DNA from: Sphaerochaeta pleomorpha str. Grapes
GTDB taxonomy: Bacteria > Spirochaetota > Spirochaetia > Sphaerochaetales > Sphaerochaetaceae
Reading direction: 5' to 3'
Assembly (NCBI RefSeq): GCF_000236685.1
Contig: NC_016633.1
Coordinates: forward strand, 2,852,001-2,916,000
Length of the DNA stretch: 64,000 nucleotides
The notes below the pieces were generated by a model that ran no database searches, had not been told where the DNA came from, and worked only from the letters and a program-made list of their open reading frames with translations. Shown here in pieces: positions 1 to 64,000 of the stretch. Every line of letters begins with the position of its first letter. The first letter of the stretch is position 1. A program made the translations under genes and the position numbers.

Positions 1-512
1 AGAATGGGATTGGAATGATAACCGAAGACCGGCGAGGAAGTGGAATTTTCCCGCTCATGAATATTTCGACAAATACTTCGATTGCATCCCTTGGTTCTTT
101 TTTGAATAAAGTCCATTTGCTCAGACACAAGGAAATGAATAAGGCTGCCGTTGAATACAATGAAGCACTCAGAACAAAAACCCCGACTATGGAGACGTTG
201 ATCCAGAACCTGTCAGGGGGTAATCAGCAGAAGGTGATTATCAGCCGGTGGCTCATGACCTTGCCAGATATCCTCATTATGGATGAACCGACAAGAGGTA
301 TCGATGTCGGTGCAAAGTATGAAATCTATACGATAATGAGCCAGCTCGTTGAGCAAGGGAAATCTATTATCATGGTTTCCTCTGAGATGCCTGAGTTGAT
401 AGGGATGTCAGACAGGATCATGGTCCTTTGTGCCGGACGGCACACTGGGACGTTGAATAAATGCGACAGTTCGCAAGAAAGTATCATGCGGCTGGCAACT
501 CAGTTCATGTAA
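1..512 (+). CDS. Sugar ABC transporter ATP-binding protein, C-terminal part
   Basis: This is the 3' end of a ribose/galactose-type (RbsA/MglA) ATPase whose start lies left of the window; codons are in frame from base 3. The visible half is the second nucleotide-binding domain. It has the pre-signature motif ITEDR, the signature LSGGNQQKV, the Walker B stretch MDEPTRGIDVG, and the degenerate switch region SSEMPEL typical of the second domain of this family. It powers uptake through the permease encoded just downstream. The substrate is inferred only as a monosaccharide. A closely related full-length copy lies at 43357-44853. Confidence 0.93.
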   Translation, partial: NGIGMITEDRRGSGIFPLMNISTNTSIASLGSFLNKVHLLRHKEMNKAAVEYNEALRTKTPTMETLIQNLSGGNQQKVIISRWLMTLPDILIMDEPTRGIDVGAKYEIYTIMSQLVEQGKSIIMVSSEMPELIGMSDRIMVLCAGRHTGTLNKCDSSQESIMRLATQFM

Positions 513-535
513 GAAAGAAGGGAGATACAGATAAC

Positions 536-1528
536 ATGGAAGCAAAGAAAGCACTGGGTACTACAAAGAAAGTAGTTAGCCAATATACGACCTGGTTTAC
601 GTTTGTCGCACTGCTCTTGGTGCTGTCGATCCTTACCAAGGGTTCTGCCTTGAAATGGAACAGTGTCAGGAATCTCCTGATTGCTGAATCCGTCCGATCG
701 TTTGCCGCCCTTGGTGTCGGTATGATCATTATCACCAAAGGTATAGACCTTTCCATAGGATATGTGGTCTGCCTTACTGCCTCTGTGGCAGCTTCGTTTG
801 CCCAGAATCCGGATTACGCCTCGGCAATCTATGCCGGGCATACCTTCCCGCTTTTTGTCCCGATTCTCGCTGCCTTGGTAGCAGGTGGCTTGTTTGGGCT
901 TTTTAACGGTTGGCTGGTTGCCTATGGTAAACTTCCTCCCTTCATTGCAACCCTGGGTTCAATGTCCATAGCAAAAGGCCTGCAGCTCATTTACACGAGA
1001 GCAGCGGTTGTCGGCTCATTGAACCAGAATTTCAAGAGCATCAGCCAGGGCAATATCGGTCCTGTTCCCAATCTCATCCTCTATGTAATCGTTGCAGCGT
1101 TCATCGTCTGGGTTTTGCTCAAACATACGCGCCAAGGTACGCATTTCTATGCAATTGGTGGAAATTCCCAGGCAGCTAGGGTTAGTGGTATCAATGTTGA
1201 ACGCAACTTGATGATGGTATATTTCTATGCAGGCATTCTCTACGGGATGGCAGGAACTTTACTTGCCTCAAGGCTTGGGCTTGCAAATTCACTGACCGCA
1301 AACGGGATGGAACTGGATGCAATCGCTGCCGTTACTGTCGGAGGTGTTTCCCAGAACGGTGGGGTCGGCTCCGTGGGTGGTATGATGATCGGTGTCTTTA
1401 CCATGGGATTGATCAACTATGGGATGTCCTTTCTGGGTGTTGACAGCTATTACCAGCAATTGGTGAAAGGGTTTATCATCATTGCCGCAGTGTATTTTGA
1501 TATGAAGAAATATGCCAGACGTGGCTAG
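536..1528 (+). CDS. Sugar ABC transporter permease (RbsC family)
   Basis: The 330-residue protein is hydrophobic throughout, with about eight to ten membrane spans, and belongs to the BPD_transp_2 (RbsC/XylH/MglC) family. The family EAA-like region around GVDLS-type motif is seen here as KGIDLSIGYV, and GGNSQAARVSGI is the conserved cytoplasmic loop. The ATG at 536 is preferred because AGAAGGGAG lies just upstream; the longer frame from 461 would overlap the ATPase gene by 52 bases. It pairs with the ATPase at 1-512. No binding-protein gene follows, so that gene may be left of the window. Confidence 0.92.
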   Translation: MEAKKALGTTKKVVSQYTTWFTFVALLLVLSILTKGSALKWNSVRNLLIAESVRSFAALGVGMIIITKGIDLSIGYVVCLTASVAASFAQNPDYASAIYAGHTFPLFVPILAALVAGGLFGLFNGWLVAYGKLPPFIATLGSMSIAKGLQLIYTRAAVVGSLNQNFKSISQGNIGPVPNLILYVIVAAFIVWVLLKHTRQGTHFYAIGGNSQAARVSGINVERNLMMVYFYAGILYGMAGTLLASRLGLANSLTANGMELDAIAAVTVGGVSQNGGVGSVGGMMIGVFTMGLINYGMSFLGVDSYYQQLVKGFIIIAAVYFDMKKYARRG

Positions 1529-1595
1529 TTGACGAAACGCAATAGGAGCAGTATATAAGCTAGTGATCCTGAACGTTGCCAAAAGGTTGTAGTAC

Positions 1596-2681
1596 ATGGA
1601 AAAGAAAGAACAAGCGACGATCAAGGATGTTGCAAAGCTAGCTGGAGTTTCGATTGCCACTGTCAGTAGGGTCCTGAATAAACTAGGGGTAGTTAATCTT
1701 GAGACTGAACAACGGGTTACTTCAGCAGTAAAAAGTTTGCATTATCAGCGAAACGCGGTTGCAAGGTCTTTGAAAATGAAGAGAACCAAGAGTATCGGGA
1801 TTATAGCCCCTGAATTGTCAAATACGTTCTTTTCGGAGATAGTCGAGCAACTGGAAAAATTGCTTGCCCCGATGGGGTATGCCTTATTGTTCTGTTCTTC
1901 GCAGAACTCTATCGAGGAGGAAAAGCGAAAGCTTTCCCTCCTTCTTGAACGAAATGTGGATGCTTTGGTAGTAATTCCCACCAGTGATGTAGGGGACCAT
2001 TTTACAAGTCCTGCACTAGGTTCAACCCCTATGGTGATGGTAGACCGGCAGATTCCCAATCTTGATTGTGATGTTGTGCTTACCGACAACCGCCTGGGCG
2101 CCTATGATATAACCTGTTCGCTTATCAGGGAAGGGTTTACTTCTATCGGGTTTCTGGGAGGGGATAGGCATGTCCATACTTCGGTGGAACGCTTGCATGG
2201 ATATTATGATGCAATGCAGGAGTTCGGTCTTCCTGTTGACCCGGAATTTATTATGCTTGGGGGAATGACCCAACAGGCAGGTTATCAGCTCATGGGGCAA
2301 GCCCTTGCAAAAGAGCATTGTCCCAAGGTTTTTTTTATGGTCAACGATATGGTTCATATTGGAGCGAGCAGTTATCTGCTTTCCGAATGCAGCCAAACAG
2401 TCCAGGATTCAATGGCCTTCTCTACATTCGATTATCTGTATTATGCCCCATTATTGAAATTCTGCCATTATGCCGTTGCCCAGCCTCTGGAAGAGATTGG
2501 CGAGGTTACTGCAAAACTTCTACTCAAGCGTATCGGTGGAGATTATTCTGACTTTCCCTGCAAGGTTGTCATCGAACCCTCAATCAGGGTCCTTACAAAC
2601 AATGGTGGTATCGTAACCGATGGTAAAGCAAGGACCACCAGCCACGGTACCACTCCCAGAATCGATAAAATCTTCAGCTAG
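1596..2681 (+). CDS. LacI-family transcriptional regulator
   Basis: The 361-residue protein has a LacI helix-turn-helix at residues 8-30 (IKDVAKLAGVSIATVSRVLN) followed by a periplasmic-binding-protein-like ligand domain (SIGIIAPELSNTFF, VMVDRQIP, DNRLGA). It lies 67 bases after the permease gene and probably controls this sugar cassette in response to the transported sugar. It is a clear paralogue of the LacI regulator at 47364-48446; the two share long identical stretches such as GIIAPELSNTFF and FCHYAV.QPLEEIG. The gene converges tail to tail with the dehydrogenase gene, three bases apart. Confidence 0.93.
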   Translation: MEKKEQATIKDVAKLAGVSIATVSRVLNKLGVVNLETEQRVTSAVKSLHYQRNAVARSLKMKRTKSIGIIAPELSNTFFSEIVEQLEKLLAPMGYALLFCSSQNSIEEEKRKLSLLLERNVDALVVIPTSDVGDHFTSPALGSTPMVMVDRQIPNLDCDVVLTDNRLGAYDITCSLIREGFTSIGFLGGDRHVHTSVERLHGYYDAMQEFGLPVDPEFIMLGGMTQQAGYQLMGQALAKEHCPKVFFMVNDMVHIGASSYLLSECSQTVQDSMAFSTFDYLYYAPLLKFCHYAVAQPLEEIGEVTAKLLLKRIGGDYSDFPCKVVIEPSIRVLTNNGGIVTDGKARTTSHGTTPRIDKIFS

Positions 2682-2684
2682 TAC

Positions 2685-3749
2685 CTATTTCAGTTCTTCA
2701 TCGAAACACACCCCGACCTTACCGCAGGCACCGCTCGCCATAAGGGCATAGGCTTCGTCCGCTTTGGTTAGGGGGAACCGATGGGTAATGAGATCTTCAG
2801 GATGGATATTCCATCTTACCAGCCGCTCTACCAAGTCTTCCATTTTCCAGATGCTGGTTACCCAGCTGCCATAGATTGTTTTCTGGTCATGGAGCATATC
2901 GGGGCTTGGATTGAAGTGAACCGTACCACCCTCTCCCACGAATGCAATTTTGCCCCATTTCCTGGTTGCCCTGATTGCCGTTGCCCGGCCATTGTCGCTT
3001 GCACTGCAGTCGAAAGCCCTCTCTACCCCATGGCCACCGGTAATTTCCTGTACCTGTCTTACATTGTCTTCCCCAGGGGTGAATACATAGTCTGCAAGGC
3101 CAAGTTTTTTAGCGAGCTCTATTCTGGTCGGCTGGCTCTCAATACCGATGAGTTTGTTTGCTCCCATTGCTTTGCAGAGCATAAGGCAGGCAAGTCCGAC
3201 AGGACCAAGGCCGACAACCAGGACCTCATCGTTTCCGCTGACCCCGACTTTCTCGATTGCTTCATATACGGTTCCAAAACCGCAGGCTACCTGTGCGCCA
3301 TCTGCATAGGAGAGCTCTTCAGGGAGTTCTACAAGGTCCTTTTCATCACAAATCATATACTCTGCCATACCACCGTCTCGCTGCCAGCCATAAGCGGCCC
3401 GTTTGGGTGACGTACAGCTGATCATGAAACCTTGACGGCATTCATGGCAAACACCACAGCCGCTGATATGGTACACGATAACCCGGTCGCCTTTCTTGAA
3501 TCGCTTCAATCCTGGGCCTTCTCCGATAATCTGACCGCAGGGTTCATGTCCGGCGATGACATCCTGGTACCCTTCAGGACCTTTCCCGACATGCTCGCGA
3601 TAGATACAGCGAATGTCACTGCCACAGATAGTGGTGCACTTGGTCTTAACCAGCACCTGACCGTAGCCGGGTGTTGGAATATCATATTCCTGGAGGGAAA
3701 CGGTACTGTTTCCGGGAAGCGTGGCCCCTAGCATTTTTTTCTTATCCAT
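2685..3749 (-). CDS. Zinc-dependent medium-chain alcohol/polyol dehydrogenase
   Basis: A 354-residue MDR-superfamily enzyme that would oxidise an alcohol or polyol with NAD(P). Catalytic zinc ligands are visible as Cys42 (ICGSD) and His68-Glu69 (AGHEP); four structural-zinc cysteines are at 98, 101, 104 and 112. The nucleotide-binding motif GLGPVGL is at 180-186. The start at 3749 has AGGATT upstream; the longer frame reaching 3914 runs into the neighbouring reductase gene and lacks family similarity. It is 19 bases downstream of the aldo-keto reductase gene and likely in one operon with it. Substrate unknown; the pair suggests a polyol or ketose interconversion. Confidence 0.9.
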   Translation of the reverse strand: MDKKKMLGATLPGNSTVSLQEYDIPTPGYGQVLVKTKCTTICGSDIRCIYREHVGKGPEGYQDVIAGHEPCGQIIGEGPGLKRFKKGDRVIVYHISGCGVCHECRQGFMISCTSPKRAAYGWQRDGGMAEYMICDEKDLVELPEELSYADGAQVACGFGTVYEAIEKVGVSGNDEVLVVGLGPVGLACLMLCKAMGANKLIGIESQPTRIELAKKLGLADYVFTPGEDNVRQVQEITGGHGVERAFDCSASDNGRATAIRATRKWGKIAFVGEGGTVHFNPSPDMLHDQKTIYGSWVTSIWKMEDLVERLVRWNIHPEDLITHRFPLTKADEAYALMASGACGKVGVCFDEELK

Positions 3750-3768
3750 CGAAATCCTCCTTTGATGG

Positions 3769-4770
3769 TTATTGCTTGTATGACTCTGGGCAAGGAATTG
3801 TCCCATCCAGATCCCATAGATCCGTCCAGTCTTTTGCTTCTTTCCACAAAAAGACCTGGCCCTTGACCAACCGGCTGTTGCAATCGGCACCCTTGAGACG
3901 TTCCACCTCCTCATTACTAAGAGGGTCTGAACAGATGCTTTCGAGGTTGCTTAACAGATTTTTTTCCTTTGTTGACTGCGGTATGGGGATTATGCCATTG
4001 GCCTGAGCCCATTTTAAGCAAATGTTTGCAGGATGACAGTGGTGAGCCTTGGCAATCTCTACAACGATTGGGTGTTCCATATCGACGGCATCGCCTTCTG
4101 TCATGTCGCGTTCCGGCCGGTTGGGGGAACCTAGCGGACAGAATCCAATAGGGATGATTCCCTCTCCTTTGACATACGAGAGGAACTCTTGTTGCTGGAA
4201 ACAGGGGTGGAGTTCCATTTCCTGGAAGGAGGGCCTAATCCTACAATCTTGTAAAAGTAGGGTGAGCTTTGCCTTGGTCATATTGCTTGTACCAATGTGC
4301 CTCACCAGCCCTAAGTCAACCAATTCTTCCATTTCTCTCCAGGTTTCCATGAATTCTTCATGGATATAGGGTCTTGCATTCTCACTTCTGCTTGTTACGT
4401 CACATTTGGGTGGATGAAAATTGGGAAAGGGCCAATGGACCAGGTAGAGGTCAAGGTACTCGAGGCCGAGGTCTTTAAGGCTTTGTCTGCATGAGGCAAG
4501 GACTTTGCCTTTCCCATGCATGTCATTCCAGAGTTTGCTGGTAATCCAGAGTTCTTCCCTGTTAACCGGAAAATCATTCAGGACTTTCCCAATCTCCTTT
4601 TCATTGCCGTACACACTTGCACAGTCAATATTCCTATATCCCAGGCGCAATGCCGTATGTACCGACTGTGCCATTTCTTCATTGCTGACGTGGTCGCTTC
4701 CGAAGGTGCCGACCCCTATTGCGGGAATCTTAGCCCCGGTGGCTTTAATACTCATCGTTGGAACGTCCAT
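3769..4770 (-). CDS. Aldo/keto reductase
   Basis: A 333-residue TIM-barrel NAD(P)H oxidoreductase. The catalytic tetrad is visible: Asp49 and Tyr54 (RNIDCASVYGNE), Lys79 (TSKLW) and His112 (LVHWPFP). The coenzyme-binding motif near the C terminus reads IPIPQSTKEKNL. The ATG at 4770 is chosen because AAGGAG lies about seven bases before it; the frame to 4800 adds ten residues without a ribosome site. First gene of a two-gene operon with the zinc dehydrogenase, divergent from the XylR-like regulator, which is the obvious candidate controller. Confidence 0.91.
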   Translation of the reverse strand: MDVPTMSIKATGAKIPAIGVGTFGSDHVSNEEMAQSVHTALRLGYRNIDCASVYGNEKEIGKVLNDFPVNREELWITSKLWNDMHGKGKVLASCRQSLKDLGLEYLDLYLVHWPFPNFHPPKCDVTSRSENARPYIHEEFMETWREMEELVDLGLVRHIGTSNMTKAKLTLLLQDCRIRPSFQEMELHPCFQQQEFLSYVKGEGIIPIGFCPLGSPNRPERDMTEGDAVDMEHPIVVEIAKAHHCHPANICLKWAQANGIIPIPQSTKEKNLLSNLESICSDPLSNEEVERLKGADCNSRLVKGQVFLWKEAKDWTDLWDLDGTIPCPESYKQ

Positions 4771-4846
4771 GGCGATTCTCCTTATAAAACAAGGATACAA
4801 CCTAGAGTTTCAGACTACAATGCTTGATGTGCGTATCATTACTACT

Positions 4847-4860
4847 GTTTTGCGCAAAAC
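4847..4860. promoter_or_regulatory. 14-bp perfect palindrome in divergent promoter region
   Basis: GTTTTGCGCAAAAC is a perfect inverted repeat between the aldo-keto reductase start (4770) and the regulator start (4885). It overlaps the proposed -35 element of the regulator gene, so it could be an autoregulatory operator or a site shared by the two divergent units. The binding protein is not known. Confidence 0.6.
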
Positions 4861-4878
4861 GCAAAGGTGTGCTATGCT
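4850..4878 (+). promoter_or_regulatory. Predicted promoter of the XylR-like regulator gene, possibly leaderless
   Basis: TTGCGC (4850-4855) and TATGCT (4873-4878) are separated by 17 bases. The ATG at 4885 begins six bases after the -10 box, where transcription would be expected to start, and there is no good Shine-Dalgarno sequence. This fits a leaderless transcript. Confidence 0.5.
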
Positions 4879-4884
4879 GATCCC

Positions 4885-6018
4885 ATGATTCAAATAGGTT
4901 TGAGACTACGGTTCCAAGATGGTTACGATATGGGTGTTGCCAATGGTGTGGTGCGATATGCAAAGAGTAAGTTCTCTTGGCAGCTCCGTGGGCAAGGCCA
5001 GTGGTTTTTCCCGCTTGATGTAGACGGGCTGAAACGATGCGATGCACTTATCGCAAGGATTGAGAACGAGGATGAGGCGCTTTTCTGTGCCAACCTGGGA
5101 ATACCGATTGTTGATATCGCAGGGGCGTGTTCCTCCAAGATTTTCAGCACGGTGAGAAATGATGATTACGCCACGGGCATAACGGCTGGAAAATATCTGA
5201 CTGCATTGGGATCTTCAAGATATGCCTGGTGCGGAGTGGACAATGTGCATTGGTCACGGGAACGGATGCTCGGGTTTTGTGCTTCCATCGGCTGGAAAGT
5301 CCAGGACCTGCCCTTGTTTTCGCGCTCTTTGGACTGGTGGCGGAAAATATATGAATCATCCACCGAATTGGATATCTGGCTGTCTTCCCTGGAGAAACCG
5401 GTATCATTGTTTTGTAGCAATGACCTGGCTGCAATGAAGGTAGAGATTGCCTGTCAGCATCTGGGCCTTCAAATTCCCTCAGAGGTGACAGTACTCGGCG
5501 TCGATGATGAAAAACTACTGTGTGAATTGGCAAGTCCCTCGATTTCCAGCATTCCTCCCAATTGCGAGATGATCGGGTTCAAGGCAGCACAAATGATCGA
5601 CACCCTCCTTGAAAACAAGAATAACGAAATTCGTATCCAGCGAATTGCCTGTGGTCCAGTATCGGAAAGGGAGAGTACCTCCCTGGTTCTCGAAACAGAT
5701 GAGGTGGTCGCAGAGGCCCTTAGGATGATTCGTTCGAAAGTATCCTCGGGAATCTGTGCGTCTGATGTCATAAACCATAGCAACGCCTGTCGGAGAACCT
5801 TGGAAACACGCTTCAAGAAAGCCCGGGGAAGGACAATCTGGGAGGAAATCACGGTACAACGGTTGGAGTTGGCCTGCAAGGTATTGCGTACAAGCAACAC
5901 CCCCATTCAGCAAATCAGTGAGGAATGTGGTTTTGGTTCACCCCAGCGCTTTTTTACCTTGTTTCGCAGGCAATATGGTACAACACCGCAGGTTTGGAGA
6001 AGCGCTCAGAAACTTTGA
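4885..6018 (+). CDS. XylR-like regulator: sugar-binding domain fused to AraC helix-turn-helix
   Basis: The 377-residue protein starts directly with a LacI/periplasmic-binding-like ligand domain (no N-terminal helix-turn-helix) and ends with an AraC-type DNA-binding domain in roughly the last 100 residues (IQQISEECGFGSPQRFFTLFR). This is the architecture of the xylose operon activator XylR. A GTG at 4867 in the same frame would add six residues but sits only at a weak upstream AAGG. Neighbours are an aldo-keto reductase/dehydrogenase pair on one side and a transaldolase-like enzyme on the other, so it probably activates pentose or related sugar metabolism. The ligand cannot be read from the sequence. 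Confidence 0.88.
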   Translation: MIQIGLRLRFQDGYDMGVANGVVRYAKSKFSWQLRGQGQWFFPLDVDGLKRCDALIARIENEDEALFCANLGIPIVDIAGACSSKIFSTVRNDDYATGITAGKYLTALGSSRYAWCGVDNVHWSRERMLGFCASIGWKVQDLPLFSRSLDWWRKIYESSTELDIWLSSLEKPVSLFCSNDLAAMKVEIACQHLGLQIPSEVTVLGVDDEKLLCELASPSISSIPPNCEMIGFKAAQMIDTLLENKNNEIRIQRIACGPVSERESTSLVLETDEVVAEALRMIRSKVSSGICASDVINHSNACRRTLETRFKKARGRTIWEEITVQRLELACKVLRTSNTPIQQISEECGFGSPQRFFTLFRRQYGTTPQVWRSAQKL

Positions 6019-6090
6019 CCCTGCAATAGACTGGCTTTGCTTGAGGAAAGCTCTTGTTTGTGACATGATAGGGTCCAAGGAGTCAATGCC

Positions 6091-6768
6091 ATGGAACTGA
6101 TGCTTGATACTGCAAATCTCAAGGATATTGCAAAGGGAATAACCACGTATCCTGTAACCGGAGTGACTACCAATCCTTCAATTATCAAGGCTGAAGGTGC
6201 CGTAGATTTTTTTGACCACCTGAAAAAGATCAGAGGGATTATCGGACGCGAACGGAGTCTCCATGTACAGGTGGTGAGCCAGCAATGTGATACCATTATT
6301 TTGGAAGCAGAGAAAATTAGGTCGATACTCGGAGAAGAAACCTTTATCAAGATTCCTGTAACAGAAGAAGGGCTCAAGGCTATCAAGATTCTTTCCAAGC
6401 AAGGGGTGAACATTACAGCGACTGCCGTATATACCACGTTGCAGGGAATCCTGGCAATGCTGAGCGGAGCCAGATATCTTGCGGTCTACTATAACCGCAT
6501 GCTCAATCTTGATATCGATGCAGCCAGGGTTATCAAGGAATTGAGTAGCCTGCTCTGGGCAAATGCAGGAAACTGCCAAGTCCTTGCTGCAAGTTTCAAA
6601 AATATCAGCGAGATAACCACTGCCTATGCAAATGGGGCTTCCTGCTGTACCGTTCCCCTCGAATTACTGACAACCGGGTTGCAGATGCCTTCCATTACCA
6701 AGGCTGTCGATGATTTCCATGCCAACTGGCAGTTGATATATGGGGATAAGACAATTTTGGATATGTGA
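6091..6768 (+). CDS. Transaldolase-like protein (fructose-6-phosphate aldolase subfamily)
   Basis: At 225 residues this is the short transaldolase/FSA form. The conserved TTNPSII motif is at 26-32, Asp6 is in place (MLDTAN), and the Schiff-base lysine is Lys87 in FIKIPVT. Such enzymes cleave or form fructose 6-phosphate or transfer dihydroxyacetone units. AAGGAG lies about nine bases before the ATG. It follows the XylR-like regulator by 72 bases and overlaps the next gene by one base (TGATG), so the hydrolase is translationally coupled to it. Whether it is an aldolase or a transaldolase cannot be decided here. Confidence 0.88.
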   Translation: MELMLDTANLKDIAKGITTYPVTGVTTNPSIIKAEGAVDFFDHLKKIRGIIGRERSLHVQVVSQQCDTIILEAEKIRSILGEETFIKIPVTEEGLKAIKILSKQGVNITATAVYTTLQGILAMLSGARYLAVYYNRMLNLDIDAARVIKELSSLLWANAGNCQVLAASFKNISEITTAYANGASCCTVPLELLTTGLQMPSITKAVDDFHANWQLIYGDKTILDM

Positions 6769-7805
6769 TGAATATCCCTTACCAGAGGTTCCTCAGGAAC
6801 ACGGTCAATAGTTTCACCGATGAAGAAGGGTTCCTTTTGCCTAGGAGGTTTTCCGACAGGCAATTGGATTCTCTCGGTACTACCCAGCTGTTTTCTTGGA
6901 TGGCTAATTCCCCTGCCGGTTGTTGCCTTGTCTTTTCCACCACCAGTGAAAATCTCACGTTCCAGTGTAAACGCTTTGTACCCACTAGTAAGAAAGCCTC
7001 CGTTCCCCTTGGCCAGAATGATGCATTGAAAGCGTATGGCAGGCCTTTTGATATGACGGACTGTTTCGATGTCTCGGTAAACGGAACGTTCCTGGCCCCA
7101 ATTCCCATTCGAAAGGGATGTATCTCTGTTTGTCTGGAAAACCCAAACCATGACCAAATCATGGTGAAACTATATTTCCCCCTGTGCCATCCTGTGCTTA
7201 TAAAAGATCTTTCCTCTGACAGGGAACTTGTCTACGTTCCAGAAAATAAGAAACGATTCTTGGCCATCGGCGATTCCATACTGCAGGGGTTCATGGCACA
7301 AAGGCCTGCCTTTGGCCTGATTCCCCTACTTGAATCACGATTGAAACTGCAAGGGATTAACCAAGGAATCTGTGGCTTTCAATACAATGAATCGATATTG
7401 GAAGGAATACAGGATTTGGGGGATTTTTCGTACATTTTGGTGGCCTTGGGTACCAATGACTGGAATTTCGATCCTGACCTCCAGTCAATCAAAGACCGGG
7501 TCTCCTCGTTTTATTCCCGACTTAGCAAGTTGTTTCCCCTCACTCCGATTGTTGTTCTTACGCCTATCTGGCGAGCTGACCTTACTGAAGCGAAAAGCTG
7601 TGGGACTTTTTCCCAGCTTTGTGAGGCAATCGCTACCGAAGCCCAACGCTATGCTGGTGTACACGTCATTGATGGGCTTGCTGTTTCCCCCCATGACAGC
7701 ACCTATTATGCAGATGGGTTTCTGCATCCAAATGCTAAGGGGTTTTCCTCTATTGCAGATTACCTTGCCCCCCAGCTGGAGCGATTCTGCAGGGACAGCA
7801 AATAA
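6768..7805 (+). CDS. SGNH/GDSL-type hydrolase
   Basis: A 345-residue esterase-like protein. The C-terminal SGNH domain shows nucleophile Ser170 in AIGDS, Asn230 in LGTND, and the Asp316-His320 pair in DGFLHPN. The first roughly 150 residues form a beta-rich accessory domain like that found ahead of SGNH domains in carbohydrate deacetylases. No signal peptide is seen, so it is probably cytoplasmic and may deacylate an imported sugar. Its start overlaps the stop of the transaldolase-like gene by one base. Confidence 0.85.
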   Translation: MNIPYQRFLRNTVNSFTDEEGFLLPRRFSDRQLDSLGTTQLFSWMANSPAGCCLVFSTTSENLTFQCKRFVPTSKKASVPLGQNDALKAYGRPFDMTDCFDVSVNGTFLAPIPIRKGCISVCLENPNHDQIMVKLYFPLCHPVLIKDLSSDRELVYVPENKKRFLAIGDSILQGFMAQRPAFGLIPLLESRLKLQGINQGICGFQYNESILEGIQDLGDFSYILVALGTNDWNFDPDLQSIKDRVSSFYSRLSKLFPLTPIVVLTPIWRADLTEAKSCGTFSQLCEAIATEAQRYAGVHVIDGLAVSPHDSTYYADGFLHPNAKGFSSIADYLAPQLERFCRDSK

Positions 7806-7839
7806 AAAAGGCAAGGCAGGTTTTGCCCTGACTTGCCTT
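7804..7839 (-). terminator. Rho-independent terminator of the aroA-ltaE-EFR1-malY operon
   Basis: A 13-bp stem with one mismatch (AAGGCAAGGCAGG at 7808-7820 against 7827-7839, loop of six) is followed on the minus strand by a T-run, read as the A-run at 7804-7809. It lies just past the stop of the C-S lyase gene and may also slow plus-strand transcripts. Confidence 0.8.
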
Positions 7840-7843
7840 GTTC

Positions 7844-9094
7844 CTATCTGGTATACGTTGTCTGCAGAAAAGCTATGGCTTGTTCAATCCGGTTGAAGGC
7901 TTTCTCGATGGAAGATCGCTGCGTCCCGTAGTTGAACCGTACAAACCCCCTATAGTCTTCTCCCCCGAACCAAGTGCCATCATTGACAGCAACCTTTGCC
8001 CTTATTCCAAAGAAACGGGAAAGGAGGCCGCCACCTGGGCTAAGCTCACTGTTGTACAGGTCAGGATTTGCTTTTGCATCGGCTTCGACCAAGGGAAGGA
8101 TTTCACTACAGTCGAGCAATGCGATAAACGAGGCTTTGGGTTTGATCAGGTGCAGTTGCGGAATCTTCTCGTTGCAGAATCCATCGATGAATGCAATATT
8201 CTTTTGCAGGTAGGGAATCAACTGCAAAAGCCAATCGTAGCCGTAGCGGTAAGCACTCATAGCGGTAGTCGTTGAAAAGAAAGAGGTTTCGGAAATGAAG
8301 AGTTGACTCATTCTTTTCTTCAAGGCTTTCCTGATTCCCTCATCCTCTATGATTGCCACTGAATAATGTTCACCTGCAATATTGAAGGTTTTCGAAGGAG
8401 CCATGCAGGTGATTGCCTTGCACCCGACATTCTGGGCGATGGGAAGCAGTGGTTGGTGTTTCCCAAAAGAAAGGTCAGCGTGAATCTCATCACAGATAAT
8501 CGTTACGTTATTGTCAGCCGCTATTCGGCAAAGTCTTTCCAGCTCCCCAGGGGAAAATTCCAGGCCTGAAGGATTATGGGGAGAGCAGAAAATCAGGAGC
8601 TTGGCTTGTTTGCAGAGTTGTTCGTATTTTTCCCAGTCGAGTGAGAACTTGTGTGCTTCTTTGTCATAGGAAAGAGGCCACCTAAGCAAAGTCCTGTCAA
8701 GGTTGTTCACTATCCGAACAAACGGTTGATAGGCGGGCATTGGCACTATGATGCCGTCTTTTTCGTCAGTGAGGATATCGGTGAGCAAGGCTATGCTGTT
8801 GAGCATTCCCATACAGATAACGACATCCTTCTCCTCGACTTCCCAGTTATGACGCTTTTTTGCCCATTCGCAGAACAATTTATTGGTTCCGCTGAAATGA
8901 GGGTATCCGTAAACTCCGCTCTTTGCAGTCTGGACGACCTGGTCCATTATCTCAGGGGCTGCTGTAAAATCCATATCGGCAACCCAGAAAGGTTCGGCAT
9001 CGCTTACCCCACAGATGCTCTTTATAGCATGTGCATCCCATTTTACAGAAAGGCTGCCTTTACGGTTCACTTCTTTATCGAAATCATATTGCAT
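7844..9094 (-). CDS. MalY/PatB-type PLP aminotransferase (C-S lyase)
   Basis: A 416-residue fold-type I PLP enzyme of the MalY/PatB (cystathionine beta-lyase-like) group. The N-terminal region has the group motif PFWVADMDF; Asn174 (SPHNPSG), Asp202 (CDEIHADL) and the PLP lysine Lys235 (MAPSKTFNIAG) are visible. It likely cleaves cystathionine or cysteine to homocysteine or pyruvate, or aminates a keto acid. Last gene of a four-gene overlapping operon; its ATG shares one base with the stop of the EFR1 gene. Confidence 0.9.
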   Translation of the reverse strand: MQYDFDKEVNRKGSLSVKWDAHAIKSICGVSDAEPFWVADMDFTAAPEIMDQVVQTAKSGVYGYPHFSGTNKLFCEWAKKRHNWEVEEKDVVICMGMLNSIALLTDILTDEKDGIIVPMPAYQPFVRIVNNLDRTLLRWPLSYDKEAHKFSLDWEKYEQLCKQAKLLIFCSPHNPSGLEFSPGELERLCRIAADNNVTIICDEIHADLSFGKHQPLLPIAQNVGCKAITCMAPSKTFNIAGEHYSVAIIEDEGIRKALKKRMSQLFISETSFFSTTTAMSAYRYGYDWLLQLIPYLQKNIAFIDGFCNEKIPQLHLIKPKASFIALLDCSEILPLVEADAKANPDLYNSELSPGGGLLSRFFGIRAKVAVNDGTWFGGEDYRGFVRFNYGTQRSSIEKAFNRIEQAIAFLQTTYTR

Positions 9095-9879
9095 TAGTTT
9101 CTATACTCCACACTGTAGCCAGACCGTTGGTTGGGGTAACGGCCGGCATGTACTTTTTTCTTGAATTGAATGGCTTTTGTCGGACAGCGGTGATAGCATC
9201 CAAGACAGCCGAGGCAATTGTCCCCAAAGGAGGGTTGTCCTTCTTCCATTACGATATTGCCTGTTGGGCACATCCTGTAGCAGAGCGCACAGTCGGTACA
9301 ATCTTCCGTTACCTGGAACTTCTCGGAAAAATCCTTTGAAGCAAGATGGGAAACAGGCATAAAGCGATACAGGGCAAGTTTTGTAAAGGGAGGTTTTGCA
9401 GAGAGCTTCAGTTTTTCGTCGTCCAGGTCTGCTGCAATCTTGGAAATCTTTTCATTTGCCTTGGCGTATAGGTCTTCGATCTTTTGTTCATCCTGCACGT
9501 CCATCAGCGGGACATACCCATCAGGCATCACCACATGGGTTGAATAACTTGAAAGGCAACCTGCCTTTTGGAGCATCAATTCGGTAGCAACGAGGCTATA
9601 GCCGGCGAATTTATATCTGGTCGTGATAAGGAAAGAATATTTGATGGGAAGCAGATCCTGCTTCGCAAACACGTTCTCGATGAATTGTTTGACTATGAGG
9701 GGTGGAAACCCTTTATACGTCGGAAAGACAAAGCCGACGCGTTCAGTCATTTCAAGTACCTCTGAATGCATGGCAGAAGCTATCATAACGACAGTGGTAT
9801 CACCGAGTTCCTTCGCTAGCCTGTTTGCAACATAATAGCTGTTGCCTGTTCCAGAAAAACAGAAAATGGTCGTTTTCAT
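9094..9879 (-). CDS. EFR1-type flavodoxin/ferredoxin fusion protein
   Basis: A 261-residue protein with an N-terminal flavodoxin-like FMN-binding fold (FCFSGTGNSYYVANRL, residues 7-21) and a C-terminal pair of 4Fe-4S clusters. The cluster cysteines are 194, 197, 200, 204 and 222, 225, 228, 232, in classic CxxCxxCxxxCP spacing. EFR1-family proteins are presumed electron carriers in anaerobes; the partner is unknown. It is packed between threonine aldolase and the C-S lyase with one-base overlaps, so an electron-transfer role linked to amino acid metabolism is possible but unproven. Confidence 0.9.
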   Translation of the reverse strand: MKTTIFCFSGTGNSYYVANRLAKELGDTTVVMIASAMHSEVLEMTERVGFVFPTYKGFPPLIVKQFIENVFAKQDLLPIKYSFLITTRYKFAGYSLVATELMLQKAGCLSSYSTHVVMPDGYVPLMDVQDEQKIEDLYAKANEKISKIAADLDDEKLKLSAKPPFTKLALYRFMPVSHLASKDFSEKFQVTEDCTDCALCYRMCPTGNIVMEEGQPSFGDNCLGCLGCYHRCPTKAIQFKKKVHAGRYPNQRSGYSVEYRN

Positions 9880-10901
9880 TAATTATTCCCCAAAGTGAAG
9901 GTTTCAAGGCGCTTGCAAAGTGCATCTGTATCCTCATCCGAAAGGTCAAGGTTTGTAACCAGACGAACCATTGGTCCCTCATTATTTGCAAGGATGCCGA
10001 TTGCTGCCAGCTGTTTGACTATATCCGTAGCTTCATAGCCCTGCACGGTAAAGAATATGATATTGGTCTGCACACCCAGTTTGTCTACCTGGGCCCATCC
10101 TGCCTTCTCGAGTGCAGAGGCTATTGCCTGGGCATGTAGGTGGTCATCCTGGAGTCTTTCGACGTGGTTTTCCAAGGCATAGAGTCCAGCTGCAGCAAGG
10201 ATCCCGCTTTGCCTGATCCCACCTCCAAGCATTTTCCTGATGGTAAGGGCTTTATTGATAAACGCTTCATCCCCGCAGAGCAGGCTTCCTACAGGGGCTC
10301 CCAGGCCTTTTGAAAGGCAAAAGGTAAGGGTGTCGGCATATTTTGCATAGGTTTTGACAGGAATCCCGGTAGCAACCTGTGCGTTGAATATCCTGGCTCC
10401 GTCCATGTGGACCAGAAGCTGGTGGCTGTCGGCAAAATCCCTGATCTCCTCAAGGTTTTCCAAGGGATAACAAAATCCGCCGATGGTATTCTCCACTTCA
10501 ACCAGGGTAGTGGTTGCCATGTCATAGCAGCCTCTTTTTACTTTTCCTGCAAGGTCGGAGGCTGTCAGTATTCCCCTGGGGACGTCAATCCCGATAGGCA
10601 GGACCCCTGCGATTGCAGCAACAGAACCAATTTCATGTTGGATGATATGGGAATTGGAGGCAGTGAGGACTTCATTGCTTCTTCCTCCGTTTATATACAG
10701 GCTGATGAGATTTCCCATGGAGCCGGAAGAGACAAAAAGTGAACGTTCTTTTCCTGAAAGCTGGGCTCCAAGCAACTCAAGCCTGTTAGTCGTAGGGTCC
10801 TCACGATAGACATCATCACCGACTTCTGCTTCATACATTGCCTTTCTCATTGCCTCGGTGGGTTTCGTAATCGTGTCGCTTCTTAAGTCAAAACATTTCA
10901 T
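9879..10901 (-). CDS. ltaE: Low-specificity L-threonine aldolase
   Basis: A 340-residue PLP enzyme cleaving L-threonine or L-allo-threonine to glycine and acetaldehyde. The diagnostic start FDLRSDTITKPT is present, with the active-site HMDGAR at 165-170 and PLP lysine Lys198 in CLSKGLGAPVG. Length is normal for the family. It overlaps the aroA stop by four bases and the EFR1 start by one base, the second gene of the operon. Confidence 0.94.
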   Translation of the reverse strand: MKCFDLRSDTITKPTEAMRKAMYEAEVGDDVYREDPTTNRLELLGAQLSGKERSLFVSSGSMGNLISLYINGGRSNEVLTASNSHIIQHEIGSVAAIAGVLPIGIDVPRGILTASDLAGKVKRGCYDMATTTLVEVENTIGGFCYPLENLEEIRDFADSHQLLVHMDGARIFNAQVATGIPVKTYAKYADTLTFCLSKGLGAPVGSLLCGDEAFINKALTIRKMLGGGIRQSGILAAAGLYALENHVERLQDDHLHAQAIASALEKAGWAQVDKLGVQTNIIFFTVQGYEATDIVKQLAAIGILANNEGPMVRLVTNLDLSDEDTDALCKRLETFTLGNN

Positions 10902-12199
10902 ATTGTATCTCCTGTGATGGAATCAAAAAGATCGAAAAAAGTAGGGAAGGTGATCGCTGCTGCATCAACACCGAGAAGATTGATGGTCCCCGATGCTGCA
11001 ATGCTGGCTACGGCCAAGGCCATTATTACCCTATGGTCATCATGGCCGCTTACAGTTCCTCCCGTTAGGGGATGTCCTGCACGGATAGTCATGCCATCAA
11101 CCTGTTCGTCAATGACGGCACCGATTTTTTCAAGCTCTTCATGCATAACCGCTATCCGGTCGGTTTCTTTGATACGAGCCTGGGGGACATTCACCAACGA
11201 GACGTCTTCTTCTGCAAAACAGGCAGTAACAGATAATATGGGAAGCGTGTCTGGCATGGCATTCAGGTCAAAGGTGCCACCTTTGAGAACCTCTGGTCCT
11301 GTTACGGTTACTTGCTTTCCTTCCCAGACCACCTTGCATCCCATGGCTTCGAGAATCTCCAGGATTTTCTTGTCTCCCTGGACATCATCCTGGTTGAGCC
11401 CTCGCACAGAGATACTGGTTTTCCCGATTGCAGCCATGCAGAAAAAGAACGAGGCTGAACTGAAATCACCGGTAACCATGGTTGTGAAGCCCTTGAAGTG
11501 TTGGTTGCCGTATACTCTGGCTTTCTGGAAATCCTCAGAAATCTCATAGCGTATGTTCTGTTCGTCAAGCCATTGCAAGGTCAACGAAACATAGGGTTTT
11601 TCATATAGTAGGGGTACCGTAATCTCACAGTCCCCTTTTGCAAGGCTGCAGGCTAAAAGCAGTCCCGACAGGTATTGGCTGGTCGGGCATTCAATGGAAC
11701 AGGCTCCTCCGGTAAGAGGCCCTTGTATGGAGAAAGGAGGGTAGATTCCGTTCATTCTCTCTACCTTTGCCCCAAGGGTTTCCAAAGCATCGAGCAGTGG
11801 CCCGATCGGACGTTTCTGCAACTGCTCATCACCTGAGAACGTGAACTTTCTGGGCAATGAGGCAAGCATACCAGTTGCCAGATAGAGGGTAGTCCCGCTA
11901 TTTCCACAGTCCAAGGTGATAGCTTCCTGGACATTCTGTACGTGTGAGGCATCACAAAAAAGGCAGGTGTGGTTTGCATCCCAGGTAATTTTTGCCCCTA
12001 TCTGGGTGCAGAGGTTCATGCAGCTTTGTGTGTCATGGCTATCCAATGCATTGATGATGGTACTCTGCTCTCCACTTAAAGAGGCAATGAGCAAGGCCCT
12101 GATTGTCTGGCTTTTTGATCCCGGGATAGTAACAGTCCCCTTGGCATGGGTAGGTGAAAAGGTTTTGTCCATAGGCAAAACTATACCGAAGTTATCCAT
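10898..12199 (-). CDS. aroA: 3-phosphoshikimate 1-carboxyvinyltransferase (EPSP synthase)
   Basis: A 433-residue shikimate-pathway enzyme joining shikimate 3-phosphate and phosphoenolpyruvate. Family motifs are clear: PGSKSQTIRAL near the N terminus, the SQYLSGLL and TGDFSSASFF regions, RIKETDRI and DDHRVIM. First gene of a four-gene operon and the only shikimate gene in the window. The start is uncertain: the ATG at 12199 and a second ATG ten codons in both lack a strong ribosome-binding site. The gene begins only about 20 bases after the terminator of oppA. Confidence 0.93.
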   Translation of the reverse strand: MDNFGIVLPMDKTFSPTHAKGTVTIPGSKSQTIRALLIASLSGEQSTIINALDSHDTQSCMNLCTQIGAKITWDANHTCLFCDASHVQNVQEAITLDCGNSGTTLYLATGMLASLPRKFTFSGDEQLQKRPIGPLLDALETLGAKVERMNGIYPPFSIQGPLTGGACSIECPTSQYLSGLLLACSLAKGDCEITVPLLYEKPYVSLTLQWLDEQNIRYEISEDFQKARVYGNQHFKGFTTMVTGDFSSASFFFCMAAIGKTSISVRGLNQDDVQGDKKILEILEAMGCKVVWEGKQVTVTGPEVLKGGTFDLNAMPDTLPILSVTACFAEEDVSLVNVPQARIKETDRIAVMHEELEKIGAVIDEQVDGMTIRAGHPLTGGTVSGHDDHRVIMALAVASIAASGTINLLGVDAAAITFPTFFDLFDSITGDTI

Positions 12200-12210
12200 C
12201 TGAGTCCAGC

Positions 12211-12241
12211 AAAAAAAAGTCCCCGGGAAAACCCAGGGACT
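12211..12241 (-). terminator. Rho-independent terminator after oppA
   Basis: AGTCCCCGGG (12218-12227) pairs with CCCAGGGACT (12232-12241) with one mismatch, and the minus-strand transcript then runs into eight T residues (the A-run 12211-12218). It separates oppA from aroA. Confidence 0.85.
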
Positions 12242-12259
12242 GATAATACTGGAAACAAA

Positions 12260-13999
12260 CTACTTGAGATAGATGTCCTTGACCGGATGGTAATCCATGG
12301 TGTTTCCACTCCAGCCGCCCCACTTGTTTGTATCGATCATGTTGATCGTTACATAGTAGTAGAAAGGCATGATGGACTGGTCTTCATTGATCATGATGTC
12401 TTCAGCGGTCTTCAAAACGCCCATGCGGTCTTCACCTGCTGGCATTCTTGCTGCTTCATTGATCAAGAGGTCATATGTCTCGTTGGCATACTTTCCGCCG
12501 TTCATACCGGCACCGGTGATGAACATGTCGAGGAATGTATTAGGATCCTGGTAGTCGCCTACCCAACCGGCACGTGCAATCGTGAAATTGCCCTGGTTCC
12601 TGTTGGCCAAATAGGTCTGCCATTCCTGGTTCTCGAGCTGTACGTTGATTCCGAGGTTGGTCTTCCATTCCTGCTGTACGAACTCTGCGATCTGCTTGTG
12701 GCCTTCGCTGGTGTTGTACAGGATGGTGAGGGTCGGGAAACCGGCACCGTTGGGGTAGCCAGCTTCTGCGAGCAACTTCTGAGCTGCTGCAATTGCATCA
12801 GCCTGATCTTCGTACGGGAAAGCAAGAGCATCGTAACCGGCCATCGGGGGAACAATGCCCCAAGCAGGAATCTGTCCAGCCTTGGTAACACCGTCTACGA
12901 GAGCCTGGCGATCGACTGCGAGAGACAAAGCCTTTCTTACACGAACGTCCTTAACAGGAGCAATTTCGTTCTGGAAGACATAGTAGTACGTGGAGAGCTG
13001 GGGAGAGGACTGGAAATCGTCACGCATTGTGGCGGCCTTGATCTGGTCGTTAGGTACATTGGTCAACCAGTCGATTTCACCATTGAGGTACATATTGTAG
13101 TTGGTGCTATCGCTATCTGAGGCATAGAAGATAACCTTATCGAGCTTTACGTTGTCCTTGTCCCAGTAATTCTGGTTCTTGACAGCAGCGAGGTAGCTCT
13201 GAGGTACTTTCTCTGACAATACAAAAGGACCGTTCCCTACGAAATTCTCAGGATTTGTCCAAGCCTTGCCATATTTCTCGATGGTGTGCTTCGGAACGAT
13301 TGCGAAAGAATAGTGGGTAAGGGCGTCGACGGCATACGGCAGAGGTCCGATAAGGTCCATCTGGAAGGTATAGTCATCGAGTGCACGGATCTGCACAGCT
13401 TCTGGACCAGCTTCACCGGCATTATATTCACTTGCACCCTTGATGAACATGCAGGGGAACCAAGCATAGGGACCTGCTGTTTCAGGAGCAAGGAGGCGGA
13501 GCCATGAGTAGACTACGTCATTTGCTGTGATTGCTACACCATCAGACCATTTTGCATCCTTGCGAAGCTTGAAAGTGTACTGGGTGCCTTCTTCGTTTGA
13601 AGTCCAGCTTTCAGCAACGCCAGGTACTGCATTTGCAGTTTCAGGGTCGTTGGCTACGAGACCTTCGAAAAGGGCTTCGAAAATCCTGTGCTCAGGGACA
13701 CCCTGAATGAGAGCCGGGTCAAGGGATTCTGGTTCTGCAGCATTCGAGATGCGGAACACAACTTCATCCTTTGCGCTCTGGGCAGGGGCGGCAGGAGCGA
13801 CCGGTGCAGCTGGTGCCGGTGTGGCAGCAGGAGCTGGGGTTGCGGCTGGAGCAGCAGCTTTAGCAGGGGTAGCAGCAGGAGCTGCAGTAGCAGCGGGTGT
13901 GGTGGTTGCGGCAGTCTTGGGCTCTTCCTTCTTTCCACAGGAAATAAAGAGGGAGCTGACAAGAAGAACGCAAAGCACGATAGTCAGAAATTTCTTCAT
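12260..13999 (-). CDS. oppA: Oligopeptide ABC transporter substrate-binding lipoprotein
   Basis: A 579-residue SBP family 5 (OppA/DppA) protein. A lipoprotein signal peptide ends in the lipobox LFISC with Cys21 as the lipidated residue. Residues 28-77 form a linker made almost only of Ala, Pro and Thr that tethers the binding domain away from the membrane. Family 5 signatures follow (VAESWTSNEEGTQYTF, KLRKDAKWSDG). The ATG at 13999 has AGGAG eight bases upstream, so it is preferred to the ATG at 14005. It sits downstream of oppBCDF but with its own promoter and terminator. Confidence 0.94.
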   Translation of the reverse strand: MKKFLTIVLCVLLVSSLFISCGKKEEPKTAATTTPAATAAPAATPAKAAAPAATPAPAATPAPAAPVAPAAPAQSAKDEVVFRISNAAEPESLDPALIQGVPEHRIFEALFEGLVANDPETANAVPGVAESWTSNEEGTQYTFKLRKDAKWSDGVAITANDVVYSWLRLLAPETAGPYAWFPCMFIKGASEYNAGEAGPEAVQIRALDDYTFQMDLIGPLPYAVDALTHYSFAIVPKHTIEKYGKAWTNPENFVGNGPFVLSEKVPQSYLAAVKNQNYWDKDNVKLDKVIFYASDSDSTNYNMYLNGEIDWLTNVPNDQIKAATMRDDFQSSPQLSTYYYVFQNEIAPVKDVRVRKALSLAVDRQALVDGVTKAGQIPAWGIVPPMAGYDALAFPYEDQADAIAAAQKLLAEAGYPNGAGFPTLTILYNTSEGHKQIAEFVQQEWKTNLGINVQLENQEWQTYLANRNQGNFTIARAGWVGDYQDPNTFLDMFITGAGMNGGKYANETYDLLINEAARMPAGEDRMGVLKTAEDIMINEDQSIMPFYYYVTINMIDTNKWGGWSGNTMDYHPVKDIYLK

Positions 14000-14024
14000 A
14001 GACATATCTCCTTGTGAATGTAAA

Positions 14025-14036
14025 TGTAAACGTTCA
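14025..14036. promoter_or_regulatory. LacI/cre-like half-palindrome at the oppA transcription start
   Basis: TGTAAACGTTCA matches the left side and centre of the perfect palindrome TGTAAACGTTTACA found at 43224. It falls where oppA transcription is predicted to start, a position suited to repression by a LacI-type protein. The right arm is imperfect. Confidence 0.45.
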
Positions 14037-14040
14037 ACCT

Positions 14041-14069
14041 AGCATATTCTACATTTAACCACGAATCAA
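14041..14069 (-). promoter_or_regulatory. Predicted oppA promoter
   Basis: Read on the minus strand, TTGATT (plus 14064-14069) and TATGCT (plus 14041-14046) are 17 bases apart. Transcription would start near 14034, giving a leader of about 35 bases before the oppA ATG. Confidence 0.6.
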
Positions 14070-14227
14070 GAGAAAACGCAAATGGGTTAAGTGTGAAAAG
14101 TAACTGCAATTGCCTTGTAACCTTACACAACTGTAGATATTGTAAGATTACATTCTGTTTTACCGCTGATTTCATGATGACCTTTGTCTCATATCTTATT
14201 ATAATTTGATAAAAGGATGAGCATAAA

Positions 14228-14782
14228 ATGATCAGACATGTCACGCGAAAGCGAAAGAATGGTATTTCTTTCACCATCAGTCCCTTTTTTACCATCATCT
14301 GTGCCTCGTTTTTTCTCTACCTTGTGTGGGGGTTAACCTATTCTGTCCAGGATGGCATTCCCCTCTCTTCAATGTGGCATCTGTTGGTTATGGCTTTTCT
14401 TGCCCTGATAGGGGCTTTGTACCGGGACTCCTGGTATTTTGATACTGAAGAGAAAACGGTCACTTCTTTCTTTGGGTTTGGGCTTATCGGTAAAAGGGTT
14501 GCCTACCCCTTCGATTCCATCGAAAGGATCGAACTGACTCATTTTGTCCGGGGCGCCGTAGACAAGGAAGCGAAACCTACGAGACGAAGGCTCAAGGCTA
14601 TGGTTGTCCTTTCCCTACGGTTTGACGAAGACACGGTAAAGGATATGGAGATAATCCAGGAAAAAAGTTCCGGGGGTAGGACAGAGTCGGCTGCACAATC
14701 GATCAGTGCTGTGACCGGCCTAGGGCTGTTCGTTGACAGGCCAAGGGATTTGGACCTCAATGTAGGCTTCAAGGAACTCTGA
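14228..14782 (+). CDS. Small membrane protein of unknown function
   Basis: A 184-residue protein with two predicted membrane spans (about residues 18-36 and 48-66) and a soluble C-terminal part of mixed strands and charged residues. The shape (two spans, then WYFDTEEKTVTSFFGFG) resembles PH-like bacterial membrane-anchored domains, but I cannot assign a family. AAAGGATGA lies upstream of the ATG and a TATAAT box at 14200-14205. It is a plus-strand gene lodged between oppF and oppA. Confidence 0.7.
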   Translation: MIRHVTRKRKNGISFTISPFFTIICASFFLYLVWGLTYSVQDGIPLSSMWHLLVMAFLALIGALYRDSWYFDTEEKTVTSFFGFGLIGKRVAYPFDSIERIELTHFVRGAVDKEAKPTRRRLKAMVVLSLRFDEDTVKDMEIIQEKSSGGRTESAAQSISAVTGLGLFVDRPRDLDLNVGFKEL

Positions 14783-14799
14783 CAATAGCCTTACGATAT

Positions 14800-14845
14800 A
14801 AAAAAGACATCCAAGGAACCTGAGGGGTTCAAGGATGTCTTTTTT
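14800..14845. terminator. Bidirectional rho-independent terminator
   Basis: A long symmetric hairpin: A-run plus GACATCC (14805-14812), an inner GAACC/GGTTC helix, then GGATGTC and a T-run ending near 14845. It serves the small membrane-protein gene from the left and oppF from the right. Confidence 0.9.
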
Positions 14846-14859
14846 GTCGGTACCTGATC

Positions 14860-15936
14860 CTAGTTTATCTGGCTCTGCTTCTTGGCATCTGCAAAAGCGT
14901 CTTTCTCGCTTACCTTTGCATAATCCTTTTGGTCATACAGCCAGCATGCTACCTGATGTTTCTCGTCAATCTTGAACATCGGGGGAATATGGCATTCACA
15001 CCAAGGCATTTTTTTCGGGCAGCGATCATAGAAGTAACACCCGATACGTTCCTTGTCAGGGGATGGGACGTCACCGGTGAGGATAATTCGTTGTCTGTTC
15101 CTTTCCACTTTTGGGTCTGGAATCGGGGCAGCGGAAAGCAAGGCTACGGTATAGGGATGCTTCGGATTGTCATACAACTGCACAGCCTCGGAGAGCTCTA
15201 CGATCTTTCCAAGGTACATGACGGCGACCCTGGTACTGATGTGCTGGATAACTGCCAAGTCATGCGCTATGAAAATGTAGGTCAGCCCGAATTCTTTCTG
15301 CAGGTCTCCAAGCAGATTGAGAATCTGTGCCTGGATCGATACATCAAGTGCAGATACCGGTTCGTCGGCAAGTATGATCTTGGGATGCAGGGCAAGTGCC
15401 CTTGCGATTCCGATCCTCTGGCGCTGGCCGCCACTGAATTCATGGGGATACCTGTTTTTGAAAGCTTTGTTGAGCCCGACACGTTCCATGAGATCTTCGA
15501 CCTGTTTCTCGATCTCCAATGAGGTCAAGGGTTTTTCCAGCAAGCCCCTCTTGTTATAGATTACCAAAGGTTCTGCAATGATGGAACGAACGGTCATTCT
15601 CGGGTCAAGCGAAGCATACGGGTCTTGGAAAATCATCTGCATCTCGCGTCTGGCGATGAGCATTTCCCGTTCACCAGCCCTGACTAAGTCAGTACCATTG
15701 AAAAAAACGCTTCCGCTGGTAGGCTTGTGAAGCTGGGAGATGGAGCGTACGGTTGTGGACTTCCCACAACCTGATTCTCCTACGATACCTAAAGTTTCCC
15801 CTGGGTATACATCGAACGAGACTCCATCTACAGCCCTGATTGCCCCGACTTGTTTCTTGAAGACAATTCCTGTATTGATAGGGAAGTGCTGTTTAAGGTC
15901 CTTCACTTCCAAAAGGGGTTTGATTTTTTCACTCAT
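14860..15936 (-). CDS. oppF: Oligopeptide ABC transporter ATP-binding protein OppF
   Basis: A 358-residue ATPase with Walker A GESGCGKSTT, signature FSGGQRQRIGIARAL and Walker B ILADEPVSALD. The C-terminal oligopeptide/dipeptide extension (CYFYDRCPKKMPWC) is present, a region where some OppD/DppF proteins bind an iron-sulphur cluster. Its ATG overlaps the oppD stop by four bases (ATGA), implying coupled translation. Last gene of the oppBCDF operon, ended by the terminator at 14800-14845. Confidence 0.95.
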   Translation of the reverse strand: MSEKIKPLLEVKDLKQHFPINTGIVFKKQVGAIRAVDGVSFDVYPGETLGIVGESGCGKSTTVRSISQLHKPTSGSVFFNGTDLVRAGEREMLIARREMQMIFQDPYASLDPRMTVRSIIAEPLVIYNKRGLLEKPLTSLEIEKQVEDLMERVGLNKAFKNRYPHEFSGGQRQRIGIARALALHPKIILADEPVSALDVSIQAQILNLLGDLQKEFGLTYIFIAHDLAVIQHISTRVAVMYLGKIVELSEAVQLYDNPKHPYTVALLSAAPIPDPKVERNRQRIILTGDVPSPDKERIGCYFYDRCPKKMPWCECHIPPMFKIDEKHQVACWLYDQKDYAKVSEKDAFADAKKQSQIN

Positions 15937-16976
15937 AGGGCCTTCTCCTTCTCGGCGGCCTCTTTCAAGGCTTTTGCAATGGCTTCCTCTCCGCTGTAGA
16001 GCCAGCAGGAAACCTCATGGTTGTTCCCAAGGTCAACGGTTGGAGGATATGCCTGGTGGCAGACTTCCATATCGCGATGGCATCTGGGGTGGAACGGGCA
16101 ACAAGGGGGAAGGTCTATGACATTGGGTGGTTGTCCCTCAATTGAGAACAACCTGTCATTCTTGTTTTTCGTATCCATCCGGGGGACACTCATGATCAAG
16201 CCCTCGGTATAGGGATGGGCGGGTTTTGCATAGAGGTCATCAGTAACTGATTTTTCAACAATCCGTCCCGCATACATAACGCAAACCTTGTCACACATAC
16301 CAGCCACGACTCCAAGGTCATGGGTAACGATAATCACGGCAGTTCCAAATTCTTTGCTCAAGGTCCCGATCAATTCAAGAATCTGTGCCTGGATGGTAAC
16401 ATCAAGGGCTGTTGTCGGTTCATCGGCAATCAAAACCTGAGCATTACATGACAGGGCCATGGCTATCATAACACGCTGGCGCATTCCCCCCGAGAATTGG
16501 TGGGGGTAGCTTTGGATACGTTTCTCAGGGGAAGGAATACCGACTTTGCCGAGCATCTCGATGGAACGCTCAAGTGCTTCCTTTTTAGAGATATTTTTAT
16601 TGTGCAACCTGATTGTCTCGATCATCTGGGTGGAAATCTTGAGGAACGGGTTGAGGCTGGTCATAGGGTCTTGGAAAATCATCGAGATTTTGTCACCCCT
16701 GACCGTTCTCATCTCCGCTTCGGAGATTTTAAGGATATCCTCTCCTTCGAAAAGGACTTCACCCCCAACGATTTTTCCCGGAGGGGAAGGGATGAGGCGC
16801 ATAACCGAAAGGTTTGTAACGCTCTTGCCGCAACCAGACTCGCCTACGATGCCTAGGGTTTCCCCTTGGTGAACAGAGAAAGATACCCCGTCTACTGCTT
16901 TTACAACGCCGGCATCAGTCTTGAAATATGTTTTAAGGTCCTTTACGTCGAGGACTGTTTTTTTCTTATCTATCAT
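15933..16976 (-). CDS. oppD: Oligopeptide ABC transporter ATP-binding protein OppD
   Basis: A 347-residue ATPase with Walker A GESGCGKSVT, signature FSGGMRQRVMIAMAL and Walker B LIADEPTTALD. The C-terminal OppD/F extension with cysteines (PCCPFHPRCHRDMEVC) is complete. The ATG at 16976 has AGGAGG seven bases upstream; the longer frame to 17021 would overlap oppC. It works with OppF as the motor of the peptide importer. Confidence 0.95.
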   Translation of the reverse strand: MIDKKKTVLDVKDLKTYFKTDAGVVKAVDGVSFSVHQGETLGIVGESGCGKSVTNLSVMRLIPSPPGKIVGGEVLFEGEDILKISEAEMRTVRGDKISMIFQDPMTSLNPFLKISTQMIETIRLHNKNISKKEALERSIEMLGKVGIPSPEKRIQSYPHQFSGGMRQRVMIAMALSCNAQVLIADEPTTALDVTIQAQILELIGTLSKEFGTAVIIVTHDLGVVAGMCDKVCVMYAGRIVEKSVTDDLYAKPAHPYTEGLIMSVPRMDTKNKNDRLFSIEGQPPNVIDLPPCCPFHPRCHRDMEVCHQAYPPTVDLGNNHEVSCWLYSGEEAIAKALKEAAEKEKAL

Positions 16977-16986
16977 CTTCGTCCTC

Positions 16987-18594
16987 CTAGAGTTGGTTTT
17001 TGCTTTGTGGGTCGAACGCATCTCTCAGCCCATCACCAAAGAAGTTCATGGCAAACAGGAATATTGTCATGGCAAGTGCTGGGAAAATCAACTTCCACGG
17101 ATACAGGGTCATCCCTGTCACTGCATCACCGACCAATGATCCCCACGAGGCATATGGAGCCTGGACTCCAAGACCAAGGAAGGACAAAAAGGATTCCTGC
17201 ATGATAAAGGCAGGTATGCGCAGTGTGGAATAAACGATGATGATCGAGAGTGAATTTGGTACCATATGGCGGAATATGATTCTCCATGTGGAGGCACCCA
17301 TACTTCTTGCAGCTTCTACGAACTCACTGTTTTTCAAACTCATGACCTGTCCTCGGACCATTCGGGCAATGGTAAGCCAACTTACCAAGGCAAGGGCAAT
17401 GAATAGATTGAGAATGTTTCTTCCAAAGATTGCCATGCTGATAATAACCAGCAACATATACGGCAATCCATACATGATATCTACAAGTCTCATAAGGAAG
17501 AAATCTACTTTTCCCCCGAGGTATCCGGCAAGGGCGCCCAGCAGGATTCCAAGCAGTACGCTGGTAAGCGTTCCGATGAATCCGATTGCAATGGATACCT
17601 GTCCACCGTAGATTATGCGGCTTAGCATATCCCTTCCGCTATAATCGGTACCGAGCAGATAATGCCGGGAATGCTTTTTGGATGCTTCGATCTGGGCTGT
17701 CAGATTCTCCGAGACCTGGATAGTTTTCTTCATCGGGAAGACAGCCGTCCCATCTTTGATTTCCTGGGCAAGGGTTTTCTCGGTGCTTCTGGTTATCTGG
17801 GTGGTAATCTTTCCAAGCAGGTTGGTCTTTGCAATTGTATCAAAACCCTTGGAGCCCATGGTTTTCAGCTCAATTTCAAGGTTTGCCGCATAGTCTTCAT
17901 CACTGAGTCCTGGTGTTTTGCTCTTAAGGTCGTTAAGTACCTGGGAACGGACTTCCTGGTTACTCTGCTCCCTGAGGCTTTCGACTGTTACATTGTTACT
18001 GGCGGCATATATCGGGAGAATCTCATCATAGGACATTTTTCCCAGCTGTGAGATTTTTCCGGTTTCCGAATCTTTCCAGAACACTTTCTTCACAGAAACC
18101 AGCAACTCAGTGTCGATACGCTTCTGCAGGCGATCGATTGATTTCTGGTCTGAAGAGCTGAAGGTGAAGGTGCCGGCAGCAAGCTGTCTTTGCCCTTCTT
18201 TATAGCTGAAATCCCAAACCTGGGTAATCTGGTTGTCGGCAATCCATTGTTTGATCTGGGCTGACTGTTCGTCAGTCACTTTCAAAGATCCTGATTTCCA
18301 GGCTTTGAAATATACTTCCTCAAGCTTGGTTTTCATCATCAACTCCCCTGCTGTCGTGTTCAAAGTAGGGGGGAGATGCTGGTGGTCGAGGATTATTTCA
18401 TCATAAGGGTAGATAGGAAGAAATGTAGCAAAGGTAGCCAACAGGGTGTAGATAATAACAATTATCATTCCCAAGACTGCCATCTTATTCTTTTTTAACC
18501 TTTTCCAAGCATCCTTGCCAAGGCTGTTACCTACGATTGTCTGTTCAAATTCGTTGAGGGACTCTACTTTGGAATCCTTTTTCTTAAGGTTCAT
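16987..18594 (-). CDS. oppC: Oligopeptide ABC transporter permease OppC with large insertion
   Basis: The protein is 535 residues, against about 300 for ordinary OppC/DppC. Residues 1-76 are the usual N-terminal region with the first membrane span (about 38-60); residues 309-535 are the normal permease domain starting at HYLLGTDYSGRDMLSR, with the EAA loop at about 444-467 (EFVEAARSMGASTWRIIFRHMVPN region). Between them, about residues 77-308 are a charged, mostly helical insertion placed in the first extracytoplasmic loop. The reading frame is uninterrupted and codon use looks like the neighbours, so this appears to be a real domain rather than an error. AGGAG precedes the ATG. Confidence 0.92.
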   Translation of the reverse strand: MNLKKKDSKVESLNEFEQTIVGNSLGKDAWKRLKKNKMAVLGMIIVIIYTLLATFATFLPIYPYDEIILDHQHLPPTLNTTAGELMMKTKLEEVYFKAWKSGSLKVTDEQSAQIKQWIADNQITQVWDFSYKEGQRQLAAGTFTFSSSDQKSIDRLQKRIDTELLVSVKKVFWKDSETGKISQLGKMSYDEILPIYAASNNVTVESLREQSNQEVRSQVLNDLKSKTPGLSDEDYAANLEIELKTMGSKGFDTIAKTNLLGKITTQITRSTEKTLAQEIKDGTAVFPMKKTIQVSENLTAQIEASKKHSRHYLLGTDYSGRDMLSRIIYGGQVSIAIGFIGTLTSVLLGILLGALAGYLGGKVDFFLMRLVDIMYGLPYMLLVIISMAIFGRNILNLFIALALVSWLTIARMVRGQVMSLKNSEFVEAARSMGASTWRIIFRHMVPNSLSIIIVYSTLRIPAFIMQESFLSFLGLGVQAPYASWGSLVGDAVTGMTLYPWKLIFPALAMTIFLFAMNFFGDGLRDAFDPQSKNQL

Positions 18595-18605
18595 CGGGTC
18601 CTCTC

Positions 18606-19535
18606 CTATTTATATGTGATTCTTGGGTCGAGCTGTGCATACACGATATCAACGATGAAGTTCATAGCCACGAGGATAACCGAATATACAATGACAACAC
18701 CAACGATCAAGGTATAATCCCTGTTGAAGGAACTCTGGACGAAAAATTTGCCCAACCCTGGAACACGGAAAATCTGTTCGATGACGATAGACCCCGTGAT
18801 GATACCCGCGAAGGCAGGTCCGAGGTAACTTACGATAGGAAGCATGGCCCCCTTCATGGCATGTTTGAAGATGATGGTTGAGTTTTTCATGCCTTTTGCT
18901 TTTGCCGTCCTGATGTAGTCGCTTCTCAGTGTTTCAAGCATTGAGGATCGGGTAAGTCGCGCTATATCTGCAAAATAAGCAAATGAAAGGGAGAGGGCTG
19001 GGAGTATAATAGTCCTGTACCCTTCACCTGTGGTATACCAGCCGCTGGTAGGCAACCATTTCAATTTCATGGCGAAGATGAGTTGTAAAACAGGAGCAAT
19101 TACAAACAAGGGTATGGATATTCCTATGACGGCCCATCCCATACTTAGGTAGTCTACCCAGGTATTTTGCCGTACGGCAGCTATTACCCCGGCCGACACA
19201 CCCAACGTCAAGGCAATGAACATGGCCCAAAGCCCCAAGACAATCGAATTGGGAAGGCTATTGAAAATGTAATAGTTTACATCATAGTCCTTATACTTGT
19301 AAGACGGCCCGAGATCCCCTCTCAAAACGTCAAACATGTAACGGCCATATTGTTGTATCAAAGGTTCGTCCATATGGTACTTTGCCTCGATGTTCCTCTT
19401 TACAACCTCAGGTAAATTGCGTTCAGTCGCAAAGGGACCGCCCGGAGCTACACGGACGATAAAGAAACTTAACGTGATGATAATCAAAAGCGTAGGAATG
19501 ATTCCCAGGAGTCTGTTGACGATATATTTTGTCAT
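18606..19535 (-). CDS. oppB: Oligopeptide ABC transporter permease OppB
   Basis: A 309-residue inner-membrane permease with six spans. The DppB/OppB start MTKYIVNRLLGIIPTLLIII and the motif VRVAPGGPF are typical; the EAA loop reads DYIRTAKAKGMKNSTIIFKHAMKGA (in part). It is the first gene of oppBCDF, with GAGGA upstream of the ATG. A GAGG/CCTC hairpin (19571-19588) lies in the predicted leader. Confidence 0.95.
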   Translation of the reverse strand: MTKYIVNRLLGIIPTLLIIITLSFFIVRVAPGGPFATERNLPEVVKRNIEAKYHMDEPLIQQYGRYMFDVLRGDLGPSYKYKDYDVNYYIFNSLPNSIVLGLWAMFIALTLGVSAGVIAAVRQNTWVDYLSMGWAVIGISIPLFVIAPVLQLIFAMKLKWLPTSGWYTTGEGYRTIILPALSLSFAYFADIARLTRSSMLETLRSDYIRTAKAKGMKNSTIIFKHAMKGAMLPIVSYLGPAFAGIITGSIVIEQIFRVPGLGKFFVQSSFNRDYTLIVGVVIVYSVILVAMNFIVDIVYAQLDPRITYK

Positions 19536-19846
19536 GCGCTTCCTCGTAGAGATAAATTACAGGGTACATTGAGGATGGTTTTTTCCTCGATTACACAGTC
19601 TTTCAGATACTATACCAAGAAGTCTATTTATGCAAGAATTAACAAAGTATTGAGGTTTCTTGTATGGAAGATTTCTTGAAAAATAAATATAAAATTTTTC
19701 ATAGAAAAGATTTGAAAAATCAATCATAAGAAACCGATTAGTAAATGACAATAGGCTCCCGATAGAGAAATATCTCTAATAAGAGTTAAGACGTAAAATT
19801 TTTTTATGCTATTGTAGTCATATTCAGCTTTGTGTAGTAGGAGAAG
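19536..19846. other. AT-rich intergenic region between divergent oppB and rimO
   Basis: This 311-base stretch holds the promoters of two divergent genes and no convincing reading frame. A minus-strand TATAGT (plus 19612-19617 region) is a candidate -10 for oppB, and TATGCT at 19805-19810 is a candidate -10 for rimO; neither has a clean -35. Long A/T runs around 19680-19720 may act as upstream elements. Confidence 0.4.
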
Positions 19847-21199
19847 GTGAAATTGAGAAAAATATATTTGGAAAATCTTGGCTGTTCCAAGAATCAGGTC
19901 GATGCAGAGACCATGTTGAAAATCCTCTGTGAGGATGGTTCTGTCAGGACTGAGGACGCCAGCGAAGCGGATTTGATCATTGTAAATACCTGTGGATTTA
20001 TTGAAAGCGCCCGTGAGCAGTCAGTGGAATCGTTCTTTTCCCTGCATGACGCAAACCCCAAAGCGAAAATCATCCTTTCCGGTTGTATGGCCCAGCGTTA
20101 TGCCGCCGAGTTGACCGATGAGCTGCAGGAAGCTTCAGCAATTTTTGGCAATCGGGACCTCTCGAAAATCAAGGAAGTCGCAGATGAAGTACTTAACGGT
20201 GAACGTGTAGTCCTTGTTCCTGAATATCCCCAGGTGAAGGCTGAGGTGTATGAGCGTAATGAATTGCTCTCCTATCCAGGCAGTGCCTACCTTAAAATCA
20301 GCGAAGGGTGCAACCATCGCTGTGCCTACTGTGCAATCCCGTTGATCCGTGGCGATTTGCGTTCGAAACCCATGGAAATGATACTGCAGGAGGCTGCTAC
20401 CCTGCTCACTCGAGGCGTGAAGGAACTGAATCTTATAGCTCAGGACCTTGCTGCCTATGGTACCGATTGGGAAGATGGGAAAAGCCATTTTATGGAATTG
20501 CTTGCAAACCTTGTTGCGCTTGAGGGAGCTTTCTCGATTCGCCTCCTCTATATACATCCTGATGCGTTCCCGCAGGAACTTCCCCTCTTTGTTAAAGAGA
20601 ACCCCAAGGTGCTTCAGTATTTCGATATTCCTTTCCAGCATGCAGCAGTACCTGTGCTTCGGAGCATGGGGCGGACAGGAACGAAGGAAAGCTACCTTGC
20701 CCTTATTGCCAATATCCGATCAGTCTTACCTGAGGCGGTCATTCGTTCCACCATTATGCTTGGCTATCCTGGAGAGGATGCCCCAGCCTTTGAGGAATTG
20801 AAAGATTTCCTTACCAAGGCAGAACTAGACTGGATGGGCTCTTTTCTCTATAGCAGGGAAGAAGGAACCAAAGCATACGACTTGCGCGATGAGGAAGAGC
20901 ACCAGAAAGCCCGCAAGCGTGCCACCGTATACCAGAAGAAAATAGAAGCGCTGCAGGGTCCCTTGACTGCAAAAAGGCTTCAACGCTTCCTAGGAAAGGA
21001 ATATGACGTTTTGATTGAGGAAAAAGTCGAAGGTGAGGACCTTGCCATTGGGAGGATCTACTCTCAGGCTCCCGAAGTCGATGGCCTGACTGTAGTCATG
21101 GGCAGGGATTTGAAGCCGGGGTCAGTACTCCGTTGCGGAATCAGGTCTGTGAATGGGCTTGATTTGGAAGCGGTTCCCGTGGGGCGTGCAAATGACTGA
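19847..21199 (+). CDS. rimO: Ribosomal protein S12 methylthiotransferase RimO
   Basis: A 450-residue radical-SAM methylthiotransferase that modifies Asp89 of ribosomal protein S12. It has the N-terminal MTTase domain (YLENLGCSKNQVDAE), the radical-SAM motif CNHRCAYC, and a C-terminal TRAM domain. The first codon is GTG at 19847; a TTG at 19853 is better spaced from AGGAG (19839-19843) and may be the real start, since homologues begin close to KIYLENLG. It overlaps the helicase gene by eight bases. Confidence 0.94.
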   Translation: MKLRKIYLENLGCSKNQVDAETMLKILCEDGSVRTEDASEADLIIVNTCGFIESAREQSVESFFSLHDANPKAKIILSGCMAQRYAAELTDELQEASAIFGNRDLSKIKEVADEVLNGERVVLVPEYPQVKAEVYERNELLSYPGSAYLKISEGCNHRCAYCAIPLIRGDLRSKPMEMILQEAATLLTRGVKELNLIAQDLAAYGTDWEDGKSHFMELLANLVALEGAFSIRLLYIHPDAFPQELPLFVKENPKVLQYFDIPFQHAAVPVLRSMGRTGTKESYLALIANIRSVLPEAVIRSTIMLGYPGEDAPAFEELKDFLTKAELDWMGSFLYSREEGTKAYDLRDEEEHQKARKRATVYQKKIEALQGPLTAKRLQRFLGKEYDVLIEEKVEGEDLAIGRIYSQAPEVDGLTVVMGRDLKPGSVLRCGIRSVNGLDLEAVPVGRAND

Positions 21200-23495
21200 G
21201 ATCGAGAATTTGCTTGGGCAGTTAAATGACAACCAAAAGGAAGCGGTCCTGGAAAACAGTGCACCTTTGTTGGTCCTTGCCGGCGCAGGTTCGGGAAAGA
21301 CCAGGGTTATTACTACCAAGATTGCCTATTGTATAGAGAAGCTTGGAATTGCCCCCTACAAAATCCTTGCAGTTACCTTTACCAATAAAGCTTCCAAGGA
21401 AATGCGCGAGCGCGTAGGCTCGCTTCTTCCGGGGAAAGGGTATGAACAGGAATGCAACATACGGACCTTCCATGCCTTCGGAGCCTGGTTACTCCGCCGC
21501 TTTGGTACGGAAATTGGCCTGGATTCAAATTTCACCATCTATGACGACGACGATTCCCTGTCATTGCTAGCTTCCTGTTACCCAAACCACAAAAAGAAAG
21601 AACTGCAACCGGTAATGAAACGAATATCCTTTGCCAAGGACAGGGGGCTGGGCTGTCATGACAACCTCGCCTCTCTCAAGGCAGACAGTACCTTTCCAAG
21701 GATGTTTGAAGCCTATGAGAATAAACTCCATAAGGTCGGTAATGTAGATTTTGCAGACCTTATCACACGGAGTATTGAATTGCTCGATGCCCGTCCGGAG
21801 GTCCTTGCCTGGGTGCACCGGCGTTTCCAGGTTATTCTGGTCGATGAATACCAAGACTCAAATATTGCACAGTTTGAGTTGCTACGCCGTCTTGTCGGCC
21901 CCACTTGCTTTGTGTGTGTCGTCGGTGACGACGACCAGAGCATCTATCGGTTTCGGGGGGCAGAGGTCCAGAACATCCTTTCGTTTCCTGAAGTATATCC
22001 AGGGACCAAGGTAGTTAAACTCGAACAGAACTACCGTTCTTCCCAGAGCATCCTTGCCGTGGCGAATACGGTCATCAGCCATAATAAGGGAAGGCACCAG
22101 AAAAAACTGTGGACAGCAAATCCAAAGGGAGCGAAACCCAACCTTCTCTATGTCCAGGATGAAACCGATGAAGCCCAGCGGGTAGGGAATATTTTGAACC
22201 GCGACAAAGACTTTGACAGCAGTGCAATCTTGTATCGGACAAATGCCCAGTCGGTTGCCTTCGAGACAACATTCAAACGGATGCATATCCCCTATAAAGT
22301 GGTAGGGGCTTTGCAATTCTATGACCGCGAAGAAGTCAAGGATGTCCTGGCTCTGCTCTTTTTGCTGATGAACAATAAGGACGAGGTCAATTTCAAGCGG
22401 ATGATCAATAAACCTGCCAGGGGAATCGGGGAAGGGGGAATCGAAAAAATCTTCTCCTATTCCGGTCAAGTTGGTGATGATTTGTTCATAACCCTTGAAA
22501 AGGCTATTGCTTCCGGCATTCTTGCGGGAAAGGCCCAAAGCGGTGCCCGTTCGTTCCTTTCCATGTTCAAGGAAGCCAACCGTTTGCTTGACAGCGAGGA
22601 ACTGGTAGCATGTGTCAATTTTCTGATTCGTGAATCGGGCTTGCTTGATTATTACCGCAAGATTGACAGCCAGAACAGTACCGGCAAAGTGGATAACCTT
22701 GAGGCATTGGTCAATGCACTTGCCTCCTATGATTCATCCAGGGATGGCTTGGCCCTGTTCCTTGAACAGTTGTGTCTCGATCCCACTACGTTGGGTAAAG
22801 AAGACCCAAGGGACAAACCTGGGGTAACCTTGATTACCATGCATAATACCAAGGGACTCGAGTTTGACCGGGTGTTCATTGCAGGGCTTGAAGACGAACT
22901 CTTTCCCGGTAAGGCAAGTGAAAGCGATGACGACGTTGAAGAAGAACGCAGGATTTTCTATGTCGCGGTAACCAGGGCCCGGAAGGATTTGTACCTGCTG
23001 TCAGCCAAAGCACGGAGAATCTGGGGAAAAACCAGCTTCCAGCATCCCTGCAGATTCCTTGACGAGATTGGGTCTGAACTAGTCTCGGTACAGGGAATGA
23101 AGCCAGGGACACTGTCCAATGGATGGGAAAACGGCGGTTACCAGGGATTCGGCATGCTTGATGAACGCAGGGCACGGTCCTCGTCTTTCGGTGACGGGAC
23201 AAAGCCAAGGCGCGAACCTATGGGAACGAGAATCCCTTCAGGCAACAATTTGATCCACCAGGGTTTCGGCGACAAAGCGAAGACCTTCGAAATGAAAAAA
23301 AGCCATGAAGAATCGAATGGCGAGAGTCTGTTTCCCCTTGGCCAGAAGGTTTTTAGCGACCAGTATGGAGAAGGTGAAGTCATCAGTGTAAAGAAGAGCG
23401 GGGACCGTGAAGTGATCGATGTGCGATTTGCCGGTGGACGGAAAGCAACTTTTATTAGCAAATTCGCCGCTCTTGAGAAAATAGGTCGTGACTGA
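21192..23495 (+). CDS. UvrD/PcrA-family ATP-dependent DNA helicase
   Basis: A 767-residue superfamily 1A helicase. Visible motifs: Walker A GAGSGKT (31-37), motif II DEYQDSN, GDDDQSIYRFRGA, LEQNYRS, TMHNTKGLEFDRV and VAVTRAR. The C-terminal 55 residues form a tudor-like domain as in PcrA (GQKVFSDQYGEGEVISVKK). It unwinds DNA 3' to 5' during repair or replication. The ATG at 21192 lies inside the last codons of rimO, giving translational coupling; the track of homology starts there. Confidence 0.94.
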   Translation: MTEIENLLGQLNDNQKEAVLENSAPLLVLAGAGSGKTRVITTKIAYCIEKLGIAPYKILAVTFTNKASKEMRERVGSLLPGKGYEQECNIRTFHAFGAWLLRRFGTEIGLDSNFTIYDDDDSLSLLASCYPNHKKKELQPVMKRISFAKDRGLGCHDNLASLKADSTFPRMFEAYENKLHKVGNVDFADLITRSIELLDARPEVLAWVHRRFQVILVDEYQDSNIAQFELLRRLVGPTCFVCVVGDDDQSIYRFRGAEVQNILSFPEVYPGTKVVKLEQNYRSSQSILAVANTVISHNKGRHQKKLWTANPKGAKPNLLYVQDETDEAQRVGNILNRDKDFDSSAILYRTNAQSVAFETTFKRMHIPYKVVGALQFYDREEVKDVLALLFLLMNNKDEVNFKRMINKPARGIGEGGIEKIFSYSGQVGDDLFITLEKAIASGILAGKAQSGARSFLSMFKEANRLLDSEELVACVNFLIRESGLLDYYRKIDSQNSTGKVDNLEALVNALASYDSSRDGLALFLEQLCLDPTTLGKEDPRDKPGVTLITMHNTKGLEFDRVFIAGLEDELFPGKASESDDDVEEERRIFYVAVTRARKDLYLLSAKARRIWGKTSFQHPCRFLDEIGSELVSVQGMKPGTLSNGWENGGYQGFGMLDERRARSSSFGDGTKPRREPMGTRIPSGNNLIHQGFGDKAKTFEMKKSHEESNGESLFPLGQKVFSDQYGEGEVISVKKSGDREVIDVRFAGGRKATFISKFAALEKIGRD

Positions 23496-24345
23496 TATGC
23501 TTGCAAGTATGAAAGATACTAGACACAAAGACGGCGAAGGATATACAATGCCAGTCGTCGTCCGTGCTCGGTCATACTATTTGTATGATCGTTATGGCGT
23601 GCGATATATAGATTTTTTCCAGAACCATGGCAGAGCCATCCTTGGCCATCGACCTGATATGATGCAGCGGGCAATAAAGTCCACGGTCGGCAGGGGGTTG
23701 GTCAGCGAGTACCCTTCGGTATTCACAGGAAGACTCGAAAAGCTACTGGCACAACTGTTTCCTGATTTCTCGGCCTTTCGGATTTATTCTGATAGCCGGG
23801 TAGTCGCTGATCTGGCCATGAGGGTATCGCCTGATGCGAAAGCAATCTATGATCCCGCATGTTCTGCATCAAAGAACAGCTGCAAAGTGTCTTATTGGCG
23901 TCCGTACCTAGAGGTCGGCGGGGCAGATTCCGTGTTGCTCTTCCCTATCCTACCTTTCCCAGGGAGTTTCATACCTCAGGTCGTATGCATTAAGGATCAA
24001 ACACTTGCAGAAGAGTTGCCGCCTTCGGATTGTATATCTCCGCTGCTTCTTGATTTGCTCATCAAGGCTACGGCGTGCTTGATAGATGAAATGAAGTCGG
24101 AAGAATCAGTTGCCAAGCGTATGGACAATCCTCTCAAGGGGTTGTTTGAAACTCGGGGACCGTACGGAATTACGAACCTCGACCACACGCGCTACCGAGA
24201 GTTCTATCATGAGGCCTTACAGCTTCGGGTAGTGCTTCCACCTTCTGCGGATATTCCTTTTATTGTCCCTGGTACATATTCCAAGGGTGATATTTCGGAA
24301 TTCCTAAGGCTTTCGGAACAGTACGCAACAACAATGGTTGAATGA
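23488..24345 (+). CDS. Shrunken class III aminotransferase-like protein, catalytic core missing
   Basis: A 285-residue protein. Residues 30-112 resemble the N-terminal region of glutamate-1-semialdehyde aminomutase and other class III aminotransferases (YGVRYIDFFQNHGRAILGHR; later DFSAFRIYSDS in place of the usual VRFVNSGTEA). Residues 245-282 resemble their C-terminal small domain (LRVVLPPSADIPFIV). The middle, which should hold the PLP pocket and lysine over some 250 residues, is reduced to about 130 unrelated residues and no PLP-lysine motif is seen. The start is GTG 23488 or ATG 23497, both overlapping the helicase stop. The open frame is intact, so it may be a repurposed non-catalytic protein. 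Resemblance is judged by eye. Confidence 0.7.
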   Translation: MTDMLASMKDTRHKDGEGYTMPVVVRARSYYLYDRYGVRYIDFFQNHGRAILGHRPDMMQRAIKSTVGRGLVSEYPSVFTGRLEKLLAQLFPDFSAFRIYSDSRVVADLAMRVSPDAKAIYDPACSASKNSCKVSYWRPYLEVGGADSVLLFPILPFPGSFIPQVVCIKDQTLAEELPPSDCISPLLLDLLIKATACLIDEMKSEESVAKRMDNPLKGLFETRGPYGITNLDHTRYREFYHEALQLRVVLPPSADIPFIVPGTYSKGDISEFLRLSEQYATTMVE

Positions 24346-24391
24346 GATGGCAGCAAACCGTAATTGCATAGGGTATCTGTATAAGCATGGC

Positions 24392-24420
24392 TTGACAGGA
24401 GTCTCCTATTGTGCAATTAT
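24392..24420 (+). promoter_or_regulatory. Predicted promoter of rplM-rpsI
   Basis: A consensus TTGACA (24392-24397) is followed 17 bases later by AATTAT (24415-24420); an overlapping TATGCT (24418-24423) is an alternative -10. It gives a leader of about 60 bases containing the palindrome at 24454. Confidence 0.65.
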
Positions 24421-24453
24421 GCTTCGTGCTGTCCATGAACCAAAAACTACTAA

Positions 24454-24471
24454 GCGAAGCTTAAGCTTCGC
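24454..24471 (+). promoter_or_regulatory. Leader hairpin upstream of rplM, candidate L13 autoregulatory site
   Basis: GCGAAGCTTAAGCTTCGC is an 18-bp perfect palindrome that in RNA forms a seven-pair stem with a UUAA loop, ending 15 bases before the rplM ATG and next to its ribosome site. In several bacteria L13 represses its own operon through the leader; this hairpin is a natural candidate for such control. The RNA structure is inferred. Confidence 0.6.
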
Positions 24472-24486
24472 AGACAGGATGAATAG

Positions 24487-24915
24487 ATGAAAACTATTTT
24501 TGTAAAACCGCTGACGATTCAGAAGAAATGGTATCTGATTGATGCAGAGGGAAAGGAGCTTGGCAAGGTAGCAGTTGCCGCTGCACGCATCCTCCGCGGG
24601 AAAAACAAGCCCGAGTATGTCCCTCACCAGGACATGGGTGACTTTGTTATTATCATCAATGCCGAGAAAGCTGCCCTTACCGGGAACAAGTATGAGGACA
24701 AGATGTATTATCGCCACTCCAATTACCCAGGTGGCTTTAGGGAAACCAACTATGCGGATATGATCAAGCGCAATCCCGTATTCCCCATGGAGCATGCCGT
24801 CAAGGGAATGCTTCCCCGTGGACCGCTCGGTCGCAAGTTGTTCACCAACATGAGAGTCTATGCCGGTGCAAAGCATCAGCAGATGGCCCAGCAGCCCATC
24901 CAGGTTGAAATCTAA
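24487..24915 (+). CDS. rplM: 50S ribosomal protein L13
   Basis: A 142-residue large-subunit protein, with the family signature around PRGPLGRKLFTNMRVYAGA and the N-terminal WYLIDAEGKELGKVA. AGGATG lies just upstream of the ATG. It is followed after 14 bases by rpsI, the usual partner. Confidence 0.98.
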   Translation: MKTIFVKPLTIQKKWYLIDAEGKELGKVAVAAARILRGKNKPEYVPHQDMGDFVIIINAEKAALTGNKYEDKMYYRHSNYPGGFRETNYADMIKRNPVFPMEHAVKGMLPRGPLGRKLFTNMRVYAGAKHQQMAQQPIQVEI

Positions 24916-24929
24916 GGTAGGAGCGGAAT

Positions 24930-25343
24930 ATGGCAAAGAAAGAAGTTAAGAAAGTTGTTGATCTTGGTCATGGTGTAGGACGCAGAAAGACTGCTGTCGC
25001 CCGTGTCTATCTCCGCGAAGGTGAAGGTAAGATTATTGTAAACGGTAGAGACGTAGATACGTATTTCGCTAACCCGATGTTGGTATTTATCGTTAAGCAG
25101 CCGTTGCAGATTACCGATACCCTTACCAAATATGATATCCTTATCAATGTTGTCGGTGGTGGTCCTTCAGGACAGGCTGGTGCTTGTCGCCATGGTATCT
25201 CAAGGGCTCTTGTAGAGAACGATGAGACCTACCGTGCAGCATTGCATACCAGTGGATTCATGACTCGTGACTCCCGTATGGTTGAACGTAAGAAATATGG
25301 TCAGCCGGGTGCACGCCGCAAGTTCCAGTTCTCAAAGCGTTAG
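24930..25343 (+). CDS. rpsI: 30S ribosomal protein S9
   Basis: A 137-residue small-subunit protein with the S9 signature [19 protein letters not shown] and the basic tail ending KFQFSKR that reaches the ribosomal P site. TAGGAG precedes the ATG. A strong terminator-like hairpin begins 23 bases after the stop. Confidence 0.98.
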
Positions 25344-25346
25344 ACT

Positions 25347-25952
25347 GTGTTTGCGACCATCAAGAGGGAATCCTCCAAGGAAGGGTATTTTGCCCTTCCC
25401 CGGGAGGGGTCCCCTTTTTTTATCTCTATGGAACTGTTTCTCTCCCAGCATCTTGCAGAGGGTCAGGAACTTACCGAAAAAGAATTTTTGGAACTCCTTG
25501 AAAAACAGCAGAGCTTGGCTTGCAGGGATAAGGCCCTCGTATATCTGGCAAGAAGAGAACATACGGCCTTTGAATTAAGGCTGAAACTGCAGGGCAAGGG
25601 ATTTACAACTGAGCAGATTTCTTGGGCACTTACCTACCTGAAAGATAAAAACTATCTTTCGGAGCTACGCTATGCCCGTTCTATGATTGAGAGCCGGCAA
25701 CGGAAAAACCCGGAAGGTCGGGCAATGTTGTCTAGAAGGCTGGCAAGTAAGGGTGTCAACCGCAACGATGCAGAGCAAGCACTTGATGAATTATTCTCAG
25801 AAGTGCGGACCTCAGAATATGTCATGAAAGCCTATGCAATGGTTTCGAAAACCGTAGAACCGGATTTGGTACTGATGAAATTACAGAAAAAAGGCTTTAC
25901 CCGGTATGAGATCAAACGTGCCATGGAAGCTAGTGAGGATGAAACACTATGA
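25347..25952 (+). CDS. recX: RecX family regulator of RecA
   Basis: A 201-residue protein of three-helix RecX repeats (ALVYLARREHTAFELRLKLQGKGF, then LSELRYARSMIESR, and RYEIKRAMEA), expected to modulate RecA filaments. The chosen GTG start is three bases after the rpsI stop. Residues 10-40 (GYFALPREGSPFFISMELFL) fit the RecX N-terminal pattern, which argues against starting at the internal ATG 25428. No clear ribosome site is seen, so translation may depend on coupling to rpsI. Its 5' end contains the hairpin described at 25366-25421. Confidence 0.82.
   Translation: MFATIKRESSKEGYFALPREGSPFFISMELFLSQHLAEGQELTEKEFLELLEKQQSLACRDKALVYLARREHTAFELRLKLQGKGFTTEQISWALTYLKDKNYLSELRYARSMIESRQRKNPEGRAMLSRRLASKGVNRNDAEQALDELFSEVRTSEYVMKAYAMVSKTVEPDLVLMKLQKKGFTRYEIKRAMEASEDETL
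25366..25421 (+). terminator. Strong terminator-like hairpin inside the start of recX
   Basis: GGAAGGG (25379-25385) pairs with CCCTTCC (25393-25399); CCTCC (25372-25376) with GGAGG (25403-25407); GGGA (25366-25369) with TCCC (25410-25413). A run of seven T residues follows (25415-25421). It should end most rplM-rpsI transcripts, yet lies within the coding frame of recX. Confidence 0.75.
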
Positions 25953-26899
25953 GTCAAATGGTAATGTATGTGGCTTTTGTCGGGGGCCTGGTTTTGATTA
26001 TAAAAGGCGGTGACTGGTTTGTCGATGCCGCTTCCTATGTCGCCGAGGCCTCGGGAGTCCCTAAGTTCGTCGTTGGGGCTACGGTAGTCAGTTTTGCAAC
26101 TACACTCCCGGAACTGATGGTTTCATCCCTGGCCATGATGCAGGGGAAGGTCGACATGGCATTAGGAAATATTGTCGGTTCTGTTACCGTCAATACTTCC
26201 TTTATCCTTCCTTTGAGTATTCTGTTCTTGAGTGTTTCGGTCAAACGTAAGGATAATTTCAACCTCAAAGTGCTCTTGTTTCTCCTTTCCGAGATAGTCT
26301 TGTTCGCCATTAGCCTTACCCGTGGGGCAAGTATGGTTAAATCCTTGGCCTTGGTAGTCATGTTTATCCTCTACATCATTGAGAATATTCACAGTGCCAA
26401 GAAGAAGAATGAACCCAATGATGAACTGGCTAAAGACCAGAAGACTATCATTTTGAACCTTGCTAAGTTTTTCGTAGGTTTGTTCGGGATAGTCTACGGT
26501 TCCCGACTTCTAGTGGACAATGGAAGCGAAATTGCAAGGAGCCTTGGAATTAGCGAGGCCTTCATAGCACTTACCGCAATTTCCATCGGGACTTCCTTGC
26601 CGGAACTGGTAACGGCAGTGTCTGCGATTATCAAGAAAGAAGCAGCCCTCTCGGTAGGGAATATCTTTGGGGCAAATACCCTCGATATCGTTATGATTAT
26701 TCCCGTATGCAGTTTTATTGCGAATAAAACCCAGGGAGTTCCCCTTCCTATTTCAGAAATGACCGTGATTCGGGATTTGCCAGTATGCATTGCTGTCTCA
26801 CTTGTAGCTACTATTCCGACCATGATCAAGGGGAAGTTCTACAAGTGGCAAGGTGTTTTGCTTCTCGTTATGTATGGTGCCTATCTGACACTTCTTTAG
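25949..26899 (+). CDS. Na+/Ca2+ exchanger-type antiporter (CaCA family, YrbG-like)
   Basis: A 316-residue membrane protein with about ten spans made of two homologous halves. The two alpha-repeat motifs are GATVVSFATTLPELMVS and AISIGTSLPELVTAVSA, the ion-binding regions of this family. The ATG overlaps the recX stop by four bases. The ion exchanged (Na+/Ca2+ or K+/Ca2+) cannot be told. Confidence 0.92.
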   Translation: MSQMVMYVAFVGGLVLIIKGGDWFVDAASYVAEASGVPKFVVGATVVSFATTLPELMVSSLAMMQGKVDMALGNIVGSVTVNTSFILPLSILFLSVSVKRKDNFNLKVLLFLLSEIVLFAISLTRGASMVKSLALVVMFILYIIENIHSAKKKNEPNDELAKDQKTIILNLAKFFVGLFGIVYGSRLLVDNGSEIARSLGISEAFIALTAISIGTSLPELVTAVSAIIKKEAALSVGNIFGANTLDIVMIIPVCSFIANKTQGVPLPISEMTVIRDLPVCIAVSLVATIPTMIKGKFYKWQGVLLLVMYGAYLTLL

Positions 26900-26990
26900 C
26901 CGGTAAACGGAAAAAGGCAAAGGAAAAGTCGCCTATTCTTCCTTTCCTCTTGTATAAGTACTGTTTTTGGGTATTCTCTTACTAATCAAT

Positions 26991-27914
26991 ATGTATAAAA
27001 CAACACAAGAATCCCTTCACAAAGGGATGATCCTTATTATAACTTCTGCAGTTTTCTTTTCGCTTGTCGGCGTAGGCATTCGAATGGCTGGCGATTTGCC
27101 TCTTATGCAGAAGTGTTTTTTCCGAAACATCGTAGCCCTGTTTTTTTCCTATCTCCTGCTGAAACGAAACAGGATTTCGTTATCAGTGGACCTATTCAAA
27201 CCAAATTTCTCTCTTCTGCTTCTGCGTTCCATCTTGGGAACCATCGGTATGTTCGGCAATTTCTATGCAGTGGACCACCTTCTGCTCGGTGACGCCTCTA
27301 TGCTTGCAAAAATGAGTCCTTTCTTTGTGGTAGTCTTCAGTGCATTTTTCCTGCAGGAAAAGGTCCGTCTCAACCAGGTCCTCTGTATTGTGGGCGCCTT
27401 CGCAGGGAGCTTGCTTATCGTCAAACCCTCTTTCTCCAATCTCCTGTTCATTCCTTCCTTGATCGGGCTGGTCGGAGGAATGGGTTCTGGCGGGGCACAT
27501 ACTGCAGTAAGGGCATTGGGAAAGAAAGGGGAGACCGGGGTCGTCGTAGTTTTCTTTTTTTCGCTTTTCTCGACGATTATAACCCTACCATCAACGCTTC
27601 TCAATTTTCATCCCATGACAATGGCCCAGTTGCTCTGGCTTCTCGCTACGGGATCACTTGCGGCCTGTGGCCAGTTTGCCCTTACCGCTGCCTACCGGTA
27701 TGCCCCGGCAAATAAGATTTCCGTCTACGATTACAGCCAGGTTATTTTTTCAGCCTTGCTAGGGTTTGTTATTTTCTCGCAGGTTCCTGATCTGTATAGC
27801 GGATTCGGTTACCTGGTGGTAATCGGCATGGGGTTTGCCATGTTCCTCTTTACAAAGAAAAACCAGCAAGAAGCTGGTTTTCCCCCAAGTACAATGCCGA
27901 GTAACGAACAGTAA
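26991..27914 (+). CDS. DMT/EamA-family membrane transporter
   Basis: A 307-residue protein with about ten membrane spans in two EamA repeats, likely a drug/metabolite or amino-acid exporter. The start at ATG 26991 is a best guess: no ribosome site is seen there, a TTG at 26967 would add eight residues, and ATG 27027 is also possible. Its last 60 bases contain a hairpin that serves as terminator for trpB on the opposite strand; the two genes converge with three bases between stops. Confidence 0.82.
   Translation: MYKTTQESLHKGMILIITSAVFFSLVGVGIRMAGDLPLMQKCFFRNIVALFFSYLLLKRNRISLSVDLFKPNFSLLLLRSILGTIGMFGNFYAVDHLLLGDASMLAKMSPFFVVVFSAFFLQEKVRLNQVLCIVGAFAGSLLIVKPSFSNLLFIPSLIGLVGGMGSGGAHTAVRALGKKGETGVVVVFFFSLFSTIITLPSTLLNFHPMTMAQLLWLLATGSLAACGQFALTAAYRYAPANKISVYDYSQVIFSALLGFVIFSQVPDLYSGFGYLVVIGMGFAMFLFTKKNQQEAGFPPSTMPSNEQ
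27854..27881 (-). terminator. Terminator of trpB, located inside the EamA gene
   Basis: AAAACCAGC (27859-27867) and GCTGGTTTT (27873-27881) form a perfect nine-pair stem. On the minus strand it is followed by a T-rich run (plus 27854-27862), about 37 bases past the trpB stop. Confidence 0.75.
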
Positions 27915-27917
27915 CAA

Positions 27918-29198
27918 TCAATTTCCTCTGATGTGTGCCAAAAATTCATCGAATCCGTTTTCATTTGCCTCAGGCTCATAGTCAACCAGCGGATAGTTTT
28001 CCATAACGAAATCGATATCCTTATCGCCACGTCCAGAAAGGTTTACCAAAATATTCTGGTCTTTTGTCAATTCTTGCGCGAGTTTGATGGCGTATGCCAC
28101 GGCATGTGATGATTCAAGGGCAGGAATAATCCCTTCCATCCTGCTCAGACCATAGAAAGCCTCCACGGCCTCCCGGTCTGTCGCTGTCTTGTAGTTTACC
28201 CTACCGATTGTTTTTAAATAACTGTGCTGAGGGCCGACTCCGGGGTAATCGAGTCCACTGGCAATGGAATAGACCGGGAGCGGTTCTCCTTTTTCATCCT
28301 GCAACAGGTAACTCTTGAAACCATGGAGCACGCCCACCGATCCCTTTGTCAAAGTAGCCGCATTAAGGGGAGTGTCCAAGCCTTTCCCTGCAGGTTCTAC
28401 ACCGTAGAGTGGGACTGAATCCTGCAGAAATGCGCTGAAGATACCCATGGCATTCGAACCACCGCCGACACAGGCTACGATAGAATCGGGAAGTTTGCCT
28501 GTCATTGATGCAAACTGTTTCTTTGCTTCAAAGCCAACAATGCTCTGGAAATCGCGGACCATCATAGGGAAGGGATGCGGACCCACAACAGACCCGATGC
28601 AATAAATCTGGGAGATCGGATCGCCAAGGTAGGCTTCGAAGGCAGCATCGACAGCATCCTTGAGAGTCTGGGTTCCCCTGGTGACTTCTACGACTTTTGC
28701 CCCGAGTACTTTCATTCTGCTTACATTTGGTGCTTCTTTTCGTATGTCTATGGCGCCCATATAGATATCACATTCAAGCCCCATGAGGGCTGCGGCCGTT
28801 GCAAGGGCAACCCCATGCTGTCCCGCCCCGGTCTCTGCAATAACTTTTTTCTTCCCCATCTTTTTTGCCAGGAGTACTTCTCCGATGCAATGGTTGATCT
28901 TATGGGCCCCTGTATGGTTCAAGTCTTCACGCTTGAGATAAATCTGGGCTCCCCCGATTGCATCGGAAAGACGCTTTGCATGGTAGACAGGGGAAGGTCT
29001 TCCGACGTAATGGGTCAAAAGGTCATTCAGTTCCTCAAGAAACGCAGGATCCTTAACGATTTTCTCATATTCTGCGGTAACCTCATCCATGACAGCCTGC
29101 AGTTGCGGGGGGATGAATGATCCTCCGAATTCGCCAAAATAGCCATCCTGGGTAGGAAGATTGGTTGTATCGATATCCTTGATTATTCCGTTTTTCAT
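27918..29198 (-). CDS. trpB: Tryptophan synthase beta chain, stand-alone
   Basis: A 426-residue PLP enzyme that condenses indole and serine to tryptophan. The TrpB1 signature [14 protein letters not shown] is present with PLP lysine Lys100, plus ETGAGQHG and the phosphate-binding GGGSNA. AAGGAG is six bases before the ATG. No trpA or other trp gene is adjacent; the neighbours are thioredoxin and an exporter. It may salvage indole rather than complete a local pathway. Confidence 0.95.
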
Positions 29199-29274
29199 GA
29201 TATGCTCCTTTGCTTCTTATGAGCATGTTACTGTATATAGAAACATCATGTCAAGGAAAATATGTCTGTTTGTT

Positions 29275-29316
29275 AAAAAAAATAAGCCCACAACCGTGTG
29301 ATACGGACATGGGCTT
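29275..29316 (-). terminator. Rho-independent terminator of trxA
   Basis: AAGCCCA (29284-29290) pairs with TGGGCTT (29310-29316), with an inner CCGT/ACGG helix, and the minus-strand transcript then enters a T-run (A-run 29275-29282). Confidence 0.8.
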
Positions 29317-29335
29317 TTGCGCTGGGTCGGTTTTT

Positions 29336-29650
29336 TTACAGGCCGAGTAGTTTTTTGCAGGCATCAGCATCGCGTACGCCAACTGCCTTGTTTGTGATTT
29401 TTCCGTCTTTGTAGAACAGAAGGGTAGGGATGGACTGAACGCCAAAAGTTGCGGCAAGTTCGCCTTCCTCGTCTACGTTGACCTTACAGATCTTTACCTT
29501 GTCTGCTGCATATTCTTTGTCAAGCTGTTCAAGGATACCACCCTGCATTCTGCAAGGACCGCACCAGGTTGCCCAGAAATCCACTACAACGGGAACAGTG
29601 CTTTTCAATACTTCTTCTTCATATGTTTTTTTTGTCAGGTGTTTAATCAT
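29336..29650 (-). CDS. trxA: Thioredoxin
   Basis: A 104-residue thioredoxin with active site WCGPC (Cys30, Cys33) and the cis-proline loop SIPT. It reduces protein disulphides in the cytoplasm, normally with thioredoxin reductase, which is not in this window. TAGGAG lies before the ATG, and a terminator follows. Confidence 0.97.
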   Translation of the reverse strand: MIKHLTKKTYEEEVLKSTVPVVVDFWATWCGPCRMQGGILEQLDKEYAADKVKICKVNVDEEGELAATFGVQSIPTLLFYKDGKITNKAVGVRDADACKKLLGL

Positions 29651-29752
29651 CTTTTGTCTCCTATGTCTCTACTATACCTATTTTTTTCTCTACCGCATAG
29701 TAAAAAATAAAAAATAGTTGCGGATAACAAATAAAAAAATACCCCTATCGTT

Positions 29753-29782
29753 TTGGTGTTTTCTGTCGATTTGCTGTATCAT
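29753..29782 (+). promoter_or_regulatory. Predicted promoter of the dipeptidase gene, possibly leaderless
   Basis: TTGGTG (29753-29758) and TATCAT (29777-29782) are 18 bases apart, with TG just before the -10 box. The ATG at 29789 starts six bases after the -10 box and has no Shine-Dalgarno sequence, so the mRNA may start at the start codon. Confidence 0.5.
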
Positions 29783-29788
29783 AGATGC

Positions 29789-30724
29789 ATGAAACCCTTG
29801 ATAGATCTCCATTGTGATACGTTCTTTGCAATGCACGAAAACCCAAAACAGGGAAACCTGAAACAGAATTCTTTCTCAGTCGATATTGAAAAGATGCAAA
29901 GAGGCAAAGTTGGGGCCTCTTGTTTCGCCCTATTTGTCGAGTTGCAGGAGGGAGCCGAGCCCTGGAATGAGGTTTGTGCCTTGCATGATCTTTTTGTACA
30001 CGAGATGACAGAAAATGCCGATACCATCCGACAGATAAAAACAGCGAAGGACTTTTCCTCAAATGACCGCCTGGGAGCTATCCTCAGCTGTGAGGAAGGG
30101 CAGGTGATCGAAGGTGACCTCTCTCGATTGGCTATCCTTGGCCAATGGGGGGTAAGACTTTTTACCCTGACCTGGAATTTTGAAAATGACTTGGCTTACC
30201 CCAATTCATCGGATAAGAAGATTATGGGCAACGCACTGAAACCGCTTGGGCTCGAAGCTGTCAGTGAATTGGAGAGGCAGCACATATTGGTTGATGTTTC
30301 CCATCTGAACGACGGAGGATTCTGGGATGTTGTCAGGTATGCTAAGAAACCCTTTCTCGCTTCACACTCAAACAGCAGGTTTTGTACATCGGCAAACCGG
30401 AACCTTACCGATGAAATGATCAGGGCCCTTGCAAGCAAAGGCGGGGTTGCCGGACTGAATTTCTACCCGCCATACCTTAGTGATGATTCTTTACATGCCT
30501 CGAGAATTGAGGACATGGTTCGCCATTTGCAACACATGCACAATATCGGGGGAGCGGAAGTCTTGGCCCTGGGGACCGATTTCGATGGAATCGAAGGTGA
30601 CTTGGAGATTCCCGATATCTCAAAGATGGAAAAACTCTGGGAGGCGCTCAAGAAGGCAGATTTCAAGGAACGTGAACTGGATATGCTTTGGCAGACTAAC
30701 GCTTTGAGACTTCTTGGCGAATAG
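29789..30724 (+). CDS. Membrane dipeptidase (peptidase family M19)
   Basis: A 311-residue zinc-dependent dipeptidase of the renal dipeptidase family. Metal ligands visible are His8 and Asp10 (IDLHCDT), the bridging Glu in LSCEEGQVIEGD, and the histidines in VDVSHLND and ASHSNS. It would cleave dipeptides, possibly those imported by Opp. The ATG at 29789 opens directly into the family motif. The last 29 bases overlap the end of the convergent AlkD-like gene. Confidence 0.92.
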   Translation: MKPLIDLHCDTFFAMHENPKQGNLKQNSFSVDIEKMQRGKVGASCFALFVELQEGAEPWNEVCALHDLFVHEMTENADTIRQIKTAKDFSSNDRLGAILSCEEGQVIEGDLSRLAILGQWGVRLFTLTWNFENDLAYPNSSDKKIMGNALKPLGLEAVSELERQHILVDVSHLNDGGFWDVVRYAKKPFLASHSNSRFCTSANRNLTDEMIRALASKGGVAGLNFYPPYLSDDSLHASRIEDMVRHLQHMHNIGGAEVLALGTDFDGIEGDLEIPDISKMEKLWEALKKADFKERELDMLWQTNALRLLGE

Positions 30725-31403
30725 ACCGCAACAACACCTTATCCTCTGGGGAGACCCGGAAAGATTCAATGCACTTCTGTATTGCTTTTTTCTGGACTCC
30801 GATGGGCAACCTGCCGGTTTTAAGGTAGGGGAGGGTCTCCTCCCTATATTTGGCAAAGGCTGTTGCATAGAACCAGCCAAGGCCCATTGTCACATAATAA
30901 TGATCATTGGTGACAGCACTCAGAATTTCCAGGGTTTTATTGGCATACTCATCGGTCAGGTACCAGCACATCAACGCTATGGTGGCGAAACGGATGTCCC
31001 AGGGGTTCTCAGAGGACAGAAACCCAAGAAAGAACGGCCAATATTCTTTTTGATGTTTGCCCACTGTGGTCAAGGCACTGCACAGCGTATCATTTGTGGC
31101 CCAGCCATCGTTATAGGCGAGCAGTTCCCTCAGGTAGCCCTGTGTTGTCCCACTATCAAGCTTGAGCAAGCCCAAGACTTTATAGGCAAGGATTATCTCT
31201 TCATAGGAGACGTCCCCAAACAATAAAAAATCATCAATAAACAGGCTTCCCTCAGCCTTTGCCAATTCCTTGGCAAGGGCATTGAGCTGGGGGGAACGAA
31301 TACCCAAAACCGGGTGATCTGAGCATTTCAGTCGATATTGGAACTGGGCATAGGCACTATCACTGAGCAGGAAGAGCTTTGCTTGCAGCATTTCTCTGTT
31401 CAT
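30696..31403 (-). CDS. DNA alkylation repair protein, AlkD-like
   Basis: A 235-residue protein built of HEAT-like helical repeats, matching the AlkC/AlkD DNA glycosylase family that removes alkylated bases. Family features are LGIRSPQLNALAKEL near the N terminus, and NDGWATNDTLCSAL and NPWDIRFATIALMCWYL in the middle. It overlaps the glycerate kinase stop by four bases, so it is part of the glycerate operon transcript, an odd pairing. It overlaps the opposing dipeptidase gene by 29 bases. Confidence 0.87.
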   Translation of the reverse strand: MNREMLQAKLFLLSDSAYAQFQYRLKCSDHPVLGIRSPQLNALAKELAKAEGSLFIDDFLLFGDVSYEEIILAYKVLGLLKLDSGTTQGYLRELLAYNDGWATNDTLCSALTTVGKHQKEYWPFFLGFLSSENPWDIRFATIALMCWYLTDEYANKTLEILSAVTNDHYYVTMGLGWFYATAFAKYREETLPYLKTGRLPIGVQKKAIQKCIESFRVSPEDKVLLRSIRQEVSKR

Positions 31404-32533
31404 AGCCCCATCCGTTTGATGAACCGCATAAGGTTGTCTATGGTTTTATCCATGTCTTCCTTTGCACGGGTTTTGGCGACTTTAAAATCTACAGCAAGCC
31501 GGTTTATCGAAAAAATGGCACTGACGCCCTCGTCATAGGCACCCTCAACATTATCAGCAATATCTCCGACAACGGCGACGACAGGAACGTTGGCTTTCTT
31601 GGCCCTACGGGCTACCCCGATGACAACTTTCCCCCGTAAGGACTGTTCATCTATTTTTCCTTCCCCGGTCAGTACCAAATCGGTATTTTGGAGAAGCGCA
31701 TCAAACCCTACGGTATCGAGAACGGTTTCTATACCCATCTGCAATTGCGATTTGAAGAATGCGGCCATGCCTCCACCCATCCCTCCGGCAGCTCCGGACC
31801 CAGCGATGGACTGGACATCTACTTTGCAATCCCGTTCAATTACCTTGGCAAGTGATTGCATATTTGCATCGAGGCGTTCTACCAAAGCAGGGTCGGCACC
31901 TTTCTGTGGGGAAAAGACATATGCAGCGCCAGTCTTGCCATGGAACGGGTTGTCGATATCACACATGGTGGTTATGGTACTATTCTGTATCCTTGGGTCA
32001 AGGGAATCAGTATCTATGGACGCTACCTTGTCAAGGTTTCCCCCGGTTGGTACGAAGGTTCTTCCCTCTTTGTCCTTGAATACCACGCCGCAGGCAGCGG
32101 CTGCCCCGCATCCCGCATCATTGGTTGCGCTTCCCCCAAGGCCGACGATGATAGTTACACAGCCATGCTTTGCAGCATCGATCATCAATTGGCCTACCCC
32201 ATAGGTTGTGGTCAGGTCAGGATGAAGGTCCTCGCCTACCAGCGGCAGTCCTGCACAGGCTGCCATTTCAATTACTGCCGTATTCCCCTTGAGTATCCCG
32301 TAGAAAGATTCCATGGGGTTGCCGAAGGGGCCTTGGACAGTAAGGTATACCTTCTCACCGCCAACTGCCTGCAAAAAAGCGTCGACACTTCCTTCCCCGC
32401 CATCTGCTACCGGTATCGAGGTAACCTGAGCGTCAGGAAAGTGACGTTTTGTAGCTTTGCCCATGATTGTACAGATTTGTTCGGAACTCATGGTTCCTTT
32501 GAAGGAATCGGGAATCAATAGAAAGTTTTTCAT
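31400..32533 (-). CDS. Glycerate kinase (GarK/GlxK family)
   Basis: A 377-residue type I glycerate kinase producing 2- or 3-phosphoglycerate from D-glycerate. The conserved ADGGEG, GLGGSATNDAGCGAAAA and LVLTGEGKIDEQSL motifs are all present. CAGGAG precedes the ATG. It follows the GntP-type permease gene by 53 bases, which suggests that the permease imports glycerate. Confidence 0.93.
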   Translation of the reverse strand: MKNFLLIPDSFKGTMSSEQICTIMGKATKRHFPDAQVTSIPVADGGEGSVDAFLQAVGGEKVYLTVQGPFGNPMESFYGILKGNTAVIEMAACAGLPLVGEDLHPDLTTTYGVGQLMIDAAKHGCVTIIVGLGGSATNDAGCGAAAACGVVFKDKEGRTFVPTGGNLDKVASIDTDSLDPRIQNSTITTMCDIDNPFHGKTGAAYVFSPQKGADPALVERLDANMQSLAKVIERDCKVDVQSIAGSGAAGGMGGGMAAFFKSQLQMGIETVLDTVGFDALLQNTDLVLTGEGKIDEQSLRGKVVIGVARRAKKANVPVVAVVGDIADNVEGAYDEGVSAIFSINRLAVDFKVAKTRAKEDMDKTIDNLMRFIKRMGL

Positions 32534-32552
32534 AGCAGGCTCCTGAAAAGTT

Positions 32553-32572
32553 CCGGGGGAAGAATCCCCCGG
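32553..32572 (-). other. Intercistronic hairpin between permease and glycerate kinase genes
   Basis: CCGGGGG (32553-32559) and CCCCCGG (32566-32572) form a perfect seven-pair stem with a six-base loop. Only a weak T-run follows on the minus strand, so it is more likely a partial terminator or an mRNA-end stabiliser than a full stop. Confidence 0.6.
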
Positions 32573-32586
32573 TAGTATTCAGCCCA

Positions 32587-33963
32587 TTATAGCAAAAAGA
32601 GCGATAAAATCCAGATAAAGAGTATGCAAGCAATTCCTTGGAATAAGGTTACGGTTGTCTGCGTCTTATATCCATCCTCAGGGGTAATTCCCCCGAAGTT
32701 TGTAACCACCCAGAAATAACTGTCATTGGCATGTGATACGGTCATAGCCCCTGCGCCGATTGCCATTACAGTCAAAGCAGCGGCGACAGGTGAGGTGAGT
32801 CCCAAAGCGCTCATCATGGAACCACCATCCAAGAAGCTTCCCATAATCCCTGCTGTTGTGGTGATCGCCACAGTAGAGGATCCCTGTGCCGTCTTGAGGA
32901 TTGCCGAGATGATGAAGGGGAAGAAAATTCCTACCATACTCAGTGCCGCGGCATTTTCTTTCATGTACCCTACAAATCCAGCACTTGCAATTACCTTGCC
33001 CAGAACTCCGCCGGCTGCTGTGATGAACAGGATAGGTCCGACGACTTTCAGCGTTTCTGTGGTCATAGCGTTGAATTGCTTCAGCATGCTTTTTTGGCCA
33101 AGCAGGATAATCCCAAAGATCAAACCTACGGTCAATGCAATGATCGGGGTTCCCAGGAAGGTGAAAAAGTCAGAGACAGCACCTTGCCATTTCAATGCGT
33201 TGGAAATCGATCCGAAGGCCATACAGAGGATTGGGATGATAATCGGTGCGAGAGCCATGAATCCATTGGGGAGGTCCCCAAAGCTTTTCAGCAGTTCCTC
33301 ATAATCCTGGGTATCTGTATCCTCAACGGTCTCTTCGGTACTCTTTACCCGTTTTCCAATAAAGTTGGCAAAGAAATAGGCGACTAACAGAGACGGTATT
33401 GAGCAGAGTATTCCCAGGCCGATTACCAATAACAAGTTGTTTCCTATGCCCAACGTTCCTGCCGCCGCAATTGGACCTGGGGTTGGCGGGATAAGAACAT
33501 GGGAAGTGTATAAACCGGCTGAGAGGGCAACAGTCATGGCAACCGAGGAAAAATGGGTCTTTTTCTGAAGGGCTTTTCTGATAGGGTTGAGGATGACGAA
33601 GCCACTGTCACAGAAGACAGGGATGGATACTACCCAGCCCATCAGTTCCATGGCAAGTTGAGGGCGTTTATGGCCAACCAAACGGACTACCATTTCGGCA
33701 AGCTTCAAGGCTGCCCCGGTTTTTTCGAGAATGGTTCCGATCAAGGCCCCGAGGATAATAACAATGCCTATGCTGCTGAATATGCCGCTAAAGCCTGACC
33801 CGATAATACCGGGAATATCTTTTAACGGGATACCGACAACAATGGCTAGAATCAGGGAAATCCCCATCAAAGCCAAAAACGGGTTCACATTCCATTTTGA
33901 GATTGCGATGATCATAATCGCAATTGCAATGATAAAAGTAATGATCAGAGCTATTCCAGACAT
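32587..33963 (-). CDS. GntP-family organic-acid permease
   Basis: A 458-residue inner-membrane symporter of the gluconate/GntP family with about 12 spans. Family features include GLYTSHVLIPPTPGPIAAAG and the C-terminal SHANDSYFWVVTNFGG. GGAGGAAC lies before the ATG. Its pairing with glycerate kinase makes glycerate the most likely substrate, though gluconate or a related hydroxy acid is possible. Confidence 0.92.
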   Translation of the reverse strand: MSGIALIITFIIAIAIMIIAISKWNVNPFLALMGISLILAIVVGIPLKDIPGIIGSGFSGIFSSIGIVIILGALIGTILEKTGAALKLAEMVVRLVGHKRPQLAMELMGWVVSIPVFCDSGFVILNPIRKALQKKTHFSSVAMTVALSAGLYTSHVLIPPTPGPIAAAGTLGIGNNLLLVIGLGILCSIPSLLVAYFFANFIGKRVKSTEETVEDTDTQDYEELLKSFGDLPNGFMALAPIIIPILCMAFGSISNALKWQGAVSDFFTFLGTPIIALTVGLIFGIILLGQKSMLKQFNAMTTETLKVVGPILFITAAGGVLGKVIASAGFVGYMKENAAALSMVGIFFPFIISAILKTAQGSSTVAITTTAGIMGSFLDGGSMMSALGLTSPVAAALTVMAIGAGAMTVSHANDSYFWVVTNFGGITPEDGYKTQTTVTLFQGIACILFIWILSLFLL

Positions 33964-34043
33964 TTGTTCCTCCTTGTCGAATTCTCCACTAGTGTATCAT
34001 GGAAATTTAATGTAGGAGGAAAAATAATCGGGCAACATAGTTT

Positions 34044-35501
34044 TTATCGTTTCCAGAAAACCTTTGAAAACAATGAATAAACAGTGAAAAGTTCAAGTCT
34101 TCCTGCGAGCATCAAGAAGGAGCAGACCCATTTGATCCAGGACGGGTAGAAAGCAAAATTTCCCGTGGGCCCTACTTCGGAAAAGCCAATACCTATATTG
34201 CCCAGGCAGAGAAAAGAACTGGAAAAACAGGTAAGGATATCAGCCCCACTGAAGGATATCAGGACAGCTCCGATAAGCCCTGTTGCAATATAAACGCCGA
34301 AGAAGGTCGAGATGGAAAGCAAGATTTCATTCTTTACCGAGTTTTGACCAACCCTTACGTGGAAAATTCCATTTGGATGGATTCTTTGTTTGATATTCAC
34401 GAAAGCCATTTTCATAAGCGTCACCACGCGTATTACCTTGATACCGCCACCGGCAGAACCTGCACAGCCACCGACAAATACCAAGAGAAACAAGAGCATC
34501 TGGGGGAGTGAAGGCCAATTGATATAATTCGCCGTTGCAAAACCCGTGGTAGTGATAATCGAAGCATTCTGAAAAGCACTGAAGCGCAAAGACTGCCAGA
34601 ACCCATCGTAGGTACCGTTATAGGAGAGGCTTATAGCGGAAATGATGGAGATGATACCCCAGATTCCAAGATATGCCCTCAGTTCCCCATCCTTCCAGAC
34701 CGAACGGAGGTGCCCTGAGATTGCTTTATAATATAAAGCGAAATTTGCACCGGCAATCATCATGAATACGGTAACCACAATATCTACATAGGCACTTTGA
34801 AATGTTCCTATGGATGCGTTCTTTACACAGAATCCGGCAGCGGCCATCGTGGAGAAAGTAACGGTTACCGCTTCATACAGGCTCAGGCCGCCGAATTTCA
34901 GCAGTATTGTTTCCAGAAGCGAAAACAGTACATAAATGGTCCAGAGAATTGAAGCAGTCGTCTTTATCTTCGGTGTGAGTTTGTCCTTTGTCGGCCCTAC
35001 GGACTCTGCTCCTACCAGCATGGTCCCCGATACACCCAAGGCAGGGAGAAGCGCCACAAATAAGACTACGATTCCCATTCCTCCGAGCCAGTTTGTCTCG
35101 GACCTCCAAAATAGTATGGATTTCGGCAGGCTTTCGATCTCTGGCAAAACCGTAGCCCCTGTAGTGGTGAAACCACTCATAATTTCAAAATAGGCACTGC
35201 TATAGTCGACATATGAGCCACTGACGACTAAAGGGATTGCACTGAACGCGGTTGCAATTATCCAAGTGGAGGATACAAACAAATATCCATCGCGGGCATT
35301 CAGGTGGGTGTTGGTATTATTTCTGGTAATAAGGAAAATTGCTGCACTGAAAAGGAAAACTGCACCATAGGTAACCAAAAAACCGTGTAAAGCTGTGGTT
35401 TCGCCATAATACAATGCAAGGCATGTAGGAATGCCCATGAACAGAGCGAGAATAATCAATATTTTTGCCAGGAGTGTAGCATCTTGTTTCCAGTTAATCA
35501 T
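34044..35501 (-). CDS. trkH: Trk potassium uptake system membrane subunit
   Basis: A 485-residue TrkH/KtrB-family channel with four membrane-pore-membrane repeats; pore regions are seen as FTTTGATVL, STMAAAGFCV, ITTTGFATAN and LCLGNIGIGF. It conducts K+ with the regulatory subunit encoded immediately upstream; the genes are eight bases apart. Confidence 0.94.
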   Translation of the reverse strand: MINWKQDATLLAKILIILALFMGIPTCLALYYGETTALHGFLVTYGAVFLFSAAIFLITRNNTNTHLNARDGYLFVSSTWIIATAFSAIPLVVSGSYVDYSSAYFEIMSGFTTTGATVLPEIESLPKSILFWRSETNWLGGMGIVVLFVALLPALGVSGTMLVGAESVGPTKDKLTPKIKTTASILWTIYVLFSLLETILLKFGGLSLYEAVTVTFSTMAAAGFCVKNASIGTFQSAYVDIVVTVFMMIAGANFALYYKAISGHLRSVWKDGELRAYLGIWGIISIISAISLSYNGTYDGFWQSLRFSAFQNASIITTTGFATANYINWPSLPQMLLFLLVFVGGCAGSAGGGIKVIRVVTLMKMAFVNIKQRIHPNGIFHVRVGQNSVKNEILLSISTFFGVYIATGLIGAVLISFSGADILTCFSSSFLCLGNIGIGFSEVGPTGNFAFYPSWIKWVCSFLMLAGRLELFTVYSLFSKVFWKR

Positions 35502-35509
35502 ATACCAGC

Positions 35510-36883
35510 CTAATTGAAAAAGTTTTGGATGAAATCGATTGAATTCCTATTTGCTGCAACAAGCACACGGTCCCCTTCGTTAAGTGTTATGTTTCCTGTT
35601 GGTATGACAATTTCTCCCTTTTTTGTCGTCAATCCTGCCACAATGGCTTTCTTGCGCATGTTCAATTCACTGAGTTTTTTGCCGCAGGCTTTGTTTGTGC
35701 TGTTAATGGTAAACTCAAATATCTCCAGCTGTCCATTGAATAATGAGTGGAGGCTGGTCACATTAGTTCCCCTCAAGTACCGAAGCAGTGAGTCTACCGT
35801 GGTGTCGGTGGTGGAAATGACAACGTCTATGTCCAGATAGGATGCAAGCCGTACATAGTTGTTGTTCTGTTTTACCAAGGCCATCGATTTGGAGATCCCT
35901 ATGCGTTTTGCATAGGATGCAGTGATGACATTCAATTCGTCATTGTCGGTCAGGGCTATGAGGAGATCATAATTGGTCAATTGCTCCGTCTGCATGATAT
36001 CCTCGTCGGTAATATCAGCTTTGATGACAAGGATTTCAGGAAACCTGTCTGAGAACAACGTGCAGATTGCTGGGTTCTGGTCGATTACCGCAATTTTGGA
36101 ACGCACTGCAGGGGTCATGCTATTCAACAGGGCCCTGGCAATTTTGCTAGCACCTACCAATGCTATTTTACGGGGTTTTTTCTGTATTTTCCCAACGGCT
36201 TTAAGAATATCAGACACTTCTGCAGTCTCTGCCACTAAGGAAATGGTATCCTTGGCTTCAATGATAGTATTCCCTGAGGGTACAAATACCTTACCCTTTC
36301 GATGGATTGCCGCGATAATAAAGTCGGCCTTCAGTTTGGTACGCATGTCCATGAGTGAGATTCCGAGATAAGGGGAAAACTGCTCGATATAAAGATTGTA
36401 AAGCATGAGATTGGAATTGTTGAATTTGATTACATCGCTATAAACACCCTGGTCGATAATGTTGTATATATATTGGGCTGCTTCCGCATTTGGGTTGACG
36501 ATATGGTCAATTCCCAGTAGTCCCTCGGTTAGTCCTTCTGTTCCCGTATATATCAACCCTCTGATAGTGGCAACAGTCTTTACGCCCTTGAAAGACCCTG
36601 ATACCATTCCGCAGGAAACAAGGTTTATTTCATCGCTGTCTGTAACGGCAATGAAGGATTCAGCATCTGCACAGCCAGCTTCATTGAGTTTTGCCAAGTC
36701 AGTGCCATTGCCAAGGATGCCCATGCAATCGAGTTTTGATATCGCAAGGTCGATTCTCTCCGGATTGTTGTCTATCAATACAACATCCCTATGTTCCTCG
36801 ATAAGTTGTTTTGCTAAGCCGAGGCCACGTCTTCCTGCTCCCAAGATGACAATTTTTTTGCTCGTAAGACAGCTCCTTTCCAT
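35510..36883 (-). CDS. trkA: Trk potassium uptake regulatory subunit TrkA
   Basis: A 457-residue cytoplasmic protein with two RCK repeats, each a nucleotide-binding Rossmann fold (KIVILGAGRRGLG, then KIALVGASKIARAL) followed by a TrkA-C domain. It gates TrkH in response to nucleotides. The first ATG lacks a ribosome site upstream; AAGGAG occurs just inside the frame (codons 2-4) with no standard start codon suitably placed after it, so the true start is uncertain by a few codons. Confidence 0.93.
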   Translation of the reverse strand: MERSCLTSKKIVILGAGRRGLGLAKQLIEEHRDVVLIDNNPERIDLAISKLDCMGILGNGTDLAKLNEAGCADAESFIAVTDSDEINLVSCGMVSGSFKGVKTVATIRGLIYTGTEGLTEGLLGIDHIVNPNAEAAQYIYNIIDQGVYSDVIKFNNSNLMLYNLYIEQFSPYLGISLMDMRTKLKADFIIAAIHRKGKVFVPSGNTIIEAKDTISLVAETAEVSDILKAVGKIQKKPRKIALVGASKIARALLNSMTPAVRSKIAVIDQNPAICTLFSDRFPEILVIKADITDEDIMQTEQLTNYDLLIALTDNDELNVITASYAKRIGISKSMALVKQNNNYVRLASYLDIDVVISTTDTTVDSLLRYLRGTNVTSLHSLFNGQLEIFEFTINSTNKACGKKLSELNMRKKAIVAGLTTKKGEIVIPTGNITLNEGDRVLVAANRNSIDFIQNFFN

Positions 36884-37121
36884 GCAATATAAAAATATTG
36901 GCTTTTTTTTAAATCACTAGCAGATATTTGGTAATATCTCATGGTATTTACTTGCCTTAACCATCCTAACAGATTGATTTGGATTACGGAAGTGGTATTG
37001 TTTTCACAATATCAATCTTGTTTATTTTATTTCTCAATAAAAAGATAAATTATTTAGGCTTTCTTTTTCAGAAGCTGTTGACATTACTTTTGAATTGCCA
37101 TAAGATACGTAAGCAATTCGA

Positions 37122-37194
37122 CGCAGGGTGGAGCAGTTGGCAGCTCGTCGGGCTCATAACCCGAAGGCCGTAGGTTCGAGTCCTACCCCTGCTA
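37122..37194 (+). tRNA. Initiator tRNA-Met (anticodon CAT)
   Basis: A full cloverleaf folds: acceptor stem starting CGCAGGG and closing CCCTGC, D arm with GAGCAG, anticodon stem GGG/CCC around CTCATAA, T arm GTAGG TTCGAGT CCTAC. The first acceptor pair is a C/T mismatch and the anticodon stem has three G-C pairs, both hallmarks of the initiator. The discriminator is A at 37194 and CCA is not encoded. Confidence 0.95.
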
Positions 37195-37713
37195 TAACAG
37201 TTGGTCTGATGAATGGACTACCGAATGTACAAAGGTACACGGTAGGACGGTGATTCCTGATTCTACCAAGTTCTGGCAACTTGTTGAGGCGGTATTGATC
37301 GCACGGCGGGTTGCCTTTCTTTTTGCCCAGACGCCACCCCTTACAAGAAACAGCTAAAAAAGAGACCTGACCTATCATTATAGAAAATGGGCAATCCATC
37401 TGTTAGTATTGAGTTAACCAAAAACCAAGCTAACAAGGACGGACGCCCATGCAACAGTATACAAATCAAGCTTGCACGTACTAGATTTCAAGGCACAGCC
37501 CCCAAAAAAGCAAAGAAAACTGATCAATTCACCCTTAGGCGCCTGGCCGACCTTCTGGGTCATGGCGAGCCTGCCTATTTTTTGCCAGGCGAATGTTCTG
37601 GATATACAAAACCTGTCTACCCATATAATATTCTATGGTAACGTTATGGCAATGGCCCAGAATTCCTTGGCATGCTATGGCCAATGAAAATTCTTCTGTT
37701 TGAGGAGGGGGAG
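37195..37713. other. Stretch after the tRNA with no convincing gene
   Basis: About 520 bases hold only short frames without ribosome sites or recognisable products, the longest being 84 codons at 37387-37641. A hairpin lies at 37218-37245. The region could contain decayed coding sequence or an unidentified small RNA, but I can name neither. Confidence 0.4.
37218..37245 (+). repeat. Hairpin just downstream of tRNA-fMet
   Basis: CTACCG (37218-37223) pairs with CGGTAG (37240-37245), and inside it TGTAC (37226-37230) pairs with GTACA (37235-37239), with loop AAAG. No T-run follows, so it is not a standard terminator; it may mark the tRNA 3' precursor or a factor-dependent end. Confidence 0.55.
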
Positions 37714-38853
37714 ATGGCTGGCAAGAACAAAAAACCTTGGCGCTTCCATTCCAAGAAGGCAGTGGTAATCACGGTATGCATGGTGGTAATCCTGCTGCTT
37801 ATTCTGGTGTTGGTATATGATGGAGGAACGATGAAACCCTTGAAGGATGACCAGGGAAATGCAATCGCAAGCAGTATTTCTGAAAAAATCTTTGTCGAGA
37901 TCAACGGGACAAGACTTGGAATGTTTATCCGATCGACCAATAAAGATAATCCTGTCCTCCTGTTCATGCACGGGGGTCCTGGCATGCCCGAATATTTCCT
38001 CGAGGAGAAATATCCTACCGGATTGGATAGCGTCTTTACCGTTTGCTGGCTGGAGCAGAGGGGTGCAGGCCTTTCCTATTACCCAGGCATGCCTGCCGAG
38101 GAAATTACTGTGGATCAATTGGTTTCCGATGGCATAGCTGTCTCAAGCTACCTCTGCAACCGTTTCGGAAAGGAAAAAATCTATCTCATGGGGCATTCCT
38201 GGGGTTCTTTGATTGGTGTAAAGATGGCGGGGAAGGCCCCTGGGCTCTATAATGCCTATATTGGAATAGCGCAGATCTCCGATCAATACCAGTCAGAGGT
38301 ACTGGCTTTCGATTATATGCTGGATACCTATAGAAGGGAAGGAAATACCAGGATGGCGGAAAAACTTGAAATGTATTCTCCCTATATGTCCCAAAAAAAG
38401 TTTGAACACTATTTTGTTTCCGGCTTTAGGGATACGGTGATGCATGACCTTGGTGTTGGGACAATGCACGCTATGCATTCGGTTTTTTCTGGGATCTTTA
38501 TCCCGGTAATGACAAGCAATGCCTATACGTTGAAAGAAAAAATCAATATATGGAAGGCAAAGTCCTTTTTGGCGAAATCCACCTCACTGCGAAAAGAAAT
38601 GTTTGGGTCAAAACTTCCTGAACAGATAAAGGTGTTGGAAATACCCACCTATTTTCTCAGTGGAGTGTACGACTACACGGTTTCGGCCATACTGGCAAAA
38701 CAGTTTCTATCGGGAATTACTGCACCAATAAAAGGCTTTTATACCTTTGACAATTCTGCACACAGCCCTTTGTTCGAAGAGAGCGAAAAATTTGTCAATA
38801 TCATGCTTGAAGATGTCCTGACCGGTGAAAATAATCTTTCCGATAAAGAATAA
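37714..38853 (+). CDS. Membrane-anchored alpha/beta hydrolase, prolyl-aminopeptidase-like
   Basis: A 379-residue protein with one N-terminal membrane span (about residues 15-35) and an outward-facing hydrolase domain. HGGPG (86-90), LEQRGAG, and the nucleophile elbow GHSWG with Ser162 resemble the peptidase S33 (proline iminopeptidase) family; the likely catalytic histidine is in NSAHSPLFEE. The ATG at 37714 is preferred as GAGGAGG lies just upstream. Substrate unknown; extracytoplasmic peptides or esters are plausible. Confidence 0.87.
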   Translation: MAGKNKKPWRFHSKKAVVITVCMVVILLLILVLVYDGGTMKPLKDDQGNAIASSISEKIFVEINGTRLGMFIRSTNKDNPVLLFMHGGPGMPEYFLEEKYPTGLDSVFTVCWLEQRGAGLSYYPGMPAEEITVDQLVSDGIAVSSYLCNRFGKEKIYLMGHSWGSLIGVKMAGKAPGLYNAYIGIAQISDQYQSEVLAFDYMLDTYRREGNTRMAEKLEMYSPYMSQKKFEHYFVSGFRDTVMHDLGVGTMHAMHSVFSGIFIPVMTSNAYTLKEKINIWKAKSFLAKSTSLRKEMFGSKLPEQIKVLEIPTYFLSGVYDYTVSAILAKQFLSGITAPIKGFYTFDNSAHSPLFEESEKFVNIMLEDVLTGENNLSDKE

Positions 38854-38884
38854 GCATATAAAGCATCCTGGCTTACTGGTTGTT

Positions 38885-38903
38885 TTTCACCGGAACGGTG
38901 AAA
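38885..38903. terminator. Hairpin between convergent hydrolase and HMA-protein genes
   Basis: TTTCACCG (38885-38892) and CGGTGAAA (38896-38903) form a perfect eight-pair stem with a GAA loop. The U-tract is part of the stem rather than after it, so it is a weak or atypical terminator. Confidence 0.5.
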
Positions 38904-38946
38904 GTTAAAAGACTTGTTTGCTTTATGCAAGAGAGAGCTCCTCTTT

Positions 38947-39327
38947 TCAATGTCCCAGTATCTGGGTTACTTGATAACCGGCTATAGCGACTGCGTGGAT
39001 AAGCGCTTGGTTTTGCAAGGTAAATCCTTCGACCAGCGCGCTTTTTTTCGTCAGGTCAATCTGGACCCTCTGTACCCCTTCTGCCTCCAGGAGCTCTGCC
39101 TTTACCTTCATCGTGCAATGGCCACAGTTCATCCCTTCGATAATAAGGAGTTTTTTAGATGGATAGTGCTCCATTTGATTGGTTTCTACCGTTTTTTCAG
39201 TTTTTTTGAAGAAGCCCTTGAGCCAGCGGGAAACGCTCTGCATTGTCCAAACCCGGTACGCAATCTGCAAAAAATTGGTAAAAAAGGGATAGCCTCTCAC
39301 TTCGATCGGATTGCTAGCGTTTCTCAT
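38947..39327 (-). CDS. Heavy-metal-associated (HMA) domain protein
   Basis: The last 70 of 126 residues form an HMA fold with the metal-binding motif GMNCGHC (Cys68, Cys71), as in copper chaperones and the N-terminal domains of P-type ATPases. The first 58 residues are a basic, partly hydrophobic extension of no known family. GGGAG lies roughly ten bases before the ATG; a later ATG at codon 29 is possible. It follows a two-component system on the same strand, which suggests metal sensing or handling. Confidence 0.8.
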   Translation of the reverse strand: MRNASNPIEVRGYPFFTNFLQIAYRVWTMQSVSRWLKGFFKKTEKTVETNQMEHYPSKKLLIIEGMNCGHCTMKVKAELLEAEGVQRVQIDLTKKSALVEGFTLQNQALIHAVAIAGYQVTQILGH

Positions 39328-39450
39328 GTCTTGTTTTCTCCCTCTGTCTGGACTGGGTCCCTAAAGAAAGGTACTACCTGTTTATGACCCTACCGTGAAC
39401 AGCAGGTGAACAGTGTGAGACTTTTATATTCCTGATAAAGGCAAAGTATC

Positions 39451-40881
39451 TCAGGTATTTCGTACAGGTAAATCAACACAAAAGCGTGCACCGCCCAGAT
39501 CAGAAGAGCCAATGGTTATTTTTCCTCCATGGGCTTTTACGATTTCGGAGGATATCGCCAGGCCAAGCCCCCGCCCGCCGGAAGCGGAAGAACGGGACTT
39601 GTCTATGCGGTAGAACCGTTCAAAGACCCGTTCGCGTTCAGAAATATCAATTCCAGGCCCTGAGTCGTCGATACTGAACCGAACGAGGTTTTTTGCAGGT
39701 TTTTCTTCCTGGATTTGGATGTGTCCTCCGGTCGGAGTATACTTGATTGCGTTGGAAATCAAGTTGTCGACAACTTCCCGTAGTCGAAAAAAATCGCCAT
39801 AGGTAGTTGCTGGGTTGCCCAAACAAGGTTTAAAGGAAATGGTTATCTCCTTTTCGTTTGCAACAGGGACAAACAGGGCAAGGGATTTGGAAAGCAAAGA
39901 ACGGATATCGATGGGTTCCTTGGAAAGCTTCAGTTCCCCGGCATCGATGAGTTCCAGTTCACGAAGCGTCTCAATAAGCAGGGAGAGCCTGAGAACTTCC
40001 TCGAGTACCGATTTGAGGTTTTCCTGGTCGAAGGAAAGAATGCCGTCAAGCATCCCTTCGATGGTTCCCTGGATGAGAGTGACAGGGGTTCTTAGCTCAT
40101 GGGCAGCATCGGCAATTACCTGTTTTTTTGCAGTGTCGAGTTTTTTCAATTCAGTTATCATTTCATTAAAAGCCTGGGAGAGCTCTGCAAGCTCATCATT
40201 CCCCTTGATGTCCATGGGGGTAGAAAGGTTGCCAAGTGCAATTTCCCTTGCTCTCTGGGCTAACTCTGCCATCGGTTTGGTGAGGTGTATCGATAACATG
40301 ATCCCTACTGCCAGGGCAATCAGTACGGAAAAGAATGAGGAATAGAGGAGGGACCGCTTGATGGAAGCGAGAAATAGTTCATCAGTGTCCGTGAGCGACG
40401 TGTCAACCATGGAACCGACAAGTATAACTCCCTTTTTCCCCTGTACAGTCATGATAGGGATGCCATGGGAGAGATGTCGCTGAGGGTGAGAGGTCCCTAT
40501 CAACTTTCCTGCCGAATCGGCAACAATATATCCTTCGGTGTCTGCCAAAACCACACGGTTGGAGAAAAGGTTCTCCACCATCGGCTGGTAATAATGGCTC
40601 TCTGAAAAGGATTTTATTGTTCCGAACATGCCTTCATCGAGATTTTTGGTAATCATCTCGGGTAGTTCCATGATAAATGTTTGGACATTGTCCCAAGAAC
40701 CCTGGTCCTCGAAATATTCACTAAGCAACCCAGCATAGACCTCTGCCTTTGACGAATCTCCGCTGAAAATGAAAGTGCGGAATCGGTCATCGGTAGTCTG
40801 TAGAATCAAAAATGAGTTTAACAGGGTCAGAATCGCCACTACCAGCAAGAAATAGAGGGGGAGACGATATTTAAGCTTCAT
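39451..40881 (-). CDS. Sensor histidine kinase
   Basis: A 476-residue membrane kinase: first span about residues 7-28, extracytoplasmic sensor region to about 178, second span 179-200, HAMP domain, HisKA with His261 in ADAAHELRTP, then the ATPase domain (N box DNLISNAIKYTP, G boxes DDSGPGID and GRGLGLAI). It phosphorylates the response regulator encoded upstream, whose gene it overlaps by 11 bases. The signal may be a metal, judged by the HMA gene next in line. Confidence 0.93.
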   Translation of the reverse strand: MKLKYRLPLYFLLVVAILTLLNSFLILQTTDDRFRTFIFSGDSSKAEVYAGLLSEYFEDQGSWDNVQTFIMELPEMITKNLDEGMFGTIKSFSESHYYQPMVENLFSNRVVLADTEGYIVADSAGKLIGTSHPQRHLSHGIPIMTVQGKKGVILVGSMVDTSLTDTDELFLASIKRSLLYSSFFSVLIALAVGIMLSIHLTKPMAELAQRAREIALGNLSTPMDIKGNDELAELSQAFNEMITELKKLDTAKKQVIADAAHELRTPVTLIQGTIEGMLDGILSFDQENLKSVLEEVLRLSLLIETLRELELIDAGELKLSKEPIDIRSLLSKSLALFVPVANEKEITISFKPCLGNPATTYGDFFRLREVVDNLISNAIKYTPTGGHIQIQEEKPAKNLVRFSIDDSGPGIDISERERVFERFYRIDKSRSSASGGRGLGLAISSEIVKAHGGKITIGSSDLGGARFCVDLPVRNT

Positions 40882-41569
40882 GGGGTTGTTCCATGAAACG
40901 ATACCCTATACCGCGTACGGTCTCGATGAACCTGGATTTATCGCTTTCATCGCCAAGGGCCTTCCTGATATTCTTGATCTGGGCATCGATTGTCCTTTCA
41001 TACCCCTCGAAAGCCGAACCGGTAGAGGCTCCAAGCAGGTCGAGCCTGCTCCACACCCTTCCCGGTTGCTGGGTCATGAAAACCAGGATGTCGAACTGGG
41101 CTGCAGTCAGTTCGACAGGTTTTCCCTCTACGGTTATAGTCCTTTTGGGAATATTTATTGTGATGGGACCATGCACTATCACAGGCGTTTCCTTGTCAGG
41201 GCTCTGTACTTTTCTCCTGAGGATTGCTTTTACCCGTGCAACCATCTCCCTTGGACTGAATGGTTTGGGGATATAGTCATCAGCTCCGAGTTCGAAGCCG
41301 ACAATCCTGTCGATTTCCTCAGTCCTTGCAGAAAGAAAGATGATCGGGATATCAGATTCTTTACGAACTCCTCTGGCAACGGAGAGCCCATCGAGGCCAG
41401 GCATATTTATATCGAGGATAAGGCAGTCGAGTGAATGCCTGTGAAAAGCTTCCATGGCTTCGGTTCCATTTTGGCAGGCGATTACCAAAAACCCTTCGGA
41501 TTCCAAATATTTTGAAACCAGTGCTACAAGTTTTGGTTCATCGTCTGCAATGAGAATCGTCTGTGTCAT
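40871..41569 (-). CDS. OmpR-family response regulator
   Basis: A 232-residue regulator with a receiver domain (acidic pocket Asp9-Asp10, phosphorylated Asp53 in LILDINMPG, Lys in PKPFSP) and a C-terminal winged helix (ERTIDAQIKNIRKAL, GIGYRF). AAGGAGG precedes the ATG. It probably binds the phased CATTCAT repeats in the divergent intergenic region. Confidence 0.95.
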   Translation of the reverse strand: MTQTILIADDEPKLVALVSKYLESEGFLVIACQNGTEAMEAFHRHSLDCLILDINMPGLDGLSVARGVRKESDIPIIFLSARTEEIDRIVGFELGADDYIPKPFSPREMVARVKAILRRKVQSPDKETPVIVHGPITINIPKRTITVEGKPVELTAAQFDILVFMTQQPGRVWSRLDLLGASTGSAFEGYERTIDAQIKNIRKALGDESDKSRFIETVRGIGYRFMEQPHEA

Positions 41570-41677
41570 GTTGTATCCTCCTTAATACCTATTGTTATCG
41601 TAAGGATTGACAGGAAAAGATATCTTGTCAAGGGCGAGGGGCAAAGGCATGTTTTTTCTAATCTGTTTGAAAGCACC

Positions 41678-41717
41678 CATTCATCCAATTGCTATTATCC
41701 ATTCATAATGCATTCAT
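41678..41717. promoter_or_regulatory. Three phased CATTCAT direct repeats, candidate response-regulator site
   Basis: CATTCAT occurs at 41678-41684, 41700-41706 and 41711-41717, spaced 22 and 11 bases apart, so all lie on the same helix face. The last copy sits in the -35 position of a promoter with TATAGT at 41730-41735 for the SHOCT gene. This fits OmpR-type tandem binding. Confidence 0.6.
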
Positions 41718-41849
41718 CAAAATAGAATATATAGTATAGCAGTAAGGACAAAGATGTGCTGAATCATCATTCTTGCAGGAATTTCGAACAGACCTCCCAA
41801 GGCCTTGTATCGAAGCGAATCGAATCTCATTACGAGAAGAGGATTGCCT

Positions 41850-42089
41850 ATGTTCGGTAGTTATTGTCTGGGATATTTTGGACGATCTGGCTGGGGAGGT
41901 ATTACGATGGGATTATTTATGGTAATTATTCCGATTATTGTCATTTTGCTTCTGGTTCGGTACCTGGATGTTCCAGGACGGAAAACCTCTTCCTCGGCAA
42001 CTGCCCTGGAATTGCTCAAGAAACGGTATGCAAGTGGCGAAGTTTCGAAAGCGGATTTTTTGCAAATGAAAAAGGATTTGCAGGAGTAG
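41850..42089 (+). CDS. Small SHOCT-domain membrane protein
   Basis: A 79-residue protein with one membrane span (about residues 18-36) and a C-terminal SHOCT motif (ALELLKKRYASGEVSKADFLQMKKDL). AGAGGA lies before the ATG at 41850; the longer frame from 41805 is less likely. It is transcribed divergently from the two-component operon and is probably its target. SHOCT proteins like this are common near metal-stress genes. Confidence 0.85.
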   Translation: MFGSYCLGYFGRSGWGGITMGLFMVIIPIIVILLLVRYLDVPGRKTSSSATALELLKKRYASGEVSKADFLQMKKDLQE

Positions 42090-42198
42090 TAACCTGAAAG
42101 GGTGTGTTCCTCCTGCTTGTTTCCTATATGCATCAGTGAGAGGGTACCCCCACTTGCCTTATATGGCTTGTGGATTCTCTCCGGTTCAACAAAATTTT

Positions 42199-42248
42199 GG
42201 CAATCTGCAGTGGTGAATTATTTTACCCTGCAGGTTGCCTCATTTTTT
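42199..42248 (+). terminator. Rho-independent terminator after the SHOCT gene
   Basis: GGCAATCTGCA (42199-42209) pairs with TGCAGGTTGCC (42229-42239) with one wobble, with an inner GGT/ACC helix, followed by six T residues at 42243-42248. It lies at the very end of the convergent phzF gene. Confidence 0.8.
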
Positions 42249-43105
42249 CATTGGGGAACTACCAGGGTACCCGAGGCAAATAGGGCCACCTCACCCTTAA
42301 TGAAAATATTGCCCGGTTTCCCCGATTCCATCCACCCGGTGAGTATGCTTGGCCTGTATACGAAACGACCTTGTTTGATCATGATTGGCTTTCCGCGTTC
42401 CTTGTATCCGTGGGAAACCAAATAGGCGACCAAAGGACCCGCTGCACTTCCTGTGGCACTATCCTCAAAGATACCACTGTTATCCCAAGACCGGCATTCC
42501 ATCGATTCAGGGTCGAAGACATAAGCGAATTTTGCACCGAAACCGGAAAGCAAGGACTCGAAATCAGGATTGGCAATGTGCAAGTTCGGCAGAACGCCCC
42601 GTATGGGAACCAGTAGATAGGGAAGGCCTGTGGAGACTACTTCCAAGGGATACCCTGGATACAGGTCTTTTTCAGAACAGCTAATTGATGCACAAATCGA
42701 AGCGTACCGGTTACGGTCAACCAAACCCAGAAACTGGGGTTTCCCTTGGTTCATGACGACCGAATGAAAGGAGCCTTCCTCCCTTGAGGTAACGCAAATT
42801 ATCCTGTTGCCTAGTTTTATCGATAGGTTTATTTCCCGTTTTCCGGGATAGAGAACCCTATGCAGCAATCCAGCCGTACCGAGGATGGGATGCCCTGCAA
42901 AGGGCAGTTCCTCCTGGACGGTAAATATTCTCAACGGAAAAATGTTATTCTCCTGGGGGAAAACGAACACAGTCTCGAACTGCTTGAACTCCTGGGCGAT
43001 TTTCAGCATCAGATTTTCATCGAGAAATCCTTCGGCCAAAACGACAGTCAATCCATTCCCTCCCAGAACAGTCTGGGAGAATACATCCACTTGATAGAAT
43101 TGCAT
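42248..43105 (-). CDS. PhzF-family isomerase/epimerase
   Basis: A 285-residue member of the PhzF (diaminopimelate epimerase fold) family. The N-terminal QVDVF and the catalytic Glu44 in FETVFVFP, the AGHPILGTA motif and the C-terminal DSATGSAAG loop are present. Most family members outside phenazine producers have no known substrate, so the function is open. The gene stands alone and converges with the SHOCT gene. Confidence 0.92.
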   Translation of the reverse strand: MQFYQVDVFSQTVLGGNGLTVVLAEGFLDENLMLKIAQEFKQFETVFVFPQENNIFPLRIFTVQEELPFAGHPILGTAGLLHRVLYPGKREINLSIKLGNRIICVTSREEGSFHSVVMNQGKPQFLGLVDRNRYASICASISCSEKDLYPGYPLEVVSTGLPYLLVPIRGVLPNLHIANPDFESLLSGFGAKFAYVFDPESMECRSWDNSGIFEDSATGSAAGPLVAYLVSHGYKERGKPIMIKQGRFVYRPSILTGWMESGKPGNIFIKGEVALFASGTLVVPQ

Positions 43106-43223
43106 GATTTATATTGAACCCCTACCTGGTTGTTTTCGCAAGTTTACCATAATGGAGAACTTGTAGGCAAAAAAAATTATTAAAGAAATTGGATGTGCGA
43201 AAGATAAATGTGATTTATTATAC

Positions 43224-43237
43224 TGTAAACGTTTACA
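43224..43237. promoter_or_regulatory. Perfect LacI/cre-type operator upstream of sugar ABC operon
   Basis: TGTAAACGTTTACA is a 14-bp perfect palindrome of the LacI/CcpA operator type. A consensus TTGACA (43245-43250) starts eight bases later, so the site lies just upstream of the promoter of the ATPase gene. The LacI regulator at the end of the operon (47364) is the likely ligand-responsive binder. Confidence 0.75.
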
Positions 43238-43356
43238 ATAAATATTGACAACTGCTTTTTTACATGTAATGATTTCTTTATAAGATATTGGGTGTGTTGC
43301 TTTTTTCTAATCCGTGAATTGTAGTGGTGTGGTTTTTAAATAAAGGAGTAGTGGCT

Positions 43357-44853
43357 TTGAACAATGTTGTGTTGTCAATGAAAGCCATAGACAAGCGCTT
43401 TTCCGGTGTGCATGCTCTGAAACAAGTAGATTTCGACCTCTATGAGGGAGAAATCCATGCGCTTGTTGGCGAAAATGGTGCAGGTAAATCAACTCTCATG
43501 AAAGCCCTCACGGGAATTTTTCCCAAGGATTCGGGGGAGATTCACTATATGGGCAGGTTATTCAACCCCCGCGGTCCCAAACAGGCCCTTAATGCCGGTA
43601 TTGCAATTGTCCACCAGGAATTGAATATGATGGACCATCTTACCGTTGCCCAGAATCTCTTCATCGGCAGGGAATCTACCAAGCTCAATGGACTGTTCCT
43701 CGATGAGAAACAACAAAACAACCGTGCCCGCCAATTGCTTGCAAAACTGCACATGGACATCGATCCTGAATTGAAACTTGCCAAACTCACCGTAGGGAAA
43801 CAGCAGATGGTCGAAATAGCAAAGGCTGTCAGCTATAATCTCAAGGTGTTGATCCTTGACGAACCGACCGCAGCCCTGACGGACAGGGAGATCGAAGACC
43901 TTTTTACTATTATGCGGGACCTTGCCTCAAAAGGCGTTTCCATGATTTATATCTCCCATCGTCTCGACGAGATAGGCGAGATTTCCAACAGGGTAACCGT
44001 ATTGCGGGATGGAGAACTTGTAGGAACGAGAAAAACCAGTGAACTGAGCAAAGAAGAAATGATCAACATGATGGTCGGAAGAGTCATCTATGAACAACCC
44101 AAGAGTCATAGCAATGTTCCCCCTGACGCTCCTGTGGTGTTGAAAGTTGCTAATCTCAACGCAGGTAATCTTGTCCAAGATGTCAGTTTTGAGCTGCATA
44201 AGGGTGAAATACTTGGCTTTGCCGGTCTGATGGGGGCGGGAAGGACCGAAACCGCCAGGGCTTTATATGGTGCTGACAAAGCAACCGGAATAATTGAAAT
44301 ACAGGGTCATCGAATATATATCGATAGTCCGATGGACGCAGTAAAGAATGGAATCGGGTACCTTTCGGAAGACCGGAAACGGTTTGGGCTGGCTATCAGG
44401 CTTCCTGTAATGGACAATGCCGTTATGGCTTCCTATGAGGAACTTACCCCCACGTTTTTGCTTCATACCAGAAACCTGGTCAAAGCTACCGGGGAATATG
44501 TTCAGAAATTGAAAATAAAGACACCCTCGCTACATCAATATGTCAAAAACCTTTCGGGGGGAAACCAACAAAAAGTAGTCATTGCAAAATGGCTGATAAA
44601 AAATAGTTCCGTTCTTATTTTCGATGAGCCGACCAGGGGTATTGATGTAGGGGCGAAGAGCGAAATCTATTCTCTGATGAATGAATTGGTCAAGGAAGGG
44701 AAATCGATCATCATGATCAGTTCAGAATTGGGGGAAGTCTTGCGAATGAGCGACAGGATTGTGGTGATGTGCGAAGGCAGGATAACCGGAATCCTTGACA
44801 TAGCGGAAGCAACCCAGGAAAAAATAATGGGTTTGGCAACGCTTTCCCGATAG
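43357..44853 (+). CDS. Sugar ABC transporter ATP-binding protein (RbsA/MglA family)
   Basis: A 498-residue double ATPase. First domain: Walker A GENGAGKST, Walker B LILDEPTA. Second domain: the degenerate GLMGAGRTE, signature LSGGNQQKVVIAKWL and Walker B FDEPTRGIDVG. The start TTG at 43357 has GGAG eight bases upstream; the GTG codons at 43324 and 43327 are badly placed, and ATG 43378 has no ribosome site. Its second half is closely similar to the partial ATPase at the left window edge, implying duplication of the cassette. Confidence 0.93.
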   Translation: MNNVVLSMKAIDKRFSGVHALKQVDFDLYEGEIHALVGENGAGKSTLMKALTGIFPKDSGEIHYMGRLFNPRGPKQALNAGIAIVHQELNMMDHLTVAQNLFIGRESTKLNGLFLDEKQQNNRARQLLAKLHMDIDPELKLAKLTVGKQQMVEIAKAVSYNLKVLILDEPTAALTDREIEDLFTIMRDLASKGVSMIYISHRLDEIGEISNRVTVLRDGELVGTRKTSELSKEEMINMMVGRVIYEQPKSHSNVPPDAPVVLKVANLNAGNLVQDVSFELHKGEILGFAGLMGAGRTETARALYGADKATGIIEIQGHRIYIDSPMDAVKNGIGYLSEDRKRFGLAIRLPVMDNAVMASYEELTPTFLLHTRNLVKATGEYVQKLKIKTPSLHQYVKNLSGGNQQKVVIAKWLIKNSSVLIFDEPTRGIDVGAKSEIYSLMNELVKEGKSIIMISSELGEVLRMSDRIVVMCEGRITGILDIAEATQEKIMGLATLSR

Positions 44854-44866
44854 GAGTGTGGCAGGT

Positions 44867-46111
44867 ATGGATAACAACGACACTGTAGATTTGCAAGAGA
44901 AGAAAAGTTTCATCAATATGCAGAAGCTCCTTGCTCCTCTGGCATTGATAATCATCTATGCATTTTTCTCGCTGTTCGGGAGAAATTTCTTCTCCTTCAC
45001 CACTTTGGTAAACATCCTCGATTCTTCCTATTATATTGGATTTATTGCCATCGGGGTTACGTTCGTAATTATAACCGGTGGGATAGACCTGAGTTGTGGC
45101 ACTGTGATGATGTGTGCTGCAATCATTGGGGGAACTGCCTACAAGTCATGGGGCTGGCCCATGTGGCTGTCTCTGGTGCTCATCCTCTCTGTGGGCGTTG
45201 CCTTCGGATTTTTCAACGGAATTCTCATTTCTCGGTTGGGACTTCCCCCGTTCATAGCCACTTTGGGGACCCAGATGATCAGCCTTGGTACCGGCTCGAT
45301 AGTCTCCAACGTCCGGAGTGCAACCTTTCCAGCCAGAGGTGCATCAGACAGCTGGTTCAAGAGTATCTTCAAATTCATCACAGAAGACAACGCTTCGATT
45401 CCCACAGGGGCCATTGTCTTGTTCCTGACAGCTTTCATTGCCTATCTTCTTTTGAACAGGACAAAGATGGGTAGGTATATCTTTGCCATCGGTTCAAACA
45501 AGGATGCCGCCAGGCTTTCAGGGGTGGATGTTCGAAAATGGGAAATGATGGCCTATGTAGTAGCTGGTTTTACTGCCGGGATGGGTGGTATCGCGTTTGC
45601 TGCGGTATATACGACTGTTATGCCTGCCCAAGGGGCTGGATTCGAATTGTATGCCATCGCAGGGGCTGTTATCGGGGGTACTTCGCTTAGCGGAGGTGCC
45701 GGCTCGGTTTTGGGTACCATGATAGGTGTCTATATCATGAGCGTGCTTCGTTCGGGGCTTCCTTCCATGGACCTTCAGGCCCAATATCAGACATTCTTTA
45801 CCGGTGTAGTGGTAATCGGGGCAGTTCTGCTTGATATCTACCGGAATAAAAAGGCCTCGGAAGTGAGAATACAGACTCCGGCGGACCAATTCCGCGAGGA
45901 GTCCTTGCATGAGATCGATACTTTGAAACAGCGCTTGGAGAAAGAGCTTTCCCGCGAGGAAAAAACAAAGATTCAACAAGAGATCAGACAGATCAGGGTC
46001 AATATGAAAAAGACGTATGCCAGAATGAGAAAGGAGGAAAAAGAGCAGAAAGCACGTTTGGCCCTTGAGGAAAAAGAGTTTGAGATGACAGTCAGGGACG
46101 AGAAATCCTAG
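44867..46111 (+). CDS. Sugar ABC transporter permease with coiled-coil tail
   Basis: A 414-residue RbsC-family permease. About the first 325 residues are the usual hydrophobic core (GVTFVIITGGIDLS, GSNKDAARLSGVDV). The last 90 residues, after LLDIYRNKKASEV, are a highly charged, Lys/Glu/Arg-rich cytoplasmic helix (for example LEKELSREEKTKIQQEIRQI) with heptad character. Ordinary family members end near the last span. AGGAG lies nine bases before the ATG at 44867. It pairs with the preceding ATPase. Confidence 0.92.
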   Translation: MDNNDTVDLQEKKSFINMQKLLAPLALIIIYAFFSLFGRNFFSFTTLVNILDSSYYIGFIAIGVTFVIITGGIDLSCGTVMMCAAIIGGTAYKSWGWPMWLSLVLILSVGVAFGFFNGILISRLGLPPFIATLGTQMISLGTGSIVSNVRSATFPARGASDSWFKSIFKFITEDNASIPTGAIVLFLTAFIAYLLLNRTKMGRYIFAIGSNKDAARLSGVDVRKWEMMAYVVAGFTAGMGGIAFAAVYTTVMPAQGAGFELYAIAGAVIGGTSLSGGAGSVLGTMIGVYIMSVLRSGLPSMDLQAQYQTFFTGVVVIGAVLLDIYRNKKASEVRIQTPADQFREESLHEIDTLKQRLEKELSREEKTKIQQEIRQIRVNMKKTYARMRKEEKEQKARLALEEKEFEMTVRDEKS

Positions 46112-46133
46112 GCTGTTTATAGATAGGGGAAAA

Positions 46134-46155
46134 CCCGAAGGCGTATGCTTTTGGG
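46134..46155 (+). other. Intercistronic hairpin before the binding-protein gene
   Basis: CCCGAAGGC (46134-46142) can pair with GCTTTTGGG (46147-46155) with two G-U pairs and a GTAT loop. It sits seven bases before AGGAGG of the binding-protein gene. Such hairpins often protect or separate the highly expressed binding-protein message. Confidence 0.5.
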
Positions 46156-46172
46156 AGAAACAGGAGGTTCAC

Positions 46173-47270
46173 ATGAAAAAGACCTTGGTTGTTCTGCTAG
46201 CTTTGGTTGTACTAGCCTCGTTTGCTCCGATTTTTGCCCAAGCGACACAGGAAATGGGAAAACCGTACATTGCGGTTGTTTCAAAGGGTGAACAACACGA
46301 TTTCTGGCAACAGGTAAAACTGGGGGCTAATGCAGCCGCTGCCAAGTACAACGTGGATATTACCTTTGAGGGCCCACCGTCGGAAAGCGATGTCCAGATC
46401 CAGGTAGAGATGCTGAATAATGCTATGGCAAAGAACCCAGTGGCAATTGCCTTGGCAGCTTTGAATACAAGCAGCGTCCTTGACCAGCTTCAGGAAATCC
46501 AGGCAAAGGGTATTCCGGTAATCGGTTTTGACTCTGGTGTTCCAGAGGCCCCAAAAGGATCCATCTGGGCAAATGCTTCCACAGACAATTACAATGCAGC
46601 CGGTATGGCCGCAAAGAAAATGTTTGAAGTGATCAAACCCAAGATTGAAATGGCAACCGATGCAAAGCCTGTAAAGATTGTCGTACTGAATCAGGATGCT
46701 TCCGGCGAATCATTGCTAAGCAGGGGAAAAGGGTTCCGCGATACCATGGTAGAGCTTATCACCACCCAGACCAAACTGACGAAAAACGATATCAAGGTAA
46801 TGGGTAACACTGCCTATATCGCTGCAGATAGCCCGACGATGGGAAAGAAAGTTCTCATTGAGATGGTAGTTCCTGCTTCATCGGCAATGACCGATGCCAC
46901 CAACGCCTCTCAGGCTGTGCTCAATAAAATCGTTTCCGACCATGTACTCGGTATTTTCTGTTCCAACGAAGCTACTGTCAAGGGTTTGCTTGCTGCAACC
47001 AATGATGGTGCAATGTTGAAATCCAACCCCAATTACAAAGATGTTGTCGTAATCGGGTATGATGCTGGAGCTGGTCAAAAGAATGCGGTACGTAAGGGTT
47101 ATTTCCTTGGTTCCATTACCCAAGACCCGTATTCGATTGGTTACCAGGCAGTTGAGTTGGCTTATAAGGCCTATAAGGGCGAGCCAGTTGCCGATGTTGA
47201 CACCGGTGCAAAGTTCTATGACAAGACCAACATGGACAATGATGATATCAAGGGACTTCTCTACGATTAA
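46173..47270 (+). CDS. Periplasmic sugar-binding protein (RbsB family)
   Basis: A 365-residue type 1 periplasmic binding protein. A signal peptide of about 23 residues ends in FAPIFAQA; the mature part has typical motifs (IAVVSKGEQHDFWQ, IPVIGFDSGVP, IVVLNQDASGESLL). AGGAGG precedes the ATG. It delivers a monosaccharide, or a related compound such as autoinducer-2 or inositol, to the preceding ATPase-permease pair. Substrate not determinable here. Confidence 0.94.
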   Translation: MKKTLVVLLALVVLASFAPIFAQATQEMGKPYIAVVSKGEQHDFWQQVKLGANAAAAKYNVDITFEGPPSESDVQIQVEMLNNAMAKNPVAIALAALNTSSVLDQLQEIQAKGIPVIGFDSGVPEAPKGSIWANASTDNYNAAGMAAKKMFEVIKPKIEMATDAKPVKIVVLNQDASGESLLSRGKGFRDTMVELITTQTKLTKNDIKVMGNTAYIAADSPTMGKKVLIEMVVPASSAMTDATNASQAVLNKIVSDHVLGIFCSNEATVKGLLAATNDGAMLKSNPNYKDVVVIGYDAGAGQKNAVRKGYFLGSITQDPYSIGYQAVELAYKAYKGEPVADVDTGAKFYDKTNMDNDDIKGLLYD

Positions 47271-47295
47271 CAGAAAGTCTTTCTGAGTAAAATGG

Positions 47296-47344
47296 GGATA
47301 GGGGTCCTTTACAAAAGTAAGTCGGATCCCTATCCTTCTTTTTT
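47296..47344 (+). terminator. Rho-independent terminator between binding-protein and LacI genes
   Basis: GGATAGGGGTCC (47296-47307) pairs over twelve bases with GGATCCCTATCC (47324-47335), with one G-T pair, followed by TTCTTTTTT. It lies just before the lacI ribosome site (AGGAG 47351), so only readthrough reaches lacI unless it has its own promoter. Confidence 0.85.
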
Positions 47345-47363
47345 AGGCATAGGAGCAAGAATC

Positions 47364-48446
47364 ATGAAACGTGAGGGAGAAAACCCCATAACCATCAGGG
47401 AAGTTGCTCGGTGTGCCGGGGTTTCGATTGCAACGGTATCGAGGGTCATCAACGATTCTTTGACGGTGACACCTAAAACCCGGGAAAAAGTGAGCGCCGC
47501 AATGATTGGATTGGGGTATACCCGAAATGAGGTTGCCCGGTCTTTGAAAATTCGACATACAAGGACTATCGGTATAATCGCCCCGGAACTTTCCAATACG
47601 TTCTTCATGGAAGTCTTGGAATCGATGGAGAAGGTTTTTTCTCAACGTGGGTATACGATGGTTATCTGTTCTTCAAGCAACTCGGTTGAGGAAGAACAAA
47701 AAAAACTACAAGTTATGATGGAACGCACTGTCGATGCATTGGTAATAATCCCGGTCAGTGATGTCAGTGATCATTTCCAGGGGAAGATGTTGTCAAGTAT
47801 CCCAATGGTAATTGTAGACAGGCAGCTTCCACGATTACATACCGATACGGTTCTTACCGATAACCGATACGGTGTCCAGCAGGTTATCAAGGCACTCGTG
47901 CAGGAAGGTTTCACCAGGATTGGTTTCATAGGCGGGAGTCTGCACATCCCTACTGCCAAAGAACGGTATGCAGGGTATCTCAATGCGATGGAAGAGGCAA
48001 ATCTTACTGTAGAGGGGGAATATGTTTTTCTCGAAGGTGCGATGGATCAGAAAAGCGGCTACTCCTCCATACAGCGGATACTGCAAAAGCAAGATCATCC
48101 ACAGGCTTTCTTCATTGCGAACGATTTGCTCCACCTAGGGGCTACGACGTATTTGATGGAAACCTTTTCCCCGGGGAATCGTCCTTCTCTGGTATTCGCC
48201 AGTTTCGACTACCTTTCCTATTCCCCTTTACTCCAGTTCTGCCATTATGCAGTATTCCAGCCTTTGGAGGAGATCGGGAAATCGGTGGCAGAATTGTTGC
48301 TCCGTCGTCTCGATGATGACTGGGAAGGTTTTCCCCAGCAGATTCTTTTTAAACCTGAAATCAAGGTTATGCATGCCAACGCTACGCCTCAGTTGCAGTT
48401 TCCTATTCAGGATTCTGGGAAAGCCTCTTCACAGGTGAATTGCTAG
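47364..48446 (+). CDS. LacI-family transcriptional regulator
   Basis: A 360-residue regulator with helix-turn-helix at residues 10-30 (IREVARCAGVSIATVSRVIN) and a sugar-binding domain. AGGAG precedes the ATG at 47364; the longer frame from 47292 spans the terminator and is discarded. It shares most of its length with the regulator at 1596-2681. It probably represses the sugar ABC operon through TGTAAACGTTTACA at 43224. Confidence 0.93.
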   Translation: MKREGENPITIREVARCAGVSIATVSRVINDSLTVTPKTREKVSAAMIGLGYTRNEVARSLKIRHTRTIGIIAPELSNTFFMEVLESMEKVFSQRGYTMVICSSSNSVEEEQKKLQVMMERTVDALVIIPVSDVSDHFQGKMLSSIPMVIVDRQLPRLHTDTVLTDNRYGVQQVIKALVQEGFTRIGFIGGSLHIPTAKERYAGYLNAMEEANLTVEGEYVFLEGAMDQKSGYSSIQRILQKQDHPQAFFIANDLLHLGATTYLMETFSPGNRPSLVFASFDYLSYSPLLQFCHYAVFQPLEEIGKSVAELLLRRLDDDWEGFPQQILFKPEIKVMHANATPQLQFPIQDSGKASSQVNC

Positions 48447-48456
48447 GGGGTTTGCC

Positions 48457-48843
48457 ATGGAACGAGAAAAAGGGTTTGCCTTTTGCGGCCTTGCCTGCTG
48501 TGTGTGCAGTGAAAATGCTGACTGCCCGGGATGTCGTAATGAGGGTTGTAAGGATAAGCAGTGGTGCAAAAATTTTCTCTGTTGCAAAGAAAAAGGACTG
48601 GATGGCTGTTATCAGTGCGATCAATTCCCCTGCACGGGAAGCATGCTTGACAAGCCCAGGATACTCGCCTTTTCCAGATTTCTGGCCCTCTACGGGGAAG
48701 AGAAATTGTTTGCATGTCTGCAGAGAAATGAGGAAGAAGGAATTGTCTATCATTATCCGGGAAAATTGACAGGGGATTATGATACGAAAACTACCGAAAA
48801 AGAGCTTTTTGATTTGATTTTATATGGGAAAGAATATCTCTGA
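48457..48843 (+). CDS. DUF3795 cysteine-rich protein
   Basis: A 128-residue protein with eleven cysteines in the first 65 residues, in the CGLxCxxC-like pattern of DUF3795 (FCGLACCVC, CPGCRNEGC, CYQCDQFPC). It may bind zinc or an iron-sulphur cluster. Function unknown. AGGGGG lies before the ATG, ten bases after the LacI stop. Confidence 0.8.
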   Translation: MEREKGFAFCGLACCVCSENADCPGCRNEGCKDKQWCKNFLCCKEKGLDGCYQCDQFPCTGSMLDKPRILAFSRFLALYGEEKLFACLQRNEEEGIVYHYPGKLTGDYDTKTTEKELFDLILYGKEYL

Positions 48844-48906
48844 CCCCTTCTTCACTTCGATTTCTTGCGATATGCTACGTTGCAGAAAGAAATGAGAGGT
48901 ACCTCC

Positions 48907-49362
48907 ATGATTATTGATCAGATTTCAGAAATGCACAGATATATTCCCCTTCTTCCGGCGCTTGGGAAAGTCGTAGAGATAGTAGAGAGCGGCATCCTCG
49001 ACTCTATCGCGTTGGGACAATATACAACCGATGATGAGCGGGTCAGGTATAATGTCTTTACCTACGGGACCAAACAGGATTTCCCCGGTGAGTATGAAAT
49101 CCATAGAAGGGAAGCAGATGTACAGATTCTGTTGCAAGGTTCTGAGAAAATGGATATTGCAAAAAGGACAGCGTTGACCGAGACAATGGCCTATGACGAG
49201 AAAAATGACGCTTTGATGGCTAGTGGAGCTTCCTTGGTCTCCTATCATGCAAGTGATGATACGTTTGCCCTTTTCCTGCCAGGTGAACCCCATGCTCCCA
49301 ATCTGACGGACAGTACCTTTTGCGAGGTAAAGAAAGTGGTTTTCAAGATTCTGGTTGACTGA
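48907..49362 (+). CDS. YhcH/YjgK/YiaL family protein
   Basis: A 151-residue cupin-like protein of the YhcH/EbgC family, often found with sialic acid, sugar-acid or galactoside catabolism genes. Family features are GQYTTDDERVRYNVF, YEIHRREADVQILL and FALFLPGEPHAPNL, the last with likely metal-binding His. AGAGG lies before the ATG at 48907. It is the last gene before a strong terminator and adjacent to the sugar-acid island. Confidence 0.87.
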   Translation: MIIDQISEMHRYIPLLPALGKVVEIVESGILDSIALGQYTTDDERVRYNVFTYGTKQDFPGEYEIHRREADVQILLQGSEKMDIAKRTALTETMAYDEKNDALMASGASLVSYHASDDTFALFLPGEPHAPNLTDSTFCEVKKVVFKILVD

Positions 49363-49392
49363 AGAATCAAAAGTATATTATTTGCTTGTAAG

Positions 49393-49420
49393 CACGCGTC
49401 TGAGGATGCGTGTTTTTTTT
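49393..49420 (+). terminator. Rho-independent terminator after the YhcH gene
   Basis: CACGCGTC (49393-49400) pairs with GATGCGTG (49405-49412), one G-T pair, followed by eight T residues. Confidence 0.9.
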
Positions 49421-49431
49421 AATAAAAAAGT

Positions 49432-49460
49432 TTGACAGAAGGAAAAAGCTGTGTAACTAT
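49432..49460 (+). promoter_or_regulatory. Predicted promoter of the first FadR-type regulator
   Basis: Consensus TTGACA (49432-49437) and TAACTAT (49454-49460) at 16-17 bases spacing, 70 bases before the ATG at 49508. Confidence 0.65.
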
Positions 49461-49479
49461 TAACCTGTAAGACAGCTTT
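49445..49479. promoter_or_regulatory. Inverted repeat AAAGCTGT/ACAGCTTT flanking the -10 box
   Basis: AAAGCTGT (49445-49452) and ACAGCTTT (49472-49479) are perfect inverted copies separated by 19 bases; one arm lies in the promoter spacer and the other after the start of transcription. Position suits an autoregulatory operator for the FadR-type protein, or an RNA stem in part. Confidence 0.5.
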
Positions 49480-49507
49480 ACTGCTTAACAAAAGGATTGG
49501 ATGGGGA

Positions 49508-50230
49508 ATGGAAGATTTTACATTAGTCAGGACAAACCTAAGCCAGCAAGTGGCTGAACACCTAGAAGAAGTGATCCTATCCTCCAAATTATCGAAAATC
49601 GATGAGAAGCTTCCTTCTGAATTGGCTTTGTCGCGTCAGTACAATGTCAGTAGACCGGTAATTCGAGAAGCTTTAAAGCTGTTGCAGGAACGAGGGTTGG
49701 TTGTCATGAAGAATGGTGATGGGTCCTATGTTACCAAACCTGAGACCGATACCATTATGCAAGCGGTAAACAGAATCATGCAGATGGGCAATATATCCTC
49801 TGATGATCTGGCTCAAGTGCGGTCGATGCTCGAGATTTCTTCAGCCCAATTGGCAGCTAAAAATGCAACCGACGCACAACTTCTGGAGATTGAAGCCATT
49901 GCGGATTCGATGAAAGATGCTTCTTTATCCCTGAAACAACGTGTCGAGAAAGACAGCGCGTTCCATATAGGCATAGCAAGGGCAAGTGGAAACAAATTGC
50001 TTGAAACCTTTCTTCAAGTCATTGCTCCCTTGTTGCCTGACTATATGGGAAAAGGTGTATTGCTTCCCGGCGGTATCGAAGACGGGGTGCATAGGCATAG
50101 CCTACTTGTTGAAGCACTGAAAAGTCATTCGCCAGAGAAGGCCGCAAAGGCAATGGGAGAGCACTTGGCAGCTTCCCGAGACAACGTTCGGGAATTTGAT
50201 TCCCGCTTATCCAGGAAACCTCGGTCTTGA
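49508..50230 (+). CDS. FadR-type GntR-family regulator (first copy)
   Basis: A 240-residue regulator: winged helix at residues 5-75 (PSELALSRQYNVSRPVIREALKLLQERGLV) and a C-terminal FCD helical domain with metal/ligand histidines (DSAFHIGIARASGN, GVHRHSLLVEAL, MGEHLAAS). It heads the TRAP transporter cluster and likely responds to a sugar acid. The second regulator at 55051-55776 is a close paralogue, with about the same length and identical helix-turn-helix region. Confidence 0.93.
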   Translation: MEDFTLVRTNLSQQVAEHLEEVILSSKLSKIDEKLPSELALSRQYNVSRPVIREALKLLQERGLVVMKNGDGSYVTKPETDTIMQAVNRIMQMGNISSDDLAQVRSMLEISSAQLAAKNATDAQLLEIEAIADSMKDASLSLKQRVEKDSAFHIGIARASGNKLLETFLQVIAPLLPDYMGKGVLLPGGIEDGVHRHSLLVEALKSHSPEKAAKAMGEHLAASRDNVREFDSRLSRKPRS

Positions 50231-50293
50231 CCGGGTTATATAATTTTTTCAATGTTTTTCCAGCCAGATGCTGGACAAATTAGGAGGAAACAG

Positions 50294-51295
50294 ATGAAAA
50301 AGCTTACTATCGTTCTGTTACTGGTTGCCATGGCTCTACCAATGGCATTTGCCCAGGGTGCTTCCGAAAGCGCAAAACCTGTCGAATTGGTCTATACCAT
50401 GACTGCTGTTCCAACCGATGCCCATGCCGGTGCCATGAAAGTATTCAAGGAAACGGTAGAGAAGGCTTCCAATGGACAGATTAAGGTTCTTACCTATGAT
50501 TCGGCTTCTTTGTTCAAGCAGGAACAGGAAGTCTCTGCAGTCAAGAGCGGGCAGGCAGATATTACTGCTACCAGTGCTTCCTGGTTGACTGATGGATCCC
50601 CTTGGGTGTCTATGTTCACAGCTGGCTATATGTTCAAGAGCTATGATCACATGACCTCAGTACTCAATGGACCCATCGGACAAGAAGTATTCAATAAGAT
50701 TGCCCAGGAACAGGGAATTCGTCCCCTTGGTGCCGAATATCTCGGAACAAGGCAGATTAACCTGGTAGTAGACAAAGCCATCAAGACCCCTGAGGATCTC
50801 AAAGGGATCAAACTCAGAATGCCCAATTCCGATTCTTGGATTTTCCTTGGAAAAGCAATTGGTGCAAACCCCACCCCGATTTCTTTCAGTGAGTTGTACA
50901 TGGCTTTGCAGACCAAGACTGTCGACGGTCAGGACAACCCTCTCCCGACAGACAAGAACGCCAAGTTCTATGAAGTCACTAAGTCTATTACTATCACCAA
51001 CCACCTGGTTGACAGTGTCTGGCCCGCCATCAACGAGAAAAAATGGCAGTCCCTCACCGAACAGCAGAAAGGCTGGGTAATGGAAGGCGTCAAGGCAGGT
51101 ATCAAGTATTGTGACGAAACCAACTTGAAGGCAGAAGCTGAATTGGTAGAATTCTTCAAGAGCCAGGGTTTGAAAGTCTATTATGCTGACATCAATGCTT
51201 TCAGTGAGCATGTTCTTCCCCTCTATCTTGCAAGTGATTATGCAAAGAGCTGGGACATGGATATGTTCAAGAAAGTCCAGGAAGCAGCGAAATAA
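50294..51295 (+). CDS. dctP: TRAP transporter substrate-binding protein (DctP family)
   Basis: A 333-residue periplasmic protein with a 20-residue signal peptide ending MAFAQG. DctP features include the conserved helix region LKGIKLRMPNS and NPLPTDKNAKFYEV, where the carboxylate of the ligand is bound by an arginine. AGGAGG precedes the ATG at 50294. It captures an organic acid, probably a sugar acid or uronate given the downstream aldolases. Confidence 0.94.
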   Translation: MKKLTIVLLLVAMALPMAFAQGASESAKPVELVYTMTAVPTDAHAGAMKVFKETVEKASNGQIKVLTYDSASLFKQEQEVSAVKSGQADITATSASWLTDGSPWVSMFTAGYMFKSYDHMTSVLNGPIGQEVFNKIAQEQGIRPLGAEYLGTRQINLVVDKAIKTPEDLKGIKLRMPNSDSWIFLGKAIGANPTPISFSELYMALQTKTVDGQDNPLPTDKNAKFYEVTKSITITNHLVDSVWPAINEKKWQSLTEQQKGWVMEGVKAGIKYCDETNLKAEAELVEFFKSQGLKVYYADINAFSEHVLPLYLASDYAKSWDMDMFKKVQEAAK

Positions 51296-51312
51296 TCTAC
51301 CAGCGTTTATTT

Positions 51313-51344
51313 CCGGGACAGGATTCCTGTCCCGGGGATTTTTT
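51313..51344 (+). terminator. Terminator/attenuator between dctP and dctQ
   Basis: CCGGGACAGG (51313-51322) and CCTGTCCCGG (51326-51335) form a perfect ten-pair stem followed by GGA and six T residues. It should leave much more dctP message than dctQM message. Confidence 0.85.
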
Positions 51345-51383
51345 CATGAATCATTATGTTTTGTTTGAAGGGAGGTCTTACAA

Positions 51384-51917
51384 GTGAAAAAGACTGCACT
51401 GTTTCTCAGGGAATTCTTTGAGGTCTATGTACCCATTCTTTCCTTTACTGCCATGTTTGTTACATTCATCCTGCAGGTGTTTTTCCGGTATGTAGTCAAC
51501 CATCCCTTGCTTTGGACCCAGGATGTTATCGTCATAGGATTTTGCTGGACTGTTATCTTTGGTGCCTGTTATACCATGCGGGAACACAGCCATGTACAAT
51601 TCACGATGCTTTACGAGTTATACAGTCCCAAGTTGGCAGCGGGTACCCGCCTAGCTGGAAATCTTCTGATTGTAGGTACTTTCGCTGTTATGCTGATCCC
51701 CTCCATTCGTTATTCCTTTTTCCTGGGATTCCAGATGACTCCGGTATTGCGTGTTTCCTACACCTACATTTTCCTTCCGTTCTGTTATTTCTTATGTTCG
51801 ATTATTGGTTATACCATCCCTTCAATCAGAGAGGACTGGAAGGTTTTGACCGGTAAACTTACTGACAGCGTCGACCATCTGAAGAAAATGGATGTCGAGG
51901 AGGGCCAGCTGGTATGA
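51384..51917 (+). CDS. dctQ: TRAP transporter small membrane subunit (DctQ family)
   Basis: A 177-residue protein with four membrane spans and the DctQ motifs VFFRYVVNHPLLWTQD and ACYTMREHSHVQ. It starts with GTG at 51384, with GGGAGG nine bases upstream. It overlaps dctM by four bases and forms the membrane complex with it. Confidence 0.92.
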   Translation: MKKTALFLREFFEVYVPILSFTAMFVTFILQVFFRYVVNHPLLWTQDVIVIGFCWTVIFGACYTMREHSHVQFTMLYELYSPKLAAGTRLAGNLLIVGTFAVMLIPSIRYSFFLGFQMTPVLRVSYTYIFLPFCYFLCSIIGYTIPSIREDWKVLTGKLTDSVDHLKKMDVEEGQLV

Positions 51918-53203
51918 GTTTTCCCCTATTTATCACCTTATTCGTATTTGTTCTCATTTTCCTATTGAGAATGCCTATTGCCTTTGGCATGTTGGCCTCT
52001 GCCGCCTGTTATCTGTTAGTGAAAGGTGGGGATTTGAGCCTGGTAATCAATCAGGTTATGAATACCTATTACACAAACTATGTAATCATCGCTGTTCCTC
52101 TCTTTATATTCACTGCGAATATAATGAACTCGGGGAAAGTCACCGATATGATTTTCAATTTTGCCGGTGGCCTCTGTGGCCGGATGAGAGGTTCTCTCGG
52201 ACAGGTAAATGTCATTGCTTCCCTCATTTTCTCGGGAATGACAGGATCGGCGATAGCTGATGCCGCAGGCCTTGGGAAAATCGAGATTGCTGCAATGAAA
52301 GACCAAGGCTACGATGCTGAGTTTGCCTGTGCCATAACTGCAGCCTCGGCGACAATCGGTCCCATTTTCCCTCCTTCGATTCCCCTGGTTATCTATGCGA
52401 TGCTGTCAAGCACTTCTGTCGGGGCATTGTTTATGGGAGGTATGATTCCTGCCATTCTCCTTACAGGTTTTCTTATGATATATGTTGCCCTCGTGGCGAG
52501 GAAAAGAGATTATCCCCGCGGAGCCAAGATAGTCTGGAGCGTATTCTTGAAGGCCACCTTCAGGGCAATCCTTGGATTGCTTACCCCGGTGATTTTGCTT
52601 GTGGGAATCTATACGGGTATCATGACTCCTACCGAGGCCGGTGCCATAGCAGGTTTCTATGCTCTGATTATTTCTGTCTTTGCCTACAAGGCAATCGGCT
52701 GGAAGGAATTTTTTGCAGTCTTGAAACTTTCTGTGAGGGATATCGGGGCAACCAGCATCATGATCGGTGCAGCTACTATTATCAGTTATATCGTAGCAAG
52801 GGAGCAGTTGGCTCTCAATATCGGTAACTGGATTTTAAGTATTACCTCCGGAAAGTATGGATTCTTGTTCCTTGTGAATGTGGTTATCCTCATCCTCGGG
52901 ATGTTTATGGATACTTCTACGATTCAGCTGGTATTTGTTCCTATCATGATTCCCGTTGCCAGGGCTTTGGGTATCGACATGGTGCATTTTGGCTTGGTCG
53001 TAACGTTTAACATGATGGTAGGGCTTTCAACACCTCCGTTTGGAATGTTGCTGTTCATTACTTCAGGGATATCGGGCACTCCGCTCAAAGGAGTCATGAA
53101 AGAAATCATCTGGCCTTTGGTGGCAATGATATTGGTTCTGATAATAATTACCTATTTCCCGGAAGTCACGTTGTTCCTTCCGAGAGCTGCTGGTCTGATT
53201 TAA
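51914..53203 (+). CDS. dctM: TRAP transporter large membrane subunit (DctM family)
   Basis: A 429-residue membrane protein with about 12 spans that carries out sodium-driven uptake. Family motifs visible are RMPIAFGMLA, FSGMTGSAIADAAGLG, ASATIGPIFPPSIPLVIYA and MFMDTSTIQLVFVPIMIP. It overlaps dctQ and is followed after 16 bases by the DapA-family gene. Confidence 0.95.
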   Translation: MSFPLFITLFVFVLIFLLRMPIAFGMLASAACYLLVKGGDLSLVINQVMNTYYTNYVIIAVPLFIFTANIMNSGKVTDMIFNFAGGLCGRMRGSLGQVNVIASLIFSGMTGSAIADAAGLGKIEIAAMKDQGYDAEFACAITAASATIGPIFPPSIPLVIYAMLSSTSVGALFMGGMIPAILLTGFLMIYVALVARKRDYPRGAKIVWSVFLKATFRAILGLLTPVILLVGIYTGIMTPTEAGAIAGFYALIISVFAYKAIGWKEFFAVLKLSVRDIGATSIMIGAATIISYIVAREQLALNIGNWILSITSGKYGFLFLVNVVILILGMFMDTSTIQLVFVPIMIPVARALGIDMVHFGLVVTFNMMVGLSTPPFGMLLFITSGISGTPLKGVMKEIIWPLVAMILVLIIITYFPEVTLFLPRAAGLI

Positions 53204-53228
53204 TTAATTTTCAAGGAGAATGAATACT

Positions 53229-54152
53229 ATGGATTCTTCCTATAGGGGCTGCTGGCCCACCATGATTACCCCCTTTACTGCGGATAATAAAATAGATTTC
53301 AAAGGCGTAACTGCTTTGGTAGAATGGTATATAGATCATGGTTGTGACGGAATTTTCGCAGTCTGCCAGTCTAGTGAAATGTTTTTTCTTTCCGAACAGG
53401 AAAAATTTGACCTTGCAAAAGCAGTTAAGGATGCGGCCGAGGGCAGGGTAAAAGTGATTGCCTCGGGACATACTGCGGATGACCATGGAAAACAAATTGA
53501 ACAGCTTGCAAGAATGGCAGAGACAGGGGTCGATGCGGTTGTCCTTGTTGCAAACAGGATGGCCCAAGAGCAGGAAGGTTCTGAGGTTTTTGAAAAAAAT
53601 GCCAATGACATTTTCAGGCAACTTCCCGAGGTAACCTTTGGGTTGTATGAATGCCCGTATCCCTATCTGAGATTACTCACGGATGAGTTTCTCTCTGATT
53701 GTGCCAAAACCGGGAAACTTGTGTTCCTGAAAGATGTTTCCTGTAGTAACGAAATAGAGGAACGGAGAATAAAACTGGTACAGGGGACTAACCTCGCTTT
53801 ATTCAATGCAAATACCTCGACGTTGCTCGATTCTTTGATTGCAGGGTATCACGGTTATAACGGGGTGATGGCCAATTTCCATATCGACTTGTACAAGTGG
53901 ATGTACGACCATTTCAAGACCGAACCGGAACTTGCCCGTGAAGTCAGCGATTTTCTCACTGTTGCCGGAGTTTCCGAAGCCCGTGCATATCCGGTGAATG
54001 CAAAATACCATTTTGACAAAACCGATATTCCTATGAGCCTGGTAACCAGATCGAAGTCAATTTCTTTGCTGAACGAAAACGCCCGGCACGAAATCGACAG
54101 CCTGATCAGGATGGAGAAGGCTATGAGAACCAAATTGGGACTCAAAGGGTAG
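53229..54152 (+). CDS. DapA/NanA-family lyase or dehydratase
   Basis: A 307-residue class I aldolase-fold protein. The Schiff-base lysine is Lys168 (LVFLKDVSC) and the catalytic tyrosine Tyr140 (FGLYECPYPY). The phosphate/carboxylate-binding motif that normally reads GxxGE is here CQSSE. The ATG at 53229 has AGGAG ten bases upstream; ATG 53220 is too close to it. With the TRAP transporter and HpcH aldolase it probably cleaves or dehydrates a 2-keto-3-deoxy sugar acid. It is not likely to be the lysine-pathway enzyme. Confidence 0.88.
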   Translation: MDSSYRGCWPTMITPFTADNKIDFKGVTALVEWYIDHGCDGIFAVCQSSEMFFLSEQEKFDLAKAVKDAAEGRVKVIASGHTADDHGKQIEQLARMAETGVDAVVLVANRMAQEQEGSEVFEKNANDIFRQLPEVTFGLYECPYPYLRLLTDEFLSDCAKTGKLVFLKDVSCSNEIEERRIKLVQGTNLALFNANTSTLLDSLIAGYHGYNGVMANFHIDLYKWMYDHFKTEPELAREVSDFLTVAGVSEARAYPVNAKYHFDKTDIPMSLVTRSKSISLLNENARHEIDSLIRMEKAMRTKLGLKG

Positions 54153-54156
54153 TAAA

Positions 54157-54945
54157 ATGGACAGGGCACAAGAACTTCTCTCAAGAATGAAACAGGGCTC
54201 TTGCAAGGTGGTGGGAGGGCATGTGTTTTTTACAGATCCTTCTATCTCTGCAGCAATGGCGACTTTTGGCTATGATTTCATCTGGATTGATGGTGAGCAT
54301 GGGCCGTTTGACAAACAGAATCTTTTGATGCATGTCATCGCGGTTAACGAGGGTGGCTCTGCCGCCTTCGTCCGTGTCCCGGTAAACGATCCTGCTGTTA
54401 TCAAACCGGTGCTTGAAATGGGCATCGATGGCATCATTATTCCCATGGTTCTTACCCAAGCGGAAGCACAGGCAGCGGTTGCCGCCTGTTTGTATCCTCC
54501 AGAGGGAATTCGTGGATTCGGACCTAGAAGAGCCATAAAATATGGGAAAACTGACATCAAAACCTATCTGGAAACTGCAAAGGAATCTTTTTTGAGGATT
54601 ATCCAGATTGAACATGTGACGGCAGTGGAAAACATTGAGGCAATCCTTTGCGTAGAAGGCCTTGATGCAATCATTATTGGGCCCAACGACCTGTCAGCCT
54701 CCTTGGATTTGCTCGGCCAGAGTACACACCCACAAGTTTTACAGCTGGGAAGCAGGGTTATCAAGGCTGCGAAAAATGCCGGGAAACCCGTAGGTGTTTC
54801 CATCGGGCCTGATGAAGCGGTTATTGGAATGTGGATGGAAATGGGAGTTGATTTCATTTCGGTTGGAGATGATATTTCCTTTTTACAGCAAGGAGCTGCT
54901 CGCACGCTTGGGTTTGTATCACGACAAGCAGAACGAATTGTCTAA
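54157..54945 (+). CDS. HpcH/HpaI-family aldolase
   Basis: A 262-residue class II aldolase of the 2-keto-3-deoxy-sugar-acid type. Metal and catalytic residues visible are the His in WIDGEHGPFD, the Glu in IQIEHVTAVENI and the Asp in IGPNDLSASL. It cleaves 2-keto-3-deoxy acids to pyruvate and an aldehyde. The gene is five bases after the DapA-like gene and next to the second FadR-type regulator. Confidence 0.9.
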   Translation: MDRAQELLSRMKQGSCKVVGGHVFFTDPSISAAMATFGYDFIWIDGEHGPFDKQNLLMHVIAVNEGGSAAFVRVPVNDPAVIKPVLEMGIDGIIIPMVLTQAEAQAAVAACLYPPEGIRGFGPRRAIKYGKTDIKTYLETAKESFLRIIQIEHVTAVENIEAILCVEGLDAIIIGPNDLSASLDLLGQSTHPQVLQLGSRVIKAAKNAGKPVGVSIGPDEAVIGMWMEMGVDFISVGDDISFLQQGAARTLGFVSRQAERIV

Positions 54946-55050
54946 GAGAATTTTAATTCTTGTGGGTATATTGCCTGAACTGCTGGAAATATCTTTACAC
55001 AATGCCAAGTACCTTATACAAGTAGTAGTACTATTGCCAAGGAGTCTGTG

Positions 55051-55776
55051 ATGGATGTTTCTGATTTTTCCCTTTCCCGAACCAACCTCAGCCAGCAGGT
55101 GGCGGACCATCTCGAGGAAGTAATCCTTGCATCTTCCTCGACGAGGGTTTCGGAAAAATTGCCTTCGGAGATGAAACTTGCAAAACAATACAATGTCAGT
55201 AGACCTGTCATTCGTGAGGCCTTGAAACTATTACAGGAGCGTGGGTTGGTCACCTTGAAAAACGGTTCAGGTGCCTATATTACAAAACCGGAAACCGATA
55301 CGGTCATGACTGCAGTGAGCAGAATCATGCAGGTCGATAATATTTCCCCCGAAGAATTGACGGAAGTACGTGGAATCTTGGAAATGTCGGCTGTGGAGCT
55401 TGCAGCAGTACATGCGAATGCAGAGCAACTTGCACGAATGGACCATATCCTGAAGTTGTTCAATGATAAAACCCTGCCTTTGAAAGACAGGGTAGCCCTT
55501 GACGCTTCATTTCATATCGCAATTGCCGAGGCAAGCGGAAATGAATTGCTCACGATGTTTGTCGAAGTCCTTACTTCCTTGCTCAAAGAATATATGGGTA
55601 AGGGGATTCTCATTCAAGGCGGCATCGACGATGCCATCGATCGCCACCGGAAAATCCTTGATGCCCTCTCTGATCATGATGTGGGTTTAGCCCGTTTGGC
55701 AATGACAGAGCATCTGAAGGTTTCCAGCGAAAATGTCAGACAGTTTGATTCCCGGTCACAGGCCAAGGAAAACTAA
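55051..55776 (+). CDS. FadR-type GntR-family regulator (second copy)
   Basis: A 241-residue regulator paralogous to the one at 49508: the winged helix reads PSEMKLAKQYNVSRPVIREAL and the FCD domain has DASFHIAIAEASGN, AIDRHRKILDAL and MTEHLKVS. The ATG at 55051 has AAGGAG six bases upstream (GTG 55048 is too close). It closes the TRAP-aldolase island. An 8-bp palindrome TAGTACTA (55027-55034) lies in its upstream region. Confidence 0.93.
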   Translation: MDVSDFSLSRTNLSQQVADHLEEVILASSSTRVSEKLPSEMKLAKQYNVSRPVIREALKLLQERGLVTLKNGSGAYITKPETDTVMTAVSRIMQVDNISPEELTEVRGILEMSAVELAAVHANAEQLARMDHILKLFNDKTLPLKDRVALDASFHIAIAEASGNELLTMFVEVLTSLLKEYMGKGILIQGGIDDAIDRHRKILDALSDHDVGLARLAMTEHLKVSSENVRQFDSRSQAKEN

Positions 55777-56120
55777 GCAAGCCTCCTCTCTGTTTTAATG
55801 AAGGCACATGGTAAAAGGGTAGCGCTGCATACAGATTGTTTCCTCTCTTTGTGAAAAATATTATTGGTAAAAATTCAGAAACCCCGGTTATTGTGCATAC
55901 TGTGCAAAGTTGGTTCTGAAAATGTGCAGGTATCTGCTGCACAGGCAGCTTGGAAATCATAAACTGCTTTCTCTTCATACAAGACCTTCCACTGGCATAT
56001 TGCCTGTTGGTGATAGTTGGGTAATTTGTTTTTGTCGTCTCCTAAATCTTGTATTTTCCCCTCTTTGCTTTAGAATGGAAAGGCAAGGGGTTTGTTGTGC
56101 CTTTTTGCGAAGGAGAGAAA
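55777..56120. other. Intergenic stretch without a gene
   Basis: About 340 bases between the regulator and the MEMO gene. A perfect seven-pair hairpin TGTGCAG/CTGCACA lies at 55923-55943. Short frames overlap the start of the next gene but have no ribosome site. I see no convincing gene here. Confidence 0.4.
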
Positions 56121-57026
56121 ATGGATACTGCTTTTCATTCTCCGAGAGTCAGACATGCTGGTTTTGCAGGGTCCTGGTATCCTCTTGATGCCACTGAGCT
56201 AGAGTCGTTTCTGGAGATATCCCTGCAGGAAGCAAAAGACCGGGAATTGCAAAAAGGCAGCTTTTATCCAGAGGGAAGGTTTGCAATTCTTCCCCATGCA
56301 GGACTTTCCTTCTCCCAACGTGGCATAGCTCCTTTCTTTCTCCATTTCCCACCCCAGGCAGAGCGGGTCTTAATCATCGCTCCCTCCCATTATACCTCCC
56401 TGTATTCAGATGAATTGTCAGTAGGTTCCTTTGATGAATATGAGACGCCTTTGGGCAATCTAAAGGGGTTCTCGCTTTCCTTTGGGATCAAGGGTGGGGA
56501 GCGGGCAATTCAAAGTGAACATGCCGTGGAAATGGTCATGCCCTACCTAGCTTGGGTAGTAAAAACCAGGAAACAGGAACTTGCTGTCTCCACGGCGCTG
56601 GTCTCTCATCTGAGTGACTGTTCAAAAGCAAAGGAAATTGCCCATCGGTTGATCGATAATCTCGGTGAAGAATCCTTGCGCAGTGGAAAAACCCTGGTAA
56701 TCGCCAGTAGCGATTTCACCCATTACGGTCGTCGGTTTGCACATACCCCGTATGAGAACAACCTTCCCCGTGCAATTTTCAACAGGGTCAAAGAAGACGA
56801 CCTGGCATTGTCAGCCTTGCTTATCGACGGAAATATCAAGGAAGCCCTGGCTTTCTGTGAGAATCATCATAGTACGGTCTGCGGCCTTGCCTCGGGAGCC
56901 ATCGTAGCCACGCTTGCAACCTGTTTTAATGCGAAAGGCACCCTCAGTGAGTATTACACGTCAAATGACGTATTCGAGAATGAAGAGGATGAATTTGTTA
57001 CCTATTCGAGCATCATATGGAGTTGA
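56121..57026 (+). CDS. AmmeMemoRadiSam system protein B (MEMO family)
   Basis: A 301-residue MEMO1-family protein related to non-haem iron dioxygenases (HAGFAGSWYP, FAILPHAGLSFSQRG, IIAPSHYTS, ASSDFTHYG, HHSTVCG with likely metal-binding His). AAGGAG lies six bases before the ATG at 56121. It is the first gene of the triad and its end overlaps or abuts the AMMECR1 gene. In bacteria and archaea MEMO, AMMECR1 and a radical SAM protein occur together or fused, with no settled function. Confidence 0.93.
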   Translation: MDTAFHSPRVRHAGFAGSWYPLDATELESFLEISLQEAKDRELQKGSFYPEGRFAILPHAGLSFSQRGIAPFFLHFPPQAERVLIIAPSHYTSLYSDELSVGSFDEYETPLGNLKGFSLSFGIKGGERAIQSEHAVEMVMPYLAWVVKTRKQELAVSTALVSHLSDCSKAKEIAHRLIDNLGEESLRSGKTLVIASSDFTHYGRRFAHTPYENNLPRAIFNRVKEDDLALSALLIDGNIKEALAFCENHHSTVCGLASGAIVATLATCFNAKGTLSEYYTSNDVFENEEDEFVTYSSIIWS

Positions 57027-57028
57027 CC

Positions 57029-57604
57029 ATGGAAACGAAGGATATGCATCTGCTGTTGGCCTTAGCTCGGGAAACTTTGGAGAAAACCCTTGGTGAAGAT
57101 AGGTCGAACTATGCAAAAACTATCGAGAACAACCCCTCGGAGGCAATGAAAGCCCGTCATGGGGCCTTTGTAACCCTGAGAAGAAAAGGGAGCGAGAATG
57201 AAGGGCATGGTGCCTTGCGTGGTTGCATTGGCTATTTGACAGGGACGAAACCCCTTTGGAAACTCGTGCAGGATTTGGTTCTGGAAGCGGCTTTCGAGGA
57301 CCCCCGGTTCCCTCCCGTCCAGATTGAAGAGCTGCCGTATCTGTCGATTGAAATCTCAGTACTCTCCCCTTTGAAACCCATTGCCTCGCCCCATCAATTT
57401 GAACCGGGACACGATGGCATCATTCTTTCACTTGGGCCACACCGTGCAGTATTCCTTCCCCAAGTCGCTACAGAACAGGGCTGGGGACGCGAAGAGATGC
57501 TTGACAACCTCTGCCTGAAAGCAGGTCTGGATCCTTCTGCATGGAAAGATCCTGATTGCCATTTTGAAACGTTTCGGGCAACCGTATTTTCGGAGGATGA
57601 CTGA
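57029..57604 (+). CDS. AmmeMemoRadiSam system protein A (AMMECR1 domain)
   Basis: A 191-residue AMMECR1 protein with the invariant core GALRGCIGYL, followed by FEDPRFPPV and the region LSIEISVLSPL. The ATG at 57029 has GGAG seven bases upstream; ATG 57017 would overlap the MEMO gene by ten bases. The reaction is unknown. Confidence 0.94.
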   Translation: METKDMHLLLALARETLEKTLGEDRSNYAKTIENNPSEAMKARHGAFVTLRRKGSENEGHGALRGCIGYLTGTKPLWKLVQDLVLEAAFEDPRFPPVQIEELPYLSIEISVLSPLKPIASPHQFEPGHDGIILSLGPHRAVFLPQVATEQGWGREEMLDNLCLKAGLDPSAWKDPDCHFETFRATVFSEDD

Positions 57605-57606
57605 TC

Positions 57607-58590
57607 ATGCATAACACCTCCTGTGATTTCTGTTGGAGACATTGTTCGATTGCAAACGGAAAGACCGGGGTTTGTGGTGTGCGTAAGAACCAGAATGGCA
57701 CAATCGTGACAACTGGGTATGGGCAGGTTGTCTCCATGGCAGTGGACCCAGTCGAGAAAAAACCGCTTTACCATTTTATGCCAGGGTCGAAAACCTTCTC
57801 ATTTGCCCTGTTCGGTTGCAATTTCACCTGCTCTTTCTGTCAGAATTATCCCATAACGCAGAAAGAGTATATCTCTACCACTCCAATAATAGGTAATGAA
57901 ATCCTTTCACCTTCCCAGATAGTAACACTGGCACTTGACTCTGGTTGTCCCTCTGTTAGCTATACCTATAGCGAGCCCATAGTCTGGCAGGATTATATGA
58001 TTGAGACAGCCGCCCTTGCAAAAGAAAATGGCCTGAAAAACATTATGGTAACCAATGGTTCCTTTTCAAAGGAAGCCCTTGAAAGGGTAGTCCCACTCAT
58101 TGACGCCTTCAATATTGACGTTAAGGGAGACCGCGCATTCTATAATCAAGTGTGCCAGGCTGATCTTGAACCTGTTCTCGATTCCATTGCCTATGTAGTA
58201 AAGGCAAATGCACATTTGGAGGTGACCACAATGGTCATCGAGGGCATGCATACCTCCAAGATGATACAGGAACTGGGAAAGGCCCTGAAAGAACTCAATG
58301 TTCAGGTCTGGCACCTGAGCCGATTCTTTCCCCGCTATAAATTTTCTTCTCGAAAACCGACCAGTGAAGAGTTCCTCTCTGAAATGATCGAAGAAGCAAA
58401 ACTCTCCTCGATTCCCTATATCTACGGGGGTAACAGTGCAAGAAGCGATGTGACCTATTGCCCTTCCTGCCATACCCTGCTCATGGGCTCCCATTCCTAC
58501 GAGGGGAAGAACACCCCAGGAAAGTACACCTCGATCAAAAAAGGGCGTTGTGAGCACTGTGGCCTACCCATATATGGGCTTTTCCCCTGA
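57607..58590 (+). CDS. AmmeMemoRadiSam system radical SAM enzyme
   Basis: A 327-residue radical SAM protein with CxxxCxxC at Cys71, Cys75 and Cys78 (FGCNFTCSFCQN). The N-terminal CDFCWRHC and CGV cysteines (6, 9, 13, 23) and the C-terminal CPSC and CEHC pairs probably bind zinc or another cluster, as in pyruvate-formate-lyase-activating-enzyme relatives. Substrate unknown. GGAGG precedes the ATG; the gene starts three bases after the AMMECR1 stop. Confidence 0.94.
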   Translation: MHNTSCDFCWRHCSIANGKTGVCGVRKNQNGTIVTTGYGQVVSMAVDPVEKKPLYHFMPGSKTFSFALFGCNFTCSFCQNYPITQKEYISTTPIIGNEILSPSQIVTLALDSGCPSVSYTYSEPIVWQDYMIETAALAKENGLKNIMVTNGSFSKEALERVVPLIDAFNIDVKGDRAFYNQVCQADLEPVLDSIAYVVKANAHLEVTTMVIEGMHTSKMIQELGKALKELNVQVWHLSRFFPRYKFSSRKPTSEEFLSEMIEEAKLSSIPYIYGGNSARSDVTYCPSCHTLLMGSHSYEGKNTPGKYTSIKKGRCEHCGLPIYGLFP

Positions 58591-58593
58591 CGC

Positions 58594-58788
58594 TCAGTCG
58601 AGGATTTCCTGAACCCTTCCTACCTGACCTGACTCCAGTCTCACTTTTATCCCATGCGGATGGGTAGGGGAATTGGTAAGCAAGTCTTTGACAATGCCTT
58701 CCGTGCGCTTCCCGGTTCTCTGGTCGGCCTTGAGTTCTATCGAGACTTTGAGTCCTGCATGTAGGTTGCTTCTGGTTTTTCCGTCCAT
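58594..58788 (-). CDS. YwbE family protein (DUF2196)
   Basis: A 64-residue protein matching the YwbE family, with the core LKVSIELKADQRTGKRTEGIVKDLLT and ending GQVGRVQEIL, a small beta-rich fold related to KOW-like modules. AAGGAG precedes the ATG at 58788. Function unknown. It converges with the radical SAM gene, three bases apart. Confidence 0.85.
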   Translation of the reverse strand: MDGKTRSNLHAGLKVSIELKADQRTGKRTEGIVKDLLTNSPTHPHGIKVRLESGQVGRVQEILD

Positions 58789-58897
58789 CTCTTGTTCTCC
58801 TTGCCATTGAGTATATGCTAAGGCGAGTGCCTTGGTCATTACGATGACAAATTTTTATGATTCTGTTACAGTGGGCTTTTTTAGGAGTAATTTCGTG

Positions 58898-60514
58898 ATG
58901 AAGCTTACCGGAATCAGAGTGGCCTATGGTGAACGTGTCCTGTTGAATAATGCAGATTTATTGATTCGTCCCGGGGATAAAATCGGGCTTGTTGGTCCTA
59001 ATGGGGCCGGGAAGACAACCCTGTTGAAAGTAATCGCAGGGGAAGAGAAACCTGATGATGGAACTGTATTGGCTGATAGTGGGACCGTTATTGGCTATTT
59101 TTCCCAGAACGTAGGGGAAATGTCAGGGCGAAGTGCCCTTGAGGAAGTCCTTGCCGGGGCAGGTTCCGTATATGAGATAGGACGGAAACTCTCAGAGCTC
59201 GAGCACCGTATGGCAGACCCCGCCTCGCAAATGCTTTCAGATGCAGAGATGGACCTATATGGGGAACTGCAGACCGAGTTCCTTGCCCGTGAAGGTTATG
59301 ATTTGGAATATAGGTGCGAGGCAGTGCTTACCGGCCTTGGCATCGGGCCTGATCGATTCCGTGAGCCTGTGGAGAATTTCTCCGGTGGTTGGAAGATGAG
59401 AATCGCATTAGCCCGGATTTTGGTCCTGAACCCCGATGTGTTGCTCATGGATGAACCGACAAACCATCTGGACGTGGAGTCGATCGTTTGGCTCGAGCAA
59501 TGGCTGAGGAACTTTAAAGGTGACTTGGTGATGACCAGCCATGACCGTGAATTCATGACCAGACTCTGTTCCAGAACAGTTGAGGTGGCAGCAGGGGCGG
59601 TTACCACCTACAGCGGGGATTACGATTTTTATCTGCGGGAACGTGAGATACGGAGAGAACAGCTTATTGCAACCTTTAACCGGCAGCAGGCCAGGTTTGC
59701 CAAGGATGAGGAATTCATTGCCAAGTTTGCCGCAAGGGCCTCCCATGCCTCGCTTGTCCAGTCTCGTATCAAGGCTTTGGAGAAAATCGAAAGGATTACC
59801 CTCCCTGCAGAAACCAAGGTCATGCAGGTCCAGTTTGCCGATTGCCCGAGAAGCGGCGACCAGGTTGTCATGATGAAAGACCTTGGGAAAGCCTGGAAAA
59901 TTGAAGGGAAGCGCGACCATGAGGTTTTTTCAGGTCTGACAGGGGCGGTGATGCGTGGCAACCGTATTGCACTTACTGGTGTCAACGGGGCAGGCAAATC
60001 AACCTTGCTCAAGGTTATTACCGGTTTGACTCCTCCCACTGAGGGAACCGTGACTCTCGGCTCAAGTGTAAACCTAGGCTATTTCAGCCAGTATTCTTCA
60101 GATGTATTGAATCCCGAGCGAACAATCTTTGAGGAAGTATCTGACAGGATTCCCTTTGCTACAATCGGATCGATCAAGAATATTTTGGGTTCGTTCCAGT
60201 TTTCGGGCGACGATTCGGATAAAAAGATTTCGGTCCTCAGTGGCGGGGAGAAAAGCCGGGTAATGCTGGCGTGTATGCTGGCAGTTCCGGTCAACTTCCT
60301 TGTCCTCGACGAACCTACCAACCATTTGGACATACAGAGCAGGGAAGTGTTGCTCGATGCCCTCCATCGATTTGAGGGTACCATACTCATCGTCAGCCAT
60401 GACCGGTATTTTCTGCGTCATCTGGCTAACCGGGTATTCGAGATGGACAATGGGAAACTGAATGTATATGAAGGCGATTATTCGTATTATTTGCACAAAA
60501 AGAATATGGATTAG
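58898..60514 (+). CDS. ABC-F family ATPase
   Basis: A 538-residue protein of two fused ATPase domains without membrane spans. Walker A motifs are GPNGAGKT (33-40) and GVNGAGKST; Walker B regions read LLMDEPTNHLD and LVLDEPTNHLD. The inter-domain linker is basic and helical (REIRREQLIATFNRQQARFA). ABC-F proteins act on the ribosome, in translation or drug resistance. AGGAG lies ten bases before the ATG at 58898. Confidence 0.93.
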   Translation: MKLTGIRVAYGERVLLNNADLLIRPGDKIGLVGPNGAGKTTLLKVIAGEEKPDDGTVLADSGTVIGYFSQNVGEMSGRSALEEVLAGAGSVYEIGRKLSELEHRMADPASQMLSDAEMDLYGELQTEFLAREGYDLEYRCEAVLTGLGIGPDRFREPVENFSGGWKMRIALARILVLNPDVLLMDEPTNHLDVESIVWLEQWLRNFKGDLVMTSHDREFMTRLCSRTVEVAAGAVTTYSGDYDFYLREREIRREQLIATFNRQQARFAKDEEFIAKFAARASHASLVQSRIKALEKIERITLPAETKVMQVQFADCPRSGDQVVMMKDLGKAWKIEGKRDHEVFSGLTGAVMRGNRIALTGVNGAGKSTLLKVITGLTPPTEGTVTLGSSVNLGYFSQYSSDVLNPERTIFEEVSDRIPFATIGSIKNILGSFQFSGDDSDKKISVLSGGEKSRVMLACMLAVPVNFLVLDEPTNHLDIQSREVLLDALHRFEGTILIVSHDRYFLRHLANRVFEMDNGKLNVYEGDYSYYLHKKNMD

Positions 60515-60544
60515 CAATATACTGCTACTAACAGGAGGAATTGT

Positions 60545-60955
60545 ATGGAAAACGCATTTGTAGAGAAGGCAAGGGAGAATCATGAGAAGGGATATAACTG
60601 TGCACAGTCTGTAGCCTGTGCCTTTTTGCCTGTTCTCTCCATCGACGAGAGTACCTTGTTTTCTGTCATGGAAGGCTTTGGTGGCGGGATGGGTGGCAAC
60701 GAGGCAACCTGTGGCGCACTAAGCGGGGCAGTGGCAGTGGCATCGCTTCTGACAAGCAGTGGAAAAGTTGAAAACCTTACCAAGGCCAAGACCTATGAAC
60801 TTGCAAAGCAGATGGTCGAACTGTTTGAACAAAGGACACAGAGTCTTGTCTGCAAGGAGCTCAAAGGAACTGAGAGCGGTGTTGCCTTGCGTAGCTGTCC
60901 CCTCTGCATTGAAGACGCAGTACTCATTGCACAGCAAGTACTTCATATCGAATAG
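60545..60955 (+). CDS. C_GCAxxG_C_C family redox-type protein
   Basis: A 136-residue helical protein with the family motif: Cys19 and Cys25 in GYNCAQSVACAF, GGGMGGNEATCGALSGAV, the CKEL cysteine and the CPLC cysteine pair. These proteins are thought to be redox or metal-binding; function unknown. AGGAGG precedes the ATG. Confidence 0.88.
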   Translation: MENAFVEKARENHEKGYNCAQSVACAFLPVLSIDESTLFSVMEGFGGGMGGNEATCGALSGAVAVASLLTSSGKVENLTKAKTYELAKQMVELFEQRTQSLVCKELKGTESGVALRSCPLCIEDAVLIAQQVLHIE

Positions 60956-61068
60956 ACCTGAAATGTTGCAATATGCAATATATTCGATAAATAAATATTG
61001 AAATCTGTTGCAATTCAATGTTGGTACACATGATACGACAAAAATTTGTTGTAAAATTGTAGCATTTT

Positions 61069-61080
61069 GAATTGCAATTC
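61069..61080. promoter_or_regulatory. 12-bp palindrome at the purE promoter -35
   Basis: GAATTGCAATTC is a perfect palindrome overlapping the proposed -35 element (61072-61077). TTGCAAT also occurs upstream at 60966-60972 and 61008-61014, suggesting a multi-site operator. Confidence 0.5.
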
Positions 61081-61100
61081 TTTCCTTGTTTCGGTATGGT
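61072..61100 (+). promoter_or_regulatory. Predicted purE promoter
   Basis: TTGCAA (61072-61077) and TATGGT (61095-61100) are 17 bases apart, about 35 bases before the purE ATG. Confidence 0.6.
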
Positions 61101-61135
61101 ACGCATATACGTTTCAATTGAGAGGGAAGAGGACG

Positions 61136-61627
61136 ATGATGAAAGTTGCCATTGTGATGGGAAGTGACAGCGATTTGCCCTTAATGAAAAAAGCTTTCAA
61201 GGTACTTGAAGACTTTCAGATACCCTATGACGCGCACATCTACTCTGCCCATAGGACTCCGGTCCAGGCAATTGAGTTTGCCTCAACAGCCGCATCCAGT
61301 GGCTATGGGGTGATCATAGCAGGGGCGGGAAAAGCCGCCCACCTTGCAGGGATTCTTGCAGCAAACACCATCCTGCCAGTCATAGGGGTGCCCATATCGG
61401 CCTCGCTTGGAGGATTCGACGCCCTGCTCTCCACAGTGCAGATGCCCACGGGTATACCCGTAGCGACTGTCGCGGTCGATGGGGCGGGCAATGCAGCCTT
61501 GCTTGCTGCACAGATCCTTGCCCTTGGGGACAAGGAGCTGTCGGCAAAACTCTCCAAGAACCGGATAGCCATGGAGCAATCGGTACTTAAAAAGAATGAT
61601 GAACTTGAACAAAGCTTTACAAAATAA
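61136..61627 (+). CDS. purE: N5-carboxyaminoimidazole ribonucleotide mutase (PurE, class I)
   Basis: A 163-residue purine enzyme. Class I features are [16 protein letters not shown] and the GxGxAAHL loop, here GAGKAAHL. Class I PurE normally works with PurK, which is not in the window. The ATG at 61136 or 61139 is used; GAGGGA and AGAGGA both lie upstream. First gene of the purine operon, followed by a terminator-like hairpin. Confidence 0.95.
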
Positions 61628-61643
61628 GGCTTTGTTCTTTTTT
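61607..61643 (+). terminator. Hairpin and T-run at the end of purE
   Basis: GAACAAAGC (61607-61615) and GCTTTGTTC (61629-61637) pair perfectly, with six T residues at 61638-61643. The left arm is inside the purE coding region. It may lower transcription into purC. Confidence 0.75.
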
Positions 61644-61689
61644 AGTCCTGAAAAAGCAATACATTTCTGTAAGACAAGGGAGATTCTCT

Positions 61690-62400
61690 ATGGTCAAGAC
61701 CAAGCAGTTGTACGAAGGGAAAGCCAAGAAAGTATACGCTACCAATGAAGACGGGGTGTATATTGTCTCGTATAAAGACGATGCCACGGCCTTCAACGGG
61801 TTGAAGAAAGGGACCATCGAGGGGAAAGGTTCCATCAACAACAGGGTAAGCAATCACCTCATGGGGCTTTTGCACCAGAGTGGAATCCCCACGCATTTTA
61901 TTGAGGAACTCAACGAACGGGAAACCGCAGTGAGAGCAGTGCAGATAGTTCCCCTGGAAGTTATCGTACGCAACATTGCAGCCGGTTCCCTGTCCAAGCG
62001 CCTTGGCCTTGAGGAAGGTACCAAACTCAAAACCACGGTTTTGGAATATTGCTATAAAAACGACGACCTAGGCGATCCCATGCTCAATGAGTACCACATT
62101 AAGGCAATGGAATTGGCCACTGAAGACGAATTGGCCATCATCTCCTCCTATAGCTTCGAGATAAACAAGATACTGAGTGAATATCTGCTCGACCTTGGTA
62201 TCGAATTGGTCGACTTCAAGTTGGAATTTGGTCGCGCTGATGACGGTTCGATTATCCTAGCCGATGAGATTTCTCCCGATACCTGCCGGTTCTGGGACAG
62301 CAAGACCAAGACCAAGCTTGACAAGGACCGGTTCAGACGTGACCTCGGAAATGTTGAAGATGCCTACAAGGAAATTCTCAAGCGACTCATGGGAGTATAA
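61690..62400 (+). CDS. purC: Phosphoribosylaminoimidazole-succinocarboxamide synthase
   Basis: A 236-residue SAICAR synthase that joins aspartate to CAIR. It has the N-terminal [32 protein letters not shown] and [22 protein letters not shown] regions of the family. AAGGGAG precedes the ATG. Second gene of the purine operon. Confidence 0.96.
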
Positions 62401-62403
62401 CCA

Positions 62404-63849
62404 ATGTCCGAAATTCACGAAGAGTGTGGACTTTTCGGCGTCTACTCGAAAGCAAACGAGGATGTCGCCGCTCTCTCTTATTATGCACTGTATGCCCTGC
62501 AGCACAGGGGTCAGGAAGGCTGTGGCATAGCCCTGAACGACGATGGGGTGATTACTGTACATAAGGATAGCGGCCTGGTCAGGGATGTCTTCCCCCCAGG
62601 CTCGATTCCTTTGGGTTCCGGCTCTTCGATGGCCATTGCCCATGCACGGTATGGTACAACAGGCAATGACCCGAGGACCAATGTGCAACCCTTGGTGATA
62701 ACCCATAGGAAAGGCCGTATGGCCCTTGCCCACAACGGGAACCTTACCAACGATGCCGAGCTACGGGAATCGCTTGAGATGAAGGGCTCCATTTTCCATA
62801 CGACCAGCGACACTGAAGTAATTGCCTATATCATTACCAAGAACCGATTATCCTGTACGAGCATCGAGCAGGCGATCGAGAAGACCATGGAAGAAATAGC
62901 CGGGGCGTACTCGCTTATGGTTATGTCCAGCACAAAGCTTATTGCCGTGCGCGACCCCTGGGGGTTTCGTCCCCTGTGTATGGGAAGACTTGGCGATGGG
63001 TATGTCTTTGCCTCGGAGAGCTGTGCCCTCGATGCTGTCGGGGCTATCTTTGAACGAGATGTGGAACCTGGGGAGATTGTAGTCATTGACTCCAAGACAG
63101 TTTCCGAGACCGGTCCTGTGAGCATCAAGACACACTGTAAAAAAGAAAAATCCTCGCTCTGCGTTTTTGAACTGATTTATTTTGCACGGCCTGATAGCAT
63201 TGTCGATTCCATTCATATTCACTCAGCGCGCCTGAGGGCCGGGGCATTTTTAGCCCTTGAGCATCCCTCCCAGGCAGATGTGGTGATCGGGGTCCCCGAT
63301 AGTGGCCTCGATGCTGCAATCGGCTATTCAAGGCAATCGGGTATCCCCTATGGCCTTGGGTTTATCAAAAACAAGTATATCGGGAGGACTTTTATCCAGC
63401 CAAGCCAGAGCGACCGTGAGGATACCGTACGGATTAAACTCAATCCCATTGTTTCCACAGTGAAAGGCAAGCGGGTAGTACTCATCGACGATTCGATTGT
63501 CAGGGGAACTACAAGCAAACGTATTGTCAGGTTGTTGCGTGAGGCAGGGGCAAAGGAAATCCATTTTAGATCCTCGGCTCCGAAATTCCTCTACCCCTGT
63601 TACTTTGGCACAGACATAGACTCTTCGACAGATCTGTTTGCCTACAAGTATGATGACGAGCAGATGTGCAGGCAGCTCGATGTCGACTCGCTGGGGTTTC
63701 TCAGTAGTGAAAATGTTACAAAACTTGCAGACCATCCCTGCATTGGGTTCTGCACTGCCTGCTTTACCGGGAATTACCCTTGTCCCGAGCCCTTGTGCAA
63801 GGGAAAAGACAAGTATTCGGCGAAACTGCCAAGGAGCGAAGAAGAATGA
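62404..63849 (+). CDS. purF: Amidophosphoribosyltransferase
   Basis: A 481-residue enzyme starting the purine pathway. A short propeptide (MSEIHEE) precedes the catalytic Cys8 (CGLFGVYS), expected to become the N terminus after cleavage. The glutaminase domain continues to about residue 230; the phosphoribosyltransferase motif reads [18 protein letters not shown]-terminal cysteines ([20 protein letters not shown]) resemble the cluster ligands of Bacillus-type PurF, which carries a 4Fe-4S centre. Its stop overlaps purM by four bases. Confidence 0.96.
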
Positions 63850-64000
63850 ACAGCAATAGCCAGAGTGAAAGTTACCGCCTCAGCGGTGTAGATATAAATG
63901 CAGGCTATAAAGCAGTGGAACTGATGAAAAGCCATGTCGCCCGTACCCTCATCCCTGGGGTCCGTTCGGATATCGGGGGGTTCGGGGGCTTGTTCGAACT
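63846..64000 (+). CDS. purM: Phosphoribosylformylglycinamidine cyclo-ligase, N-terminal part
   Basis: The first 51 codons of purM, cut by the window edge. [21 protein letters not shown] and GGFGGLFEL (split) are characteristic of AIR synthase. The ATG overlaps the purF stop, so translation is coupled. Confidence 0.9.

Follow-up and report, generated by a model that had tools for sequence, protein, structure and literature searches.

An AmmeMemoRadiSam gene trio of Sphaerochaeta pleomorpha: co-inheritance, predicted metal sites and a possible link to the translation apparatus

The AmmeMemoRadiSam locus

The window analysed here, a 64,000-nucleotide stretch of the Sphaerochaeta pleomorpha genome, contains three consecutive genes on the forward strand. 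They encode a MEMO family protein (AmmeMemoRadiSam protein B; 56121..57026, 301 aa), recognized by Pfam, NCBIfam and alignment with human MEMO1; an AMMECR1 family protein (AmmeMemoRadiSam protein A; 57029..57604, 191 aa), recognized by Pfam and NCBIfam; and an AmmeMemoRadiSam radical SAM enzyme (rSAM; 57607..58590, 327 aa), recognized by NCBIfam and further characterized through an AF2 model. The coordinates bear out the two-base gaps reported in the initial annotation, which read CC between MEMO and AMMECR1 and TC between AMMECR1 and rSAM. Each start is preceded by a Shine-Dalgarno-like sequence, namely AAGGAG for MEMO (56110..56115, forward strand), GGAG for AMMECR1 and GGAGG for rSAM. The proposed identification also holds, as all three products exceed the curated NCBIfam cut-offs: MEMO scores 114.9 bits with TIGR04336 (cut-off 26) and 117 bits with the Pfam Memo model, AMMECR1 165.6 bits with TIGR04335 (cut-off 99) and 179 bits with its Pfam model, and rSAM 250.3 bits with TIGR04337 (cut-off 220). 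The trio is a further member of an already named system and shows no departure from the family. The genome (one contig, 3,590,853 bases) has one AMMECR1 and one family-level rSAM, and the nearest named relatives of the latter are from Spirochaetales.

5' of the trio lies a GntR/FCD regulator, itself preceded by a TRAP-transporter cluster. Two such regulators (49508-50230 and 55048-55776), closely alike by eye, bracket the TRAP transporter and aldolase-like genes, an arrangement resembling a duplicated regulator. On the other side a YwbE-family gene (58594-58839, reverse strand) is convergent with rSAM, and farther 3' a C_GCAxxG_C_C redox protein (60545-60955, forward strand) is encoded ahead of purine-synthesis-like genes. 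An Rfam search of the 64-kb window found no element 5' of the trio, its sole match being a tRNA gene (37122-37194, forward strand). Upstream of MEMO no clear promoter or promoter-like site was found on the forward strand.

Co-inheritance and gene order

Of 198 Spirochaetota genomes, 105 encode both rSAM and AMMECR1 and 83 encode neither; the 10 with only one of the two are draft genomes (Fisher 7e-43, a value not corrected for phylogeny); all three genes are found in 101. A single genus (g6) contains both extremes: five of its genomes encode the complete set, and seven encode none of it. The pattern extends well beyond spirochaetes, with MEMO present in 47 of 48 rSAM-bearing genomes spanning many bacterial and archaeal phyla. 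The association stated in the initial annotation is a known one, already embodied in the names of the NCBIfam models, and the co-inheritance of the three genes is near complete. Since genomes tend to retain the whole set or lose it altogether, we treat the trio as a unit; this pattern, together with scores above the curated cut-off for every protein, places its reality far beyond chance.

The trio is complete and consecutive at this locus, as had been claimed, but contiguity is not the rule: it is seen in 19 of the 101 Spirochaetota genomes that hold all three genes and, among 80 loci from many phyla collected by rSAM similarity (some of them cut by contig ends), in about 6. Where the genes do adjoin, they appear in three orders. 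MEMO-AMMECR1-rSAM is shared by the present locus, L038 (uncultured Spirochaetales) and L039 (Alkalispirochaeta alkalica), AMMECR1-rSAM-MEMO is found in L056, L068 and L092, and rSAM-MEMO-AMMECR1 in L180 and, in fused form, L116. That the set has come together more than once, and not always in the same order, argues strongly for a single pathway. Fusions of MEMO to AMMECR1 are common; the AF2 model of the L116 fusion (pTM 0.68 from 12 sequences) defines no interface between the two domains. In one genome MEMO and AMMECR1 occur twice, some 5 kb apart (L153:4785-14197), once as a fused protein encoded beside rSAM and once as two distinct genes with a small lipoprotein-like gene after them. In a Thermoanaerobacterales record (L078:1-1278), a dioxygenase-fold-like domain with the motif SGDLSH, weakly MEMO-like, is fused to AMMECR1 as if replacing MEMO.

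Predicted metal site of MEMO and the conserved motif of AMMECR1

The trio MEMO aligns with human MEMO1 at E 2.5e-19. The human iron ligands H49, H81 and C244 correspond to H59 (codon 56295..56297), H90 (56388..56390) and C254 (56880..56882, all on the forward strand), so that the His-His-Cys set is kept, as are the neighbouring H131, D189 and H192 in the form of H134, D198 and H201. A MEMO1-type iron site is predicted from this alignment. In human MEMO1, H49, H81 and C244 bind Fe(II) or Cu(I), no dioxygenase activity was found, and genetic interactions with iron genes were observed (PMC11081632). AMMECR1 is present in 50.7% of anaerobic but 3.4% of aerobic bacteria (PMC13386939), and few genes mark anaerobic bacteria as strongly. 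Oxygen is therefore unlikely as a co-substrate in bacteria. Dioxygenase chemistry dependent on O2 was considered for MEMO and is disfavoured by this bias together with the cysteine ligand.

AMMECR1 carries an LRGCIG motif (residues 63-68; 57215..57232, forward strand), which is retained in 44 of the 46 sequences compared. In a human family, the AMMECR1 substitution G177D is associated with developmental delay, midface hypoplasia and elliptocytosis; it affects a glycine of this motif, the last one judging by the published mutagenic primer (PMC5502304). A Pfam search detected no glycyl-radical domain in AMMECR1.

The radical SAM enzyme

The cluster motif of rSAM is C71-x3-C75-x2-C78 (57817..57840). 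It is flanked by an N-terminal C-x2-C-x3-C-x9-C motif (C6, C9, C13 and C23; 57622..57675), invariant in 80 relatives, and by a zinc-ribbon-like C-terminal CxxC...CxxC arrangement (C285, C288, C315 and C318; 58459..58560), conserved in at least 90% of the same number, all three on the forward strand. The additional cysteines noted at both ends are real, but they typify the whole family, and the idea that they set this enzyme apart was rejected. The N-terminal four are candidates for a zinc site or may hold an auxiliary Fe-S cluster.

No solved structural relative of rSAM was detectable by sequence. The AF2 model, built from 80 sequences, is a confident one (pLDDT 93, pTM 0.92), and its top three matches in the PDB are all entries of pyruvate formate-lyase (PFL) activating enzyme (E about 1e-13), followed by NifB (3e-10) and then by lipoyl synthase and viperin-like enzymes. 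As modelled, the fold of rSAM would be closest to that of PFL-activating enzyme.

Genomic contexts and a second, NFACT-linked MEMO

Outside the trio, the three genes recur in several other neighbourhoods. The gene rpsB, for ribosomal protein S2, precedes MEMO in five archaeal-type loci, and a CoaBC-like gene does so in four Spirochaetota loci. Upstream of rSAM we find an NFACT-R_2/ThiI-like gene in 4-5 loci, mostly from Omnitrophota, Nth in 4-6 loci, and a UbiE-like methyltransferase directly 5' in 6-7 loci (L055, L079, L081, L100, L105 and L109 among them), in records named Desulfobacterales, Desulfobacteraceae, Syntrophobacteraceae and Deltaproteobacteria. UbiA lies directly 3' of rSAM in three loci (L071, L108 and L109) from Desulfobacterales-type records. 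Genes for a ZIP transporter and a CDF efflux protein recur near rSAM in four loci each, at a distance of 2-9 genes.

The same genome encodes a second MEMO-like protein (L006:6875-7717, reverse strand), whose gene overlaps the end of a gene for the sole NFACT protein found in the genome (L006:7704-9137); the pair lies at genome position about 3,535,874-3,538,136. The two MEMO proteins have no detectable BLASTP similarity to each other, and both match TIGR04336. In 30 Spirochaetia loci retrieved with the second MEMO, an NFACT gene adjoins MEMO in 27, and AMMECR1 is also next to it in 16. These NFACT-linked MEMOs keep the equivalent of H49 and usually those of H81 and C244; D189 is replaced by Asn in nearly all of them and H192 is lost in all. 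They constitute a separate clade; the trio MEMO groups with those of L038 and L039. In 17 loci a gene 3' of MEMO or of AMMECR1 encodes a protein of about 450-500 aa (L006:5371-6873, with relatives in L119, L120, L122 and L128), which shows a central hydrophobic segment and an N-terminal part that recalls, by eye, a degenerate kinase; the copy in the trio's genome has no Pfam match.

The NFACT protein (P0005) matches Bacillus subtilis RqcH at E 6.6e-31, is about 80 residues shorter, the difference falling in the HhH region, and scores 101 against the RqcH_arch equivalog cut-off of 400. At the tRNA-reading 97DR98 motif, Arg is present in all 25 sequences that cover the site, and the residue before it is Asp in 12 of them and Glu in another 10. 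Proximity of NFACT and MEMO is also seen outside the class Spirochaetia (genomes G015, G053 and G074) and in genus g7, whose small genomes have the two within about 2-3 kb and yielded neither AMMECR1 nor a family-level rSAM. NFACT and AMMECR1 show no tight co-inheritance: several g6 genomes have NFACT but lack the trio, many genomes of other classes show the converse, and on this distribution NFACT was rejected as an obligate partner of the trio. The adjacency involves the paralogous MEMO and, in relatives, AMMECR1; the trio itself does not adjoin NFACT. No description of the NFACT-MEMO-AMMECR1 arrangement was found in the searchable literature, a scope that excludes Burroughs et al. 2019, and its novelty is unproven.

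Functional interpretation

The MEMO1 and AMMECR1 families extend from archaea to humans, and mutation of AMMECR1 causes a human developmental disorder. We agree with the initial annotation that the function is unsettled: the system is known, and no reaction has been assigned to it. Building on the genes, their co-inheritance, the conserved metal-ligand residues and the confidently modelled fold of rSAM described above, we tentatively propose, with a probability of roughly 0.38, that the trio constitutes a single oxygen-sensitive, Fe-dependent pathway of radical modification that probably acts on the translation apparatus. In this scheme rSAM would act first, cleaving SAM in the manner of a PFL activase and generating a radical on its substrate, a protein or an RNA. 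MEMO would hold Fe(II) by its His-His-Cys ligands, accompanied by the Asp/His pair, AMMECR1 would contribute the LRGCIG loop, and a MEMO-AMMECR1 complex might carry out the next step, one independent of O2. The target could be a tRNA, the ribosome or a ribosome-bound chain. A target in translation is suggested by NFACT beside the divergent MEMO in Spirochaetia, rpsB before MEMO in archaea and the NFACT-R/ThiI-like gene before rSAM in Omnitrophota. This step of the argument is a weak one, since NFACT and the trio often occur without each other and the NFACT-linked MEMO is not that of the trio. Against it also counts that a conserved neighbourhood can persist by descent, and the CoaBC, UbiE-like/UbiA and Nth contexts point away from a translation target. 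A narrower version, in which the three proteins serve ribosome-associated quality control, appears doubtful: the canonical trio would modify an element of a tRNA or of a nascent chain that RqcH uses, and the second MEMO of Spirochaetia would be the dedicated partner of a shortened RqcH.

Chief among the alternatives, though still unlikely, is that the substrate of the trio is a lipid, isoprenoid or quinone-like, and not a component of translation. The UbiE-like methyltransferase 5' of rSAM and the UbiA gene 3' of it favour such a target, as would the occurrence of archaeal MEMO near mevalonate kinase, and Burroughs et al. 2019 (JBC) reportedly proposed nucleotide-base and isoprenoid contexts for Memo; the UbiE/UbiA contexts are, however, confined to few lineages, and the Spirochaetia context and archaeal rpsB point elsewhere. 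It is improbable that MEMO and AMMECR1 instead handle iron or copper, with rSAM as a client or sensor that has no dedicated substrate. The metal binding of human MEMO1 and its genetic interactions with iron genes (PMC11081632) and the recurrent ZIP and CDF genes would fit this role, but those genes do not adjoin rSAM, and strict co-inheritance of an rSAM with extra Cys motifs of its own suggests catalysis.

The likeness of rSAM to PFL-activating enzyme, whose complex with a peptide substrate is among the nearest folds, raises the quite improbable prospect that rSAM is a glycyl-radical activase of AMMECR1, with the last Gly (or the Cys) of LRGCIG as the radical site and MEMO as the subsequent user of that radical. 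After its own family, the best-scoring HMMs for rSAM are those of glycyl-radical activases, and both the conservation of LRGCIG and the human G177D substitution in it would suit a radical site. This likeness exists at 13-15% identity, however, AMMECR1 has no detectable glycyl-radical domain, and animals, to our knowledge, keep MEMO1 and AMMECR1 without a partner rSAM; LRGCIG must therefore serve another purpose there. That the trio is adjacent by chance and its proteins act independently is hardly credible: the scatter of the genes in most genomes would agree with it, but near-perfect co-inheritance, all-or-none loss inside g6, the fusions and the re-assembly in different orders strongly disfavour it.

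A pathway of radical modification, probably directed at translation, remains our preferred reading. If the translation link is true, it opens a long-standing question on two human proteins to direct test; a role in ribosome quality control would place human MEMO1 and AMMECR1 beside NEMF. A bacterium that has both the compact trio and, apart from it, an NFACT-linked MEMO lets the two roles be told apart. The new elements of this analysis are the NFACT link, the near-perfect co-inheritance of mostly scattered genes, the three orders of the trio, the conservation of the MEMO iron ligands and the modelled fold of rSAM.

Comparison with known systems

The fold of PFL-activating enzyme (3C8F, 3CB8) matches the rSAM model with TM 0.78-0.80 over the target; TIGR02493 scores rSAM at 43 against a cut-off of 232, so that the similarity is one of fold alone and rSAM is not a member of that family. 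We know of no counterpart in PFL-activating enzyme to the N- and C-terminal Cys motifs of the trio rSAM. Human MEMO1 in its Fe-bound structure (PDB 7KQ8) has the iron ligands and H131, D189 and H192 in common with the trio MEMO, whereas extradiol dioxygenases of the LigB type use His-His-Glu ligands, from which the trio MEMO differs in having Cys254 as the third ligand, as in MEMO1 (PMC11081632). The trio AMMECR1 matches PH0010 (1VAJ), ST0229 (1WSC) and MM0484 (1ZQ7), structures deposited as hypothetical proteins, at E 8e-31 to 3e-20, with LRGCIG in common. With RqcH/NEMF of the NFACT family, the likeness in overall match and in the DR motif belongs to the protein encoded beside the paralogous MEMO and not beside the trio. 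The AmmeMemoRadiSam system (TIGR04335/TIGR04336/TIGR04337) has the same Cys motifs as the trio; its genes are usually scattered but contiguous here, and the present genome differs from the usual case in also holding a second, NFACT-linked MEMO that has lost D189 and H192.
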